64,000 nucleotides of DNA, taken from NCBI RefSeq assembly GCF_001679665.1, contig NZ_CP013244.1:1930980-1994979 (forward strand), written 5' to 3'. The first letter of the stretch is position 1, and the number at the start of each line of letters is the position of its first letter. Position numbers and translations under genes: made by a program. Below, one piece after another: positions 1 through 64,000 of the stretch. Below the pieces are notes generated by a model, which was not told where the DNA came from, searched no databases, and worked only from the letters and a program-made list of their open reading frames with translations. Source of the stretch: Candidatus Viadribacter manganicus (GTDB lineage: Bacteria > Pseudomonadota > Alphaproteobacteria > Caulobacterales > Aquidulcibacteraceae).

Positions 1-516
1 GTCGATGAAGATCGGACGATCAAGATCGCCGGGGCCAAAACCGTGGCTGGATGGATCAAGGTCAGGCGCTGGTGGACGAACTTCGATGCCGAGCGGATCA
101 AGATGCGCCGCCAAATGTCCGCGCGTGCGATAGGCGCGGATCATCATCAATGCACGGACGCTATCGCGCGCTGCGGACTGGACATCTTGCGTGGAGGCGC
201 CGGGCAAGCGCGCGGCGACCTTCTGCTCAAGCTTGCTTGCGAGAGCCGCCCAATTGCCATCGAGCAACGCAGTGGTTTCTGTCGTCTGGGGCTGCGCGAT
301 TTCCGGTCGATACCACGACGGACCGCGAACTGCGGCGCGCGAGGCCTCGGGATCATCGCGAAGCTGGTCGAAGACCGCACGCCAGGAGGCGTCTACCGAG
401 TTTGGGTCATTGGCGTATTTGGCCGCCATCTCTTCCACGAACGTCGCATTGGCGCCGTAGAGGAAGCTCGTTTCGAGCATAGCTGCATTTGGCAAGCTGC
501 GGGCGTCATCCGCCAT
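1..516 (-). CDS. sucA: 2-oxoglutarate dehydrogenase E1 component, N-terminal part
   Basis: Reading the minus strand from an ATG at 516 gives 172 codons open to the window edge, so the gene is partial. The start reads MADDARSL, followed by the family signature SFLYGANATFVEEM near residues 17-30 and RAYRTRGHLAAHLDPLG near residue 130. These are typical of the thiamine-diphosphate E1 subunit that decarboxylates 2-oxoglutarate in the TCA cycle. It lies downstream of sucC and sucD on the same strand, as in the usual sucCDAB order. A short AAGG about 10 bases upstream may serve as ribosome binding site. The catalytic domain is outside the window. Confidence 0.93.
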   Translation of the reverse strand, partial: MADDARSLPNAAMLETSFLYGANATFVEEMAAKYANDPNSVDASWRAVFDQLRDDPEASRAAVRGPSWYRPEIAQPQTTETTALLDGNWAALASKLEQKVAARLPGASTQDVQSAARDSVRALMMIRAYRTRGHLAAHLDPLGIEVRPPAPDLDPSSHGFGPGDLDRPIFID

Positions 517-551
517 GGAACGCTGACCTTCTCGGAAACCGGGGCAACCCG

Positions 552-585
552 TGTAAAATATAGGGCGCACCGCTGGGCGGCGCCC
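552..585 (-). terminator. hairpin with T-rich tail between sucD and sucA
   Basis: On the minus strand GGGCGC pairs with GCGCCC and an inner GCG/CGC extends the stem, with a 2-base bulge and a 3-base loop. The 3' side is followed by TATATTTTA. It sits in the 128-bp gap between sucD and sucA. It looks like a weak intrinsic terminator or attenuator that could lower sucA relative to sucCD. This is inference from shape only. Confidence 0.4.
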
Positions 586-644
586 CTTCTAAAGTGCGTC
601 GCGCAGGGATTGAAGGGCTGCGAACGCGCAGGGCTAGCCGCTGC

Positions 645-1529
645 TTAGCCTTTGAGCAGTTCCGTCATGGTCCGGCCGAGCGCCGCCGGGTGTGGCGAGA
701 CCTTAATCCCCGCTGCTTCCATGGCGGCCATCTTCGAGCCCGCATCGCCTTTGCCGCCCGAAATGATCGCGCCCGCGTGACCCATGCGGCGCCCAGGAGG
801 CGCGGTTGAACCCGCAATGAAGCCAACGGTAGGCTTCCAGCGGCCCTTCTTCTTCTCATCGGCCAGGAACTGCGCCGCATCCTCTTCTGCGGAGCCGCCA
901 ATTTCGCCGATCATGATGATGGATTTGGTTTCCGGGTCCGCAAGGAAGAGCTCGAGGACATCTATGAATTCGGTGCCCTTCACCGGGTCGCCACCGATGC
1001 CCACGGCAGTGGTTTGGCCAAGGCCTTCATTTGTGGTCTGGAACACCGCTTCGTACGTCAAAGTGCCCGAGCGCGAGACGACTCCCACAGAGCCTTTCTT
1101 GAAGATCTGGCCCGGCATAATGCCGATTTTGCACTCGTTCGGCGTCAGAATGCCTGGGCAATTCGGTCCGAGCAGCTTCGACTTCGAATTCGCCAGACGC
1201 GCCTTCACCCGCACCATGTCCAGCACCGGAATGCCTTCAGTGATGCAAACGATGTACGGAATTTCAGCGTCGATCGCCTCTTCGATAGCGGCCGCGGCGC
1301 CTGGCGGCGGCACGTAAATCACCGTCGCGTCTGCGCCGGCTTTCTCCTTGGCTTCAGTGACCGTGTTGAACACCGGCAGACCAAGGTGCGTGGAGCCGCC
1401 CTTCCCCGGCGAGACGCCGCCCGTCATCTTGGTTCCGTAGGCAATGGCTTGCTCGGAGTGGAATGTGCCGTTCTTGCCGGTGAAACCTTGGCAGATGACG
1501 CGAGTGGAAGCGTTGACGAGAATGGACAA
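645..1529 (-). CDS. sucD: succinyl-CoA synthetase alpha subunit
   Basis: 294 aa, close to the usual 289-300. The N-terminal CoA-binding Rossmann region contains the [14 protein letters not shown] motif (residues 15-28). The C-terminal ligase half carries GHAGAIISG with the phosphorylated histidine at H251. With SucC it interconverts succinyl-CoA and succinate with NDP/NTP phosphorylation in the TCA cycle. It is on the same strand as sucC and sucA. A VOC-family gene and a 97-bp gap separate it from the usual upstream neighbour sucC. Confidence 0.97.
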
Positions 1530-1626
1530 AATGGCCCCCTGGCCTTGTAAAACTTAGAAATTCGGGATGGCTCCTAGCCCACGCCACGCCGGTTGCAAAC
1601 CCTAGTGGAACGACGCGAACGAGAGG

Positions 1627-1995
1627 TCAGCCCATGATGAATGCGTTGAGTTTGTTGCCGTCCGGATCACGGAAATAAGCTGCGTAGAAGGTGTCGCCGC
1701 GTGGCCCTGGCGGGCCATCACACGTGCCGCCGTTCGCGAGCGCGATCTCATGAAGGCGATGGATTTGATCCTTATCCTTCGCTTCAAGCGCGACCATAAC
1801 GCCGTTGCCGACGGTTGCGGCCTCGCCGTTGAAGGGTTTGGTGAGGCCGATGCCTGCGCCACCGCCCGGCGTGCCCCACGCAATGGCGCCCGGCCATTCC
1901 ATCATCCGCGACGTGCCTAGCTCGGCGGCAATGGCGTCATAGAATTTTGCGGCGCGATCGAGATCGTTCGTGCCCAATGTGACGTAACCGATCAT
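1627..1995 (-). CDS. VOC-family (glyoxalase/bleomycin-resistance fold) protein
   Basis: 122 aa with the single-domain VOC pattern: N-terminal beta-alpha-beta start IGYVTLGTNDLDRAAKFYD, and the C-terminal motif AAYFRDPDGNKL. Such proteins bind a metal and small molecules, or act as lyases or oxygenases; the substrate cannot be told from sequence. It lies between sucC and sucD on the same strand, 32 bp after sucC, so it is probably co-transcribed with them. I know no role for a VOC protein in the TCA cycle, and the position is unusual. Confidence 0.82.
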   Translation of the reverse strand: MIGYVTLGTNDLDRAAKFYDAIAAELGTSRMMEWPGAIAWGTPGGGAGIGLTKPFNGEAATVGNGVMVALEAKDKDQIHRLHEIALANGGTCDGPPGPRGDTFYAAYFRDPDGNKLNAFIMG

Positions 1996-2027
1996 ATGTT
2001 TGCGCTCCTCACCAACGGGCCCTGCCC

Positions 2028-3221
2028 TTAGCCCTTCACCGCTTTCACGATCTTGCGTGCGGCGTCTTCGAGATCATCCGCGCTGATCACGTTGAGACCG
2101 CTCTCATTGATGATCTTTTTGCCGAGCTCGACGTTAGTGCCTTCGAGCCGGACAACGAGCGGCACTTGCAAACCGACCTCTTTCACCGCCGCAATCACGC
2201 CTTCGGCAATGACATCGCACTTCATGATGCCGCCAAAAATGTTGACCAGAATGCCCTTTACCTTCGGATCGGCGGTGATGATCTTGAAGGCGGCTGTCAC
2301 CTTCTCTTTGCTGGCGCCGCCGCCGACATCGAGGAAGTTCGCAGGTTCCGCGCCGAACAGCTTGATAATGTCCATCGTCGCCATGGCGAGACCAGCGCCG
2401 TTGACCATACAACCGATATCGCCATCGAGAGAAATGTAGGCGAGATCGTACTTCGAAGCCTCGATTTCCTTTTCGTCCTCTTCGCCCATGTCGCGCAGGT
2501 CGGCCCATTCCGGGTGACGGAAAGCAGCGTTGGAATCGAAGCTGACCTTCGCATCGCCGCAAACGAGCTTACCGTCTTCCGTAACGATGAGCGGATTCAC
2601 TTCGAGAAGGCTCATGTCGCTCTTCACGAATGCAGTGTAGATCTTGCCGATCAGATCATCGCATTGAGTGGCGAGGTCACCGCCGATGCCGAAAGCGGCT
2701 GCGATCTTCGTGGTGTCGGCCTTGCTCGGACCGGTCGCGGGATCGATAGCGACGGTCGTGATTTTTTCCGGCGTGTCGTGCGCGACTTCTTCGATGTTCA
2801 TGCCGCCGGCTTCGGACGCGACGAACGCAACTCGACCGCTTTCACGATCGACAAGCGCGGAGAGATAGAACTCCTTCGCGATCTTCACGCCTTCTTCGAT
2901 GTAAATGCGATTGACGACGCGGCCAGCCGGACCCGTTTGCTCGGTGACCAGCGTGTGTTTCAACATCTGCGACGCATAGAGACCCACGTCTTCCGGCTTG
3001 AAGGCAATGCGCACACCACCCTTCTCGCCCGCATCAGCTTCCTTGAACTTGCCCTTGCCGCGCCCGCCGGCGTGGATTTGGCTCTTCACAGCCCACACCG
3101 AGCCAGCGAGTTTGGCGGCGGCGTCGATGGCCTCCTCCGTCGTGAAAGCCGGAAAGCCGCGGGGCACCGGCGCGCCAAAGCTCTTCAGGACGGCTTTGCC
3201 TTGGTACTCGTGGATGTTCAT
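2028..3221 (-). CDS. sucC: succinyl-CoA synthetase beta subunit (ADP-forming)
   Basis: 397 aa, normal for the family (E. coli 388). It starts with the signature [21 protein letters not shown]. An ATP-grasp domain covers about the first 240 residues ([16 protein letters not shown] binding loop near residue 51) and a ligase domain follows ([15 protein letters not shown] near 295, [14 protein letters not shown] near 325). It pairs with SucD. It begins 45 bp after the chromate transporter gene on the same strand, so the sucC promoter either lies in that short gap or further upstream in accessory DNA. Confidence 0.97.
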
Positions 3222-3266
3222 CTTGGCCCCGGGAGCTTGGATCGGTGCGGAAATCGCTGGGCCGCT

Positions 3267-4529
3267 TTATAGGCCCCAAGCGTGCGCCGCCAAGCCCGTC
3301 AGAGCGCATGCGACCAAAACCAGCAGCAGATTGGCTTTGAAACGGATCAGGGCCACGGCGGCGGCGAGCGCCAAGGCGATCATCCACCAAATACCCGACG
3401 TTGGGTCAGGTAAGGCAGTGGGTCCGAAAGCGATCTGGCGCGCGAAGAGTGCGTGAGCGGCAAAGAAGAGCGCAAGTTTGGCGATCACGCCAAGCACCGC
3501 AGCTGTGATCGCGGCGAGCGCGCCAGCGGCGCTGGTATTGCGTTCCAAGCGCTCGGCGAAGGGCGCACCCGCGAAGATCCAAACGAACGACGGTGCGAAA
3601 GTGCACCAAAGCGCGATAACAGCGCCGGAGAGCGCAAGCGCCGGAGAGCCGGCATTGTGACCCGCCAGAAACCCCACGAACTCATTTACGAGAATGAGCG
3701 GGCCTGGCGTCGTTTCGGCGAGGCCTAGCCCGTCAATCATCTGAGAGGGCGTCAGCCAGCCGCGCACCGCAGCCTCTATGGTGAGATACGCGAGCAATGC
3801 ATAAGCACCGCCGAAAGTGACGCACGCGAGGATCGAAAACACCTGAGCAATCTGGAAAAGCACATGATCCGTGCCGAGCGTAAGCGCGATGATTGCTGGC
3901 GGAGCCGCCCAGAGAACAAGCCACAGGAGAGCTTGACCGAAGGCGCCCCTGCTCCCTTGCAAAACCGGCGTTTCGAGAGATCGAGTGGCCACGCCTTTCA
4001 CGAACAGACGCGCTCGCGCGATGCCAAGCAAAGCCGCAGCCACAATCACGACCGGGAACGGCGCGCCAAAAATCAGCGCAACGAAGGCGCCAATCGCCAG
4101 CAATAAAGCGGCGCTTGTCTTCAAAGCTCGCTTGCCGACCTTAATCAGCGCTTCAGCAACCAAAGCAACGACAGCGCATTTCACGCCGTCAAGGGCCGCT
4201 GCGACCAAGGGAACTTCACCATAGTTCACGTAGAGCCAGGAAAGCGCGAGCACGATCAGCGCGCCGGGGATCACGAACATCCAGCCCGCGATCAATGCGC
4301 CCGCCCAACCACGTAAACGCCAGCCGATATAGGTCGCAAGCTGTTGGGCCTCTGGCCCTGGCAGCAACATGCAAAACGCCAGCATATGCTGAAAGCGATC
4401 GTCATCGATCCACTTGCGCTCATCGACGAAGACGCGGTGCATCAACGCGATTTGTCCCGCCGGTCCCCCAAAACCGAGACAACCGACTTTCAGAGATTCC
4501 GCAAATAACGTGGAAAGCGATGGGCTCAC
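3267..4529 (-). CDS. chrA: chromate transporter, CHR family
   Basis: 420 aa, the long two-domain form of the CHR family, predominantly hydrophobic with about 10-12 membrane segments. The N-terminal CHR motif GFGGPAGQIALMHR is at about residues 18-31. The second half repeats a related FGGAYALLAYLTIEAAVRGW segment near residue 240. Known members export chromate; some are of unknown anion specificity, so chromate resistance is inferred from family only. It is 9 bp downstream of the MFS gene on the same strand and directly precedes sucC. Confidence 0.88.
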   Translation of the reverse strand: MSPSLSTLFAESLKVGCLGFGGPAGQIALMHRVFVDERKWIDDDRFQHMLAFCMLLPGPEAQQLATYIGWRLRGWAGALIAGWMFVIPGALIVLALSWLYVNYGEVPLVAAALDGVKCAVVALVAEALIKVGKRALKTSAALLLAIGAFVALIFGAPFPVVIVAAALLGIARARLFVKGVATRSLETPVLQGSRGAFGQALLWLVLWAAPPAIIALTLGTDHVLFQIAQVFSILACVTFGGAYALLAYLTIEAAVRGWLTPSQMIDGLGLAETTPGPLILVNEFVGFLAGHNAGSPALALSGAVIALWCTFAPSFVWIFAGAPFAERLERNTSAAGALAAITAAVLGVIAKLALFFAAHALFARQIAFGPTALPDPTSGIWWMIALALAAAVALIRFKANLLLVLVACALTGLAAHAWGL

Positions 4530-4538
4530 GAACGCGCG

Positions 4539-5804
4539 CTAGCGCGGATTGTTGGCCACTGCAATCGCGTCCCTGTCATCATCGGGTTTATCTTCACCAT
4601 AAGCGATCTCACCGGCCGCCACGGACGTGCCGAGTTGCGGCGCGTACTCTTCCTTGGTGACCGGCCCGCGCCGTGTCGAGCGGCGCCAGAACATGGCGAT
4701 GGCGACGAAGAGCGCAGCGCCACCCGAGAACCAGAACATGCCTGCAACGTCGAACCAGTCGACCAAAGGTCCCATGACCAATGGTCCTATGACGGAGCCC
4801 GCCGCCCAAACAAATAAAAGACCCGCCGCAGACTGCGCGAGCTTTCCCGGCTCGGCGCGATCAGCCATATGCGCCACCGCGATCCCGTAAAATGAAAGTG
4901 CGCCAGCGCCCCAAATAAAAAACAACAAGACCGCCGACCAGCTAAGCAACTGACCGCTCCAAGTCGCGAGCGCAAAGGATGACGCTGCAGCGATCGCCGC
5001 CAGCGCCGCGATGACCAAACGACGATCTATGCGGTCTGAAAGGCGTCCCGCGGGCCATTGCAGCAGGAGCGAGCCGGTGAATGCAGCCGAATAGAACTCG
5101 GCCGCGGCATTGGGACCGTAGTGTTGAGCGGCGTAGAGCGGTGCAAGTGCAAGCACACCTCCATTGACCAGCCCCGCCCCAAAACAACCGATGACTGCAG
5201 CCGGGGCGATCGCAAATTGTTCGACGAGCGCGAGCGGCTGAGCTTTCGGCGGATCCGGCTGTTCGGCGGCGGTAAAGCAGATCGGCACCATCGAAAGCGC
5301 TGTCAGCGCTGCGGCTATCATCCACGGTTCTGCCTGCGCAGGCGCATAGCCAAAGGCCAGGAACGGTCCGATGGCGAGCGCGCCCTTGGTAAGAACCATA
5401 TAGACGCTCATCACCTCGCCGCGCGCGTGCCGTCCGATGGAAAAACTGATCCAGCTCTCGACAGCGGCAAACATCAGCGCGACCGCCATGCCCGCAATCA
5501 TGCGTGCAACGCCCCACCACCAGATGTCAGCGCTGAAGTGCAGCGCGAGCGTCGTGACGGAGAATATCGCGGCGCAAGCGGCATAGACGCGGATGTGACC
5601 GACGCGCGCAAACAGCACCGTCGCGATCATCGCGCCCATCATGAAGCCAGCCGAGTAAGACGCGGCGACGAGACCGAGCGCTGTGCGCGAATGTTCGACA
5701 GTGAACGCGAGCGGAATGCGCACGCCAAGCAAACCGCCTGCAAGTTGCAGGATCGTAACGGCTGCTATGAGTGCAGCAACGTTGCGCAGCAGGCTCGTCA
5801 TGAG
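4539..5804 (-). CDS. MFS transporter, YcaD-like
   Basis: The open frame begins at 5840, but residue 13 (MTSLLRNVAALIAAV, start at 5804) is the more natural start because it opens the first membrane segment. That gives about 421 aa with 12 predicted transmembrane helices and a charged cytoplasmic C-terminal tail. The pattern GVRIPLAF...ALGLVAASYSAGFMMGA resembles the YcaD group of major facilitator permeases, whose substrates are unknown. It lies between the DUF2306 gene and chrA on the same strand, with gaps of 53 and 9 bp, suggesting one transcript. Confidence 0.82.
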   Translation of the reverse strand, partial: LMTSLLRNVAALIAAVTILQLAGGLLGVRIPLAFTVEHSRTALGLVAASYSAGFMMGAMIATVLFARVGHIRVYAACAAIFSVTTLALHFSADIWWWGVARMIAGMAVALMFAAVESWISFSIGRHARGEVMSVYMVLTKGALAIGPFLAFGYAPAQAEPWMIAAALTALSMVPICFTAAEQPDPPKAQPLALVEQFAIAPAAVIGCFGAGLVNGGVLALAPLYAAQHYGPNAAAEFYSAAFTGSLLLQWPAGRLSDRIDRRLVIAALAAIAAASSFALATWSGQLLSWSAVLLFFIWGAGALSFYGIAVAHMADRAEPGKLAQSAAGLLFVWAAGSVIGPLVMGPLVDWFDVAGMFWFSGGAALFVAIAMFWRRSTRRGPVTKEEYAPQLGTSVAAGEIAYGEDKPDDDRDAIAVANNPR

Positions 5805-5857
5805 ATGACTGCTGCATAGACCCGTTTGCGCACGTCGCAACCGGCAAAACGCCGCGT

Positions 5858-6448
5858 TTAGAAGAAGAATTCAAACATGAAGCGGCCAGGCAAAAATGAG
5901 AATGCGCCCGCAATCAACAATGCGCCAACAAGAAGGCTCATCATGTGCCGCCGATGCGCGGCTATGTTGCGAGTTCGGATGGCGTAGACACCCATCGGCA
6001 ATACGACGATGGCCCAGCCACTGATGAGATGGATCAACGAATACGCATCGCCATTCAGCCCAGTTATGAACAAGCTTGAGACAGCCGTGATCGACATCGC
6101 CCCGACCCAGGTCCAGCCGAGCGCCTTGTGTGGCCCCCTTCCCTTCGGCAGCGCCAAGATCACAAAACCAATCGCGAGCGCAGCAAGCGCGGCCACAATA
6201 TGGAGTTTGAACTGAGCGGGCAGCGCGCCGAACGCGGCCCAATCAGGCGCGTGCGGCCGGATTTCATGATGCTGGAGGTAATTCCAGACCGGCCCCGCCA
6301 AAGGCGCCAAGCCGGCGGCCAAGACTCCCAAGATCAATATCCCACTGATCCGGCGGCGCAGCGATTGTGAACCCACGCCCGCCGCGGCATTATCCACACG
6401 CTCCAGTGTCGTCCGGTCGATTGACTTGCGAAGTGCGGTCCGGTTCAT
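5858..6448 (-). CDS. DUF2306-type integral membrane protein
   Basis: The frame is open from 6607, but the start at 6448 is preceded by GGGAGG five bases upstream, a strong ribosome binding site, and avoids overlap with the divergent regulator. The 196-aa product has a soluble N-terminus of about 35 residues and then about five to six membrane helices with conserved histidines (HIVAALA, HLISGWA, AAHRRHMMSL). This matches DUF2306 membrane proteins of unknown function. It is divergent from a membrane LytTR regulator, an arrangement seen for LytTR regulators paired with membrane proteins, so regulation by its neighbour is likely. Confidence 0.8.
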   Translation of the reverse strand: MNRTALRKSIDRTTLERVDNAAAGVGSQSLRRRISGILILGVLAAGLAPLAGPVWNYLQHHEIRPHAPDWAAFGALPAQFKLHIVAALAALAIGFVILALPKGRGPHKALGWTWVGAMSITAVSSLFITGLNGDAYSLIHLISGWAIVVLPMGVYAIRTRNIAAHRRHMMSLLVGALLIAGAFSFLPGRFMFEFFF

Positions 6449-6520
6449 CGTGCCTCCCAGCAAAGCGCGTGAATGCGCCAACGCCGGAGAACCATGATCG
6501 CCAAACTCCTTCTCCTTGAT

Positions 6521-6581
6521 CTTCGTGAACGCGCCGCGGAACGTCGCGAATTGCCGCTTTGTGCAGTTCACGAAGCGTGAA
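6521..6581. promoter_or_regulatory. inverted-repeat operator candidate between DUF2306 and LytTR genes
   Basis: CTTCGTGAAC at 6521-6530 and GTTCACGAAG at 6566-6575 are exact reverse complements 35 bases apart. The second copy overlaps a smaller perfect palindrome, TTCACG-AAG-CGTGAA (6567-6581), ending directly before the LytTR start. Three copies of the CGTGAA half-site in a 134-bp divergent gap suggest an autoregulatory binding site. Binding by the LytTR protein is inferred, not shown. Confidence 0.5.
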
Positions 6582-7361
6582 ATGACGAACGCCAAAGAGC
6601 CTCGCATACCGAAGATCGATCACCCGCTGACGCGGACGTTGACGATCGTGGCCGCCATCGGCGCATTTTTGGCCTTCACCAACCCCTTCGGCGCCACCGG
6701 TTCAGTGCCCTATTGGGCCAGCTTCCTCTATTGGACGACGCTCGTCGGCGAAGGCTGGTTCGGGGCCACCTTCATTGCTCGCACGCTTGAGAGGATGGTT
6801 CCGCGTATTGGCGCGCTTGCAAACCGGATCGCCGCGACCGTGCTGATTGCCGCCGTCGTAAGTGGCACGGTCGTGCTCTTTCAGATCGCCATCGATCAGC
6901 CAGTTTCGGTCTCGTACTACCCAAGGCTCTACGGCCTGGTTCTGGGAGTGAGCATCGCCATCGCCGGCCTTGCTTGGTTGGTCGACCGTGCATTCAAGGA
7001 TCAATGGCCAGGCGCCCAAACGCACGCCGCGCCAGCTGGCGCAAGGCCGGTCCGGTTCATGGAGCGCCTGCCGCCAAAACTTAGAGGCGCAGCGCTCCAC
7101 GCCGTCTCCTCCGAAGACCACTATCTGCGCCTGCATACGTCGAAAGGCTCAGATCTCATCCTGATGCGTCTGTCGGACGCGATCACGGAGCTTGAGGGCC
7201 TCGAAGGCGCGCAGACACACCGCTCATGGTGGGTTGCGCGAGAGGGCGTCGAAAGTACACGGCGCGACGGCGACAAACTCGTCCTCATCCTCAAAGGCGG
7301 CGCCGAAGCTCCAGTGAGCCGGCCCAACGTGCGCGTGCTACGCGAGGCCGGCTGGTACTAG
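6582..7361 (+). CDS. membrane-anchored LytTR-family transcriptional regulator
   Basis: The frame is open from 6516; the start at 6582 (MTNAKEPRIPKIDHP) is preferred because it leaves a proper divergent promoter. The product is 259 aa. Residues about 20-145 form four hydrophobic helices, followed by a linker and a C-terminal LytTR DNA-binding domain (FMERLPPKLRGAALHAVSSEDHYLRLHT, then RSWWVAREGVES). Such proteins are membrane-bound one-component regulators that bind short repeats upstream of target genes. The likely target is the divergent DUF2306-MFS-chrA group and its own promoter. Confidence 0.85.
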   Translation: MTNAKEPRIPKIDHPLTRTLTIVAAIGAFLAFTNPFGATGSVPYWASFLYWTTLVGEGWFGATFIARTLERMVPRIGALANRIAATVLIAAVVSGTVVLFQIAIDQPVSVSYYPRLYGLVLGVSIAIAGLAWLVDRAFKDQWPGAQTHAAPAGARPVRFMERLPPKLRGAALHAVSSEDHYLRLHTSKGSDLILMRLSDAITELEGLEGAQTHRSWWVAREGVESTRRDGDKLVLILKGGAEAPVSRPNVRVLREAGWY

Positions 7362-7364
7362 GCG

Positions 7365-8822
7365 CTATTGTGCTGCTGGCGCGCCGCGGAATGTCCAATC
7401 GGTGTCGGCCGCGAGGTACACGAAGGTCGCCCAGGCAGCGACGTTCTGCCGAAGCGCCGCGGGGTCGATCGCGTAGAGCGTGTCGTCCGGCGTGTGGTGA
7501 TAGTTGAAGTAGTCCGTACCATCCTGGCTGAGATCAACGACCGGGGTCCCCGCTTCTCGGATCGCGTTCACGTCTGCGCCGCCGTCCGCCTGGTTATTGC
7601 CCGGCAAAACACCCAGCGGAGAGAGAGCGCGCTGGAACGCGCGCGTATAAGGCGCGGCCGACTCCGCAAATCGCGTATCGAAACGCCACACGCGCCCGGC
7701 GCCGAAATCGCTCTCGAGCGCAACGACGTGGGTTTCGTTCGCGTGCGCTTGCCCGTAGGCCGCGCCGCCGTGGACGCCATTCTCTTCTGCGCCAGCGAGC
7801 AAGATACGGATCGTGCGGCGCGGGCGGCGTGGCAAATCACGGATAAGGCGCGCGGCGGCTGAGACGATGGCGACGCCCGCGCCGTCATCAATGGCTCCCT
7901 GCCCCATATCCCAGGAATCCAAGTGCGCAGCCAGCAGCACGATTTCATCAGGGCGCTCACGGCCACGGATCTCCGCGATCACGTTGCCAGACTGCGCATT
8001 CTCACGAATGTCGGCTCGGATATCGAGGCGAACACGCACGGTGCCGCGCTGGATGAGGTTTGCAAGCACATCGGCATCGGCTGGCGAAATCGACATTGCG
8101 GGCAATGAAGCGCCTTGTGCTTGACGCGAGCTGCCGCCTTGGTGCGCGAAACGGTGCGTATCCGTGCCAACGGCGCGGATGAGGCAAGCTGCGGCGCCCT
8201 TTGCCTGCGCAACCGGCGCACAGCGTCCGCGCTTACGAACCGCAACGCCATAACCGGAACCATCCTGCGCGCGGCTCATGTGCTCATCGATAAAGACAAT
8301 CCGGCCGGCCACGGCGCTATTCGGCGCCGCCTCCAACGCGGCCATGTCGGCGAAGCGCACGATCTCGGCAGTCAACCCGCCTTCCGGTGTCGAGGGTGAG
8401 CCGCCAAGCGCCGCCGCAACCATGGGGCGCTCAATGCCGGGAGACACAATGTGCGCCTCTTCGCGCGTCGCATCCCAATAAGGCAGCGTGAACGGTTCGA
8501 TACGAACGTTGGTAAAGCCATTCGCGCGCAACATCCCAACGGCCCAATCACGCGCACGCGCCTCAGCTTCGGAGCCCGCGAGACGCGGGCCAACTTCACT
8601 AACGAGGCTCTCTACGATCTCGTATGCGTGATCGCTTTCGAGCGCTGCGGCTTGCAGGCGATCGATCGTGCGTTGCTGTGCGGCAGGTATCGGCGCGACA
8701 GGTGGCGCCTCGGCAGGTGGCGCACTGGCTTGAACGAAGCCCGGCACTTGCTGCTGCTGTTGTTGCGCACTCGCCGGATAGGCGAGCGCAAGCGCCGCCG
8801 TTGCTAAGATGATCGATCGCAT
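7365..8822 (-). CDS. exported M28-family zinc metallopeptidase
   Basis: 485 aa with a cleavable signal peptide (about residues 1-19, ending YPASAQ), followed by six glutamines and a proline/alanine-rich linker. A PA-like insert spans about residues 130-250 and the M28 catalytic domain about 285-475. Metal ligands visible are H300 and D302 (AAHLDSWD), D312 (GAIDDGAG), E346/E347 (AGAEENG) and H443 (YHHTPDD). It probably acts as a periplasmic or extracellular aminopeptidase or carboxypeptidase. The stop lies only 3 bp from the convergent LytTR gene's stop. Confidence 0.9.
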   Translation of the reverse strand: MRSIILATAALALAYPASAQQQQQQVPGFVQASAPPAEAPPVAPIPAAQQRTIDRLQAAALESDHAYEIVESLVSEVGPRLAGSEAEARARDWAVGMLRANGFTNVRIEPFTLPYWDATREEAHIVSPGIERPMVAAALGGSPSTPEGGLTAEIVRFADMAALEAAPNSAVAGRIVFIDEHMSRAQDGSGYGVAVRKRGRCAPVAQAKGAAACLIRAVGTDTHRFAHQGGSSRQAQGASLPAMSISPADADVLANLIQRGTVRVRLDIRADIRENAQSGNVIAEIRGRERPDEIVLLAAHLDSWDMGQGAIDDGAGVAIVSAAARLIRDLPRRPRRTIRILLAGAEENGVHGGAAYGQAHANETHVVALESDFGAGRVWRFDTRFAESAAPYTRAFQRALSPLGVLPGNNQADGGADVNAIREAGTPVVDLSQDGTDYFNYHHTPDDTLYAIDPAALRQNVAAWATFVYLAADTDWTFRGAPAAQ

Positions 8823-8938
8823 CGTGTCCCCTCGTTCGCATCTAGATCGGACGCGCGCGCCGATCAGGCAAGCGCCAAGCGACGGAAAAGCAGGGCGATC
8901 TTGCGCTAAATGACGCCCTTGATCACAGTGCGCGCCGC

Positions 8939-9667
8939 ATGATCCAGCTCCGGCTCAATCCCAATATCGACCCAGCGCCTTACGCAAAGGCATATGCCGC
9001 TGACAAAGCGGTGCAGATTTCAAATTTGTTCGAAGAGGAGACGGCGAACGCGCTTGAGCGCGTGCTTCTCAACTTACCGTGGCGGCTGATCTGTCAGAAC
9101 GAGTACCGCGAAACCATAACGATCACGCAGGAGACGCTCGCGGGCATGTCGGTTGAAGCACGCCGCAAACTGGAAGACGGCATCCGCCAACGGGCGGCGG
9201 AGAATTTTGGCTATACGTACTACACATACCCCATGATCGAAGCGGCGTTGCGCGGCTGGGATCCGGGACACCCCATTCACGCGCTCACGCAATTCCTGAA
9301 CTCTGCCGAGTTCATCGCCTTCGCCAAAGAAATCATCAGCGAGCCGCGCATTACCAAGATCGATGCACACGCCAGCAATTATCAGCGCGGCCATTACCTC
9401 ACGCGCCACGTCGACGATGGGGCCAAGAAGGAGCGCCGCGCCGCTTACACGATCGGCTTTTCACGCAACTGGCAGCCGGATTGGGGCGGCCTGCTCCTGT
9501 TCTTGGACAAGAAGCAGGATGTCGAGGCCGGTTTCCTGCCGCGCTTCAACACGCTAACTGTCTTTGATGGACTGCGTCTGCACTCAGTGACGTCGATTTC
9601 GACCTTCACACCTTCGCCGCGTCTCTCAATCGCGGGCTGGTTCCGCGACGATCCGATCACGCGCTAG
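8939..9667 (+). CDS. 2-oxoglutarate/Fe(II)-dependent oxygenase, prolyl hydroxylase-like
   Basis: 242 aa. The double-stranded beta-helix core shows the facial triad H157-x-D159 (TRHVDDGA) and H215 (GLRLHSVTSI), with R228 (PRLSIAGWF) as the 2-oxoglutarate anchor. This places it with the prolyl-4-hydroxylase/Tpa1-like family. The N-terminal 100 residues are less conserved. The substrate is unknown: possibly a protein prolyl residue or a small molecule. No clear Shine-Dalgarno precedes the ATG. Its stop codon shares the CTAG at 9664-9667 with the convergent acetyltransferase. Confidence 0.85.
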   Translation: MIQLRLNPNIDPAPYAKAYAADKAVQISNLFEEETANALERVLLNLPWRLICQNEYRETITITQETLAGMSVEARRKLEDGIRQRAAENFGYTYYTYPMIEAALRGWDPGHPIHALTQFLNSAEFIAFAKEIISEPRITKIDAHASNYQRGHYLTRHVDDGAKKERRAAYTIGFSRNWQPDWGGLLLFLDKKQDVEAGFLPRFNTLTVFDGLRLHSVTSISTFTPSPRLSIAGWFRDDPITR

Positions 9668-10218
9668 CGGCGCGCTCTCCACGCAGCCTTCGACTGACCG
9701 TAGAGATCGACCTTATGCGCCTCAAAGGGCGGCGCGAGTTGCACGTCCTCGGTTTCGAGCTGCGATCCCAAACGTTCAGCGAGTTTGATCGAGGGCAAAT
9801 TGCGCTTGTCGATGCAGTGGATGACGTGATCCCAGCCGAGGTTGTCGAACGCCCAATCGGTGGCGGCGATCGCGCCCTCTTGCGCGAAACCCTGCCCCAT
9901 TGCTGACGCCCTCACGCCCCAACCGACTTCATCGCCCGGCCAATTGCCTTCCTTGCCACCCGGGCGCCACGGACCAAGCCGCCCGATCCATTCGTTGGTG
10001 TCGCGGCGGATGACCGAGAACATGCCGTAGCCAAGCATCGCCCACGAGCCTGCGAGCGAAGCCATGCCGCGCCAAGCCGCATCGCGCGGCGCGAGGCCGC
10101 CGATGAAGCGCATCGTCTCCTCTTCCTGCGCCATGGCGGCGAAGCCGTCGAAATCTTCGTGTTGCGGCGGACGCAGGATGAGGCGCGCGGTGATGAGCGT
10201 TGGGCCGATGGTGGTCAT
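9664..10218 (-). CDS. GNAT N-acetyltransferase, RimJ/RimL type
   Basis: The frame is open from 10269, but MTTIGPTLITARLILRPP at 10218 has the standard beginning of the RimJ/RimL-like group (TARLxLRP). The product is 184 aa. The acetyl-CoA loop region is AMGQGFAQEGAIAATDWAF (about residues 102-120) and the later motif is CIDKRNLPSIKLAERLG, typical of the family. It transfers acetyl groups to an amine; the substrate is unknown. It ends in the CTAG shared with the 2OG oxygenase gene. Confidence 0.85.
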   Translation of the reverse strand: MTTIGPTLITARLILRPPQHEDFDGFAAMAQEEETMRFIGGLAPRDAAWRGMASLAGSWAMLGYGMFSVIRRDTNEWIGRLGPWRPGGKEGNWPGDEVGWGVRASAMGQGFAQEGAIAATDWAFDNLGWDHVIHCIDKRNLPSIKLAERLGSQLETEDVQLAPPFEAHKVDLYGQSKAAWRARR

Positions 10219-10291
10219 CTGCGCAAGGTAAACGAAAACGCCGCCGCAGGCCAAAGCATGCGACGGCATAATCTAGAATTGTGATGGCCCG

Positions 10292-11296
<1,005 letters not shown>

Positions 11297-11331
11297 CTAA
11301 ACCCGCTCGCCCGGAGGCGCAATGCGGCGGT

Positions 11332-11742
11332 TCAACCGGCGCGCTGGCGCGGCCAACAGGCGGCGATCGTGCAGGCGCCGAGAAGGCCCGTAGCGATATT
11401 GATGGCGATTTCGGCCTTCATGGCATCATTGTCGCCCGCGAGCGCGTACATCTCGTTCTGGACGTTGAAGGTTACGTCCATGGCGGTGAGGAAGATCAGC
11501 GCTGAACCCGCAAGAAGCCCGAGCGGCGGACCCCACGCGCGATTTTGAATGAGACCCAAGCCGGCGCCCATCATGCAAAGCGCCATCCACCCATCGGCGA
11601 ACGGGAACGCATCCTCAAACGCCACATACCAGCGCTCATGGCTGGCCATGACATCACCGGCGTTGAAATAGCTCCACCAATAAAGCGCCGTGACGGTTGC
11701 GCCGACGATCAGCACCGCGCCGAGGACGCGATTGGCGGTCAC
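11332..11742 (-). CDS. small integral membrane protein, unknown function
   Basis: 136 aa with four predicted membrane helices (about residues 5-25, 48-65, 70-90 and 110-128) and no recognised catalytic motif. Its ATG overlaps the stop of the upstream O-methyltransferase by 4 bp (ATGA), so the two are translationally coupled and probably co-transcribed. I do not recognise the family. Confidence 0.7.
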   Translation of the reverse strand: MTANRVLGAVLIVGATVTALYWWSYFNAGDVMASHERWYVAFEDAFPFADGWMALCMMGAGLGLIQNRAWGPPLGLLAGSALIFLTAMDVTFNVQNEMYALAGDNDAMKAEIAINIATGLLGACTIAACWPRQRAG

Positions 11743-12410
11743 TTCTTCACGCAGAAGAGCAAGCCGTCGCCGATGCTTGTCATCGCCGCGTGAACGCGCG
11801 CGTCGGCTTTGGCCTTCTGCGCAAGCGCGCGAAGCGCCGAAGTATCCGCGGAGGTGTCAGCAGGATCGGCAACGCGGCCCGACCAGAGCACGTTGTCAAA
11901 AAGCATGACGCCGCCTTTGCGCAGAAGGTGGAGGCCACGCTCGTAATAGGCGTCGTAGCCGGTCTTGTCGGCGTCTACGAAACCAAGGTCATATTGGCCC
12001 GCCTCCCCGGCTGCGATGCGTGCGTCGAGCGTCTCCGTCGCGGGCGCGAGCTTCAGTTCGATAATGTCGTCGACTAGCGCCTCACGCCAATAAGAGCGCG
12101 CCTTGGTGGTCCACTCATCGGAGATATCGCAAGCAAGCAGCTTGGCACCGACAGGATGCAAGTCCTTCATCGTCAAAGCGACTGCGGTCGAGGAATAACC
12201 GGTAAAGACACCGACCTCAAACACGCGCTTTGCATTCAGCAGGCGTGTCATGACTTGCATGAACGCGCCTTGTTCGGCGCTGATCTGCATCCGCGCCATC
12301 GGCAGTTTTTGTGTTTCTTCGCGACAACGCGCGAGCACCGGGTGCTCCGGCGGATTTACGTGCGCGAGATAGCGGATGATTTCGGGTGTGAGACCACGTG
12401 AAGAGGACAT
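11739..12410 (-). CDS. class I SAM-dependent O-methyltransferase
   Basis: 223 aa, the size of the caffeoyl-CoA/catechol O-methyltransferase-like family. SAM-binding motif I is FEVGVFTGYSSTAVAL (about residues 65-80), an acidic residue follows in LLACDISDEW, and the metal-ligand region LGFVDADKTGYDAYYE lies near 145-160 with LFDNVLWSGRV after it. It methylates a hydroxyl on a small molecule that cannot be specified. It lies 10 bp after metK on the same strand, so supply of its cofactor SAM is encoded directly upstream. Confidence 0.88.
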   Translation of the reverse strand: MSSSRGLTPEIIRYLAHVNPPEHPVLARCREETQKLPMARMQISAEQGAFMQVMTRLLNAKRVFEVGVFTGYSSTAVALTMKDLHPVGAKLLACDISDEWTTKARSYWREALVDDIIELKLAPATETLDARIAAGEAGQYDLGFVDADKTGYDAYYERGLHLLRKGGVMLFDNVLWSGRVADPADTSADTSALRALAQKAKADARVHAAMTSIGDGLLFCVKK

Positions 12411-12420
12411 GCCTCCTAAC

Positions 12421-13641
12421 TTAGGCGAGCCCCTTCAGCTCGGCCACCAGATCGTCACGCTCCCAGGTGAAGCCACCTTCATTGTCCGGCTGACGGCCAA
12501 AGTGGCCGTAAGCAGCGGTGCGCGCGTAAATCGGACGATTGAGCTTCAAATGGTTGCGGATCGAACGCGGCGTCGCGCCGCCAATCATTTCCGGCAATTT
12601 CGCTTCCAGGATGGCAGGATCGATAGTGTCGGCGCCGTGGAGGTCGACATAGAAGCTCGTCGGCACGGCAACACCGATGGCGTAACTGATTTGGATCGTG
12701 CAGCGATCGGCGAGGCCCGCGGCGACCACGTTCTTTGCAAGGTACCGGCAAGCGTAAGCTGCCGAGCGGTCGACTTTCGTCGGATCCTTGCCTGAAAACG
12801 CGCCGCCGCCGTGCGGAGCTGCGCCACCGTACGTGTCGACGATGATCTTGCGGCCGGTGAGACCACTATCGCCGTCCGGACCGCCGATTTCGAACTTGCC
12901 GGTCGGGTTAATGTGCCACTTAGTTTTCTTGGTGATGAGACCTGCCGGGAAAACCGAAGCCGCGATCGGCTTCACGATCTCGGCGAAGCGCGCTTGACTG
13001 TAATTCTTGTCACCAAGCTTCTTCGCGTGCTGGTGGCTGACAACAATAGCGACGACTTCAACGGGCTTGCCGTTTTCGTAGCGCAGCGTGACTTGGCTCT
13101 TCGCATCCGGCTCGAGTTCCGGACGCTCGCCCGAGTGGCGCACTTCCGCGAGGCGCTTCAGGATGTTGTGCGAGTATTGCAGCGTCGCCGGCATTTGCTC
13201 GGGCGTTTCATTGCACGCGTAGCCGAACATGATGCCCTGGTCGCCGGCGCCCTCGTCCTTCTTGGCAGAAGAATCGACGCCTTGAGCGATGTGCGCGGAT
13301 TGCCCGTGCAGGTAGCAGGCATACTTAGCCTTCTCCCAGTGGAAACCCTTCTGCTCGTAACCAATGTCCTTCACCGCAGCGCGGACCTTCGGTTGCAGGG
13401 AAGCGATGATCTCTTTGGTGAAAGCCTTGTTGGCGGCTTTGTCGTTACCCGGCTTTCCAGCGCGGACTTCGCCCGCGAGGATAATGCGATTGGTCGTAAC
13501 CATAGTCTCGCAGGCGACGCGAGCTTCAGGATCGGCCGCGATAAATGCGTCAACCACGGTGTCCGAGATGCGGTCCGCGACTTTATCGGGGTGGCCCTCA
13601 GAGACGCTCTCGCTTGTGAACACGTAGTTGCTGCGGGCCAC
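12421..13641 (-). CDS. metK: S-adenosylmethionine synthetase
   Basis: The frame is open from 13713, but the true start is a GTG at 13641 giving [27 protein letters not shown]-like family sequence. It is preceded by GGAGA about seven bases upstream. That gives 406 aa (family about 385-400). The catalytic GHPDK motif with H17 is near the start, and [12 protein letters not shown] near residue 125 and [19 protein letters not shown] near 265 are the methionine/ATP and phosphate-binding segments. It makes SAM from methionine and ATP. It belongs to the lnt-xre-metK string. Confidence 0.96.
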
Positions 13642-13663
13642 GGGCTTCTCCGGCCAAAACGGT

Positions 13664-13694
13664 AAAAACGAAGCGGCTCTCATAAGGAGAACCG
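13664..13694 (-). promoter_or_regulatory. hairpin plus T-run in the metK leader
   Basis: On the minus strand CGGTTCTC (13694-13687) and GAGAGCCG (13681-13674) form an 8-bp stem with one G-T pair and a 5-base loop. CTTCG and then TTTTT (13668-13664) follow. The metK GTG lies 22 bases further on. The shape fits an intrinsic terminator at the end of the xre gene or an attenuator for metK. I do not see the consensus of a known SAM riboswitch here. Confidence 0.45.
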
Positions 13695-13728
13695 GCCCTA
13701 GAGGCAATTTCACAATCGTCGCGGGCGT

Positions 13729-14133
13729 TTAGCTGTCCTTGGCTTCGTCCTCGGCAAGCGTACGGACCAGATCGACCACACGGCGACGGACCTTCTGGCT
13801 CTTGATCGTCGCGAACAGCGCCATGAGCTGAGCCCCCTCGGGGGTCGCCAGGGCATCAGCCACATATTCCGTGCGGTTTTCAGCGCCCCCGGGAACGGCA
13901 GCAGTCAGCCCCTCGAAAAAGCGGCCAGGCGTCATGTCCAGAGCATTCGCGATGTCAAACAAGCGACTAACCGCGATCCGATTGACGCCCTTCTCGTACT
14001 TTTGGACCTGCTGAAAGGTGACCCCAAGTATTTCGGCGAGCCGTTCCTGGCTCATACCGATTTCCAGGCGTCTAGACCGCACCCTCTGACCGACTTTCTT
14101 GTCGATCGCGTTGGCTGCGCGCTCATCATTCAT
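13729..14133 (-). CDS. XRE-family helix-turn-helix regulator
   Basis: 134 aa. A Cro/CI-type HTH occupies about residues 14-68, with the recognition region SQERLAEILGVTFQQVQKYE. The C-terminal half is charged and probably mediates oligomerisation. Its start overlaps the end of lnt by 4 bp. An XRE gene in this position before metK is a common arrangement in Caulobacterales and related alphaproteobacteria. The target is unknown; the neighbouring metK leader is one possibility. Confidence 0.88.
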   Translation of the reverse strand: MNDERAANAIDKKVGQRVRSRRLEIGMSQERLAEILGVTFQQVQKYEKGVNRIAVSRLFDIANALDMTPGRFFEGLTAAVPGGAENRTEYVADALATPEGAQLMALFATIKSQKVRRRVVDLVRTLAEDEAKDS

Positions 14134-15761
14134 TTTCGGGACCCTCCCGGTCCACGACGTCCGGAGGGAATGAACCGGAACGCGGCGATAACTGCAAACA
14201 AAAGCGCGAGCACTATACTACCCCACTGCGCGTATGGGGTCTCTTGAAGCGCAGGGGGGAGTTGCGCCTCCGCATACAGCACTCGCGCATTGGTTGCGGC
14301 AACCTGACGGCCATAAGAATCGACGATTGCGGAGATGCCGCCAGAGGCCGCCCGGGCGACCGGAAGCCCCTCCTCGATCGCCCGATATCGGGCCATCGCA
14401 TAGTGCTGGTACGGACCTGAGCCGCCCCCGAACCACGCGTCGTTGGTGACCATCACGATCCAGCCGGGCCGGCCTTCGCCGCGCGGAGCCATGCCGGGGA
14501 AGATTGCCTCGTAGCAGATCAGCACCACAGCCGGCGGCGCGCCGGGAATGACGAGCCGGGTCGGCGAGGGGCCCGCTTCAAAGCCAGAGCCAATGCGTTG
14601 CAGCGGCGCGATGTTGAAGTTGCTGACCAGCGACCAAAACGGGATGTACTCGCCGAACGGCACCAGATGGTTCTTGTTATAGAATTGGCTGATGCGAGCT
14701 TCGCCGTTCACGCCGTCGATCACGGCGGCGGAGTTGAAGTACGCTACGCCATCCGCGCGGCCTTCACGGCGCGTGAGGCCGGTAACCAGAACGCGATCAC
14801 CCAAGCCACGACCGAGTGCGGCCATGAAGTCCGGGTTCTCCAGCATGAAGAAGTTCACGACCGGTATGGCGCCTTCCGGCCAGATGACGATCGAGTCCGC
14901 ATTGTCGTCGTTTGGGTCGCCGGTGACATCGAGATACCGATCGAGCACACGCCATTCTTGATCGGGTCGGTTTTCCCATTTCTCGGCCTGGCCGAGCCCC
15001 GAATCCGCGACGCGAACGATCGGCTCAGCACCGGGCGGTTGGGCAGGCGCGCCTGCGATGTGCTGAGCGCCCCATCCCCACGCCATGCCGACAGCAAGCG
15101 CCGCGACCAACATCGGCGCAAAGCGCCGGCCTGAACTTTGGTCACCATCAGCCAACGTCGCCGGCGTCGCGGCGATCAACAGCGTAAGCAGAGTTAAGCC
15201 GTAAGAGCCGATCAAAGACGCCAGCTGCGAAATCGGCTCGCCGGGCGTCCAGACGTACGCCGCCAACAGCCACGGAAAGCCAGTCAAGATATGACCACGC
15301 AGCCATTCCGAAACGAACAAGCCGAGCGCCAGCGCCGCAACGCGCCGAACGTCGTTCGTCCATAGCAGCACCGCGAGGAGCGCGCCGACGCCAAAGAACA
15401 AGGCAAGACCGCTCGCCAAAGCGAGCGTTGCCGGGATGCCCCAGATCGGCCCCCACGCATCGCTGTCGACGTTGAAGGCAGCCGCGACCCAATAGAGCCC
15501 GGTGGTGAAATGGCCGAGCCCGAAGAACCAGCCCATACTGAAAGCCGAGCGTAAACGACGCTCTTTTTGCGCCGAAACATCCAGCAGCCAGACCAAAACA
15601 ACGATGGCCGCCACGAACAGCAGCGTCAGTTGAAGCGGCGCGTGCCCTAAAGTTGCGAGCGCGCCCGCAGCGGTTGCGATACCGCGCCGCTGCCAAGGCG
15701 AACGCGCGCAAAACCATGTTTGGACGCGCGACTGCGCGGCGCTTGCTGCCTCAGCGTTCAA
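14130..15761 (-). CDS. lnt: apolipoprotein N-acyltransferase
   Basis: 543 aa (family about 510-550). The N-terminal half has about six to seven membrane helices and the C-terminal half a nitrilase-like domain exposed to the periplasm, followed by a last helix near residue 520. The catalytic triad is visible: E296 (WPEGAIP), K363 (YNKNHLVPFGEY) and C416 (LICYEAIFP). It transfers a third acyl chain to the N-terminal cysteine of lipoproteins in the inner membrane. It overlaps the xre gene downstream (ATGA). Confidence 0.95.
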   Translation of the reverse strand: MNAEAASAAQSRVQTWFCARSPWQRRGIATAAGALATLGHAPLQLTLLFVAAIVVLVWLLDVSAQKERRLRSAFSMGWFFGLGHFTTGLYWVAAAFNVDSDAWGPIWGIPATLALASGLALFFGVGALLAVLLWTNDVRRVAALALGLFVSEWLRGHILTGFPWLLAAYVWTPGEPISQLASLIGSYGLTLLTLLIAATPATLADGDQSSGRRFAPMLVAALAVGMAWGWGAQHIAGAPAQPPGAEPIVRVADSGLGQAEKWENRPDQEWRVLDRYLDVTGDPNDDNADSIVIWPEGAIPVVNFFMLENPDFMAALGRGLGDRVLVTGLTRREGRADGVAYFNSAAVIDGVNGEARISQFYNKNHLVPFGEYIPFWSLVSNFNIAPLQRIGSGFEAGPSPTRLVIPGAPPAVVLICYEAIFPGMAPRGEGRPGWIVMVTNDAWFGGGSGPYQHYAMARYRAIEEGLPVARAASGGISAIVDSYGRQVAATNARVLYAEAQLPPALQETPYAQWGSIVLALLFAVIAAFRFIPSGRRGPGGSRK

Positions 15762-15825
15762 ACGGAAACTCCCCTGTCCAGCGCGAGTCCGGCGTTGGAG
15801 CGCGATCAGGGGCTCTGGTCAACAC

Positions 15826-16779
15826 TCACGCGCTGCGATGCGTCGCGTTTTCCTTCGGCGCCACCGTCTGAACCTTAGCTGATGCTTCGGTTGCGGGTTT
15901 GATCCTGATGCGTTTCACACGGCGCGGATCGGCATCGACGATTTCAACGTCGAAGCCGGTCGGGTGACGCAAAATTTCACCGCGCTGCGGCAAACGCGCC
16001 GCCAACGCCACGGCGAGACCGGCCGCAGTGTCAAATTCATCTTCGTGGTCCGGAAGCGCGAGCGACTTACCGAGCTTTTCTTCGAGCTCCGCAATCGGCG
16101 CGCGACCGTCCGCCTCGAAGGCGCCGTTCGGGCGTTCAAGCACCAGAGCGGACTCGACGTCGTGTTCGTCATCGATTGCACCAACGATTTGCTCGACGAG
16201 ATCTTCCATCGAGACCAGACCGTCAGTGCCGCCGTATTCATCAACGACGAGCGCCAAGTGGATGCGGCTTGACTGCATACGCAGGAAAAGACGCGCAAGC
16301 GTCATCGATTGCGGGACGAACAGGATTTCACGGCGGATGCGCGGCAGCGAACGGTCGGCGAACTGCGCATCCGCAACCCCCTCCTCGTTCGGCGAAAGCA
16401 AAGCCAACACGTCGCGCACGTGCACAAAGCCCTGCGGGTCATCCAGGGTTTCGCCATAAATCGGCAAGCGCGAATGCTGACTTTCGGCGAACACGCGCGC
16501 GGCCTCGCCCAAGGTGGCGCCAGCTTCGATCGCGACGATTTCTGCGCGCGCGCGCATCACGTCGGCGACTTTGAGTTGATCAAAATGCGCCGCGCGTAGG
16601 ATCAGATCCTTGTGCGCCAATTCTATCGGACTGCCGTTCTCTTCGCGCTCTCTGAGCGCCTCTTCGACTGCCTCAGCGGACCCTAGCTTCCCGCGCGCGA
16701 AAATGCGCGTCCAGCGTTGAAGTAGGCCCGCGCGTCTTCGCGAGGGAGGGTCGGCAGCTTCGTTTGTCGTCTCAACCAT
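15826..16779 (-). CDS. corC: CorC/HlyC-type CBS-domain protein
   Basis: 317 aa without the DUF21 membrane domain, so the short soluble CorC/YbeX form. Two CBS motifs occupy about residues 70-205 (VADVMRARAEIVAIEAG; LALVVDEYGGTDGLVSMEDLVEQIVG). A C-terminal CorC_HlyC domain (about 220-305) contains DEFDTAAGLAVALAARLPQRGE. Relatives are linked to magnesium/cobalt efflux and ribosome-related phenotypes. The order lnt-corC-ybeY-phoH-miaB mirrors the E. coli lnt-ybeX-ybeY-ybeZ-miaB cluster, which supports the assignment. Confidence 0.9.
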   Translation of the reverse strand: MVETTNEAADPPSRRRAGLLQRWTRIFARGKLGSAEAVEEALREREENGSPIELAHKDLILRAAHFDQLKVADVMRARAEIVAIEAGATLGEAARVFAESQHSRLPIYGETLDDPQGFVHVRDVLALLSPNEEGVADAQFADRSLPRIRREILFVPQSMTLARLFLRMQSSRIHLALVVDEYGGTDGLVSMEDLVEQIVGAIDDEHDVESALVLERPNGAFEADGRAPIAELEEKLGKSLALPDHEDEFDTAAGLAVALAARLPQRGEILRHPTGFDVEIVDADPRRVKRIRIKPATEASAKVQTVAPKENATHRSA

Positions 16780-16811
16780 AATGGTGTGTGTCGCACTCCC
16801 TTGGCGGCGCT

Positions 16812-17276
16812 TTACGCGTAAGGATCTTCTATCCCAAGCGATGCAAGGATCACGCGCTCTCGCGTTTCCATAACATCGGCGTCGGCCGGATTTTCGTGAT
16901 CATAGCCTATCAGGTGCAAAAATCCGTGCACCACTAAGTGGGCGGCATGAATTTCGAACCGTTTACCTTGAAAATTCGCTTGCTCGACAATGGTTTCCGC
17001 CGCGAGCGCGATATCGCCCAGGAAACCTGGCTCCGCTGAGCCAGCAGCGGGCGGGAACGACAACACGTTCGTTGGCCCGCTCTTGCCTCGAAATTGCTGA
17101 TTGAGCTCCGCCACAGAAGCGTCGTCACCCAACAGCAATGAAACGGTTCCGAATTTTCCCTCTACCTCGGCGGCCGCAGCCAGCGCCCTCGACAACAGGC
17201 CCTCGTGCCCGCGCCAAAGTTGCGAGTTCGCCAGGATATCAACTTCGAGTTCAGCCACCGCCACGCGCTCCTTCAT
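16812..17276 (-). CDS. ybeY: endoribonuclease/rRNA maturation factor YbeY
   Basis: 154 aa. The zinc site of the family is complete: HGFLHLIGYDH with H117, H121 and H127. The N-terminal fold includes LLLGDDASVAELNQQFRGK and TNVLSFPP. YbeY takes part in 16S rRNA 3'-end maturation and ribosome quality control. The first 26 bp overlap the end of phoH, so translational coupling is likely. A GTG at 17264 is an alternative start but still overlaps phoH. Confidence 0.94.
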   Translation of the reverse strand: MKERVAVAELEVDILANSQLWRGHEGLLSRALAAAAEVEGKFGTVSLLLGDDASVAELNQQFRGKSGPTNVLSFPPAAGSAEPGFLGDIALAAETIVEQANFQGKRFEIHAAHLVVHGFLHLIGYDHENPADADVMETRERVILASLGIEDPYA

Positions 17277-18249
17277 CGCGGTGATACGCTTCGACTATAT
17301 GTGCGACGAGCCTGTGACGGACGACGTCTTGGGTCGCGAACCGTATGACCTCGACGCCCGGCACCTCTTCCAAAATCGAGATCGCATGCGCCAAACCAGA
17401 TTGATCGGGACGCAACAAATCGATTTGCGAAGGATCGCCAGTTACAACCATGCGTGAGCCTTCGCCGAGGCGGGTCAATGTCATCTTCATTTGCAGCACG
17501 GTTGCGTTCTGCGCTTCATCGACGATGACGAACGCATTCGACAGCGTTCGGCCGCGCATGAACGCAAGCGGCGCAACTTCGATTTGCCGGCGCTCACGGC
17601 GCGCTTTGAGGTCGGTTTCGCTCATCTGGCTGCGGAACGCATCCCAGATAGGCTGCAGATATGGATCGACCTTCTCTGCCAAATCTCCCGGCAGATAGCC
17701 AAGCTTTTCGCCTGCTTCGACGGCGGGTCGCGTGACAATGATCTTGTCGACCCGCTCTTGCTTGAGCGCTTCGACGGCAGCGGCCACAGCGAGAAAGGTC
17801 TTGCCGGTACCGGCCGGGCCGACACCAAAAATGAGATCGATGTTCTCGTCGCGCAGCGCTTCGACATAATGCACTTGGCGCGGCGTGCGGAGCGTCAAGC
17901 CGCCAAGTTGTGGCAATGGCATAGGGCCGGAAGACTCTGCGTTCGCACCTTCCGAGAAGGCTATCGCCGCCAAAACTTCGCCTTCGCGTACACGGCCCTT
18001 GCGACGCGCCTGCTCGATGAGGGTTTCGATGATGCGCTGCGCGCGCACGAAATCAGCCTCGCTCGCGCCGGGGCCGGCGCTGACTATGATCTTATCGCCC
18101 TGAGCATCGAATTTCAGCCGATAAGCTGGCGTTCCCCGCGGCGCGCTTGGATCGCGGAAGGCTTCTTGAACTTGCGCAACATGGCGATGCAGCGGCCCGA
18201 AGACTGCTTGCGCAACGTGTCCAAGTGCGATTGTGCGAGTTTCACTCAT
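17251..18249 (-). CDS. phoH: PhoH-like ATPase
   Basis: 332 aa. The N-terminal KH-like region is followed by a P-loop ATPase domain with Walker A GPAGTGKT (residues 144-151) and Walker B AFVIVDEAQNAT. This is the YbeZ/PhoH class, predicted RNA helicase-like ATPases that act with YbeY. It overlaps miaB upstream by 4 bp and ybeY downstream by 26 bp, in the conserved miaB-phoH-ybeY-corC-lnt string. Confidence 0.94.
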   Translation of the reverse strand: MSETRTIALGHVAQAVFGPLHRHVAQVQEAFRDPSAPRGTPAYRLKFDAQGDKIIVSAGPGASEADFVRAQRIIETLIEQARRKGRVREGEVLAAIAFSEGANAESSGPMPLPQLGGLTLRTPRQVHYVEALRDENIDLIFGVGPAGTGKTFLAVAAAVEALKQERVDKIIVTRPAVEAGEKLGYLPGDLAEKVDPYLQPIWDAFRSQMSETDLKARRERRQIEVAPLAFMRGRTLSNAFVIVDEAQNATVLQMKMTLTRLGEGSRMVVTGDPSQIDLLRPDQSGLAHAISILEEVPGVEVIRFATQDVVRHRLVAHIVEAYHRDEGARGGG

Positions 18250-19586
18250 GCGCGAACCAAGGAAGATACTTCACCGCTCAGCGAGTTCTGCGATGAGCCG
18301 GTAACGTGCACCTCGACGATATCGCCGTTCCGTGCACGCGCATCATCGAAATGCACGGACTGCAGATAAGGCGAACGCCCGTGCTTTTGGCCCGACCGCC
18401 GCCCAGTCCCAGTCACAAGAACCGACAGCGTGCGGCCAACTTGGCTCGCGTTGAATTGCGTCTGTTGCTCGAAGAGCCGCTTCTGCAAAACGGCAAGTCG
18501 GCGGCTTTTGTCGTCCTCGCTCACCTGCCCTACCATCGCTGCGGCTGGCGTGCCGGGACGCGATGAGTACTTAAACGAGAACGCCGCCGCGAAGTGCAAA
18601 TCGTTCACAAGCTGCATCGTCGCCTCGAACTCCTTCTCGGTCTCGCCTGGGAAGCCAACGATGAAGTCCGTCGACAGCGCGATATCCGGCCGCACCGCCC
18701 GCACCCGCGAGATGATGTCGCGATAGAAGGCGCCGTCATGCTTTCGGTTCATTGCCTTTAGGATGCGATCTGAGCCCGACTGCACCGGCAGGTGCAGATA
18801 CGGCATCAATTTGACCTCACTACCGTGCATTGCGATGAGTTCGTCGGTCGTCTCGATCGGATGCGAAGTCATGTAGCGAATGCGCGCGATAGTATCGATT
18901 TCAGCGAGCGCAGAGAGCAGATCGGTAAACGCTGCGCCGCCGTGATAGGCGTTCACGTTCTGACCAAGCAGCGTGATTTCACGAACGCCCTTATCTGCCA
19001 ATGCGCGCGCTTCAGCCAAGACATCCGCGATCGGACGCGAAAACTCAGCGCCGCGCGTATAGGGTACAACGCAGAACGTGCAGAATTTATCGCAACCTTC
19101 CTGGATAGAGAGAAAAGCGGTGACGCCGTCCGGTGCGCGCGCCGGCAGACGGTCGAACTTTTCCTGCGCCGTGAAGTCGGTCGCAAGCTGCTCGCCAGAC
19201 TTGCGCGCCACGCGAGCGATCAGTTCCGGCAATTTGTGATAGGCCTGCGGGCCGACAACGAGATCGACCTCAGGGGCCCGGCGAATGATCTCCTCACCTT
19301 CCGCCTGAGCAACGCATCCGGCAATTGTGATCGTCATGCCCTTGCCTTCGGCGGCGCGGCGCTCCTTGTGCGCACGCAGGCGGCCGATCTCGGAATAGAC
19401 CTTCTCGGTCGCCTTCTCGCGAATATGGCAGGTGTTCAAGATGACGAGGTCCGCGTCATCCGGCTTCTCGGCGACCGTATAGCCAAGCGGGCCCAGCACG
19501 TCGCGCATGCGCTCGGAATCGTAGACGTTCATCTGGCAACCGTACGTCTCGATAAAGAGACGCTTCGGCGCGCGTGGCTCGGACAT
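18246..19586 (-). CDS. miaB: tRNA-2-methylthio-N6-dimethylallyladenosine synthase
   Basis: 446 aa. The N-terminal UPF0004 domain has cluster cysteines C17, C53 and C91. The radical-SAM motif CDKFCTFC has C165, C169 and C172, followed by VPYTRGAE. A TRAM domain is at the C-terminus (about 375-440). The enzyme adds the 2-methylthio group to i6A37 in tRNAs reading UNN codons, using two [4Fe-4S] clusters. It starts one base before the fur stop region and overlaps phoH by 4 bp. Confidence 0.96.
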   Translation of the reverse strand: MSEPRAPKRLFIETYGCQMNVYDSERMRDVLGPLGYTVAEKPDDADLVILNTCHIREKATEKVYSEIGRLRAHKERRAAEGKGMTITIAGCVAQAEGEEIIRRAPEVDLVVGPQAYHKLPELIARVARKSGEQLATDFTAQEKFDRLPARAPDGVTAFLSIQEGCDKFCTFCVVPYTRGAEFSRPIADVLAEARALADKGVREITLLGQNVNAYHGGAAFTDLLSALAEIDTIARIRYMTSHPIETTDELIAMHGSEVKLMPYLHLPVQSGSDRILKAMNRKHDGAFYRDIISRVRAVRPDIALSTDFIVGFPGETEKEFEATMQLVNDLHFAAAFSFKYSSRPGTPAAAMVGQVSEDDKSRRLAVLQKRLFEQQTQFNASQVGRTLSVLVTGTGRRSGQKHGRSPYLQSVHFDDARARNGDIVEVHVTGSSQNSLSGEVSSLVRA

Positions 19587-19587
19587 T

Positions 19588-20016
19588 CTACTTCTTGCCC
19601 GCCTTTACCTTGTCGTCGAGCGGGATGCCGTAAAGCTCAAGCCGGTGATCGACGAGTCGATACCCTAGCCGGCGTGCGATCTCCTGCTGGAGACGCTCGA
19701 TCTCTTCGTCGACGAATTCGATGACCTTGCCGGACTTCATGTCGATCAGGTGGTCGTGATGCTGGTCAGGCACTTCTTCGTAGCGCGAGCGGCCATCGCG
19801 GAAGTCATGGCGCTCAAGAATGCCGCTATCTTCGAACAAGCGGACGGTACGGTAGACGGTGGCGATCGAGATGCCGGAATCGACGGCGGCGGCGCGGCGA
19901 TGCAGCTCCTCAACATCCGGGTGATCATGACTGGCCGAGACGACGCGCGCGATCACGCGGCGCTGTTCGGTCATGCGCATACCTTTCTCGACACATAGTT
20001 TTTCGATGCGGTCCAT
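19588..20016 (-). CDS. fur: Fur-family transcriptional regulator
   Basis: The frame is open from 20046; MDRIEKLCVEKGMRMTEQRRV at 20016 is the standard start, giving 142 aa. The winged helix is residues 8-75 (HPDVEELHRRAAAVDSGIS, TVYRTVRLFEDSGILERHDF). The metal/dimer region has DQHHDHLIDMKSGKVIEF, with histidines kept but without the CxxC found in E. coli Fur, as is usual in Caulobacter-type Fur. It controls iron (or manganese) uptake genes. It lies upstream of miaB and downstream of rimI, as in relatives. Confidence 0.93.
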   Translation of the reverse strand: MDRIEKLCVEKGMRMTEQRRVIARVVSASHDHPDVEELHRRAAAVDSGISIATVYRTVRLFEDSGILERHDFRDGRSRYEEVPDQHHDHLIDMKSGKVIEFVDEEIERLQQEIARRLGYRLVDHRLELYGIPLDDKVKAGKK

Positions 20017-20061
20017 GGCGCTCAAATACCCCCTCCGGCAGGGCAATGTCCACCTCGCGGA

Positions 20062-20514
20062 CTAGACAACTGGGCGCGGCAAAGCACGGCGCATTACGAT
20101 GGCGTCAACCGAACCGCCCTCGCCCGCATAATAGGCGTGGCGGCGTCCAGCCTCCTCATAGCCGAGCTTCTTGTAGAGAGAGCGCGCACCATCATTGGTC
20201 TCTGCGACCTCCAGATGCATCGAGAAAGCGCCGCGCACGAGGGCGGCCACGCCCGCCGACGTCACGAGCGCCGCGCCGACACCCTTGCGCCGCGCTTCGG
20301 GTACGACGGCCACCGTGAGCAACTCGGAATCGCCAGCCGCGGCCCACGCCATCACAAAACCGTTGGCCTCGGCGCCATTGCCATGCAACAGCGCAAACAC
20401 GGCCTGGTTCTCCATCAGCTTTTCAATCTCGCTAGCGCTCCATGGCTTCAGGAATGCGCGAGCATGAAGAGACGCGAGCAGTTCGCTCGCCGAGGCCGGC
20501 GCTGCTTCAATCAT
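20062..20514 (-). CDS. rimI: ribosomal protein S18 alanine N-acetyltransferase-type GNAT
   Basis: 150 aa with a single GNAT domain. The acetyl-CoA loop is VVPEARRKGVGAALV (about residues 71-85) and a later RSLYKKLGYEEAGRRHAYYAG segment is typical of RimI. It overlaps tsaB by 4 bp. tsaB-rimI adjacency is widespread and supports the assignment to N-terminal protein acetylation. Confidence 0.9.
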   Translation of the reverse strand: MIEAAPASASELLASLHARAFLKPWSASEIEKLMENQAVFALLHGNGAEANGFVMAWAAAGDSELLTVAVVPEARRKGVGAALVTSAGVAALVRGAFSMHLEVAETNDGARSLYKKLGYEEAGRRHAYYAGEGGSVDAIVMRRALPRPVV

Positions 20515-21089
20515 GGCTTGGCCGGCAGCGTAACATGAGGAGCGCGAAGATAAGTCGGGTCGGGCGGATAGCGCACCGGATCGAGATGCGCCGCCCGCAA
20601 CGCCAAGGCGGCGGCGTTCACTGCAACGCCCGGTCCTCTAAGCGCAGCTCCGTGCAATTGCACGACATGATCACCGCGCTCGATGTTGCACGGCGCAACC
20701 GTCGGCGCGCCATTTTCGTAGCGTGCGAAGTATGAGGCGCCCGGGGTTTCGACCAAGCCGGCGCGCGCGCCGTCCTCGCCATCCTCAAGCGCCAAAGCCT
20801 CAAGCGTTGAAACGCCCAGGCATGGTTTGCCCACTGCCAGCGCCAACGCGCGCGCAAACGAGAGACCAACGCGAACGCCTGTGAACGATCCAGGACCGGT
20901 AGTCACCGCGATCCGATCCAAATCCGCGAACACTACACCAGCCCGTTGCGCGGCTTCCCTCACCATTGGCGCCAGCCGTTCGGCTTGGCCGCGCGTCATC
21001 TGCTCTTGAAGGTGCGTCAACACCGCACCGTCTCGAACGATCGCGACGGAGCACGCGTCGAGGCTTGTATCGATGCCAAGCACGATCAT
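20511..21089 (-). CDS. tsaB: tRNA threonylcarbamoyladenosine biosynthesis protein TsaB
   Basis: 192 aa, ASKHA fold. It begins MIVLGIDTSLDACSVAIV and carries ITTGPGSFTGVRVGLSFARALAL-like sequence near residues 63-86 (here VTTGPGSFTGVRVG). TsaB is a non-catalytic partner of TsaD/TsaE in making t6A37 in ANN-decoding tRNAs. It is somewhat short at the C-terminus compared with E. coli (231 aa). It is coupled by ATGA to rimI. Confidence 0.92.
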   Translation of the reverse strand: MIVLGIDTSLDACSVAIVRDGAVLTHLQEQMTRGQAERLAPMVREAAQRAGVVFADLDRIAVTTGPGSFTGVRVGLSFARALALAVGKPCLGVSTLEALALEDGEDGARAGLVETPGASYFARYENGAPTVAPCNIERGDHVVQLHGAALRGPGVAVNAAALALRAAHLDPVRYPPDPTYLRAPHVTLPAKP

Positions 21090-21111
21090 GCGGATTTGCG
21101 CACGCTCCGGC

Positions 21112-21690
21112 TCACACCACCTGCTCGACCGCGTTCACCTCTGGCACGTAGTGGCGAAGCATATTTTCGATGCCCTGCTTCAGTGTGAGAGTGGAAGACG
21201 GGCAGCCAGCGCACGCGCCTCGCATATTGAGGCGAACGATGCCTTGGTCGTGGTCCCAGGAATGGAAGGTAATGTCGCCGCCGTCGCGGGCCACAGCGGG
21301 GCGCACGCGCGCGTCGATGATCTCCTTGAGCTCTTTCACAATCCCGGCGGCGTCGCCCTCATAGACGACATCGGCTTCATCGGTTTCGTCAGAGGGCGCG
21401 GCGCCCTCACCCAGCACCGGCCGGCCCGACGTGAAGTGATCCATGATCGCCGCCAGGACATGCGGCTTCAGGTGCGGCCACTCGATCTCTTCGCTCTTGG
21501 TGATGGTGATGAAGTCCCCGCCCAGATAGACGCGTTCGACCCCGTCAACATTAAAGAGCGCCGTCGCCAGCGGAGCGCCTAGCGCCGCGTCGGCGTCCCC
21601 ATATTCGCGACTGCCCTGCCCCAGGACGTCACGGCCCGGCAAAAACTTGAGCGTGCGCGGGTTCGGCGTGGATTCCGTCTGAATGAACAT
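21112..21690 (-). CDS. nfuA: NifU-like Fe-S cluster carrier (NfuA type)
   Basis: The frame is open from 21939, but the family N-terminus FIQTESTPNPRTLKFLPG begins at 21690, giving 192 aa. The N-terminal Nfu scaffold (residues 1-88) is followed by a NifU C-terminal domain (115-185) with the cluster-binding CAGC, C160 and C163. It delivers [4Fe-4S] clusters to target enzymes; MiaB, encoded nearby, is a known kind of client. It is on the same strand as its neighbours. Confidence 0.93.
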   Translation of the reverse strand: MFIQTESTPNPRTLKFLPGRDVLGQGSREYGDADAALGAPLATALFNVDGVERVYLGGDFITITKSEEIEWPHLKPHVLAAIMDHFTSGRPVLGEGAAPSDETDEADVVYEGDAAGIVKELKEIIDARVRPAVARDGGDITFHSWDHDQGIVRLNMRGACAGCPSSTLTLKQGIENMLRHYVPEVNAVEQVV

Positions 21691-21721
21691 GACCGTCAGG
21701 TGGGCCTTTAGCCCGAATGGG

Positions 21722-22270
21722 TCAAGCGGGCGGCGGCTGCGGCGCGGGAGGCTCTTCCGCACTCTCGATCGAAACCGCCGCAGCCATTGGCAGGGCGACA
21801 GCGCGGATCTCATCACGCGACAGCGCTCCGGGCACCACGACCACTGGCACAGGCCGAGGAGACAGCCCGCCGCTCTTTCCCAATTGGGTGACCAGCGGCC
21901 CCGGTCCGCTTGGCGGCGATGCGGCGGCCAGCACCACAAGCTTGATCGAGGTCTCTTCCTGCAAAAGCTTGCGCAATTCCGGCTTCAGGTCGCCGTCGCG
22001 TAAAATCGGCTCCGCCGTGACGCCGCATTCCGCCCAGGCTTCAGCCGCGAAGCGCTGCGTAAGCGACTCGGCCGCATCACGCGCCTGAAGATGCATCTCT
22101 TCGGTAATCGACGCCCATGGCGCCGGATCCGATGGCTCAATGACACGCAGCATGAGCAAACGCCAACCGGTGTAGCGGCACAGCAAGCCGGCATAGATCA
22201 GCGCGTCCGGGAACTCTTCGCTCTCGTCGGCGATGACCAGGCAGCTGAAGGCTTGCAGATCTTTCGTCAT
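21722..22270 (-). CDS. universal stress protein-family protein
   Basis: 182 aa. The Rossmann-like start SCLVIADESEEFPDALIYAG and the late strand PVPVVVVPG are USP-like. The ATP-binding glycine motif is only partly conserved (LGKSGGLSPRPVP), so nucleotide binding is uncertain. The C-terminus ends in a proline-rich tail. It lies between trpS and nfuA, the position of a USP gene in related alphaproteobacteria. Confidence 0.82.
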   Translation of the reverse strand: MTKDLQAFSCLVIADESEEFPDALIYAGLLCRYTGWRLLMLRVIEPSDPAPWASITEEMHLQARDAAESLTQRFAAEAWAECGVTAEPILRDGDLKPELRKLLQEETSIKLVVLAAASPPSGPGPLVTQLGKSGGLSPRPVPVVVVPGALSRDEIRAVALPMAAAVSIESAEEPPAPQPPPA

Positions 22271-22303
22271 GTCGGACGATGGTCGCTCAAACGCTGACGC
22301 GCA

Positions 22304-23338
22304 TCAAGCGCGCCAGAGGCCCACAACGTCTCGAACTTCCGCCATGATCGGCGTAGCAACCGCACGAGCCTTGTCCGCCCCTTCTTTCAAAATGGCGTCG
22401 AGGGTCGCCGTGTCGGCAGTCAAACGGCGCATCTCCGCAGCGATCGGGCTCAGTTTTGCGGCCAATGTTTCCGCCAGCGCCGGCTTGAAGACGCCAAAGC
22501 CCTTGCCGCCAAATTCGCCAAGCACGTCGTCGACGCTGCGTTCGGTAACCGCCGCGAAGATGCCAACGAGGTTTTCGACCTCAGCCCGGTCCGCAAGGCC
22601 TTCCTTGCTTTCCGGCACCGGCAGCGGATCGGTCGTTGCTTTTTTGATCTTCGACATGATCGCATCGGCGTCGTCGGTGAGGTTGATGCGCGTCATGTCC
22701 GATGGATCGGACTTCGACATCTTCTTCGTGCCGTCGCGCAAACTCATAATCCGCGCGCCTGGCCCCTGGATCAGAGGCTCGGGCAACGGGAAGAAGTTCG
22801 GGGCATCGTGATCGTTGTTGAACTTCTGCGCGATGTCGCGCGAAAGTTCGAGATGCTGCTTTTGATCTTCGCCTACCGGAACGTGCGTCGCCTTATAAAG
22901 CAGAATGTCAGCCGCTTGGAGGACGGGATAGTCGAAAAGCCCAACGGATGATCGCTGCGCATCCTTGCCGGCCTTGTCTTTGAACTGCGTCATGCGCTCG
23001 ACCCAACCCATGCGGGCGACGCAATTGAAAATCCACGCCAACTCGGTGTGCTCACGCACGGCCGATTGCACGAAGATCGTCGAGCGCTTGGGATCGACGC
23101 CAGCGGCGACATACGCCGCCGCAACTTCGCGGCAACGGCTCGCAAGATTTTCCGGATCAGGACCTGTCGTGATCGCGTGCAGATCGACGACGCAATAGAT
23201 GCACTCGTATTGATCCTGCAGGCGCACGAACTTCTGCAGCGCACCAAGGTAATTGCCGAGATGCAGGCCGTTGGTCGGCTGCATGCCTGAGAATACGCGT
23301 TTCGGGCCCTTATATTCGGGCTGCGGGGCGTTGGTCAT
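22304..23338 (-). CDS. trpS: tryptophanyl-tRNA synthetase
   Basis: 344 aa, normal size. The class I HIGH-type signature is PTNGLHLGN (residues 21-29) and the KMSKS loop is at 206-210. It charges tRNA-Trp. It lies downstream of murJ on the same strand with a 110-bp gap, and 33 bp upstream of the USP gene. Confidence 0.97.
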
Positions 23339-23448
23339 AGGAAACTCCAGAACATGAGAACCGGCGCGCTGCTGCGCGCCAAGAATGGCGTCAGGTCAGG
23401 CCCGCCATCGCCAAGTGTTCATTCTCGTGTCCATGAGGCGCGCTTCTA

Positions 23449-25053
23449 TCAGCCGTCCAAGCCCGGCGGCAAGCCGCCTCCCCCGCCTGCGGGTCCGCGT
23501 TCACGCTTAAAGGCGGAGCGGACCTCCGAAATGGTTACCGCGCGCACCACGAAAGCGACAACGAAATAGAACGTGCCGCCGCCTAGGATCAGGAGCGCGA
23601 TCGCGGCTTCTTTCGATCCAAGCACGGTCTCCAACGTCTCGCGGTTGGCGTTGCCGAACCACATCACCGCAAAAAGGATGGCCGACGCCAAGACGATCCG
23701 CAACAAACGGCCGAACGCCGCCGGCGTCGGAGCGTACGCACCACGCGCCATCAGCGAGCGGATCATGAGCAGAGCATTCGCCCAAGCAGCGGTTGAGGTT
23801 GCGATCGCGAGTCCCTGGAAGCCGGGCAAACCCATCGCACGCAAGCCGAAGAAGAGCGCCGCGCCAAGGGCAATGTTGATCACCATCGAGGTGATGGCGT
23901 AACGCATCGGCGCCTTCGTATCCTCGCGCGCGAAGAAAGCCGGCGCATAGATTTTCGCCAACACAAAAGCCGGCACGCCCCAGCCATAATGAATGAGCGC
24001 AAGCGCCGCGTTATGCGCGTCCGCAGCGTTGAAGGCGCCGCGTGAGTAGAGACCGTCGATCAAATAGAACGGAATTGCTAGCATCGCGGCGGCGGCAGGG
24101 AGCGTGAACGCCATTGAGAGCGCGACGGCTTCATCGAGCGCGCCACGGGCGCCGAACTCGTCACCCTCCTGCACAAGGCGTGAGAGGCGCGGCAACATCG
24201 CAACGCCGACCGCAATGCCGATCAAACCAAGCGGCAATTGATAGAGACGATCCGCGACATTCAGGTAAGTGATCGCGCCCCGCTCGAACGACGCAAGCGC
24301 TTGGCTGATCATGACGTTGATCTGAAGCGCGCCGCCCGCGACGGCGGCAGGCGCGGCGAGTATGAAAAGTCGCTTCACACCGGACGTAAGGCGCGGAAAC
24401 GGAAACCCAAGCTTGGTTCCCGAACGCACGGCGCCCCACCACACCCAAAGCGCCTGCAATACGCCAGAGATGGAAACAGCACTGATTGCTGCGACCGCCG
24501 AGTATTCGGGATTATCATGCACCAACCAAAGCGCCGTGAGCTGACACAAATTGAAGAGGATCGGCGCAGCCGCAGCGGCAAAAAAGCGACCATGCGCGTT
24601 GAGCACGCCTGAGAACAACGTCGCCGCCGACATGGCGACGAGATACGGCATCGAAAGCTGCGTCAGCAGAGTCGCGAGTTGGAACGTGTGCGGGTCGCCC
24701 GAATAGCCGGCGAACAATGCGCGGTTGATCCAGCTCATACCGGCAATGGCGATGGCGCTCAGCACGCCCGTCATCAGCAACAGGACCGACAGCGCTTCCG
24801 ACGCCATGCGGTTTGCCGCCTCCTCGCCTTCCGCGGCGAGTGTCTTTGAATAGACTGGGATGAAGGCTTGGCTGAACGCACCTTCCGCGAACAATCGGCG
24901 GAAGAGGTTTGGAAAACGCAGCGCCGCAAAAAAGGCGTCGGCTACAGGCCCCGCGCCGAGCGCAGCAGCAAGCGCCAAGTCCCGCGCAAAACCAAAAAGA
25001 CGTGAGATCAGGGTCAAGCCGCCGATAACGGCGGTGTTGCGGGCAAGGCTCAT
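23449..25053 (-). CDS. murJ: lipid II flippase MurJ
   Basis: 534 aa with about 14 membrane helices of the MOP/MATE superfamily. Signatures include LTLISRLFGFARDLALAAALG near the start and DAFFAALRFPNLFRRLFAEGAFSQAFIPV (about 39-67), typical of MurJ/MviN, with several conserved arginines in the central cavity. It flips lipid II across the inner membrane. The tail is proline/glycine rich. It follows glnD by 45 bp. Confidence 0.95.
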   Translation of the reverse strand: MSLARNTAVIGGLTLISRLFGFARDLALAAALGAGPVADAFFAALRFPNLFRRLFAEGAFSQAFIPVYSKTLAAEGEEAANRMASEALSVLLLMTGVLSAIAIAGMSWINRALFAGYSGDPHTFQLATLLTQLSMPYLVAMSAATLFSGVLNAHGRFFAAAAAPILFNLCQLTALWLVHDNPEYSAVAAISAVSISGVLQALWVWWGAVRSGTKLGFPFPRLTSGVKRLFILAAPAAVAGGALQINVMISQALASFERGAITYLNVADRLYQLPLGLIGIAVGVAMLPRLSRLVQEGDEFGARGALDEAVALSMAFTLPAAAAMLAIPFYLIDGLYSRGAFNAADAHNAALALIHYGWGVPAFVLAKIYAPAFFAREDTKAPMRYAITSMVINIALGAALFFGLRAMGLPGFQGLAIATSTAAWANALLMIRSLMARGAYAPTPAAFGRLLRIVLASAILFAVMWFGNANRETLETVLGSKEAAIALLILGGGTFYFVVAFVVRAVTISEVRSAFKRERGPAGGGGGLPPGLDG

Positions 25054-25098
25054 CTGGGTGGTCGACTCACGCTATGACGCGACCGGCCTAGCGCGCCG

Positions 25099-27915
25099 CT
25101 AACGCGCCGTCGAGGCGCGGCCTACAGCGAGCGGCGCCTTTGCGGGATCCGCTGGTGCGGCAGGTTCGGCGGCGCGGAGAACAGCCTCCAATTTACCGCG
25201 AACTGAAGCAATGCGGCGCGGATTCGAGATTTGTCCGCCATCTTCCTCCTGGACGTAGAAGACGTCGGAAGCTCGTTCGCCATACGTATCGATGTGAGCG
25301 CTCACCACCGACACTTTGGCCTCCACACAGACGTGCGCCAAGTCAGCCAACAGCCCGAGCCGGTCGCGTCCTGACGCCTCGATCACGGTGGCGTGGGGCG
25401 TGATATCGTTGTCGATCCGCACCCACGGCTCGATAGCAAACGCGGCGTTGCGGCGCGACGGCGGCGCGGGGGGCGGCGCGGCGTGGTCGGCCAGTGCGGC
25501 GTTCGTCAGCCTGCTGGTCAGCGCGTCCAGCGCACGCGGATCATTGAAGCCGAACGGCTTATGCCCAGTCGTCTGAATCGAGAAGACGTCAAAAGCCGCG
25601 CCATCCTTTGAAGTGTGTACACGTGCGCCGACAATATCCGCACCGCTGGCCGAGATCGCGGATGCGAGGCTCGCGAAGAGCCCTGCGCGGTCGCCTGCAT
25701 AGACCAACACTTCAGTGACCCCCTGCGCCTCGCGAATGCGTGCGGCCACGTGCGGAATGGCCCGCTCTGTGCGCGCGCGCATGACCTCAAGTGCGTGCCA
25801 CTTCAACGCGTCAGCATCGTGATTGAGCCAATAGCCATCGTCGAGCGCGTCGAGCCAAGCTTGCAAGACATCGGCGCGAGCACCGCCAATGTCCTTCAAC
25901 AATTGCTCCTTCGCGCCGTGCGCAATCTCAGCGAGATGCGCGCGTACGCCCTCTTCGTCGGAGCGGCCTCCGTGCAGCGCTGCTTCGGTCAAACGATAAA
26001 GATCGCGGAGAAGCTGGCCTTTCCAATCGTTCCAGACGTTCCCAACGGCGCGAATATCCGCGACCGTCAAGACCAGAAGCAAGCGCAAGCGCTCGACGTT
26101 GCCAACTACCTTCGAGAACTGCGCCACCGTGCGCGGATCGCCGATGTCACGCTTCTGCGCCACATCACTCATGACAAGGTGGTTGCCGACAAGCCAGCCT
26201 ACGAGATCGACTTCTTCCTGCGGCAGCCCCAGTCGCTCACACGCGCCACGGGCTGATTTTTCGCCCTCGATCTGCTGGTCGCCATCGCCTTTGCCGGTAT
26301 CGTGCAACAGCATTGCGAGATAAAGCGCCCGCCGATTGATAATCTTTGGGAAAATCTCACTCGCGAGCGGGTGCTGATCCGTATGCCGCCCGCGCTCAAT
26401 CTCGGACATGGCGTCGATCGCGCGCAACGTGTGCTCGTCCACCGTATAGTGGTGATACATGTTGAACTGCATCTGTGCGACGATGCGACCGAACTCCGGC
26501 ACGAACTTTCCAAGCACGCCCGCTTCATTCATCAACCGCAGCGCGGCGCCCGGGTGACGCGCCGATGTGGCGACCTCTAGAAACGCGGCGCGGGCCTCCG
26601 GCTGCTTACGCCAAGCCGGGCTAAAGGCGCGGACACGGCGCGACACAAGCCCGAAGGCGTCTGGATGAATATCGAGGTCCAGCTTTTCGGCGATCGAGAA
26701 CAGCCGAAGTGCATTTGCCGGAGTATCGAGAATGTCTTCGCTCTCGATATTCAGGCGCCCAGCGTCAACGAAGAAGCCGGCTTCGACGGGCGCGCTGCGT
26801 TTGCGCCCTGAACTCAAAAAGCGTTGCAGACCCTTTGGGCTTTGCTTGGCCTGATCGGCCTCAAGTCTGGCGCACAATGTGCGGGTGAGCGCGCCAACTT
26901 CCTTCGCCACCAGGAAGTAGCGCTTCATGAAGCGCTCGACGCCGCTCTGGTTTGCTCGCCCGCCATAGCCCAGACGCTTCGCTAACTCAGGTTGCAAATC
27001 GAACGTCAGCCGTTCTTCAGCGCGACCGGTGATGAAGTGCAAATGACAGCGCACGGTCCAAAGAAATTCGAGCGCGCGCCGAAACGCGTTCCGCTCCTCG
27101 TTTGTGAACACGCCCGCATCGACGTATTCGCGCATCTGCGAGAAGCCATAGCGGCGGCGCGCGAGCCAGAAGAGCGTGTGTAGATCGCGTAGGCCGCCCT
27201 TCCCCTCCTTGATGTTCGGTTCGACCATGTAGCGCGAGGCCCCGGCGCGCGCGTGACGCTCGTCGCGCTCGGTAAGCTTCGCCGTGATGAACCCTGCATG
27301 GTCGCGGTCCGCAACCTCCTTGCGAAACCGTCCGAAGAGTTCCTGCGCGAGCGAGTCATCGCCAGCGATGCGGCGCCCCTCGAGCAATGCTGTTTGAATG
27401 GTGTGGTCTTCGCGCGCGAGCTTCAGACACTCATCGATGTTGCGCGAGGAATGGCCGACTTTGAGGCCCATGTCCCAGAGCATGTAGAGCATGTACTCCG
27501 TCACGCTCTCATCGAAGGCCGTCTGCTTGTAGGCGCGCAAAAAAAGCAGATCGAGGTCAGACGAAGGGGCGAGCTCCCCGCGGCCGTAGCCGCCGACGGC
27601 GATGATCGCGAACCGCTCCCCTGCGGTAGGGTTGCGCGCCCGGAATATGTGCGTCGTGGTGTAGTCATAGAGTGCAGCGACCACCTCGTCCGCGACTTGC
27701 GCCAGCAGCCGGGCCACAGCGAGACCGTTCTCGCCGGCCTCCAATCGCTCTTTCGCGACCATCCGGCCCCGAAACAATGCGCCATGCAAAAGGCTGCGGA
27801 CCGCACTCCGCGCGTTTTCGCCCTCGGCAGCATAGGCGGCGCTGAGTTGCGCACGCAGCCGGATGCCATCGACGACATGCTCGATGCGGGCGGGTTTCAG
27901 CCGGGAGGCGACCAT
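25099..27915 (-). CDS. glnD: [protein-PII] uridylyltransferase
   Basis: 938 aa, normal for alphaproteobacteria. The nucleotidyltransferase domain has GGYGRGELAPSSDLDLLFL (residues 108-126; D120 and D122). The central HD domain contains HTLRAID and LAMLLHDTGKG (near 530). Two ACT domains lie at about 740-820 and 845-920 (RAGLFASLASAIS; RDRLGLLADLAHVC). It uridylylates PII proteins when glutamine is low and removes UMP when it is high. It heads the long minus-strand array. Confidence 0.97.
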   Translation of the reverse strand: MVASRLKPARIEHVVDGIRLRAQLSAAYAAEGENARSAVRSLLHGALFRGRMVAKERLEAGENGLAVARLLAQVADEVVAALYDYTTTHIFRARNPTAGERFAIIAVGGYGRGELAPSSDLDLLFLRAYKQTAFDESVTEYMLYMLWDMGLKVGHSSRNIDECLKLAREDHTIQTALLEGRRIAGDDSLAQELFGRFRKEVADRDHAGFITAKLTERDERHARAGASRYMVEPNIKEGKGGLRDLHTLFWLARRRYGFSQMREYVDAGVFTNEERNAFRRALEFLWTVRCHLHFITGRAEERLTFDLQPELAKRLGYGGRANQSGVERFMKRYFLVAKEVGALTRTLCARLEADQAKQSPKGLQRFLSSGRKRSAPVEAGFFVDAGRLNIESEDILDTPANALRLFSIAEKLDLDIHPDAFGLVSRRVRAFSPAWRKQPEARAAFLEVATSARHPGAALRLMNEAGVLGKFVPEFGRIVAQMQFNMYHHYTVDEHTLRAIDAMSEIERGRHTDQHPLASEIFPKIINRRALYLAMLLHDTGKGDGDQQIEGEKSARGACERLGLPQEEVDLVGWLVGNHLVMSDVAQKRDIGDPRTVAQFSKVVGNVERLRLLLVLTVADIRAVGNVWNDWKGQLLRDLYRLTEAALHGGRSDEEGVRAHLAEIAHGAKEQLLKDIGGARADVLQAWLDALDDGYWLNHDADALKWHALEVMRARTERAIPHVAARIREAQGVTEVLVYAGDRAGLFASLASAISASGADIVGARVHTSKDGAAFDVFSIQTTGHKPFGFNDPRALDALTSRLTNAALADHAAPPPAPPSRRNAAFAIEPWVRIDNDITPHATVIEASGRDRLGLLADLAHVCVEAKVSVVSAHIDTYGERASDVFYVQEEDGGQISNPRRIASVRGKLEAVLRAAEPAAPADPAKAPLAVGRASTAR

Positions 27916-28068
27916 AGGATTGCTATTTCGTCATTCTGGGGCGTGGGCGCCACTGTTTCGAGCTTTCATGTCTGACTTCTTCGTTATGAACACGTCGAAA
28001 CCTTGCCTCATTTCGCGGGCACAGCCACAAGTGTAATGGGAACGATTGTTTCCTGGGAGAGCCCTCGA

Positions 28069-28416
28069 ATGCGTAAAAGCGGCAAGACCATCCGCCTCAA
28101 CCCGGTTGATGAGGATCATCAAGTGCATGATCACCCCGCTCGCGCGAACCTCGAAGCGATCATGGATCAGAAGCTGTTCGCGCAACGCATCAAGAGCGAG
28201 CGCTCTTCGGCCTATTGGTTCGCCGCTTCGCTCTGGGGCGTGACCGGTCTCATCCTCGGCGGCATTCTCGGCGCCTACATGATGTTCGTGGCGATGGATT
28301 CTTCGCTGCCGCTAGCATCGGAAGCTGTCTCGCGCGGCATGGCCGTGGAACAAGCGCGTCAACGTGTTGATGGCCGCGAGTCCCCGCTCAGAGATCCTGC
28401 TGAGCAGCAGCCTTAA
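28069..28416 (+). CDS. small single-pass membrane protein, unknown function
   Basis: Translation from 28069 ([12 protein letters not shown]) is preferred over upstream in-frame ATGs at 28003 and 28036 because GGGAG precedes it by about eight bases. The product is 115 aa: a charged cytoplasmic N-terminus of about 55 residues, one membrane helix (about 52-78, [22 protein letters not shown]) and a short tail. I do not recognise the family. Its last 29 bp overlap the 3' end of mutS on the other strand. Confidence 0.65.
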
Positions 28417-31054
28417 GCTTGTAGAGAAGCTCTAAGGCTTCTTTCGGCGACAAGTGATCCGGATTGATGTCGTTCAGCGCAGCTTCCAGCGCTGACGGCG
28501 CATGCTCTTGCATCACCTGCGCAAACAGCGGCAGTTCATCGACGATTTCGACCCGCGCGGAACCACCGCTCGCTTCAAGCTTCTGCAGAACGGCGCGCGC
28601 GCGCTCAACCGCGCTCTTAGGCAATCCCGCGAGCTTCGCCACCTGGATACCGTAGGAGCGATCGGCCGGCCCGGGGGCGACTTCGTGCAGGAACACAAGA
28701 TCGCCTTTCCATTCCTTGGCGCGCAGATGCGCATTCGCCCCGCCTTCGAGCTTATCAGCCAAGCGCGTGAGCTCATGGTAGTGCGTTGCGAACACCGCAC
28801 GGCACTTGTTGGCCTCATGCAGGTGTTCAGCGACAGCCCATGCGATGGCGAGACCGTCAAAGGTCGCCGTGCCGCGACCGATTTCATCGAGCACCACCAA
28901 CGCGCGTGAACCTGCCTGATTGAGGATGGCCGCAGTCTCGACCATCTCTGTCATGAACGTCGAACGCCCGCGCGCCAAATCATCGGAAGCGCCGACGCGA
29001 GCAAAGACGCGATCGACAATGCCAAGCCTCAATTTGCGCGCCGGCACATAAGCGCCGGCTTGGGCGAGCACCGCCAGCAAAGCAATCTGCCTCAGATACG
29101 TGCTCTTGCCCGCCATGTTGGGGCCGGTCACGACCATAAGCCGGGGGCCGGAGCGACCTTCAGCATCGAGACGCGCATCGTTCGGCGTAAAGCCGTTGCC
29201 ATCGCGGCGAACGCCCTCTTCCACGACAGGGTGGCGCGCACCCTCGGCTAAAAGCGCCGATGTCTCATCGATCTCAGGACGCGTTGCGTCTGTTTCTTCG
29301 GCCCATTCCGCCGACCCGGCGGCAACATCGAGCGCAGCAAGCGCCTCAGCAGCCGCGCGGATCGGCGCCTCGAGCACAGCAGCGCGCGCTGCAAAGTCTT
29401 TGAACAGCACCAGTTCACGGGCCAGAGCCGCTTCACCCGCACGCGAAATCTTTGCGTCCAGCTCCGCAAGCTCCGTCGTTGTGAAGCGCATCGAACCGGC
29501 ATTGGTTTGCCGATGAATAAAACGCGCATTGAGCGGCGGCGCCATCAGCGCTTCAGCCTGCTTACTCGTTGCGTCGATATGATAACCGAGCACATTATTG
29601 TGCTTCAACTTAAGACCAGCAATGCCGGTCTCTTCCGCGTAGCTGGCTTGCAACGCCGCGATCACTTTGCGGCTGTCATCCCGTAGCGCACGCGTTTCAT
29701 CCAACGCCGCGTCATATCCCGCGGCTATGAAGCCGCCGTCACGCGCCAACAACGGCAAATCCGGCGCCAAAGCCCGGCTCAGCGTCTGCGCAAGCGCTGC
29801 ACTTTCAGCATGCGCGCTCAGAGACAGCGCGGCGCAGGCGCGCCCTATTTCCGCTGGCGCTGCGTCCGTCACACCAAGACACCGCGCTGAAACGCGATCG
29901 CCCGCGCTCAAACCGTCGCGCAGGCTGGCCAAATCGCGCGGGCCGCCACGACCAAGCGCCAGACGCGTGAGCGCGCGCGCGAGATCCCCCGCAGCGCGCA
30001 ATTCTTGGCGCACGCCCTCCCGCCGACCGCGGCTGTCCAGAAAAAACTGCACCGCGTCGTGGCGCGCGTTGATAGCGGCGACATCCGTCAGCGGCCGCGA
30101 CATACGCTCCGCGAGCATGCGCCCGCCGGCGGACGTCACGGTGCGATCGACACAGGCGAGTAGTGACCCTTCCCGGCCCCCGCGCACCGAGCGTTCAATC
30201 TCCAACGCCGCCCGCGTTGCAGCATCGATCGCCATGAAGGCGCGCTCGGAATTGCGGCGCGGCGGCATCAAACGCGGCGCGGCGCCAGCCTGCGTCAGCT
30301 CAATATAATCCAGCAACAGCCCCATCGCCGATAGCTCGACGTTGGTGAAGTCTCCAAACGCATCCAACGCCGCGACTTCGAACGCAGCCTTGATGCGCCG
30401 AGCAGCGGACTTCGCATCGGCCTTAACAGCCGGCCGAACAGTAAGCACAGCGCCGGTGATCCGAGCAGCTTCATTTACATGCTGTACGTCCGCGTCAGTG
30501 ACCAGAAGTTCAGCCGGTGAGAGCGCCGCGATCTCTTCTTCAGCTTCATTGTGCTTTAGCGCGCGCGTTTCGAATGCGCCGGTCGACACATCCGCCCAGG
30601 CAATGGCCGCGCCATCACTGTTGAACGCGATTGCCGCCAACCGATTTGCCGCACGCGCGTCGAGCAGCCCCTCTTCCGTCAGCGTTCCTGGCGTGACCAC
30701 GCGCACAACACCGCGTTGCACGATCGACTTGCCACCGCGCTTTTTGGCTTCCGCGGGATCTTCCAGCTGCTCGCACACCGCAACCTTGTGACCAGCCCGG
30801 ATCAGCTTCGAAAGATAATTCTCCGCCTGATGCCACGGCACGCCCGCCATCGGGATCGGTTCGCCGCCATGCTGGCCGCGCTTGGTCAGCGTTATGCCGA
30901 CGGCGGCGGAAGCCTTCTCCGCATCCTCAAAGAACAACTCGTAGAAATCGCCCATGCGAAAGAAGAGCAGCGCATCGGGATGCTCAGCTTTGGCGGCGAG
31001 ATACTGCGCCATGAATGGCGTCACTTTTGGCGCCGGGTGAGAGGAATCAGCCAC
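28388..31054 (-). CDS. mutS: DNA mismatch repair protein MutS
   Basis: 888 aa from a GTG start at 31054 preceded closely by AAAGGAGG. The mismatch-recognition motif is [10 protein letters not shown] near residue 40. Walker A is GPNMAGKST near 640, and Walker B ([16 protein letters not shown]) and helix-turn-helix dimer elements follow. It binds mismatches and starts repair with MutL. The 3' end overlaps the convergent membrane-protein gene. Confidence 0.97.
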
Positions 31055-31149
31055 GAGCCTCCTTTAGCGAAGTGCGGCGCGGACTTCCATTGACGCGCTG
31101 AGGTCCAAAGCTAGGGTGCGCCCACAATTTCCGGACAATCTGACGACCC

Positions 31150-33438
31150 ATGGCCGACAACAAGAAGACCTTCACCGACCAAGAGGCGCTGGATTTCCAC
31201 CGCCTGCCGACGCCAGGGAAGATCTCCATCGCGCCGACCAAGCCGATGGCGACTCAGCGCGATCTGTCGTTGGCTTATTCACCGGGCGTCGCGGTTCCTG
31301 TGAAGGCCATCGCTGACGATCCGGACAAGGCCTACGACTATACGTCCAAGGGCAACATGGTGGCTGTGATCTCTAATGGCACTGCCATTCTCGGCCTCGG
31401 CAATCTGGGCGCCATGGCCTCAAAGCCTGTGATGGAAGGCAAGAGCGTCCTCTTCAAACGCTTCGCCGATGTTGACTCGATCGATATCGAAGTGACCACG
31501 CAGGACGTCGAAGAATTCATCACCACCGTCCGCAACATCGGACCGACTTTCGGCGGCATCAATCTCGAGGACATCAAGAGCCCCGAATGCTTCATCATCG
31601 AGAGCCGCCTGCGCGACGATCTCGACATTCCAGTTTTCCACGACGACCAGCACGGCACAGCGATCATCGCGGCGGCAGGCTTGCTCAATGCGTGCGAACT
31701 AACTGGCCGGAGTCTTGAGGACATAAAGGTCGTCGTGAACGGCGCGGGCGCCGCCGGGCTCTCGTGCATCGCGCTGATCAAGCAGCTCGGCGTACCTCAT
31801 GAGAACGTGATCGCGCTCGACCGCGAAGGCGTCGTCTATCGCGGACGCGAGAAGGGCATGGATCAGTTCAAGTCCGTGCACGCTGTCGACACCAAGGCGC
31901 GCACTCTCGCCGACGCAATGAAAGGTGCGGACGTCTTTATGGGGCTCTCCGTCGCCGGGGCGGTGACGCAAGAGATGGTGAAGTCGATGGCCAAGAAGCC
32001 AATCATTTTCGCCATGGCGAACCCAGATCCGGAGATCACGCCGGAAGCCGTCCATGAAGTGCGCAAAGACGCAATCGTCGCCACCGGCCGCTCCGACTAC
32101 CCAAACCAAGTCAATAATGTCCTGGGCTTTCCCTATATCTTCCGCGGCGCACTCGACGTCCGCGCTCGCACAATCAACGAAGCGATGAAGGTAGCCGCTG
32201 CGCGTGCGCTAGCGGAACTCGCAAAGCAAGACGTGCCGGACGAAGTCGCCGCCGCCTATCACGGTCGCCGCCCGAAGTTCGGCCCCGACTATATCATCCC
32301 TGCCCCATTCGATCCGCGTCTGATTTCGGAAATTCCTCCATTCGTGGCGCAGGCGGCCATGGATAGCGGCGTCGCGCGCCGGCCCATCGAAGACATGCAG
32401 GCCTACAAGCACAGCCTGGCACAGCGCCTCGATCCAACAGCGGCGATGATGCAGCGCGTCCAAACCGTCGTGCGCCGCAAACCGGCGTGCATCGTTTTCG
32501 CTGAAGGCGAAGAGCCGTCTGTCATTCGCGCAGCGTACGCGTTCCAAGAGCTGGGCCTCGGGCGCGCCGTACTCATTGGCCGCGAGGAGACGGTCAAAAC
32601 CAACATGGCGCATGTCGGCGTGCCGGATACGGCGCAGCTCAACATCGTCAACGCCCGGCTCTCGGAGCACAACGGCCTCTACGCTGAGTTCCTCTATAAG
32701 CGGCTACAGCGCTTCGGCTTCCTCCATCGCGACGCGCAGCGGCTCGTGAACCTTGATCGTAATGTGTTCGGCGCGTGCATGGTGGCCATGGGCCACGCCG
32801 ACGGCATGGTCACCGGCGTCACGCGGAACTACGCCACCGCTCTCGACGACGTGCTGAAAGTAATCGATCCAGCGCCCCGCGAGCGCACGATGGGCATGTC
32901 CGTGGTCCTAATGAAGGGGCGTACGCTGTTCATCAGCGACACCGCGGTTGCGGAATTCCCGGATTCTCCGGAGCTTGCACAGATCGTGCTGCAATCAGCG
33001 GCGATGGCGCGCCAATTCGGGGTCACGCCACGCGTCGCGCTGATCTCGCACTCAACCTTCGGCAATCCGAAGATGGAGCGCTCGGAAAAGATCCGCGATG
33101 CCGTCTCGATTCTCGATCGTCGGGAGGAGATCGATTTCGAATACGAAGGCGAGATGAATGTCGACGTCGCGCTTAACCCGGACATGCGCGAGCTTTATCC
33201 GTTCTCGCGACTATCGGAGCCTGCGAACGTGCTCGTGATGCCCGCGCTGCACTCAGCGTCGATCGCAACCAGCCTCCTCACCTCCGCTGGCGGCGCGACC
33301 GTCATCGGCCCGGTGCTGACCGGCCTTTCAAAGCCGATTCAAATCGCGCCGCTTGGCGGCACGGTGTCGGATATCGTCTCTTATGCAACGCTTGCAGCGT
33401 TCCAAGTCGCTGAAGCCAAAAGCGAGGCGAAGGCCTAA
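31150..33438 (+). CDS. maeB: NADP-dependent malic enzyme with phosphotransacetylase-like C-terminal domain
   Basis: 762 aa, the standard two-part MaeB layout. Residues 1-430 are the malic enzyme: SLAYSPGVAVPVKAI, FKRFADVDSIDIEV, DDQHGTAIIAAAGLLNA (near 165), then the NADP fold VVNGAGAAGLSC. Residues about 435-760 are a PTA-like domain that senses acetyl-CoA. It converts malate to pyruvate, linking the TCA cycle with gluconeogenesis and NADPH supply. TTGACG about 55 bp upstream is a possible -35 box. The stop overlaps the convergent ampG stop in CTAA. Confidence 0.95.
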   Translation: MADNKKTFTDQEALDFHRLPTPGKISIAPTKPMATQRDLSLAYSPGVAVPVKAIADDPDKAYDYTSKGNMVAVISNGTAILGLGNLGAMASKPVMEGKSVLFKRFADVDSIDIEVTTQDVEEFITTVRNIGPTFGGINLEDIKSPECFIIESRLRDDLDIPVFHDDQHGTAIIAAAGLLNACELTGRSLEDIKVVVNGAGAAGLSCIALIKQLGVPHENVIALDREGVVYRGREKGMDQFKSVHAVDTKARTLADAMKGADVFMGLSVAGAVTQEMVKSMAKKPIIFAMANPDPEITPEAVHEVRKDAIVATGRSDYPNQVNNVLGFPYIFRGALDVRARTINEAMKVAAARALAELAKQDVPDEVAAAYHGRRPKFGPDYIIPAPFDPRLISEIPPFVAQAAMDSGVARRPIEDMQAYKHSLAQRLDPTAAMMQRVQTVVRRKPACIVFAEGEEPSVIRAAYAFQELGLGRAVLIGREETVKTNMAHVGVPDTAQLNIVNARLSEHNGLYAEFLYKRLQRFGFLHRDAQRLVNLDRNVFGACMVAMGHADGMVTGVTRNYATALDDVLKVIDPAPRERTMGMSVVLMKGRTLFISDTAVAEFPDSPELAQIVLQSAAMARQFGVTPRVALISHSTFGNPKMERSEKIRDAVSILDRREEIDFEYEGEMNVDVALNPDMRELYPFSRLSEPANVLVMPALHSASIATSLLTSAGGATVIGPVLTGLSKPIQIAPLGGTVSDIVSYATLAAFQVAEAKSEAKA

Positions 33439-35198
33439 GCTGGCGCAGGCTTGTCGGCGGTTTCGTCCGTAGCTGGCGGCTGCTTGCGCATGACCGCTAG
33501 CGCAAAGATCAGTGCAAAGACGCCAATCACGCCCGAATAGATGAAGAAGGTCATGTAGCCGACGGCAAAGGCTTCCGCCGGACGGCTATATTCCTCCGCC
33601 GCGTGCGCGAATGAATCCGGCGCTATGTGTGCGAACCAGCTCCGCAATCCGTTGCTCTCGCCTGCCGCCGCAGCAGCCGTCCCGCTCTCGACGATACGCC
33701 CAGACACAGCCGCCAGAATTTTTCCCGGCAAAGCGTAGAGCGATGAAAACAGCGCGTATTGGGTCGCCGTGAAGCCACGGCTCGTGAGGCTCGACATGTA
33801 GGCAATGAGTGCAGTGCCTGCGATGCCCGCCGATATGTTGTCGATCGCAATGCACGCATAAAGCCCAGGCAGCCAAGGGCCTGTGAAGATGAGTCCGCTA
33901 AAAGCGATATTCGACAACGGTTGCACGATTGCGCCGACCAACAGCGATCGCATCAAGCCGAAGCGGGCCACCATCCAGCCGCCGAGGCCGACGCCAATAA
34001 CCGACATGATCACGCCGAATAATTTGCGCGCGCCCGCAATTTCATCGAGCGAAAAGCCTACATCGACGTAAAACGCCGTCATCAAATTCAGCACGAAATC
34101 GGCGATGCGATAGACGCAGATCATCGCCAGGATGAGCATGCCGGTACTGCCGTGGCGCTTGAAGAAGTCCTCAAGCGGCTCCTTCAAAGTGCCGGCAAAG
34201 TACGCACTTGGTCGCGATTTGAACATCGGATAGGTCGCAAAACCGACAATGCCGAGGCCGATCGCGACACCGAACACTTGCCACACCGCACCCCACGGCT
34301 TTCCGGTCCACCATTCAGCGAAACCAGCCATAGCGCCTTCCATGCCGATCCAGGGGAACATGAAAGTTAGCGGCTCGGCCTTGCCAGAAAGGCCCGCGCC
34401 CATGAAGCATGCGCCGAAGATCACGAGCACGATGCGCGCCGCCCACTCCAACGCTTCCATCCACGCAGGCGTCGTCTGCGGCGGGAATGGTTTCGGTTCG
34501 ACGCTTTGCTCACGCGGTGCAAACAGCACGCCGAGCACGCCGATGCCCATCACAATCGCCATGGCGGAATAGGACGCCGTCCAGCCAATTCGTGACGCGA
34601 GCAGAAGCGGCGCCGCGCCCGAGACCACGACTGCGAGGCGATAACCCCACTGGTACACAGCCGCCATAACGCCCTGCCGCTCAACGGCAGCAACTTCGAT
34701 CCGCCATGCGTCGATGGCGATGTCCTGCGTTGCACCGAAGAGCGCTGTCATTGTCGCGAACACAGCGACCATGGCGATCAAGTTCATATCGGGATCAGGC
34801 TGCACCGCGCCTTCGACGCCGCCGGCAACGGCTGCCGAGACCGCGGGCATACTCGCCGCAATCATCCAAATTCCAAAAATAACGCCCGCTTGCGCCAACA
34901 GCATCCATGCGCGGCGCTTGCCGAGAAGCTGGTGCAGCACCGGGATCTTCACGCGGTCAACGATCGGCGCCCAAAGGAACTTCACCGCGTACATGATCGT
35001 CACCATGCTGAAGAGCGTGATGACATCGAGCGGCAGCTTCGCTTGGCGCATCCAAGCGGACATCGTGTCATAGAGAAGCAAATTCGGCAGGCCGGCGGAA
35101 AAGCCGAGCATCAGCATGATGATGCTGCGCTTCTCAAAGAAGACGGCGATCGCATCCCACGTTGAGCGCTTCGTTGACGCGGCTGGGGTATCTGACAT
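33435..35198 (-). CDS. ampG: AmpG-like MFS permease
   Basis: 587 aa with 12-14 membrane helices. It begins with a short soluble segment and then LMLGFSAGLPNLLLYDTMSAWMRQ, the AmpG signature region; ATQDIAIDAWRIE (near residue 160) is also characteristic. AmpG imports anhydro-muropeptides for cell-wall recycling. The central loop is longer than in E. coli AmpG (491 aa). The true substrate is inferred. It follows the hybrid kinase gene by 18 bp. Confidence 0.85.
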   Translation of the reverse strand: MSDTPAASTKRSTWDAIAVFFEKRSIIMLMLGFSAGLPNLLLYDTMSAWMRQAKLPLDVITLFSMVTIMYAVKFLWAPIVDRVKIPVLHQLLGKRRAWMLLAQAGVIFGIWMIAASMPAVSAAVAGGVEGAVQPDPDMNLIAMVAVFATMTALFGATQDIAIDAWRIEVAAVERQGVMAAVYQWGYRLAVVVSGAAPLLLASRIGWTASYSAMAIVMGIGVLGVLFAPREQSVEPKPFPPQTTPAWMEALEWAARIVLVIFGACFMGAGLSGKAEPLTFMFPWIGMEGAMAGFAEWWTGKPWGAVWQVFGVAIGLGIVGFATYPMFKSRPSAYFAGTLKEPLEDFFKRHGSTGMLILAMICVYRIADFVLNLMTAFYVDVGFSLDEIAGARKLFGVIMSVIGVGLGGWMVARFGLMRSLLVGAIVQPLSNIAFSGLIFTGPWLPGLYACIAIDNISAGIAGTALIAYMSSLTSRGFTATQYALFSSLYALPGKILAAVSGRIVESGTAAAAAGESNGLRSWFAHIAPDSFAHAAEEYSRPAEAFAVGYMTFFIYSGVIGVFALIFALAVMRKQPPATDETADKPAPA

Positions 35199-35216
35199 TA
35201 CGGGCTCTCCGCCGCT

Positions 35217-37013
35217 TTATTCGCCCGCGAACGTGGCGGGGTTCGGGCGCTCGGTAAAGCGCGCCGCGACTTGCAGCAGCCTGTTCGCGTCGATCGGTTT
35301 GGTGATGAAATCGTCCATGCCGGCCTTGGCTGCGTGCGCCCGCTCTTCCTCGCCAGCATCAGCCGTTAGCGCAATGATCGGCGCCGCCGCCGAGGGCCCT
35401 CCTCCTGCGCGAATGCGAACGGCCGTCTCAAATCCGTCGAGGCGCGGCATCCGGATGTCGAGCAGGATCAAATCGAAACCGCCTGCGGACGCCGCCACTA
35501 CCGCCTCTTCGCCATCCTGCACAGTTGTCACCGTGCAGCCGGCGCGGGTGAGCAAGGTCCGGGCGAGCAAAGCATTGATCGGATTGTCCTCGGCAAGCAG
35601 CACGCTCATGCCGAGAAGCGGCTGTTGTGCGGGTGTGCTGGCGGAAGCTTTTGGCGTGGCTTGCGCCGGCTCATCTCCTAATGCCGCGCGCACGCGTTCG
35701 ACCAGCGAACCGCGGCGCACCGGCTTTAGAGTGTAGTGCTCAACCCCAGCCGCGCGGCATGCATCGATGATCTGCCTCTGCTCTTGAGGCGCCAGCGCGA
35801 TCACCGCACGGGAATTACGACGTAACGCATCGATCTCTTCGCCATCGACCGCGTCGTGCCAATCGAGCAGCACAACGTCCGCGTAATCACCGCGCTCGAC
35901 AGGAACTGCGCCGAGCGAAATCACCACGGCCCGCATGGTCTGCGTCAACAATAGAGACGGACTTACAACACAGATGCGGACACCGGCCAAAGATGGCGCA
36001 GCCTCTTCGTTTGCAGCCGAAGCCAGCGGCAACTCTACCCAGAAGCTCGCGCCAAACCCTGGGCGCGACACCAGGCCAACTTCGCCGCCCATGGCGAGTG
36101 CAAGCTTCTTTACGATGGCAAGACCGAGCCCAGCCCCGCCGTGTCGGCGTGCGACGCCGGCATCGGCCTGCGTAAACTCTTCAAAGATCAGCGCCTGCTT
36201 TTCCGGCGCAACGCCCGGACCGGTGTCACGCACGTTGAAACGCACGCGGCCATTGGGACGTGGCGCCATTTCAATCACGACGCCGCCTGCCTCGGTGAAC
36301 TTCACCGCGTTGCCGGCAAGATTGAACAGGATTTGCCGCAAGCGGCCGTCATCGCCGACGACGCGCGCAGGCGCATCGGCGCGCACGGAGACGGCGATCT
36401 CCAAGCCCTTGTCGCGCGCACGCGGTGAGAGCAATTCCGCGACGCTCTGCATCGTCGCCTCGGGATCGAACGGGCTGAGCTCAAGCTCGACGTGCCCCGC
36501 CTCAAGGCGTGAATAATCCAAAATCTCCGTAATCAGTTCGAGCAGCAGCTCGCCCGATTGCTTGATCGCACCGACATAGCTCTTCGCATTGGGCTCGAGT
36601 TTACCCAGCTCCAAGAGTCCGGCCATGCCGAGAATGCCGTTCAGTGGCGTGCGTAGTTCGTGCGTGAGCGTTGCAAACAATGTCGTCTTCGCACGCAGCG
36701 CGTCTTCGGCGGCGCGAACGTGACGGGTGATATCGCGAGCGATGACGAGGCTCGCTCCATCGGGCAAGCGCCGCTCGACCCATTCGAACTGCCTGCCATC
36801 CGGCGCCGGCGCATCAAAGCGCCGCTCACCATTTTTGAACTCAGACGGCTGAGTTCTGCCCCACGGAGGACGTTGCGGGCCGATCCAATGCCGGAAAGTC
36901 GCCCGAAACACCGGATTGGCGCGCAAGAGCGCACCATCGGCCGCAAGGATCGCGACCGGATCGGGCAATGCGTCAAAGGCATCGAAAGCGTGCGTCGCCG
37001 CCGGCTGAACCAT
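35217..37013 (-). CDS. hybrid sensor histidine kinase with pseudo-receiver and receiver
   Basis: 598 aa, soluble. Order: PAS-like domain (about 10-95), HisKA with phospho-acceptor in LTHELRTPLNG (near residue 118), HATPase with GNAVKFTE, DTGPGVAPE and GGAGLGLAIVKKLA (about 220-320), and then two receiver-like domains. The first (about 345-445) keeps the LLDWHD strand and a KP loop but lacks the acidic pair at its first strand, so it is probably inactive. The second (about 470-590) is complete, with LAEDN, LLDIRMPRLDG and ITKP. There are no membrane helices, so it likely senses a cytoplasmic signal. No partner response regulator is adjacent. Confidence 0.9.
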   Translation of the reverse strand: MVQPAATHAFDAFDALPDPVAILAADGALLRANPVFRATFRHWIGPQRPPWGRTQPSEFKNGERRFDAPAPDGRQFEWVERRLPDGASLVIARDITRHVRAAEDALRAKTTLFATLTHELRTPLNGILGMAGLLELGKLEPNAKSYVGAIKQSGELLLELITEILDYSRLEAGHVELELSPFDPEATMQSVAELLSPRARDKGLEIAVSVRADAPARVVGDDGRLRQILFNLAGNAVKFTEAGGVVIEMAPRPNGRVRFNVRDTGPGVAPEKQALIFEEFTQADAGVARRHGGAGLGLAIVKKLALAMGGEVGLVSRPGFGASFWVELPLASAANEEAAPSLAGVRICVVSPSLLLTQTMRAVVISLGAVPVERGDYADVVLLDWHDAVDGEEIDALRRNSRAVIALAPQEQRQIIDACRAAGVEHYTLKPVRRGSLVERVRAALGDEPAQATPKASASTPAQQPLLGMSVLLAEDNPINALLARTLLTRAGCTVTTVQDGEEAVVAASAGGFDLILLDIRMPRLDGFETAVRIRAGGGPSAAAPIIALTADAGEEERAHAAKAGMDDFITKPIDANRLLQVAARFTERPNPATFAGE

Positions 37014-37036
37014 GCCGCGATCAAGCGCTGCGGCGG

Positions 37037-38142
37037 TTAAGAAACCCTAGCGAAACCGGCTTGGTCGGCACTTGCCCAACGGCGTTTGAGGCTCAGCGCC
37101 TCAGCAACGTGGATTCGGCGCACCGCATCCGAACCATCGAGGTCGGCGATGGTGCGGGAAACTTTCAAAGTGCGGTGATAGGCGCGCGCCGAAAGCGACA
37201 AGGATTCCGCCGCCTTTGCAAGCAAAGCCGCACCTGGAGCATCAGGTGTCGTATGACGCTCAAGCGCCGGCATATCGAGCATCGCATTGAGCCCCGCGCC
37301 ACGCGCCGCCTGTGCTTCGCGCGCCCGCGCCACACGAGCAGCCGCCTCGGCCGTCCCCTCAACCGGTGGCGGCAAGGTCAAATCCGCTGCCGCCGCTTGA
37401 ATCCGCGGAATTACTTGAAGTTTCGATGCTGCACTCGGTGGCTGGCTCCCGGCAAACGCTGCGCCAGCATTGACTTTCCGGCGCCCGGCGGGCCGACGAA
37501 GAGGATGTTGTGCGCACCGGCGGCCGCGATTTCGAGCGCGCGCTTGCCTTGCTCTTGACCGCGCACGTCGCGCAAATCAGGCACGTTCGCGCCGGTGACG
37601 AGTTCTCCGCGCTCGGGCGCTTTCAGCGCCGCGCCACCACGAAAATGATTGATCAGCGCCAATAGCGAAGGCGCAGCAACCACTTCTCCGCCTGCCCACG
37701 CGGCCTCGGAGCCGCACGCCTCCGGACAAATGAAAGCTGCGTCCATTGCGTGCGCGGCCATCGCCGCGAGCAACGCGCCCGGTGCAGACGCAAGCGATCC
37801 ATCGAGCCCGACTTCGCCGAAACACACCATGCCATCGAGCGCGTCATGCGGCAGCGCGCCAATCGCAGCCATCATCGCAAGCGCGATCGGAAGATCGTAG
37901 CGCGTCCCCTCCTTCGGCATATCGGCAGGTGCGAGATTGACGATGAGACGTCCCGCTGGGATCGCCAGACCGATCGAAGCAAACGCCGCGCGAACGCGCT
38001 CTCGCGATTCAGAGACGGCTTTGTCGCCCAAACCGACGATCACGACGCCAGGCGTGCCGCCGGTCATCTGCACCTGAACTTCGACTCGACGAGCTTCGAG
38101 ACCGGCGAAAGCGACGGTGGTTGCGTTGGCACAGGTCTGCAT
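37037..38142 (-). pseudogene. comM: comM/YifB Mg-chelatase-like ATPase, internally deleted and frameshifted
   Basis: The N-terminal fragment (38142 to stop at 37411) has the Lon-like ChlI domain ([39 protein letters not shown]) and Walker A GPPGAGKS. It leaves family homology after QRLPGA and stops 10 codons later. The C-terminal fragment, in another frame and ending at 37037, resumes at about QAAAADLTLPPPVEG and contains RVARAREAQAARG and LSARAYHRTLKVSRTIADLDG. A full ComM is about 510 aa; about 150 residues carrying Walker B, sensor and arginine-finger segments are missing. A mobile element also separates it from its original upstream DNA. ComM is a branch-migration helicase for natural transformation; this copy cannot be functional. 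Confidence 0.9.
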
Positions 38143-38166
38143 CGCGACCGCCCTTTATCCACAACC

Positions 38167-38174
38167 GATGCGAG
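38167..38174. repeat. left target-site duplication
   Basis: GATGCGAG directly precedes the left end of the element and is repeated exactly at 42502-42509. Eight bases is typical for IS1-family insertions (8-9 bp). Confidence 0.93.
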
Positions 38175-38194
38175 GGTACTGTCTCAGTTTGAAA
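38175..38194 (+). repeat. left terminal inverted repeat
   Basis: GGTACTGTCTCAGTTTGAAA. It matches the reverse complement of 42482-42501 at 19 of 20 positions; the mismatch is T versus C at position 8. Confidence 0.93.
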
Positions 38195-38255
38195 TCGGAA
38201 TGACTGCATAGCTCCTAGCGGGGTTGACGCGGAAAGTGTATGCTTAGCGGTAGGC

Positions 38256-38642
38256 ATGACAGCAGAACCACGCCCTTGTCGATGGGATGTGTGCCCTGAT
38301 ACGGCGCTCTCCAACGGCTACCTATGCCCCAAGCACCTCGTAGAGGTTCTTGGTCGCGCGCCGACGCTTCCCATGCTGACAAGAGAACTTGTGGTCGCCG
38401 TTGGCGTCGGGCTCACGGCCGAGATTCTCGTCAAGCTCTCTGAGGCGCTCGCAGACGGCAGTCTTGTCTCAGCGATTTGGTCTCAAATGCCCTACAGTCG
38501 GCGCGCCAATATCACGCGCACCAAGACGGGCGCGCAGGACATCGAGCGCGCATGCCTCACACAAGAACAATTGTCGCCCGAAGAGCAGGCACGGCAGCTG
38601 ACCTTACTCAGAAAGATCGTGGCAGGTACACATAATGCCTAA
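38256..38642 (+). CDS. passenger protein with putative zinc knuckle, unknown function
   Basis: 128 aa. The N-terminus holds C8, C13, C24 and H27 (CRWDVC...LCPKH), a spacing that could bind zinc. The middle is hydrophobic/helical (TRELVVAVGVGLTAEILVKLSEAL). I do not recognise the family. It is the first gene after the left end and overlaps the next gene by 8 bp. TTGACG at 38224 and TATGCT at 38239 lie upstream but are too close together to be a standard -35/-10 pair. Confidence 0.65.
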   Translation: MTAEPRPCRWDVCPDTALSNGYLCPKHLVEVLGRAPTLPMLTRELVVAVGVGLTAEILVKLSEALADGSLVSAIWSQMPYSRRANITRTKTGAQDIERACLTQEQLSPEEQARQLTLLRKIVAGTHNA

Positions 38643-38868
38643 AGGCCCACGCGGAGAGAAGCGCCCAGCGGACGTAATAGGCAACGCCATTAAGGTGGCG
38701 AGGCTTGCCGTTGGAGACGAAGAAGAAACCGTCATTGATGACGGGAAAGACCCTGCGGCTAAGGCTCTAGGAGCTAAAGGCGGCAAGGCACGCGCTAAAA
38801 GCCTGAGCGCAAGGAAGCGCTCTGAGATCGCGAAGAAGGCCGCAGCTAAACGCTGGAAGAAGAAGTGA
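38635..38868 (+). CDS. small basic protein with AKGGKAR...EIAKKAA..RW module
   Basis: 77 aa. The N-terminal GEKRPADVIGNAIKVARLA segment is followed by an acidic stretch and a very basic C-terminal tail (residues 47-77) with AKGGKAR, LS and EIAKKAAAKRW, ending in lysines. The tail is nucleic-acid-binding in character. The same module opens the P63C protein encoded at 39167-40210 (20 of 28 positions identical). It overlaps the previous gene by 8 bp and the next by 4 bp, so the three form one translationally coupled operon. Function unknown. Confidence 0.7.
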   Translation: MPKGPRGEKRPADVIGNAIKVARLAVGDEEETVIDDGKDPAAKALGAKGGKARAKSLSARKRSEIAKKAAAKRWKKK

Positions 38869-39170
38869 AGCGCGCGCTCGCCGCCGCACTGCTTCTCGCC
38901 GCTTGCGCCAGCGAGCCAATCCAGCCGGTTGAGCCGCTGAACTTGGACCCGCTCGCGTTCGAGGAAATCCAACTATCTATCGAAGTCCCGTCGCCTATAC
39001 CGGAAGGCGCGACGCTGAATGGGCGCGAACTATCCCGCACCGTGACTGTCGATCACCCCACGGTCACCGCGATCTGCCGCAACGGCTGGGTTTCGTATTC
39101 TCAGCACCGGCGCGGGACGTGCTCCGGCCATCGCGGCGTTCGGGAGTGGGTGAACCGGCCCGCTGACTAG
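38865..39170 (+). CDS. putative lipoprotein with DUF3761-like domain
   Basis: 101 aa from a GTG overlapping the previous stop by 4 bp. A short signal sequence ends in LLLAAC, a lipobox with the cysteine at residue 14. The C-terminus (about 66-96) has the pattern CRNGWVSYSQHRRGTCSGHRGVREW, which resembles DUF3761 (small secreted cysteine-containing domain). The role is unknown. The stop shares CTAG at 39167-39170 with the convergent P63C gene. Confidence 0.65.
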   Translation: MKRALAAALLLAACASEPIQPVEPLNLDPLAFEEIQLSIEVPSPIPEGATLNGRELSRTVTVDHPTVTAICRNGWVSYSQHRRGTCSGHRGVREWVNRPAD

Positions 39171-40210
39171 ATGCCCTTGCCGTCATCCTTTTCCTGATCG
39201 TAGTCGAGCGGAAGCATCGGCGTGTCGCCGTGCCTCGGGTAGTGCTCGTTGAGCAGATTCATAAATCCCGCCCACGACTTGCTGACTTTCATCAGCGCGA
39301 CCACGGCACCCAAGTGCTCCTTGAGCTTCGGGTAGCCGATATTGCCGGTGAGGCTTTGAAAGTATTTTGCGGTTGGCCGACCATCTTCGTTGCGCGGCGT
39401 GACGCGTTGCAGCTCCGCGAGAACACCGGGAGCAAGCCGCTTGTAAACAATGTCGTTTGTGAGAATGCCAAAGTAGCGAGGCCGTTGAACCGACTCCTCT
39501 GGAAACTCCAGACCGCGAAGCCGGAACATGTGTTCGTAGTAGTCGGCTGGAAACGTTTGAACGTAAGCCTGCAATTCCTTCGCGATCCACGCCTCTAGAA
39601 TCTTTGCGAGCGCTTGCTTGGCGCGGTCGCGCTGGTAGCCAGTGGCCTCATCAACAAGAGCGACGATGCCGACGCGAGCGAAGCCTCGGATGAGGATTTC
39701 GCACTTCAGCGCGATGCCAGCTTGCTGCTTCTGAAGCACTCCAGCTTCACGCGCTTTGAGCACGGCTTCGCAGAGGTCCGCCAAGAGGATCGCGTCGAAA
39801 CCGTGCGCCCTAACACCCTCTGGCGTAACGAACGAAATCGGGTTGGCGAATCTCTCGGCTAATTCGTTGGAAATATAGGGATTAACCGACTTTCGCGAGA
39901 CGAAAAGCTCAAGTCGATTCATACCTGCGATCATCGATCCGCCGCGCGCCATGCCCAGCGCATCGGTGAAGCCGCCTTGGGTCAAAACCCGCGTGCCGTC
40001 CTCCAGCACGTAACAAGGGATTACGGCGTCACCAATCTTAAGCGGATGGTCAGGCGACCCGTGGGTCGCCTTGAGCACCTTTGTATTCCAGCGCGCCGCA
40101 GCGGCTTTCTTGGCGATCTCATGCCTCTCCTCGCCAGAGAGCTTGAGCATCCGAGCCTTGCCGCCCTTGGCGCGGCCTACTGGTTCCTTGGGGTCCGATT
40201 CGTCTGTCAT
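39167..40210 (-). CDS. P63C-domain protein
   Basis: The frame is open from 40540 across the transposase promoter; the start at 40210 (MTDESDPKEPVGRAKGGKAR) is the sensible one and gives 347 aa. Residues 13-41 are the basic AKGGKAR/EIAKKAAAARW module shared with the 77-aa passenger. The remainder matches the P63C family (GFTDALGMARG, FVTPEGVRAHGFDA, ADLCEAVLKAR, LVDEATGYQ, and C-terminal GYPKLKEHLGAVVALMK). P63C proteins have no established biochemical function. No Shine-Dalgarno is visible; the gene is divergent from the transposase. Confidence 0.82.
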   Translation of the reverse strand: MTDESDPKEPVGRAKGGKARMLKLSGEERHEIAKKAAAARWNTKVLKATHGSPDHPLKIGDAVIPCYVLEDGTRVLTQGGFTDALGMARGGSMIAGMNRLELFVSRKSVNPYISNELAERFANPISFVTPEGVRAHGFDAILLADLCEAVLKAREAGVLQKQQAGIALKCEILIRGFARVGIVALVDEATGYQRDRAKQALAKILEAWIAKELQAYVQTFPADYYEHMFRLRGLEFPEESVQRPRYFGILTNDIVYKRLAPGVLAELQRVTPRNEDGRPTAKYFQSLTGNIGYPKLKEHLGAVVALMKVSKSWAGFMNLLNEHYPRHGDTPMLPLDYDQEKDDGKGI

Positions 40211-40239
40211 AATTGACGAATGCCAGCGAATCGAGCCTA

Positions 40240-40303
40240 ATGCAAGCATTATCGTATTCATGCTAGCAATATGCTTGACTGCAAGCATAAAGTTCAGTAT
40301 GAA
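40240..40303. promoter_or_regulatory. transposase promoter overlapping ATGCTTG/CAAGCAT palindromes
   Basis: A good sigma-70-type promoter for the transposase: TTGACT (40275-40280), 17-bp spacer, TATGAA (40298-40303). The -35 box lies inside the inverted repeat ATGCTTG-ACTG-CAAGCAT (40271-40288). Two related copies, ATGCAAGCAT (40240-40249) and ATGCTAGCAAT (40260-40270), lie just upstream toward the P63C start. The clustering suggests an operator controlling both divergent genes. Identity of the binding protein is unknown. Confidence 0.6.
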
Positions 40304-40309
40304 ATAGAA

Positions 40310-41197
40310 ATGGCCAACGTGCTCCCCCTCGCAAAACGCGTTCAAATCCTGAACCTGCTCTGTGAGGGCGTGAGCCTCCGGGCGATCTCCCGCCTCCAAG
40401 ACGTGAGCATCAACACCGTATCCAAGCTCTTGGTGGATGCTGGCGAGACCTGCCTCGATCTTCACGACCAGCTCGTTACGCACGTCGAAGCCAAGAACGT
40501 GCAGTGCGATGAAATTTGGTCGTTCTGCTACGCCAAGCAAAAGAACGTCCCGACTGCGAAAGCCGCGCCCGCTGAAGCTGGCGACGTGTGGACGTGGACC
40601 GCGCTGGACGCTGACTCAAAGCTGATGATTTCTTACATGGCGTCTGGCCGCACGGGCTCGGCCGCTGAGACGTTCATGCAAGACGTGGCGCGTCGCATCA
40701 CCGGCCGCCCGCAAATCACGTCAGACGGTTTCACAGCGTATCCAAACGCAGTGCGCGTCGCGTTCGGCAAGAACGTGGACTTCGCGCAGCTTGTGAAAAC
40801 CTACGGTCCGGATTTCGGCGCCGGTCCTGAGCGGAAGTATTCTCCCCCGGTTTGCACCGGCGCCCACAAGGTTGTGCGCGAAGGCAACCCGGATCAATCG
40901 AAGATCTCAACCAGCCACGTTGAGCGCGCCAATCTCACCATGCGCATGGGCATGCGCCGCTTTACGCGCCTGACCAACGCGCACTCAAAGAAGTACGCGA
41001 ACCACCTCTACGCGCTCGCGCTGTTTTTCATGCACTATAATTTTGTACGACAACACAAAGCGCATAAGCTCTCACCAGCAATGGCGGCGGGGCTTACCGA
41101 TCGCCTTTGGTCGATGGAAGATATTGCTGAGCGAATTGACGTCCGCGCAAACGTTCCGAAGCCGCGCGGACCCTACAAAAAGCGGTCCGAGGCATGA
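40310..41197 (+). CDS. IS1-family-like DDE transposase
   Basis: 295 aa from ATG at 40310 ([17 protein letters not shown]); an in-frame ATG at 40271 lies within the promoter and is unlikely. An N-terminal helix-turn-helix ([25 protein letters not shown]) replaces the zinc finger of IS1 InsA. The catalytic core shows D67 (QCDEIWSF), D139 (ITSDGFTAY) and E205 ([11 protein letters not shown]), then the conserved [14 protein letters not shown] segment. A single ORF without frameshifting resembles the ISMhu11-like subgroup. The -10 box ends 6 bases before the ATG and no Shine-Dalgarno is present, so the mRNA may be leaderless. Confidence 0.88.
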
Positions 41198-41281
41198 CGA
41201 ACCCCCACATGTCGCAACTTGATATTAAACTATCCGTGCATTATGTTGCACACATCAGCGCGGCGTGTTCACACGTCGCAC

Positions 41282-41314
41282 CCCCCAGGTTCCGGCCTGG
41301 GGGTTTCGCTTTTC
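41282..41314 (+). terminator. intrinsic terminator after the transposase gene
   Basis: CCCCCAGG (41282-41289), 6-base loop, CCTGGGGG (41296-41303): a perfect 8-bp GC stem followed by TTTCGCTTTTC. It lies between the transposase stop and the NYN gene start at 41328 and so should insulate the two. Confidence 0.7.
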
Positions 41315-41327
41315 TGGGGTGCGCGCA

Positions 41328-41978
41328 ATGACTATACGCGCCGCCTTCTACGTTGACGGGTTCAACGTTTACCACGCGCTGAAGCGACTAGAACAACCGC
41401 ACCTCAAATGGCTTGATTGGCATGCGCTTGGAACGCTGCTCATTCCAAGCAGGAGCGAGACGCTTGAGAAAGTGGTGATCTGCACGGCGATCACGACAAC
41501 AAACCCCGGCAAGCAGGATCGCCACCGTCGATACATCACCGCGCTTGAATCTAAGGGTGTCGTTTGCCTGCGTGGTCACTTCGCAGACGAGGAGCGCAAA
41601 TGCCCTGACTGCAGCTACACCTGGGAAAAGCCGGTCGAGAAACAGGGAGACGTGAACCTAGCCCTAAGTGTTATTGACGACGCTCATCGAGATAACTTTG
41701 ACCATTGCTATCTTGTGACGGCGGACGGCGATCAGGTGGCGACAGCGAAGCTGCTAAAGCAACGCTTCCCCGCGAAGCGTTTGACGACGCTGGTCATCAC
41801 TGGGCATCGCCACAACCACGCTATTCTCCATGTGGCCGACGCCAAAATAACGATCAGCGAAAACCACCTTGAGAGGTGCGTGTTTCCAAAGCTTGTCCCC
41901 GGAACGCCAGCGGTCATTCGTCCCTCTGAGTATGATCCGCCGGCAGACTGGGTTCATCCTTCGCAGCGCCCTACATAG
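41328..41978 (+). CDS. NYN-domain (PIN-like) putative RNase
   Basis: 216 aa from 41328 (MTIRAAFYVDGFNVYHALKR); an upstream in-frame ATG at 41265 would run through the terminator. The NYN fold is marked by D10 and N13 (VDGFN), D108 (KQGDVNLALSVIDDA) and D133/D135 (VTADGD), the acidic residues expected to bind metal. A CxxC pair (C92, C95) lies between. Relatives (LabA/DUF88 group) are predicted endoribonucleases, and some act in toxin-like or defence contexts. Its role inside a transposon is unknown. Confidence 0.83.
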   Translation: MTIRAAFYVDGFNVYHALKRLEQPHLKWLDWHALGTLLIPSRSETLEKVVICTAITTTNPGKQDRHRRYITALESKGVVCLRGHFADEERKCPDCSYTWEKPVEKQGDVNLALSVIDDAHRDNFDHCYLVTADGDQVATAKLLKQRFPAKRLTTLVITGHRHNHAILHVADAKITISENHLERCVFPKLVPGTPAVIRPSEYDPPADWVHPSQRPT

Positions 41979-41989
41979 ATCGCGCATGG

Positions 41990-42009
41990 GGTCGTCTGGG
42001 GAGACGACC
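41990..42009 (+). promoter_or_regulatory. perfect stem-loop directly before a small ORF
   Basis: GGTCGTCT, loop GGGG, AGACGACC: 8 perfect pairs. AGGAG and the ATG at 42022 follow immediately (12 bases from stem to start). There is no T-run, so it is not a normal terminator; it could control translation or protect the 5' end after processing. Confidence 0.5.
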
Positions 42010-42021
42010 ATAGGAGCGAGG

Positions 42022-42198
42022 ATGCGCGGACTGTTTCTCTTTAACGCGCTGTTCGCCGCCATCATTATTGGCTGGATCGCTGCTGCGGATAGCGTCCCGA
42101 TCAACACTGTCGGTGAGGCCGTCAGCTACTATGGCCCATGGCTCCTCATACCGGGGGTGTTCCTGCTGCTGGCGGTGATGTGGAAACGCAAAGCGTGA
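42022..42198 (+). CDS. small two-helix membrane protein, passenger
   Basis: 58 aa starting MRGLFLFNALFAAIIIGW, with AGGAG seven bases before the ATG. Two hydrophobic helices (about 3-21 and 36-53) and a basic C-terminal end (WKRKA). The frame is open further upstream, but the Shine-Dalgarno and hydrophobic start decide for 42022. The family is not recognised. Confidence 0.55.
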   Translation: MRGLFLFNALFAAIIIGWIAAADSVPINTVGEAVSYYGPWLLIPGVFLLLAVMWKRKA

Positions 42199-42236
42199 AG
42201 TTAGCCCCCCCTGGCCAAAGAGAGCTATAAAGCCGT

Positions 42237-42353
42237 ATGACCGCGAAACAGGTTCTGGCGATCCTAGCGAGCGCAGCCGTCCCGATTGCCGGAATGCTCG
42301 TCGCTTGGGCGTTGGTGACTTGGTTAAACGGTGGTTTCCAGATCGCGGGATAA
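42237..42353 (+). CDS. 38-aa single-helix membrane peptide, passenger
   Basis: ATG at 42237 encodes 38 aa beginning MTAKQVLAILASAAVPIAGM, with one strongly hydrophobic helix (about 5-30) and stop TAA at 42351-42353. It lies 38 bp after the 58-aa gene. The ribosome binding site is weak (AGAGAG about 16 bases upstream). It could be a real small membrane protein or chance; no homologue is recognised. Confidence 0.35.
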   Translation: MTAKQVLAILASAAVPIAGMLVAWALVTWLNGGFQIAG

Positions 42354-42481
42354 CTCGGAACAAACCGAGCCAAATCAGCCACTTGCAACCTGTGGAAAAC
42401 TTTTCCGGCTTTTGAACTGGCTCAAAGCGCCAAAAACCCCAGCGATTACAACGCTGTAAGGCCTAAGCATAAAAGTTCAGT

Positions 42482-42501
42482 TTTCAAACTGAGGCAGTAC
42501 C
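42482..42501 (-). repeat. right terminal inverted repeat
   Basis: Reads GGTACTGCCTCAGTTTGAAA on the minus strand, 19 of 20 identical to the left end. Confidence 0.93.
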
Positions 42502-42509
42502 GATGCGAG
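42502..42509. repeat. right target-site duplication
   Basis: GATGCGAG, identical to 38167-38174. Joining the flanks restores GATGCGAG followed by TTATCGCAC, a small palindrome (TGCGA-GTTA-TCGCA). The 128 bp from here to the dolP-like stop hold no gene I can support; they include AT-rich sequence near 42630. Confidence 0.93.
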
Positions 42510-42637
42510 TTATCGCACAGGGCAAGAACAAATAGGCAACAAAAAATGAACGCATTCGCACCCTGCGCGAAGCGGTCAGCAAACTTACCCCCAGGCGCGG
42601 GCGTGCGCCATGGAAATCACGGGATTTTAAAAGAAAA

Positions 42638-43309
42638 TTAGTTCTGTCCGACGGCGTTTTCGTCGCCGCCCAGTACGCCATCTGGACCGCGAAATTCCGG
42701 TCCGCTTGGCGCCTGCGCGTAATACGGCATGTCCGGCGCTCGCACCTGCATGAACGAGACAACGCGGCGAACGCCGCCCACCACGCTCGCGATCTCCGCC
42801 GCACGCTCAAGCTCGTGCTGTGACCGCGCGATGCCCATCAAATAAACGTTCCCATGAAAGGTCTCGATGTTGATGTTGATCGCACGCACGGACGGGCTCG
42901 CGGTTAAGCGTGTGCGGATCTGCGCGGTAATGAGTTCGTCTTGTGCGCTGCGCACAAATGTCGACGGCTCGCCGACGATGATCTCGTTGTAGACATTGTC
43001 CACGGTGCGCACGCTGCGCGCGATAGTTTCAGCAGCCTGACGATGTTCAGCCGTCGGCGCCGTGCCCGAGAGCAGCAGATTCCGGTTCGCAACTTCGACA
43101 TCAACTTCTTGGAACGCCATGCTGTCAGCAGCCATCAGGCGCATCTTCACTTGCTGCGATGCCGAGGCATCATCGATGCCCTCGCCGATCGTGCGGTCCT
43201 GAGCAGCGTAGACGCCGACACTTGCAGCCGTGCCGATGGCGGCAGTCACGCATCCGCTTGCGGTCGCGGACGCGGCGAAGACGACGAGGAGGAGAGCAAT
43301 CTTGCGCAT
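42638..43309 (-). CDS. dolP: outer-membrane lipoprotein with two BON domains, DolP-like
   Basis: The frame is open from 43417 inside yraN, but MRKIALLLVVFAASATASGC at 43309 is a lipoprotein signal with the lipobox cysteine at residue 20. The product is 223 aa. Two BON domains follow (about 45-110 and 120-190: VKMRLMAADSMAFQEVDVEV; IRTRLTASPSVRAINI), then a proline/glycine-rich tail. DolP (YraP) supports outer-membrane integrity in E. coli. The neighbourhood yraN-rsmI/lpoA is the same as in E. coli, which strengthens the call. Confidence 0.83.
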   Translation of the reverse strand: MRKIALLLVVFAASATASGCVTAAIGTAASVGVYAAQDRTIGEGIDDASASQQVKMRLMAADSMAFQEVDVEVANRNLLLSGTAPTAEHRQAAETIARSVRTVDNVYNEIIVGEPSTFVRSAQDELITAQIRTRLTASPSVRAININIETFHGNVYLMGIARSQHELERAAEIASVVGGVRRVVSFMQVRAPDMPYYAQAPSGPEFRGPDGVLGGDENAVGQN

Positions 43310-43352
43310 GATCGGCGGATTTTGCGCTCGGATCGTTTCGGCACGCTTAATT

Positions 43353-43718
43353 TCAGCTGCGCGAGCGCTCATCAAACCAGGCGCCGCGTTCATGCCTTGG
43401 CAACAGACTTGAACCAACCACTACCAAATCGAAACGTATCGGCGCGGAGGTGAGCCGCCAGCGCCCCGCAAGCGTTTGCGCCGCCCGAGCAATGCGTTGT
43501 TGCGCCGTGGCCGTCACCGCATACGCGCCCGCGTCATACGTACTGCGCGCCTTCACTTCGACGATAACAAGAACGCCATCTTTCCAAGCCGCGACATCTA
43601 CTTCGCCGTAAGGCGTACGCAGGCGATGGCCCAAAATTCGATAGCCTTTGCACATCAGTAGCGCCATTGCGGCCCATTCGGCCGTGCGTCCGCGACGCTC
43701 GGCCTTTTGCCGGCTCAC
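43353..43718 (-). CDS. yraN: UPF0102 nuclease-fold protein YraN
   Basis: 121 aa. The UPF0102 signature GEVDVAAWKDGVLVIVEVKARS (near residues 38-59) contains the E-x-D...E-V-K pattern of a restriction-endonuclease-like fold. Biochemical function is not established; it is often next to rsmI, as here, where the two overlap by 4 bp. Confidence 0.92.
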   Translation of the reverse strand: MSRQKAERRGRTAEWAAMALLMCKGYRILGHRLRTPYGEVDVAAWKDGVLVIVEVKARSTYDAGAYAVTATAQQRIARAAQTLAGRWRLTSAPIRFDLVVVGSSLLPRHERGAWFDERSRS

Positions 43719-44617
43719 GCACGATCCTTGAGTTCAAGAGCGCGCGCATATGCGCGCTTGCGCGGCACGCCAAGATCGCGCGCAGCCTCGCTCGCCGCTT
43801 CCTTCACACCGCGCGACAGTGCCCGCAGCAAGAAAACGTCGAGTGCTTCATCACTTACCTCGCCTTTCGCTTCAGGCGGACCGACAATTACGACGATCTC
43901 ACCTTTCGGCGCCCCAGCTTCAGCATAATGCGCAGCTAGATCAGAAAGCGAAGCGCGGCGCGCTTCTTCGAACATCTTCGTCAGCTCGCGCGTCACCGCA
44001 GCTGGCCGTGCGCCCAAGACCTCCGCCATATCAGCGAGCGAATCCGCCAAGCGCGGCCCTGTCTCGTAGAAGATCAGCGTCGCGTCCGCATCCGCAACTT
44101 CAGCCAACGCAGCGCGGCGTGCACCCTGCTTCGGAGGCAAGAAGCCCGCGAACATGAAGCGGTCCGTCGGCAGACCTGAAATCACCAGCCCTGCAAGCAA
44201 GGCAGAGGCGCCCGGAATCGGAAACACCCGGTGGCCCGCGCTGATGACTTCGCGCGCCAGCTTGAAGCCGGGATCGGAAATCAGCGGCGTCCCCGCGTCG
44301 GAGATCAAAGCAATGCTCTCACCCCGCTCAAGAGCATCAAGGATCGTCTCGCGCATCGCCTCAGCGTTATGCTCATGATAGGCGCCGAGCCGCGGCTTCA
44401 GCCCGTAGGCATCCATGAGCTTCATCGCCACCCGGGTGTCTTCGGCATAGACGCGGCTGGCTGTGGCCAAAATGTCGAGAGCCCTCAACGTGATATCACG
44501 CAGGTTCCCAATCGGCGTCGCCACCACATAAAGGCCCGCTTCCAGCGGTGGACTGGATTCGCGGGCGCCGATACGGTCGCGCGCATTCATTTCGGGGTCC
44601 GACGAAGGGTTATTCAT
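43715..44617 (-). CDS. rsmI: 16S rRNA 2'-O-methyltransferase RsmI
   Basis: The frame is open from 44815, overlapping the divergent gene's signal sequence. The likely start is 44617 (300 aa) or the next ATG at 44590 (291 aa). The tetrapyrrole-methylase fold shows GLYVVATPIGNLRDIT, AEDTRVAMKLM, ALISDAGTPLISDPG and PIPGASALL, all diagnostic of RsmI. It methylates C1402 of 16S rRNA. If 44617 is used, its start codon overlaps that of the divergent lpoA-like gene in CATG. Confidence 0.93.
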   Translation of the reverse strand: MNNPSSDPEMNARDRIGARESSPPLEAGLYVVATPIGNLRDITLRALDILATASRVYAEDTRVAMKLMDAYGLKPRLGAYHEHNAEAMRETILDALERGESIALISDAGTPLISDPGFKLAREVISAGHRVFPIPGASALLAGLVISGLPTDRFMFAGFLPPKQGARRAALAEVADADATLIFYETGPRLADSLADMAEVLGARPAAVTRELTKMFEEARRASLSDLAAHYAEAGAPKGEIVVIVGPPEAKGEVSDEALDVFLLRALSRGVKEAASEAARDLGVPRKRAYARALELKDRA

Positions 44618-45845
44618 GGCTGTCGCCAAATCATCGGCGCGTCCGCTCGCCGCGCCAAGTCTGAAGACGACGGTTGCGATCAGCTTTGCGGCTTTAATGG
44701 CCGCCTGCGCCACCGCGCCGGGTCCTGGGCCGTCCGTGCCGCCTCTGACAGGCACACCGACCACCACGCCGGACCTGCCCGTCCAAACCGCCGACGGCGT
44801 GACGCCGCCCTTCATGCGCGGCCGCGATATCGTCCGCGTCGGCCTGCTGTTGCCCTTCTCGCTCCGTCCGCAAGACGCCGCCGCGCTTTATAACGCGGCC
44901 GAGCTCGCGCTCTTCGAATTGGGCAATGAGAATACCTTGCTGATCCCGCGCGATGCTGGCTCAAACGAAGCATCCGCCAATGCCGCGGCGCGCGCACTAA
45001 TGACGGACGGCGCTGATATCATCATCGGCCCGGTGTTGCGCGAAGGCGTTGCCGGCGCCGCAAACGCAGCTTCGAGACAAAACGTGCCGGTGATCGGGTT
45101 CTCTTCAGATCGCACCATTGGCGGCAACGGAGTCTATCTTCTCAGCTTCCAGCTTGAGGACGAAGTCTCGCGCCTAGTGTCGTACGCCGCCTCGCAGAAC
45201 ATTCGTTCGATCGCGCTCTTGGCGCCGGCGAATGAGTATGGCCGCCGAGTGGAAAGCGCCCTCCGCGCCGAAGCACAAGCGCGCGGTGTCACCATCACGA
45301 CCTCGCAGCTCTACAACCGCACCGATGCGGATGCCGGCGCTGCAGCACGCGCGATCGCAGCGGGCGCACGCCCGCAGGGCATCATCATCGCCGACAGCGG
45401 CGCGCCATTGCGCGCGATCGGCACAGCCTTGGTGCAAGCCGGCCTCGACACACGTCAAACCCGCCTGATGGGCACGAGCGTCTGGGCTGGTGAAGCAGAA
45501 CGCGAGCCATCGCTCGCCGGTGGTTGGTACGTTGCGCCAGATCCTGGCGCTCGCGTCGAGTTCGAAAACCGCTATCGCACCGCATTCGGTGAATCGCCGA
45601 CGAGGCTCGCGAGCCTCGGGTATGACGCTGTCGCGCTCGCGACCTTGCTGTCACGCGATCGCGGCGCCGATGGCATCACGCGCGGGGCCATTGAAAACCG
45701 CGAGGGCTTTGCCGGCTCCGATGGCCTCTTCCGTTTCGGCGCCAACGGCGCCATCGAGCGCGGCCTTGCGATCATGGAAGTCCGTCAGAACAGCAACAAC
45801 GTGCTCGAAGCAGCGCCGCGCCGCTTCCGCAACAGCGGCACTTAA
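44616..45845 (+). CDS. lpoA: penicillin-binding protein activator, LpoA/periplasmic-binding-fold lipoprotein
   Basis: 409 aa. The N-terminal signal has lipobox LMAAC (C31) followed by a proline/threonine-rich linker; AAGGG lies about six bases before the ATG. From about residue 70 the protein has a type 1 periplasmic-binding fold (VGLLLPFSLRPQDAAALYNAAELALFE, PRDAGSNEASANAAARALMTDGADIIIGPVL). This matches the C-terminal domain of LpoA, which activates PBP1A in E. coli; the alphaproteobacterial form lacks the TPR-like N-domain. The activator role here is inferred from family and the rsmI/yraN/dolP context. Confidence 0.85.
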   Translation: MAVAKSSARPLAAPSLKTTVAISFAALMAACATAPGPGPSVPPLTGTPTTTPDLPVQTADGVTPPFMRGRDIVRVGLLLPFSLRPQDAAALYNAAELALFELGNENTLLIPRDAGSNEASANAAARALMTDGADIIIGPVLREGVAGAANAASRQNVPVIGFSSDRTIGGNGVYLLSFQLEDEVSRLVSYAASQNIRSIALLAPANEYGRRVESALRAEAQARGVTITTSQLYNRTDADAGAAARAIAAGARPQGIIIADSGAPLRAIGTALVQAGLDTRQTRLMGTSVWAGEAEREPSLAGGWYVAPDPGARVEFENRYRTAFGESPTRLASLGYDAVALATLLSRDRGADGITRGAIENREGFAGSDGLFRFGANGAIERGLAIMEVRQNSNNVLEAAPRRFRNSGT

Positions 45846-46975
45846 GACGCTAGCTCCGCGACAATTCTGTTCGAAAGCAAACGGCCGCTCCGGGTCAAAC
45901 GGATGCGGCCGTTTTCTTGGCTGACAAGCCCCTGCTCTGTCAGCCACTCAAGCGCTCGGCGATTGATCGGTGCACCACGCAGCGCCTCGACGCGCGCAAG
46001 TTCGACGCCTTCTTCGATGCGAAGCCCCATCAGCAACACCTCATCAGCTGTCTCCTGCGGCGTCAGCTCCGCTTCGGAAATCCAGCCAACGCCGCGTTCT
46101 TTTACAGCATCCAGATAATCAGACGGCCGGCGCCGGGCTTCGAACGCAATCCGCGCGCCTGCGTGGCCGAGGCGGCCGTGCGCCCCCGGCCCAACCCCAA
46201 TCCAGTCCTCGCTTTGCCAGTAGACCAGATTGTGACGGGAGCGCGCGGCTATCGTGCGCGCATGGTTGGAAATCTCATACGCAGGAAAGCCAGCAGCATC
46301 GCATATGTCTTGCGTGAGCTCGTAAAGCTCAGCCGACAGATCATCACTCGGCGTGACGAGTTGGCCGCGGTCGACCCGGCGGGCGAACGCGGTGCCCGGC
46401 TCAATGGTCAATTGATAGAGCGACAAATGCTCGATCGGCAGCGCGAGCGCGGCTTTGAGTTCATGCGCCCATGCCTCCGCGCTCTGCCCTTCACGCGCAT
46501 AAATAAGATCGACCGACACGCGTTGACCGGTCGCGGCTGCGGCCTCGATCGCGCGCCATGAGGCCGGCGCGTCATGCTTACGGCCAAGCGCCTTCAGCGC
46601 ATCATCGTCAAAAGCTTGCGCACCGATCGAAAAGCGATTGATGCCGGCGGCGGCCTGCTCCGCAAACAGCGCTACATCTTCGGGATTGGATTCGAGCGTA
46701 ATCTCGCAGTCATCGCTGACATCGTAATGCTGGCGCGCGGCGGCGATCAGCTGCTCGATCTCTGCACCGCGCAACAACGAAGGTGTACCGCCACCAAAGA
46801 ACAAACTCACCACCTTGCGCCTGCCAAAGCGCCGCGCGTGCCCCTCCAGATCGTTTGCGATGGCCGCGAGCAGCGGCGCGTTGTCGGCGCCGCGCGCTCG
46901 ATAGACGTTGAAATCGCAATACGGACAAATGGCGCTGCAATACGGCCAGTGAATGTAGATGCCGGTTTCGCTCAT
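45842..46975 (-). CDS. hemW: HemW-type radical SAM protein
   Basis: 377 aa. The radical-SAM motif near the start is [19 protein letters not shown] with C13, C17 and C20; then [10 protein letters not shown] and [21 protein letters not shown]. The C-terminal HemN domain is complete. HemW is a heme chaperone rather than a coproporphyrinogen oxidase. It overlaps rdgB by 4 bp and shares TTAA with the convergent lpoA stop. Confidence 0.93.
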
Positions 46976-47562
46976 TTAAGCGACGCGACAAGCTTCTCGA
47001 ACGCGCGCGCGCGATGGGTCAGCGGCAACTTCTCGTCGTGCGTCATCTCGCCGAACGTACGCGTGAGCCCCGTCGGCTCAAAAATCGGATCGTAGCCGAA
47101 GCCCTTCTCGCCCCGCGGCGGCCATACAATCGAACCCCGCGCCTCGCCTTCAAAGGTTTCGAGGCTTCCGTCCGGCAACGCCAAGGCGAGCGCGCACACA
47201 AAGCGTGCGTCGGGATCGGCGCCTGTCGCGCTCAACTCGTCCCACACACGCTTCATCGCCGCGCCGAAATCCTTGTTCGGACCAGCCCAGCGCGCCGAAT
47301 AAATCCCGGGATCACCATTGATGGCAAAAACCTCGAGCCCGGAATCATCGGCGAGCGCCGGCAAACCTGACGCCAGCGCGGCGGCCCGCGCCTTCAACGC
47401 TGCATTGCCGGTGAACGTCGCTTCCGTCTCATCCGGTTCGGGAAGCCCCAGTTCGCCAGCGGACACCGGCTCCAGACCCAAGGGACCGAGCAACGCCGCG
47501 ATCTCGCGGACTTTTCCGGCATTATGGGAAGCAACAACCAATCGGCCGGTGAGACGGGGCAT
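46972..47562 (-). CDS. rdgB: dITP/XTP pyrophosphatase (Ham1 family)
   Basis: The frame is open from 47688; the family start [21 protein letters not shown] at 47562 gives 196 aa. Motifs: [39 protein letters not shown]. It removes non-canonical purine nucleotides (dITP, XTP). The pair rph-rdgB, usually adjacent in relatives, is here split by three genes. Confidence 0.94.
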
Positions 47563-47657
47563 GGGCGCAACACTTGTTTGACTAGAGGCAACACGGTCTA
47601 TATCGTTTATCAATAAACCCAGGCTAAGCTCAGCCCGGAAAGAGGTTTCTCGCCCCC

Positions 47658-48263
47658 ATGAAGGCCCTCGGCAAAGGCTCCATCGCATCGATCGTCAGGA
47701 TTGGCCTGATGTTCGCCTGGTACGCCCTCTGGGTTGCGGCGATCGGCGTTGTTTGCGGCGCGATTGGCTACGGCGTCATCCTGACGCTGATCGCAAACGG
47801 CTCCATTGACCCCGCCCTGCTTCAAGGTGGCGCCGGCAATGCGGAGCTGGGTTCAGGCGGCGGCGACTTTCATATCACCTACGATCAACCCGGCGGCGGC
47901 GCCTGGCCCGTGGTCGTTCCAGCGTTGCTCATCGCGGCGGTCGCGGTTGCCGGATCGCTGATCATCGTCTGGCGCCTGCGCAAATTGTTCGACAGCTTCT
48001 CTTCCGGAGAACCATTCCAACGCGAAAACGCGACGCATCTTCGCGTCATCTGGATCACGATGCTGGTGATCGAGGTTTCACGCTACGTGCTGATGGCGCT
48101 CACCGGCTTCTTGCTCGCGCACTTCGGCGGCCCCGACGTGAACGCGAACTACGAACTCAGCGTCGATCTTTCGACCTGGGGCTCAATCCTCATCTTGATC
48201 GTATTGGCTGAAGTCTTCCGCGAGGGCGCGCGCCTTAAGGAAGAACAGGAGCTGACGATCTAA
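47658..48263 (+). CDS. DUF2975 membrane protein
   Basis: 201 aa with four membrane helices (about 12-40, 83-108, 130-152 and 170-190). The [24 protein letters not shown] loop between helices 2 and 3 is the DUF2975 hallmark. Its stop overlaps the start of the following HTH gene by one base (TAATG). DUF2975/HTH pairs, such as B. subtilis YoaS/YozG, occur widely; the function is unknown, possibly membrane-linked gene control. Confidence 0.85.
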
Positions 48264-48511
48264 TGGCGATCCGCGTCACTCTTGATCGCATCCTGTTGGA
48301 TCGCCGCATGTCGCTGACTGACCTCAGCGAAAAGGTCGGCGTGACGCTCGCCAATCTGTCGATCCTGAAGACCGGCAAAGCCAAAGCTATCCGCTTCTCG
48401 ACGCTCAACGCGCTCTGCCGCGTGCTCGAGTGCCAGCCCGGTGAAATTCTGAGCTACGAACCTAGCGAAGACGACGCGCTCGACGAAGCCGCCGATCAAG
48501 CGGCCGAATAA
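48263..48511 (+). CDS. XRE-type HTH protein, YozG-like
   Basis: 82 aa. One compact helix-turn-helix domain (RMSLTDLSEKVGVTLANLSILKTGKAKAIRFSTLNALCRVL, about 13-52) is followed by ECQPGEIL and an acidic tail. It is translationally coupled to the DUF2975 gene. The last 16 bp overlap the convergent hypothetical gene. Confidence 0.88.
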   Translation: MAIRVTLDRILLDRRMSLTDLSEKVGVTLANLSILKTGKAKAIRFSTLNALCRVLECQPGEILSYEPSEDDALDEAADQAAE

Positions 48512-48963
48512 GGCGCGCCGACTTCAAGTCCGAGTCCCTCATTATCTTCATCGTCCAGTTCATTGGCGGAAATGAAGTCCGCCTCGCCAAACAGCGCGAA
48601 ATCGCGGCCGTTGACGTCGAAGACATAGCCAACATCGACGCGATAGGGGTTGGTCATTGCCAAGCGTCGCGGATTCTTGAGTTCAGCGCCAATTAGCCAC
48701 GGCAGCTCGATATCTTCGCTCGACCAATCGCGCTGGATCGCTTTGAACGCATCCGGTTCGTCGCTCCTCAAGTGTCCGTAAGCGGTTTCGAGCAGAGTCC
48801 CCTCTCGCACAACGATATCTGTCGCACCCTCAAACCCGATGTCGATATTGAACACCGCGCCGCTTTCGAACGTAATCTCAATCGGATCGTCGCCTTCGAA
48901 CGGCGCATAACCCACGCGCACAATGCGCGTGATCGGGCCGGCTTTGATCAAACTCTCAATCAT
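48496..48963 (-). CDS. hypothetical acidic soluble protein
   Basis: 155 aa, acidic, no signal peptide or membrane helix. Beta-rich segments (ITFESGAVFNIDIGFEGATDIVV) and a central DAFKAIQRDWSSEDIELPWLIGAELKNPRR; no family recognised. It starts 12 bp after rph on the same strand and may be co-transcribed with it. Confidence 0.65.
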   Translation of the reverse strand: MIESLIKAGPITRIVRVGYAPFEGDDPIEITFESGAVFNIDIGFEGATDIVVREGTLLETAYGHLRSDEPDAFKAIQRDWSSEDIELPWLIGAELKNPRRLAMTNPYRVDVGYVFDVNGRDFALFGEADFISANELDDEDNEGLGLEVGAPYSAA

Positions 48964-48975
48964 GGACGTTATGCC

Positions 48976-49689
48976 TTAGCCGACAGCCGCGCGTTGTTTG
49001 TCAAACAACTGCCCGCAGCCGAGCTTCGCCAAACGCATCAGCTCAGCGAACTCCTCATCGCTGAACGGACGTTTCTCGCCGGTAGCCTGCAATTCGATCA
49101 TGCGGCCATCGCCGGCCAGGATGAAATTCGCATCGACTTCGGCGCTGGAATCTTCCGCGTAATCGATGTCGAGAATCGGCGTGCCATCGAACACGCCGCA
49201 CGAGATCGCTGCGACCTGGCCGGTGACTGGCGTTTCTTTGATCACCTTCTCTTCAACGAGATACTTGCACGCGCGCGCCAGCGCGACCCACGCTCCGGTG
49301 ATCGCCGCCGTACGCGTGCCGCCATCTGCCTGAATGACATCGCAATCGAGCGTGATGGTGCGATCGCCGAGAATTTTCAGATCGACGACCGAACGCAGCG
49401 AGCGTCCGATCAAGCGCTGAATCTCCTGCGTCCGGCCAGATTGCTTACCTTGCGCGGCTTCCCGGCGGCCACGCGTGTGCGTTGCGCGCGGCAGCATGCC
49501 GTACTCCCCCGTCACCCAGCCACGTCCCTGACCCTTCAGCCATCCGGGCACGCCCTGCTCGACGCTTGCCGTGCACAGCACATGCGTCTGACCGAAGCGG
49601 GCCAGGCACGAACCTTCCGCGTAGCGGGAGACGCCAATCTCGAGGGTCACATCACGCAATTGATCGGGCGCACGGCCTGAGGGACGCAT
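48976..49689 (-). CDS. rph: ribonuclease PH
   Basis: 237 aa, usual length. Signatures: [64 protein letters not shown] and the [19 protein letters not shown] core. It trims tRNA 3' ends phosphorolytically. In relatives rph is next to hrcA; here an ATPase gene and an exported protein intervene. Confidence 0.96.
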
Positions 49690-49719
49690 AGGGGCTCCTG
49701 GATAGGGTTGTTTGGAATA

Positions 49720-49918
49720 GTTAGGCCCATGCGGCCAAACTTTCCTATAGATCGGTATTTCCGGACGAAGTGACCGAAGCCGGCCCAGAAGTCGATGCCC
49801 CTAAATGGCATGTCCGTTCGGCGGCGCTCGAATAGAAAAGTTCGGGCCAGTTCGGGCGACTCGCCCTAACAGGCTTCCTATACCGCATTATAGGATTGTT
49901 TGGCCACGCCGACCTAAC
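49720..49918. repeat. 39-bp imperfect inverted repeats in the rph / ATPase gap
   Basis: The arm 49720-49758 (GTTAGGCC...GGCCAAAC...CCTATAG...CGGTAT) and the arm 49880-49918 (ATACCG...ATAGGA...GTTTGGCC...CCTAAC) are reverse complements at about three quarters of positions. A weaker match continues outward for about 15 bp. A shorter direct copy (ATAGG-TTGTTTGG) lies at 49702-49715. The 121-bp centre shows no ORF I can support. The gap separates rph from the ATPase and could be a small non-autonomous (MITE-like) element or a symmetric regulatory site. Confidence 0.6.
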
Positions 49919-49934
49919 CGGACCAAAATACCGT

Positions 49935-51122
49935 ATGAAGGCCACCTACAATCCATACAATCCGGGCGCTGGGGTCCCTCCCCGCGAACTCGCTGGCCGC
50001 GATCAGCTCATCGAAAACGCACGCGTCGCGATCGTCCGCGCCAAAGGCGGACGCGCCGCCAAGAGTGCGATCATGCTGGGCCTGCGCGGCGTCGGCAAAA
50101 CCGTCCTGCTCAATGCCTTCGAGGCCATCGCCGAAGAAGAAGGCTGTCAGACCGCCCTCATCGAGATCGATCCCAACACACCGCTCGCACAGCAACTCGC
50201 GCCGCAGCTCCAGCACATCCTTCATCGTCTCGACCGCATGAAGAAGGCCGGCGCCGATTTGCAGAAAGCCTTCGGCGCTCTGCGCGCGTTCGCCAGCATG
50301 TTCAAAGCCACCGTCGGCGATGTGGACTTCGGTTTCGCGGTCACACCCGCGACCGGCGATCTCTCAATCGATCTCACCGACTTGCTCGTCGCAATCGCGG
50401 ACGCAGCCAAGAAACGCGACACGGCCGTCATTTTGCTGATCGACGAAATCCAGTATCTGCAAAAGGGCGATCTAAGTGCGCTGATCATGGCGATGCACAA
50501 AGTCGCGCAACGCCAACTTCCCCTCCTCCTCTTCGGCGGCGGCCTGCCGCAACTCGCCAAGCTCGCTGGCGATGCGAAGTCCTATGCCGAACGCCTATTC
50601 GACTATCCGCCAATCGGTCCGCTCGACGAAGCGGGCGCGCGCACCGCGCTCACAGTGCCGGCGGATCGCGAAGGCGCGAAGTTCACCAAGGAAGCGCTCG
50701 ATTACGTCATCGATCAAACCGGTCGCTACCCATTCTTTCTACAAGTTTGGGGATCGCATTGCTGGGACGCCGCCACCAAATCACCGATCACTCTCGATGA
50801 TGCAAAGCGCGCCACCGAAGCCGCTGTTGCCGCGTTGGACGAAGGCATTTTCAAGGTGCGGCTCGCGCGCCTCACTGACCGGCAAAAGACCTACGCACGC
50901 GCCATGGCGGAATTCGGCGCAGAACCCGTCAATTCATCAGACGTAGCCAATGCATTGGGCCTCAGCCTCAGCCAAGCCGCACCGATCCGCGACGAATTGA
51001 TCAAGAAAGGCATGGCCTATTCGCCCGAACGTGGCCTCATCGGCTTCACCGTGCCGAAGTTCGATGAATACATGCGCCGCGCCGTGCCCACGAACGGCAA
51101 AAAGAAAACCGCGAAAGCCTAA
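49935..51122 (+). CDS. Orc1/Cdc6-like AAA+ ATPase with winged-helix C-terminus
   Basis: Start at 49935 (MKATYNPYNPGAGVPPRELAGRD); 395 aa. Walker A GLRGVGKT is at about residues 49-56, Walker B VILLIDEIQYL near 160-170, and a GGGLPQLAKLAGDAKSYAERLFDYPPIGPL sensor region follows. The C-terminal winged-helix-like part (about 305-380) has LTDRQKTYARAMAEFG, SDVANALGLSLSQAAPIRDELIKKGM and GLIGFTVPKFDEYM. This is the bacterial group of archaeal-type/ORC-CDC6-like ATPases, of unknown role and often scattered. It is not part of the usual rph-hrcA neighbourhood, so probably an insertion. It shares CTAA with the next gene's stop. Confidence 0.8.
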   Translation: MKATYNPYNPGAGVPPRELAGRDQLIENARVAIVRAKGGRAAKSAIMLGLRGVGKTVLLNAFEAIAEEEGCQTALIEIDPNTPLAQQLAPQLQHILHRLDRMKKAGADLQKAFGALRAFASMFKATVGDVDFGFAVTPATGDLSIDLTDLLVAIADAAKKRDTAVILLIDEIQYLQKGDLSALIMAMHKVAQRQLPLLLFGGGLPQLAKLAGDAKSYAERLFDYPPIGPLDEAGARTALTVPADREGAKFTKEALDYVIDQTGRYPFFLQVWGSHCWDAATKSPITLDDAKRATEAAVAALDEGIFKVRLARLTDRQKTYARAMAEFGAEPVNSSDVANALGLSLSQAAPIRDELIKKGMAYSPERGLIGFTVPKFDEYMRRAVPTNGKKKTAKA

Positions 51123-51985
51123 GACGCGCAGCGCAGCGTGAGTTGACGCGTACGGCGATTGACGCTGACCGACGAACAACCGGCGCTCAACAAAGCTTGC
51201 CCGCCAAGCGTCAGAGTTGGTGGTGTTTCACTCGCCGCGCCTTCCGCGATGATTGCATCTTCCTCTAGCGCGCCGAGCAGCGGCGACACCGTCCGCGCAA
51301 ACGTCGGGCCGAGCTCAATGCCGTGCACTGTCAGTGACGTCGTCACCGGCTGCATCAGAGTCGACAAACCCAAGATCACGGGCCGTTCCGACAACTCTCC
51401 TGCGGAGGGAATGACGCCGTCACGATCAAAAGCGCGCACGGCGGGGCGATTGAGAATGCTCGCATCGTTGGCAACGTCGAAAAGCACCCGCAACGATCTG
51501 CCCCCGACATCGGCCTGCACGAACCAAGCGTCCGGATTTTCCAGCGGCAGAACAATATCACGCGCGGCAGCGGCCTCCGCGCCGATGGCGATCGTCACAA
51601 TATCATAGGGCAGCGAACCCGGTCCGATCACACCATCGGCGCGCGTGCTCACCGGCACAGGAAAGATGCCCGCCATGTTACGCGCCGAGCGCTCGCCAAA
51701 GCGAATGTTCGGGCGGGCAATACGACCGCGCATACTGCCGCCACCTTCGATACCAACTTGCACCTGCGCGAACGGCAAGCGGCGCACACCCAGGCGCTCC
51801 GCCGCCGGCGTTGAAAGCGCCAGCATGTCCGGCATCCGCGGATCGACCTCCAGCCGAACCGGGCGTCCGTTGATGGTCGCATCGACGATCGCCACGGGCG
51901 ACGCCTCAAGCGTGATCGACGTTTGCGCCGCCACGGGGCCCGCGAACCACAGAACGAAAAGAAAAGAGAAGAGTCCCCAATGCAT
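51119..51985 (-). CDS. exported protein with degenerate retropepsin-like repeats
   Basis: 288 aa with a signal peptide (about 1-20, ending GPVAAQ). Two segments resemble retropepsin-like half-domains, [25 protein letters not shown] and [23 protein letters not shown], but the catalytic D-T-G is replaced by D-P-R and D-V-A, so protease activity is doubtful. Two C-terminal cysteines (CSSVSVNRR...LRC) may form a disulphide. It ends the insertion next to hrcA; its start is 85 bp from hrcA, divergent. Confidence 0.6.
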
Positions 51986-52070
51986 TCCGCTTGGTCCCGG
52001 CGGAACAGGGCAATTTCAAGTCAGGGGCGACGGTTGCACATACGGCGGCGTTCGCTACCTAGGGCCTCGA

Positions 52071-53147
52071 ATGGCGTTGCCTCCCTCCTCCGACCTCACA
52101 TCGCTCGATGCGCGGGCGCGTGAGATTTTCCGCGAGATCGTCGAGTCGTATCTGACGACGGGCGAACCGGTTGGCTCGCGCACGTTGTCCAAGCTCGCGG
52201 GTGTTGGCCTCTCCGCCGCCTCGATCCGCAACACCATGGCTGACCTTGCCGGTCTCGGCCTGCTCGAAGCGCCGCACGCCATGGCTGGGCGCCTGCCAAC
52301 ACAACAAGGGCTCCGCTTCTTCGTCGATAGCTTGCTGCAACTCGGCGACGTACCGGTGGACGAAAAGCGCGAGATCGATGCGCGCATCGCAGCGGCAGGC
52401 TCAAACCCGCAAGACGTCATGGGCGCGGCGTCCGACTTGCTCTCCGGCCTGGCGGGCGGCGCGGGCCTTGTCGTTACGCCCGAACGCGACGCGCCCGTGC
52501 GGCACGCGGAAATTGTCGGCATCGGCCCAGGCCAAGCGCTGCTCGTTCTCGTGTTCGAGGACAACCAAGTCGAAAATCGTATCATCAACATTCCGGCCGA
52601 TCTGCCCGCCGGCGCTCTAAGCGAAGCTGCGAACTACCTCAACGCGCGCTTTAAGGGCCGCACCTTGGCCGATGCGCGCGCCGCCGCTGCGGAAGCCCTG
52701 AGCCGCGATCGCGCCGCCCTCGACAAAGCCGCGGCGGGTTTGGTCGAAAAAGGTCTGGTTGAGTGGTCTGGCGAAGATCCGACGCTTGGCCGATCCCTGA
52801 TCGTGCGCGGGCGCGGGAACCTCCTCCAGGATCAGCAGGCTGTGGCCGACCTCGAACGGGCCCGAAAGCTGTTCGATGACCTGGAAAAAACCCGCGAACT
52901 CATTCAAGTGCTGGATTTAGCCAAGGCCGGAGATGCAGTGCGCGTCTACATCGGCTCGGAAAACCCACTATTTTCGCTCTCGGGGTCGAGTCTGATCGTC
53001 GCCCCCTATATGAACGCGGAACGGAAGGTAGTCGGGGCTTTGGGCGTGATCGGCCCTACCCGGCTGAACTATGCGCGGGTAATCCCCGTGGTGGATTATA
53101 CGGCGCGTGTTGTCGGCCGGGTGCTCGACGGACGCGGCGAACGATGA
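52071..53147 (+). CDS. hrcA: heat-inducible transcription repressor HrcA
   Basis: 358 aa from ATG at 52071; an open frame from 51645 would overlap the divergent gene antisense and is rejected. Winged helix: [54 protein letters not shown]. The C-terminal dimerisation part ends with [41 protein letters not shown]-type sequence. HrcA represses groESL through CIRCE sites. No CIRCE is visible in this window. It overlaps nothing and precedes grpE by 7 bp. Confidence 0.95.
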
Positions 53148-53154
53148 GGATGGA

Positions 53155-53715
53155 ATGACCGACGAAGCGAACCCACAGCCGGACGTGCAAACCGAAGCGA
53201 ACGCCGAAGCCGCGCCGCTCAACATCGAGGCGCTGCAGGCTGAAGTCACCAAAGCGCGCGACGACATGCTCCGCGCCTTGGCAGACGCCGAGAACACGCG
53301 CCGCCGCGCCGAACGCCAAGCTGCCGAAGCGCGCGCTTACGCCATCGATCGCTTCGCACTCGATCTACTGCCGATCGCCGACACGCTGCATCGCGCCTTG
53401 CAAACGGCCCCGCGCGACGGCGTGGACGAAGCCCTGAGTAACCTTCTCACCGGCCTTGAACTCACCGAACGCTCGCTCGTCGAGGCATTCGCGAAGCATG
53501 GCCTCAAGCGCGTCGGCGCACGCGGTGAGCCCTTCGACCCGAAGTTCCACCAAGCGGTGGCCCAAGCGCCGGGCGATCAACCTGCGGGCTCAGTTCAAGA
53601 AGTTATGCAGCACGGGTACGTGCTCGGCGACCGTACGGTGCGCGCGGCGATGGTGCTGGTTTCCGCTGGCCCTCCGGCTGCGGCGTCGGCGCATAACGTC
53701 GACATCAAAGTCTAG
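53155..53715 (+). CDS. grpE: nucleotide exchange factor GrpE
   Basis: 186 aa from ATG at 53155 with GAGGA eight bases upstream. An acidic N-terminus is followed by a long coiled coil (ALQAEVTKARDDMLRALADAENTRRRAERQA, about 23-60) and the GrpE beta domain (GEPFDPKFHQAVAQAPGDQPAGSVQEVMQHGYVLGDRTVRAAMV). It releases ADP from DnaK, encoded 7 kb downstream. It is co-transcribed with hrcA. Confidence 0.95.
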   Translation: MTDEANPQPDVQTEANAEAAPLNIEALQAEVTKARDDMLRALADAENTRRRAERQAAEARAYAIDRFALDLLPIADTLHRALQTAPRDGVDEALSNLLTGLELTERSLVEAFAKHGLKRVGARGEPFDPKFHQAVAQAPGDQPAGSVQEVMQHGYVLGDRTVRAAMVLVSAGPPAAASAHNVDIKV

Positions 53716-53842
53716 CAAAGCCCCTTTTTCTTCGCGTCCCGGCGCGTTGCCAGCTAAGCCAAACGCGTCCATCGCTCTGCGGCGATGGCGCGAAAAGGCT
53801 GGATTCCGCCTGAATTCCGCTTTGCGTCTGACATGACGGATT

Positions 53843-53851
53843 GTTAACCAT
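53843..53851 (+). promoter_or_regulatory. CtrA half-site candidate upstream of the PPC protein gene
   Basis: GTTAACCAT contains TTAACCAT, the CtrA half-site form known in Caulobacterales, 31 bp before the PPC gene start. A GATTC (GANTC, CcrM methylation motif) lies at 53802-53806. No second TTAA is at the canonical 7-bp spacing. CtrA control is inferred. Confidence 0.35.
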
Positions 53852-53881
53852 ATCCGTACGCGATTTTGAGGGGAGTACCAC

Positions 53882-56110
53882 ATGCGAGGGAAGCTTTGGT
53901 TTGGCGTGGCTGCGGCGGCGCTGATGGCGTTCGGAATGGCTCCGGGAGCCTCCGCACAAACAGCTGACCAACCGGGCGATGCGACCACAACCGCGACGCT
54001 CACCGGAAACGCTGACGGTGAAGTCTCCCCTGCCGGCGACACCGACTGGTATCGCCTGCAAGTCGAGACCGGCCGCCGCTACAACATCGCGCTCGCGGGC
54101 ATTCCGAACGACGCGGGCGAAGCCCTCGATCCGATGCTCGCGGTCTATGACGAGCAAGGCAATCAGCTCGCCTTCAATGACGACGCAAACGGCTCGCTGA
54201 ACTCCGCCCTTCGCTTCGCACCGCAATCCAGCGGTGTCGTGTTCGTCGAAGCCCGCGCTTTCAGCAGCGAAGCAACCGGCGCCTATCGCCTTGGCGTTTC
54301 ATCGGAAGAAGTGCCGCCGGATGACGCCGGCGGCGACACCAGCACCCGCGCCCGCGCTGCTGCAGGCCGCGCCACCAACGGCACGATCGAATACGAAGGC
54401 GACACTGATTGGTATCGCTTCGCGGCTCGCACCGGAAACCGCTACCAAATCACGCTGGACGGCGCTCCAGGCGAAGGCGGCTTAGGCGATCCACTCCTCC
54501 GCGTCCTCGACCGCGATGGCAATGAACTTGCCGCCAGCGACGACAGCGATGGCTCACTCAACTCAGCGCTCGAATTTATCGCGACGTCCAACGGCGATGT
54601 ATTCATCGAAGCGCGTGGTTACGGCGACGCTTACACTGGTCGCTATGTTCTCAACATCACGCCTGAGCGTCTGCCGCGCGACAACATCGGCAACACAACC
54701 TCAACCGGCGGCCGCATCGCGGCGGGCCGCACGATCGAAGGCTCGCTCGATTTCCCGACCGATAGCGACTGGTACCGCATCCGTCTGACCGAGGGTGAAT
54801 CTTACCGGTTCACGCTCGACGCAAGCGGCGAAAACCCGATCGGTGATCCGCTGATCCGCTTGCGCGATTCACGCGGCGAAGAGCTGGCGGTCGATGATGA
54901 CGGCGGCGACGGCCTCAACTCCTACCTGGAGTTCACCGCGCCCACGACCGGCAACTACTACATCGAAACCAGCTCGTTCACGGGCGACGCAACTGGAACC
55001 TACACGCTCGCCGCACGCGCTGGCGATGTGCCGGCCGACGCAAACACGGATGCGAGCCTCAGCCCGGATGGCGATTATCGCGAAGGCATCCTTGCCCCCG
55101 CCGGTGACCGCGACTGGTACCGCCTGCAACTCGTTGAAGGTCAAGGCGTGCGCATCAGCATGCAAGCGACCGGCACGCCGGACAGCATCAGCGATCCCCT
55201 GCTCGTCCTCTATGGGGCGGATGGTGCTGAACTGGCGCGTGACGACGATGGCGGCGATGGCCTGAATGCTTGGCTTGAATTCCAAGCTCCTGCCGCTGGC
55301 GCCTACTACGTCGAAGCGCGCGGCTTCACCGACGACGCCACTGGCCGCTACGCCATCAACGTCATCGGCGGCGAAGTCGGCAACACCTACGACACCGCCG
55401 AAGCCTTGATGCCGAACGGCGATCCTCGCACGAGCTTCATCGGCTCCGCCGGTGATGTGGATTGGTTTGCGATCGAACTCATCGAAGGTCGTCCCTACCG
55501 CTTCAACCTGGATGGCCTTGAAGACGGCGCACTCGCTGATCCGATGCTCGCGCTCTACGATTCAACCGGCACGCAAGTCGCCGTTGATGACGATGGCGGA
55601 CGTGGACTGAATTCGTACCTGAGCTTCGCCTCGCCAACAGGCGGCACCTACTTCGCTGCGGTCTCGTCATTCGACGGCCAAAGCACGGGCCGCTACTCGT
55701 TGCGCGCTGTCGATACCGACGTGCCGGGACACGCCTACACCGACGAATACCTGGATGCGGCTGACGATAGCCGTGCCAGCAGCATCGAAATCCCTGGCGA
55801 TCTCGACGTCTTCCGCGTCACGCTTGAAGCCGGCGTGACCTACCAGATCGATGTCAGCGGCAATGGCGCCAACCCGTTGGCGGACCCGTTCGTCGCCGTG
55901 ATCCAAGAAGGCGCCGGTATGGAAGAGGCTTCAGCCGACGCCGCACTGGTGCGCGATGGCGGCCGCCGCGTCGCCTCTGATGACGATAGCGGTGACGGCT
56001 TGGATGCGCGCCTGCGCTTCCGTCCGGAAGTCGCTGGCGATTACCTCATTCAAGTCAGCGGTCTCAGCAACACGACCGGTGGCTACGAGGTGAAGATCGC
56101 GCGCCGGTGA
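53882..56110 (+). CDS. exported protein made of six PPC-type repeats
   Basis: 742 aa. Strong ribosome binding site (GAGGGGAG) and signal peptide (about 1-25, ending GASAQ). The mature protein is six tandem bacterial pre-peptidase C-terminal (PPC) domains of about 115 residues. Each opens with a GD-x-DWY/F motif and contains DPML/DPLL and a DDDGGDGLNSYLEF-type acidic loop, then YYIEARSF and TG-x-Y. No catalytic domain is attached, unusual because PPC domains normally trail secreted peptidases. It is strongly acidic and rich in D-x-D loops, so calcium binding is plausible. Probably a periplasmic or surface adhesion/scaffold protein. Confidence 0.85.
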   Translation: MRGKLWFGVAAAALMAFGMAPGASAQTADQPGDATTTATLTGNADGEVSPAGDTDWYRLQVETGRRYNIALAGIPNDAGEALDPMLAVYDEQGNQLAFNDDANGSLNSALRFAPQSSGVVFVEARAFSSEATGAYRLGVSSEEVPPDDAGGDTSTRARAAAGRATNGTIEYEGDTDWYRFAARTGNRYQITLDGAPGEGGLGDPLLRVLDRDGNELAASDDSDGSLNSALEFIATSNGDVFIEARGYGDAYTGRYVLNITPERLPRDNIGNTTSTGGRIAAGRTIEGSLDFPTDSDWYRIRLTEGESYRFTLDASGENPIGDPLIRLRDSRGEELAVDDDGGDGLNSYLEFTAPTTGNYYIETSSFTGDATGTYTLAARAGDVPADANTDASLSPDGDYREGILAPAGDRDWYRLQLVEGQGVRISMQATGTPDSISDPLLVLYGADGAELARDDDGGDGLNAWLEFQAPAAGAYYVEARGFTDDATGRYAINVIGGEVGNTYDTAEALMPNGDPRTSFIGSAGDVDWFAIELIEGRPYRFNLDGLEDGALADPMLALYDSTGTQVAVDDDGGRGLNSYLSFASPTGGTYFAAVSSFDGQSTGRYSLRAVDTDVPGHAYTDEYLDAADDSRASSIEIPGDLDVFRVTLEAGVTYQIDVSGNGANPLADPFVAVIQEGAGMEEASADAALVRDGGRRVASDDDSGDGLDARLRFRPEVAGDYLIQVSGLSNTTGGYEVKIARR

Positions 56111-56139
56111 GCGGAAACGCTTAAGGGGACGCATGCAGG

Positions 56140-56178
56140 AGCGGCGGCGCTGGACAAGAGCGCCGCCGCTTTCTTTTT
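56140..56178 (+). terminator. strong intrinsic terminator after the PPC gene
   Basis: AGCGGCGGCGCT (56140-56151), 7-base loop, AGCGCCGCCGCT (56159-56170): a perfect 12-bp stem followed by TTCTTTTT. It ends 4 bp before the stop of the convergent aldo/keto reductase gene. Confidence 0.88.
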
Positions 56179-56181
56179 GCA

Positions 56182-57246
56182 CTAACTTAAATTCGAAGAG
56201 CGTTCGCCGCCCTGACGCTCGAGCATCCAACCCGGATATTCCGGCTTCAACTTCGAAACATCGTCGAGCTTCTTCAGATCATCGCTGGAGAGTTCAACAC
56301 GCGTCGCGGCAAGGTTGTCATTGAGCTGCGCTTCGGTTTTGGCGCCAATGATCACGCTGGTAACGTGCTTCTGCTGCAGCAGCCACGAGAGAGCGATCTG
56401 CGCCACCGAAACACCGCGCGCATCGCCGATTTCCTTCATGACATCGATAATGTCGTAGGCCTTTTCCTTATCGACCGGCGGGAAGTCGAACGCGATGCGG
56501 CGTGAACCATCCGTCGGCGCGGTTGCTCGCGTGTATTTGCCCGAGAGGAAGCCGCCAGCAAGCGGGCTCCAGGGCAGAATAGCGAGGTTCTGATCCTTCG
56601 CCAGCGGCACAACTTCGCGTTCCAGGTCGCGGCCAGCGATCGTGTAATACATCTGCAAAGATTCAAACCGGGCGAAGGCGTTCTTGTCCGAGACACCAAG
56701 CGATTTTGCGATCTGCCACGCCGCGAAATTGCAAAGCCCAATATAGCGAACCTTGCCGGACTTCACGAGATCATCGAGCGCGCCGAGCGTCTCCTCAAGC
56801 GGGGTCACGCTATCGAACGCGTGAACTTGATAGAGATCGATATGATCGATCTGCAGACGCGTGAGGCTCGCGTCGATAGAATCCATGATGTGCTTGCGCG
56901 AGAGGCCCCACAGATTGGTATTGTTGTAACGACGCTGCTCTTCTTCCGTTTGTTTTGGACTGTACGCGCCCATGCGGCCGAACACCTTGGTGGCAATCAC
57001 CAATTCATCGCGCGGCAAGTCCTTGATCGCTTGCCCTGTTACCTGTTCCGATAAGCCGTTCGAATAGACGTTCGCGGTGTCGATGAACGTGACGCCCTTA
57101 TCGAACGCTCCTTTCACGAGCTTGTTCGCGGTCTCTTGTTCAAGCGCGCCGATAGCTTTCCAGATGCCATCACCGCCGAACGTCATAGTGCCGAGGCAGA
57201 TTTCAGAAACAGCAAGGCCGGTGCGGCCAAGTTTGCGATAGCGCAT
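56182..57246 (-). CDS. aldo/keto reductase
   Basis: 354 aa. TIM-barrel oxidoreductase of the YajO/Tas-like group: MRYRKLGRTGLAVSEICLGTMTFGG, FIDTANVYSNGLSE with D56 and the catalytic Y61, IDLYQVHAFDSVTPLEETL with the active-site histidine, and VIIGAKTEAQLNDNLAA in the NADPH-binding end. It reduces carbonyls with NADPH; substrate unknown. It follows the dienelactone hydrolase gene by 11 bp on the same strand. Confidence 0.92.
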   Translation of the reverse strand: MRYRKLGRTGLAVSEICLGTMTFGGDGIWKAIGALEQETANKLVKGAFDKGVTFIDTANVYSNGLSEQVTGQAIKDLPRDELVIATKVFGRMGAYSPKQTEEEQRRYNNTNLWGLSRKHIMDSIDASLTRLQIDHIDLYQVHAFDSVTPLEETLGALDDLVKSGKVRYIGLCNFAAWQIAKSLGVSDKNAFARFESLQMYYTIAGRDLEREVVPLAKDQNLAILPWSPLAGGFLSGKYTRATAPTDGSRRIAFDFPPVDKEKAYDIIDVMKEIGDARGVSVAQIALSWLLQQKHVTSVIIGAKTEAQLNDNLAATRVELSSDDLKKLDDVSKLKPEYPGWMLERQGGERSSNLS

Positions 57247-57257
57247 GGGAGGATCCT

Positions 57258-58133
57258 TTATGCGACGCCGTTGGCGCGGAACCAGGCGAGACAGCGCGCC
57301 CAGCCGTCAGCGGCGGCCTCCGCATTGTAGCTCTCGCGATAGTCGGCATGGAAGCCGTGCTGCACGCCCGGATAGACGATGATCTCCGAGTGCGAAGGAT
57401 TGTCGGCGGCGCTCAACGACGCACGCATTTGTTCAACGCTTTCAAGCGGAATGCCGCGATCGTTTTCAGCGTAGAGCCCTAGCACCGGCGTGTGCAGCGT
57501 GCCGCCAATGTCGTACGGCCATGGGCGATCTTCGTCCGCCCCCCAGCTTCCAGGCGCCGGACGAACGAGGCGCCCATACCAGGCGACGCCAGCTTTCACG
57601 TCGGGAAAGCGTGCGGCCGCCATCCAAACAACCGTGCCGCCCCAGCAAAAGCCCGTGATGCCAATGCGATCATTTGAAGACGACTGCGCCTTCAACCACT
57701 CGATGGCGCCCTGCGTGTCGCCCATCACCTGTTCATTGTTGGCGGTGGCGACAATATCGCGGATCGCGGTCATGTCCGTCATCGGCGCGGGGTCACCCGC
57801 GCGATCAAAATAGTCCGGCGCAATCGCGACATAACCTTCGCGCGCAAAGCGGCGACAAACGTCCTTGATGTAGTCGTGGATGCCGAAGATCTCATTCACG
57901 ACAATGATCGCGCCATGGCGCTCGCGCCCACTCGGCCGCGCCACGTAGGCCGGCAGCGCATAGCCGCCCGCGCCGTTTATGTGCACATCCTCGACGACCA
58001 GCTCATCTGAGGGTGTGGTCACAGGACTGGCGCACGAAGAAGCAGCCGCCGTCGCATAGCCCACGAAGAACAGCGAAGCCGCCATGGTGCGGCGCGTCGG
58101 CGGGAAATTGCCCTCTGGGGTGTCAAGCTTCAT
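57258..58133 (-). CDS. exported dienelactone hydrolase-family protein
   Basis: 291 aa; GAGGAG eight bases before the ATG. The N-terminus has twin arginines (R14, R15) before a hydrophobic stretch and a cysteine (C34) in AASSC, so it may be a Tat substrate or lipoprotein. The alpha/beta-hydrolase core keeps the DLH triad: nucleophile C163 (GFCWGG), D225 (YAENDRGIP) and H259 (GVQHGFHADY). Substrate unknown. It is divergent from the Ste24 gene. Confidence 0.87.
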   Translation of the reverse strand: MKLDTPEGNFPPTRRTMAASLFFVGYATAAASSCASPVTTPSDELVVEDVHINGAGGYALPAYVARPSGRERHGAIIVVNEIFGIHDYIKDVCRRFAREGYVAIAPDYFDRAGDPAPMTDMTAIRDIVATANNEQVMGDTQGAIEWLKAQSSSNDRIGITGFCWGGTVVWMAAARFPDVKAGVAWYGRLVRPAPGSWGADEDRPWPYDIGGTLHTPVLGLYAENDRGIPLESVEQMRASLSAADNPSHSEIIVYPGVQHGFHADYRESYNAEAAADGWARCLAWFRANGVA

Positions 58134-58233
58134 CCGTTCGTCTCCTCAAGAAACACGCCCGGCGCGCGTCCCCTTGCGCGTGATCTGGAGCGGGCGCAGG
58201 CTTTCGGCCAGTAAATTATTCGGGGGCGTTTCG

Positions 58234-59619
58234 ATGCGTTTTCTAGGCCTAGCCGCATTCGCGGTGGCATTCATGCTCGCGGGACCGGCCATGGCGGCCG
58301 CCCTACCCTTCAATCCTGAGGACGCGACGCAAGCTTGGCTCGCCACCATGGGCCCGGAAGCCACGGAGCGCTCGAACTCTTACTTCGAGGGCGGCTACAT
58401 CATCGACTTTGCCGGCACCGCGCTCTCCATCATCGTGGCCGGGCTTATGCTGCTGCTCGGCTGGGCGCGCGGCGTGCGCAGCTGGATCGAGAAAACCCTG
58501 AAGTGGTTTCCGTTCGTCGCGCTTGGCACGTCGTTCTTCTATATCCTCGTTTCGAGCGTGCTGACCTTTCCGTTCTCGTACTATGTCGGCTTCGTTCGCG
58601 AGCACCGGTACAATCTCTCCACTCAAGACTTCCCTGAATGGTTCAACGAGCAGCTCATCGGATTTGCGCTTGGCCTCGTGATCGGCTCGCTCTTCCTGAC
58701 CGTGCTCTATCTCATCATTCGCGCAGCCCGGAACACGTGGTGGATCTGGGGCTCGATCGTGACTGTCGCCTTCGCCGGCGTGATGAGCATGCTCTTCCCG
58801 GTCTACATCGCGCCGCTCTTCAACACGGCGACGCCGATGGAGCAAGGCGAACTGCGCGACAGCATTCTCGCCCTCGCCCAAGCCAATGGCGTGCCGGCGG
58901 ACAACGTCTACGTCTACGATCGCTCGCGCCAAACCAACAGCATCAGCGCCAACGTCTCAGGCTTTGGCCCGACAACCCGCATCTCACTCGCGGACACCCT
59001 GCTGGAGCGCACCAGCCCCGAAGCCGTACGCGCCGTGATGGCGCATGAAATCGGCCATTACGTTCTAAGGCACAACGTATCGGGCATGATCTTCAGTTCG
59101 ATCTTCATCATCTTCAGCTTCGCGTTCGTGCACTTCACATTCCGCTGGGCTGCCAAGAATGAGCGCTGGGGCATCCGCGACATCTCGGACCCCGCAGGAT
59201 TGCCGTTAGTGATGGTGTTGCTCGCGGTCGTCGGCCTCATCACCGCGCCGCTTCAACGCAACATGGTCTATTTCAACGAACAGCAAGCGGACATGTTTGG
59301 CCTCAATGCAGCGCGCGAGCCTGACGGCTTTGCGGAAGCCTCCGTGCTGCTCAGCGAATATCGCAAAATGGAACCAAGCGCGTTCGAAGAGTGGTTCTTC
59401 TACGATCACCCATCGGGCTGGAATCGCGTGCACAACGCCATGGTTTGGAAGGCGCACGAAATCGCCGCTGGCCGCTTGCCGAACACGCCAGGCGGACCGC
59501 CGGCCGGTTGGGTTCCGGACTTTGTCCGCAGCCACGATGCCGCCCCGGCTAGGCCTGCGCCGGCGGTGGAGACGCCCGTGACGACGACGGAACCGTCACC
59601 CGCCGCACCGTCAAATTAA
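58234..59619 (+). CDS. M48 (Ste24-type) membrane zinc protease
   Basis: Start at 58234 (MRFLGLAAFAVAF); 461 aa. An N-terminal hydrophobic signal/anchor and about six further helices surround a zinc site HEIGH (H271, E272, H275). A third ligand glutamate is likely in the NEQQADMFGL segment (near 350). The C-terminus is proline-rich. The layout matches Ste24/CAAX-processing proteases, which in bacteria act in envelope protein quality control. It lies between the two heat-shock groups. The last 71 bp overlap the alkB-like gene on the other strand. Confidence 0.92.
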   Translation: MRFLGLAAFAVAFMLAGPAMAAALPFNPEDATQAWLATMGPEATERSNSYFEGGYIIDFAGTALSIIVAGLMLLLGWARGVRSWIEKTLKWFPFVALGTSFFYILVSSVLTFPFSYYVGFVREHRYNLSTQDFPEWFNEQLIGFALGLVIGSLFLTVLYLIIRAARNTWWIWGSIVTVAFAGVMSMLFPVYIAPLFNTATPMEQGELRDSILALAQANGVPADNVYVYDRSRQTNSISANVSGFGPTTRISLADTLLERTSPEAVRAVMAHEIGHYVLRHNVSGMIFSSIFIIFSFAFVHFTFRWAAKNERWGIRDISDPAGLPLVMVLLAVVGLITAPLQRNMVYFNEQQADMFGLNAAREPDGFAEASVLLSEYRKMEPSAFEEWFFYDHPSGWNRVHNAMVWKAHEIAAGRLPNTPGGPPAGWVPDFVRSHDAAPARPAPAVETPVTTTEPSPAAPSN

Positions 59620-60214
59620 GCCGTCCGCCTTTCGGCAATAAGCGCGACGTGCCGTTCATGATGCGATCAACGCCATGATACGCACGTCGCGCAGCGCCGC
59701 TCAGCATGCACACATCACCTGATGCGAGACGCACACTCCGCGTCGGATCCGAGCGCACGCTGCCGCCAATACGAAACATCGCCGTGTCGCCAAGCGAGAT
59801 CGAAAGCACGGGCGCATCCCAGGCGTCTTCGTCGCTATCGACGTGCAAACCCATGCGCGCGTCGCCTTCGTACAAGTTCACGAGGCACGCTTCCGGCGGC
59901 GCATCGTAACCACTGAGCTCATTCCAAAGCTCAACGACTTTGGGCGGCATCTCCGGCCAAGCCTTGCCGGTCTCGGGGTGGGTCGCCTGGTAGCGATAGC
60001 CCTGCTCCTTATCGGTCACCCAACCGAGCGCGCCGAAATTGGTCATCCGCACCCGCATCGGCAGACCCGACTTCGGCATGCGCGGAATGTAGAGCGGCCC
60101 TCCCCGCATGCGCGCGAACACCTCGTCGCGCAGCGCCTCTTGGGCGGCGCGGTCGAGCAGGCCCGGCCAAAGCCGGAAGCCGTCGAAATCGGAAGCGGGG
60201 CGGGTCATCGCCAT
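59549..60214 (-). CDS. alkB: AlkB-like 2OG-Fe(II) dioxygenase
   Basis: 221 aa. Active site complete: H124-x-D126 (GLHVDSDE), H180 (AYHGVDRI) and R198-x-N-x-T-x-R204 (RLNLTVR). PRMPKSGLPMRVRMTNFGALGW and VNLYEGDARMG match the AlkB family. It probably demethylates N1-methyladenine/N3-methylcytosine in DNA or RNA. Its C-terminal tail (about 24 codons) runs antisense over the end of the Ste24 gene. Start at 60214 or at the ATG two codons later. Confidence 0.92.
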   Translation of the reverse strand: MAMTRPASDFDGFRLWPGLLDRAAQEALRDEVFARMRGGPLYIPRMPKSGLPMRVRMTNFGALGWVTDKEQGYRYQATHPETGKAWPEMPPKVVELWNELSGYDAPPEACLVNLYEGDARMGLHVDSDEDAWDAPVLSISLGDTAMFRIGGSVRSDPTRSVRLASGDVCMLSGAARRAYHGVDRIMNGTSRLLPKGGRLNLTVRRVTVPSSSRASPPPAQA

Positions 60215-60510
60215 ATCGCCTATCTAGGCATTCGGTTTCTTTTTTGTTCCGCCGGAGAACTTGAGCCGGATCAAGGCCTAACGGCCATCGTACTATTTCC
60301 CTGCGACGAATGCGGATAGGTCGCCAGAAAGTCTTGCACCTCGTAGGCGATACACCACATGAACCCGGAACGAAGCGGCTTGGTGCTTGGGACGGGGCGA
60401 CAAGTCGTTTAATCGCTTGAACAAAGGACAGGACGCGCGCTTCGGGGACGCCATGCATTTGGGTCCAATGGCCGGAACCGCGCCGCTGAAAAAGGAACGA
60501 GGACTAAGCA
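60215..60510 (+). promoter_or_regulatory. dnaK upstream region
   Basis: 296 bp without a gene. CTTGA...TCAAG (60258-60273 region) forms a small inverted repeat. CTTGCACC near 60334 followed by CCACAT resembles a heat-shock sigma-32 promoter only loosely, with a spacer one base too long. No CIRCE element is seen. GAGG eight bases before 60511 is the ribosome binding site for dnaK. Confidence 0.3.
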
Positions 60511-62427
<1,917 letters not shown>

Positions 62428-62483
62428 GCCAGTTACGACTTGAGGTCGCTCGATGCTGTTGCGCATCTCCCAAACTGAAATCG

Positions 62484-62520
62484 GGCGGCTTCCCTCCTTG
62501 CGAGGAAGCCGCCTCTTTCT
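62484..62520 (+). terminator. hairpin terminator/attenuator between dnaK and dnaJ
   Basis: GGCGGCTTCC (62484-62493) pairs with GGAAGCCGCC (62504-62513); an extra pairing CTC/GAG can extend it. TCTTTCT follows. It lies 57 bp after dnaK and 16 bp before the dnaJ start. Partial termination would give more dnaK than dnaJ transcript. Confidence 0.7.
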
Positions 62521-62535
62521 CATCTCGGTGACAGC

Positions 62536-63702
62536 ATGAGTGCTGACCGTGATTATTACGAAGTGCTTGGCGTCGCGCGCGACGCTGACGCCACGACGAT
62601 CAAATCAGCTTTTCGCAAACTGGCGATGAAGCTGCACCCGGACCAAAACCCGGGCTGCAAAGTCTCGGAAGATAAATTCAAAGAGCTTGGCGAAGCCTAC
62701 GCCGTGCTTTCCGATCCGGAAAAGCGCGCTGCCTATGACCGCTATGGCAAAGCCGCATTTCAAGGCGGTGGACCAGGTGCAGGTGGCGGCTTCCACGGCG
62801 CCGGCGCAGCTGACTTCTCCGATCTCTTCAATGAGATTTTCGGCGGCGGCTTCGAGGAAATGTTCTCGCGCGGTCGTGGCGGCGGACAGCGCAATGGTCC
62901 TGCTCGCGGCGCAGATCTCCGCTACGACGTCGAGATCACGCTCGAGCAAGCCTTCCGCGGCAACGAACGCGAGATCGTCGTCCCGCGCGCACAAGCTTGT
63001 GAGCCCTGCAAAGGTTCGGGCTCGGAAGGCAACGCACCGCTCGAAACATGCGCCACCTGCCAAGGCGCCGGCCAAGTTCGCGCCCAGCAAGGCATGTTCC
63101 GCATGGTGCGCACCTGCCCTGCCTGCCACGGCCGTGGTCAATCGATCAAAACGCCGTGCCGTTCGTGCGGTGGGCGCGGGCAAACCCAAAAAGAGCGCAC
63201 GCTCTCGGTCAAGATCCCTGCTGGCGTCGAAGACGGCACGCGTATCCGTCTCTCCGGCGAGGGCGATGCTGGCGTTCGCGGCGGCCCAGCCGGAGATCTT
63301 TATCTCTTCCTCTCGGTGAAGCCGCACGCTCTGTTCGAGCGCGAAGGACCGGATCTCTACTGCCGCGCGCCCGCACCGATGGTGAAGGCAGCGCTGGGCG
63401 GTGAAATGGAAATCGCCACCATCGACGGCGAGCGCACCAAGATCGCCATTCCCGCGGGCGCACAGACCGGCCGGCGCTTCCGCGTCAAAGGCAAGGGAAT
63501 GACGCATCTACGCGGCAAGGATCGCGGTGATCTCCACGTCGAACTTTTGGTCGAAACGCCCGTGAACCTCACGGCGAAGCAGAAGAAACTGCTCGAAGAG
63601 TTCGCCAAAGATTGCAGCGAAGAAGCTCACCCGCAGACACAAGGCTTCTTCGACAGCATGAAGAAGTTCTTCGACGCCAACAGCGAACCGCCTGCGCGCT
63701 AA
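62536..63702 (+). CDS. dnaJ: chaperone protein DnaJ (Hsp40, type I)
   Basis: 388 aa. J domain with HPD (H34-D36); G/F-rich linker (about 75-120); zinc region with four CxxCxGxG-type repeats (CEPCKGSG, CATCQGAG, CPACHGRG, CRSCGGRG; about 154-220); C-terminal substrate-binding domains. It stimulates DnaK ATP hydrolysis. The second motif is C-x-x-C-Q-G-A-G, a normal variant. Confidence 0.98.
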   Translation: MSADRDYYEVLGVARDADATTIKSAFRKLAMKLHPDQNPGCKVSEDKFKELGEAYAVLSDPEKRAAYDRYGKAAFQGGGPGAGGGFHGAGAADFSDLFNEIFGGGFEEMFSRGRGGGQRNGPARGADLRYDVEITLEQAFRGNEREIVVPRAQACEPCKGSGSEGNAPLETCATCQGAGQVRAQQGMFRMVRTCPACHGRGQSIKTPCRSCGGRGQTQKERTLSVKIPAGVEDGTRIRLSGEGDAGVRGGPAGDLYLFLSVKPHALFEREGPDLYCRAPAPMVKAALGGEMEIATIDGERTKIAIPAGAQTGRRFRVKGKGMTHLRGKDRGDLHVELLVETPVNLTAKQKKLLEEFAKDCSEEAHPQTQGFFDSMKKFFDANSEPPAR

Positions 63703-63738
63703 CTTGCCAGCCAGTGCGGCGCGGCTCACAACGGCGAT

Positions 63739-64000
63739 ATGACACTTTCCATCGCAATCGCCGGCGCTGGCGGCCGTATGGGCCGGGCGTTGGTGCGCGC
63801 GGCATCGGCTGATCCGCGCTTCCTCGTCTGCGGCGGCACCGAGCGTGGCGATGGCCAATTCCTCGGCATCGATCTTGGCGCGCTCGCGGGCGTCGCCCCG
63901 CTGATGATGAACGCCTCCGAGACCTCGAACCTCGCCGCCGACAAGGCCGAAGTCTGGATCGATTTCACAGCACCCAACGCAACCATCGAAGCGCTCGACG
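63739..64000 (+). CDS. dapB: 4-hydroxy-tetrahydrodipicolinate reductase, N-terminal part
   Basis: Starts at 63739 and runs off the window after 87 codons. The nucleotide-binding loop AIAGAGGRMGRALVRA opens the protein, and VWIDFTAPNATIEAL at the end matches the DapB DFT motif. It acts in lysine and diaminopimelate synthesis. It follows dnaJ by 36 bp. Confidence 0.93.
   Translation, partial: MTLSIAIAGAGGRMGRALVRAASADPRFLVCGGTERGDGQFLGIDLGALAGVAPLMMNASETSNLAADKAEVWIDFTAPNATIEALD

Follow-up and report, generated by a model that had tools for sequence, protein, structure and literature searches.

The 64,000-nucleotide stretch of Candidatus Viadribacter manganicus DNA analyzed here (the window) contains two genes, located on opposite strands, whose otherwise unrelated products share a module of 28 residues. 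The question raised by this locus is what the same module does in a 77-residue protein (p77) and in a 347-residue protein with a P63C domain. The amino acid sequences of p77 residues 47–74 (AKGGKARAKSLSARKRSEIAKKAAAKRW) and P63C residues 14–41 (AKGGKARMLKLSGEERHEIAKKAAAARW) agree at 20 of 28 positions, the figure that the original prediction had estimated for these opposite-strand genes. Shuffling the 77-residue protein 200 times gave no 28-residue window with more than 12 identities (mean of the best windows 8.65), and BLASTP matched p77 to the P63C protein with E=2e-10 over a span of 44 residues. The earlier P63C label of the longer protein also held: residues 204–296 match PF10546 with E=2.6e-28 (98.9 bits; gathering score 26.1).

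The module is strongly basic and rich in lysine and alanine, and in an alignment of 19 modules the positions GG, R, IA, AA and RW are invariant or nearly so. The two module coding stretches share 52 of 84 bases, and the same codon is used at 9 of the 20 identical residues, while codon usage predicts 8.8. Since codon sharing is at the level of chance, the similarity is old and does not stem from a recent copy. Gene conversion and recent duplication of the modules were ruled out by the base identity together with the codon sharing.

The transposon, p77 and the cargo genes

Both genes belong to a 4,327-bp cargo-carrying IS1-like transposon (38175–42501), which ends in inverted repeats and is flanked by a target duplication of 8 bp. 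Its features are as follows (strand given for genes).

38167–38174: left copy of the target-site duplication, GATGCGAG (8 of 8 positions)
38175–38200: left terminal inverted repeat, beginning GGTACTGTCTCAGTTTGA (repeat pair 88% complementary)
38240–38257: left candidate operator, ATGCTTAGCGGTAGGCAT, upstream of the p77 operon (one mismatch to ATGCTT-N6-AAGCAT)
38256–38642, plus strand: 128-aa frame from the ORF list, overlapping the p77 start; no family match
38635–38868, plus strand: p77, a 77-aa candidate regulator; module residues 47–74 at bases 38773–38856
38865–39170, plus strand: 101-aa cargo ORF, DUF3761 (PF12587, E=9.4e-11)
39167–40210, minus strand: P63C cargo protein, 347 aa, ATG at 40210; module 14–41, BRO-N-like core at about 49–193, P63C domain 204–296
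40240–40249: extra half-site, ATGCAAGCAT, between P63C and the second operator (read by eye)
40271–40288: second candidate operator, ATGCTTGACTGCAAGCAT, between the divergent P63C and transposase genes (exact match)
40310–41197, plus strand: IS1-like transposase (NF033558, E=2.1e-17)
41328–41978, plus strand: NYN-domain cargo gene (PF01936, E=2.4e-5; PADLOC HEC-09, E=8.2e-42); start set by eye, 41265 in the ORF list
42476–42501: right terminal inverted repeat, 88% complementary to the left one
42502–42509: right copy of the target-site duplication, GATGCGAG, an exact duplicate of the left one

Plasmids of Acidiphilium and Hoeflea carry elements of the same plan. Forty loci matching the transposase, fragments included, were searched for terminal repeats and a target duplication, and 29 were bounded by both, with duplications matching at 7 of 8 positions or better (28 exact). 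The length of 28 of these 29 elements is 2.6–4.3 kb; the end pair of L074, 9.1 kb apart, is probably nested. A p77 gene starting no more than 1 kb from the left end is present in 26 of the 29 and missing from L072, L101 and L104; the L103 gene is partial, and those of L094 and L096 have the opposite orientation. There are also copies bounded by terminal repeats and target duplications that have p77 without an intact transposase, namely L161, L162, L167, L170 and L172.

A wider survey of 385 genomes of the window's class gave at least 46 p77-type places, fragments being counted apart. Among the matches listed, a transposase lies within 6 kb at 29 of the 46, on the same strand and 754–2050 bp downstream in 27 of the 29. 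Conversely, p77 is present at 29 of the 36 transposase places among the matches listed, and of the seven without it, three have a contig end less than 1 kb away in the direction in which p77 is expected. As for the 17 unlinked p77 places among the matches listed, 10 of the 12 loci examined have terminal-repeat-like sequence. The median dN/dS of p77 is 0.25 (715 unsaturated pairs of 51 sequences, which are not independent pairs), and on this sequence measure p77 is under purifying selection. We conclude that p77 is a near-constant part of the transposon, not variable cargo. The original prediction had spoken of two passenger proteins, which is correct for P63C and has to be corrected for p77, since the latter is not one passenger among others.

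No curated family of its own was matched by p77. The KGG repeat (PF10685) gave no family match for the p77 of the window and matched one of 27 p77 members (E=0.021). A sequence search of the PDB with p77 and P63C yielded no match at E≤1. The predicted structure of p77 has three helices, and the module corresponds to those at residues 40–56 and 59–74 (pLDDT 72.9, pTM 0.31). The P63C model (pTM 0.46), of moderate quality like that of p77, places the module, with low confidence, in helices 16–22 and 26–42, ahead of the BRO-N-like core. Residue 19 of the module is located in the second helix in both models.

The P63C protein of the window matches phrog_2384, a family of unknown function, over nearly its whole length (E=4.7e-113), and the anti-repressor Ant family phrog_2899 with E=5.5e-5. 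The BRO-N fold is a known DNA-binding fold. Bro-N entries were found when the core was compared with BFVD, at E values of 3e-3 or weaker. The best structural match of the core is the N-terminal domain of granulovirus Orf22 (Z 6.1, 96 residues, 3.3 Å), and DdrC was matched with Z 5.5 (85 residues, 3.3 Å), scores below 8 that may reflect no more than a common arrangement. Pfam Bro-N did not match the protein, and Foldseek against the PDB returned nothing for the model at E≤0.001.

P63C is rare, with 11 places in 10 of the 385 class genomes. Seven of them have frames longer than 300 aa, and three of these seven, including that of the window, sit in this type of transposon. IMG/VR adds L160, L177, L181 and L189 (with its copies L190 and L191), in which P63C comes after p77 and is encoded on the other strand; target duplications do not bound L160 or L177, and the available L177 sequence also has no transposase. 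L200 has fragments of both p77 and P63C. The module is present in these seven cargo P63C proteins, in a degenerate form in L189 and truncated in L177. A set of 165 P63C loci adds two further cases: L392, where P63C with a partial module lies beside the transposase and p77, the distance between two terminal-repeat-like ends being about 1.6 kb, and L287, where P63C without a module lies beside the transposase, with neither p77 nor ends in the available sequence. P63C is thus recurrent phage-type cargo of the transposon. It was also considered as a known defence gene, and this was rejected because no PADLOC family matched at E≤0.01. A restriction endonuclease gene adjoins P63C in L295, and Abi-family genes are found near it in L296 and L297.

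In the phages ST104, Lodos and Petra, too, P63C proteins begin with the module, and therefore the module predates the transposon of the window. The claim that the module belongs to one mobile unit stands as far as both proteins of the unit carry it; the module is not peculiar to the unit. In phage ST104 the P63C gene is directly 3′ of cI.

The transposon cargo is variable and includes toxin–antitoxin and defence genes. HTH-ImmA proteins are encoded in L007, L077, L080, L086, L089, L092, L097 and L099. Outside the window there are 64 cargo frames, all mechanically defined ORFs, with a length of 100 aa or more; a Pfam search of 40 of them also found SocA-Panacea, Fic, SDH protease and AAA/STAND families. 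Ten proteins were compared with PADLOC and six matched at E≤0.01, with RmrA, RmrT, SoFic and PDC-S13 among the families. HEC-09, matched by the NYN gene of the window, is a defence candidate. RosmerTA is described as a phage defence system in PMC10440598.

Candidate operators and upstream half-sites

An 18-bp inverted repeat, ATGCTT-N6-AAGCAT, lies both ahead of p77 and across the transposase promoter. At the latter position it overlaps a promoter-like pair, TTGACT (40275–40280) and TATGAA (40298–40303), separated by a 17-bp spacer and identified by eye; the transposase-side site overlaps a promoter-like TTGAC in both the window and the Hoeflea element (by eye). Allowing one mismatch, the window contains the repeat only at 38240–38257 and 40271–40288 (0.13 expected). 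A third exact match in the same genome, at 1112901, falls within a 429-aa frame away from any transposon end and was treated as unrelated.

The repeat was counted, with up to two mismatches, in 53 element stretches, seven of which lack target-duplication bounds; one element enters this count twice, as its copies L189 and L191. There were 66 matches versus 7.2 expected, and control spacers of other lengths from 2 to 12 gave 6–20 matches. In elements with a canonical p77, as sorted by an ad hoc motif, the left operator was found in 28 of 39 and the transposase-side operator in 25 of 33 (L189 and L191 counted once). The 13 elements without a canonical p77 gave 0 of 13 and 0 of 12, respectively. 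Of the 21 target-duplication-bounded elements with a left operator, 18 have its start at a distance of 51–77 bp from the left end. In each of the 25 elements with the transposase-side operator, this site precedes the first transposase residue matched by the profile by 40–43 nt. Neither operator was found by the pattern used in eight elements with canonical p77, and none was found with six divergent p77 proteins (L091, L092, L094, L095, L096 and L099), though all have Ile19.

Similar sequences precede P63C genes. The top two 6-mers in the 200 bp upstream of 71 deduplicated module-bearing P63C loci are CTTGCA (46 loci; 5.7 expected) and AAGCAT (39 loci; 5.6 expected), and AAGCAT was present in one of the 12 P63C loci initially classed as module-free (1.2 expected). 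For the half-site counts, the loci were sorted into 76 with a module (including L158, L246 and L259) and seven without. Two or more half-sites are found upstream of P63C in 48 of the 76 and in none of the seven, and upstream of 10 of 266 other genes. The half-site set was derived from the same loci as these counts, and a held-out set is independent of them. It consists of 82 loci, after exclusion of 47 already seen, 32 duplicates, eight at edges and five whose start was not known, and the result was 21 of 40 with a module versus 0 of 42 without (p=7e-9). L456, a held-out locus classed as module-free, starts with the apparent end of a module. Fewer than two half-sites, despite the module, are found at 28 of the 76 first-set and 19 of the 40 held-out genes. 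The 165 P63C loci include only two with a transposase match and two with a p77 match, which indicates that the half-site motif at these loci is not that of the transposon.

Similarity of the upstream 6-mers was compared with identity of the modules while core identity was controlled, which controls relatedness only in part. The partial r was 0.34 for all pairs, 0.31 below 60% core identity and 0.345 below 50%, and for all three none of 500 permutations reached the observed value. Compared with core identity, the upstream 6-mer similarity gave an r of 0.08 for all pairs, turning negative (−0.14, −0.18) when close relatives were excluded. The module position with the largest effect on the upstream motif is 19, followed by 11 and 7.

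Ile19 occurs with GCTTGC at 44 of 52 loci of the first set and 15 of 22 held-out loci, the held-out exceptions being six loci without any class and one with TATCTT. Ser19 occurs with CGTRCA at 5 of 5 and 6 of 8 loci, respectively. The held-out set contained no Val19 or Arg19; in the first set, Val19 occurs with GCTATC, GCTAAC or GCTAGC at 4 of 5 loci and Arg19, which is not decisive for the motif, with TATCTT or GATAGA at 3 of 6, and the exceptions L158 and L218 keep GCTTGC. Ala19, Asn19 and Gln19 in the first set, and the ten held-out loci with residues other than Ile or Ser, have mixed motif classes. The GCTATC/GCTAAC/GCTAGC class is also present at 3 of the 42 module-free held-out genes. 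The upstream motif varies with module residue 19, being mostly GCTTGC with Ile and CGTRCA with Ser.

A proposed function of the module

The module is most likely a previously undescribed DNA-binding domain, because genes encoding it tend to carry a matching upstream motif that changes with residue 19. The operator motif common to p77 and P63C and its covariation with the residue also lend support to two ideas in the original prediction: the module probably binds nucleic acid, as had been proposed, and the suspected common partner of the two proteins is probably a set of DNA operators.

We consider it likely, judging from the sequence evidence, that the module is a small helical-hairpin DNA reader, that p77 is the resident regulator of the transposon acting through two operators, and that P63C is phage-type cargo with the same head. 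The second helix of the module would read short inverted half-sites of the ATGCTT/GCTTGC type. Of the two operators that p77 most likely binds, the first lies a short way in from the left end, ahead of the p77 operon, and the second covers the transposase promoter; this binding would restrain both that operon and the transposase, and we infer repression rather than activation. P63C, with the module ahead of a BRO-N-like core and the P63C domain, would read the same kind of site. It probably regulates itself at the operator shared with the transposase, since it has the same reading head and is divergent from the transposase across that single operator. In the element of the window, P63C may compete or cooperate with p77.

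A different reader of genuine operators is conceivable. The sites could be bound by the transposase, as in the autoregulation of classical IS elements, by the BRO-N-like core of P63C or by a host factor, and the module would be a nonspecific basic tail. The transposase and the operator co-occur too, one operator overlaps the transposase promoter, and P63C does have a BRO-N-like core. However, P63C genes carry the motif even though the transposase profile matches only 2 of 165 P63C loci, P63C genes with the same core and no module are devoid of it (0 of 7 and 0 of 42), p77 elements have it without such a core, and its similarity tracks the module more than the core. We therefore regard this explanation as unlikely.

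It is also quite improbable that the module binds RNA or mediates protein docking, between p77 and P63C or between each of them and a host protein, with the motifs arising as a by-product of the promoters of mobile genes. The strongly basic sequence would suit such a role, PGAP names one relative an "RNA-binding protein", and p77 and P63C recur together in some elements. Nonetheless, residue-level covariation with an upstream DNA palindrome is not expected from RNA binding or protein docking. Co-evolution of the p77 and P63C modules within an element was also unsupported: the modules are no closer within one element, as 16 of 120 permutations reached the observed sum (five elements, the truncated L177 being left out).

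Convergence on a common low-complexity basic tail, a reading that has the lysine- and alanine-rich composition in its favour, is scarcely credible given the near-invariant positions and the very restricted spread described below. A profile of the 28 positions was run over 240 genomes of the window's class and gave at least 28 matches at E≤0.01, of which at least 24 were at E≤1e-5; in a 200-genome sample of the phylum, six genomes matched at E≤0.001. The very common tail that would have spoken against the original prediction was thus not what was found. Among the matches listed at E≤1e-5, 20 of the 24 are p77 places, three are P63C frames and the remaining one, a 58-aa frame in G141, was left unclassified. 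The P63C family phrog_2384 is the sole PHROG matched by most p77 members (26 of 27). The co-occurrence anticipated for the module was observed, in that its profile finds p77 and P63C and, among the matches listed, p77 is no more than 6 kb from a transposase at 29 of 46 places.

The reading of the module as a DNA reader leads to a broader proposal, which we put forward tentatively. The module may be a portable DNA-binding unit whose specificity is set by residue 19, serving as a transposase switch in cargo transposons and as part of phage P63C regulators, so that P63C cargo could plug into transposon operators. If this is true, the module being common to transposons and phage P63C regulators, P63C cargo would be born able to use the operators of the transposon. 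L101 has no p77, and its P63C gene is divergent from the transposase with ATGCTTGCC-N9-GGCAAGCAT between them. This arrangement would fit an ability of P63C to act as the switch, and in this element P63C may have taken the place of p77.

Relation to known systems

P63C has so far been a domain of unknown function, and the shared reading head and the predicted operator give both P63C and p77 a function that can be tested. The module offers a candidate code for DNA recognition of which natural variants exist, and a regulatory logic is proposed for transposons that move toxin–antitoxin and defence genes and are found in Acidiphilium, Hoeflea and the class of the window. In the portions of text covered by open-access literature searches, neither the p77 switch nor the operator was found described, and P63C was not given a role in binding DNA.

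The target duplication of the IS1 family is 8–9 bp long. The element of the window resembles this family in its short terminal repeats (88% complementary), its 8-bp duplication GATGCGAG and the NF033558 match of its transposase (E=2.1e-17), relatives of which (59% identical) are annotated as IS1 family transposases. It differs in that the transposase scores below the curated cut-offs (NF033558, 63.7 of 100 bits; PF03400, 18.8 of 24.1) and in that the elements described here are 2.6–4.3 kb long with cargo. By sequence comparison the transposase is related to the IS1 family, yet it is not classed as a member.

The core of the P63C protein is predicted to resemble BRO-N proteins, and so BRO/antirepressor-type phage regulators, from which it differs in having no Pfam Bro-N match. 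In the available text of PMC6536676, PMC13414232 and PMC10868621, P63C appears once each, as a hypothetical protein or a listed gene, and, unlike in our proposal, with no N-terminal DNA-reading module and matching promoter motif.

IS elements carrying passengers are already known. Those with passenger genes are termed transporter IS (tIS) in the accessible parts of PMC9330008, and the elements described here are like them, as far as that text goes, in having one transposase gene, terminal inverted repeats, an 8-bp target duplication and unrelated passengers within one end pair. The difference, within the same text, is the near-constant regulator-like p77 and the operator before both p77 and the transposase. 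Toxin–antitoxin genes have been found within the transposition modules of Tn3-family elements, and a regulatory role in transposition was proposed for them in the sections available of PMC7157771. Toxin–antitoxin passengers occur in the present elements too; judged against those sections, however, the transposase is of another family, and here the constant gene is p77, while toxin–antitoxin and defence genes are the variable cargo.

The ORF at the start of p77 and altered p77 relatives

The start codon of p77, the gene for the 77-amino-acid candidate regulator, is overlapped or abutted by a small ORF (61-128 amino acids) of highly variable sequence.

Window 38256-38642: variable ORF at the p77 start; equivalents in loci L006, L007, L075, L080, L081, L082, L085, L086 and L093

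This arrangement suggests that p77 may be translationally coupled to a fast-changing partner ORF. A lengthened p77 protein of 152 amino acids is encoded in L194 (4001-4456) and in L195, and its sequence may possibly represent the regulator fused to another domain. A Mesorhizobium relative of p77 (L008, 4001-4243), which is annotated as an RNA-binding protein and has NYN and GYD genes upstream, lost the 28-residue module that p77 shares with the P63C cargo protein. A frameshift seems likely to have caused this loss.

Reduced and diverged elements

Elements in which p77 is retained while an intact transposase is absent were found in IMG/VR (L161, L162, L167, L170 and L172). They have TIR and TSD at their borders and measure 0.76-2.5 kb, with L172 comprising only 763 bp. 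A second, diverged IS1-like cargo element with different ends (L072) is located at about 2.92 Mb on the contig in the same genome. Both p77 and the predicted operator are absent from this element, and its cargo includes a Fic gene matching the SoFic model of PADLOC.

The comM-like gene adjoining the transposon

An apparently broken gene, putatively comM-like, adjoins the transposon.

Window 37037-38142, minus strand: comM-like gene

This gene looks disrupted in its sequence. The frame at window 37411-38142 stops shortly past a 10-residue motif, and a 20-residue piece is encoded in the orientation opposite to the main frame (37312-37473). This end together with the piece on the opposite strand suggests that a small inversion accompanied by a deletion may have occurred.

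P63C genes outside the usual transposon setting

Locus L287 has a module-free P63C gene (2013-3503) some 150 bp ahead of a transposase of the kind found in the window transposon; neither p77 nor transposon ends were found around it within the locus sequence examined. P63C genes located outside transposons occupy sites typical of immunity or defence genes: immediately 3′ of cI in phage ST104 (L122) and, on plasmids, adjacent to a restriction endonuclease (L295) or near Abi-family genes (L296 and L297).
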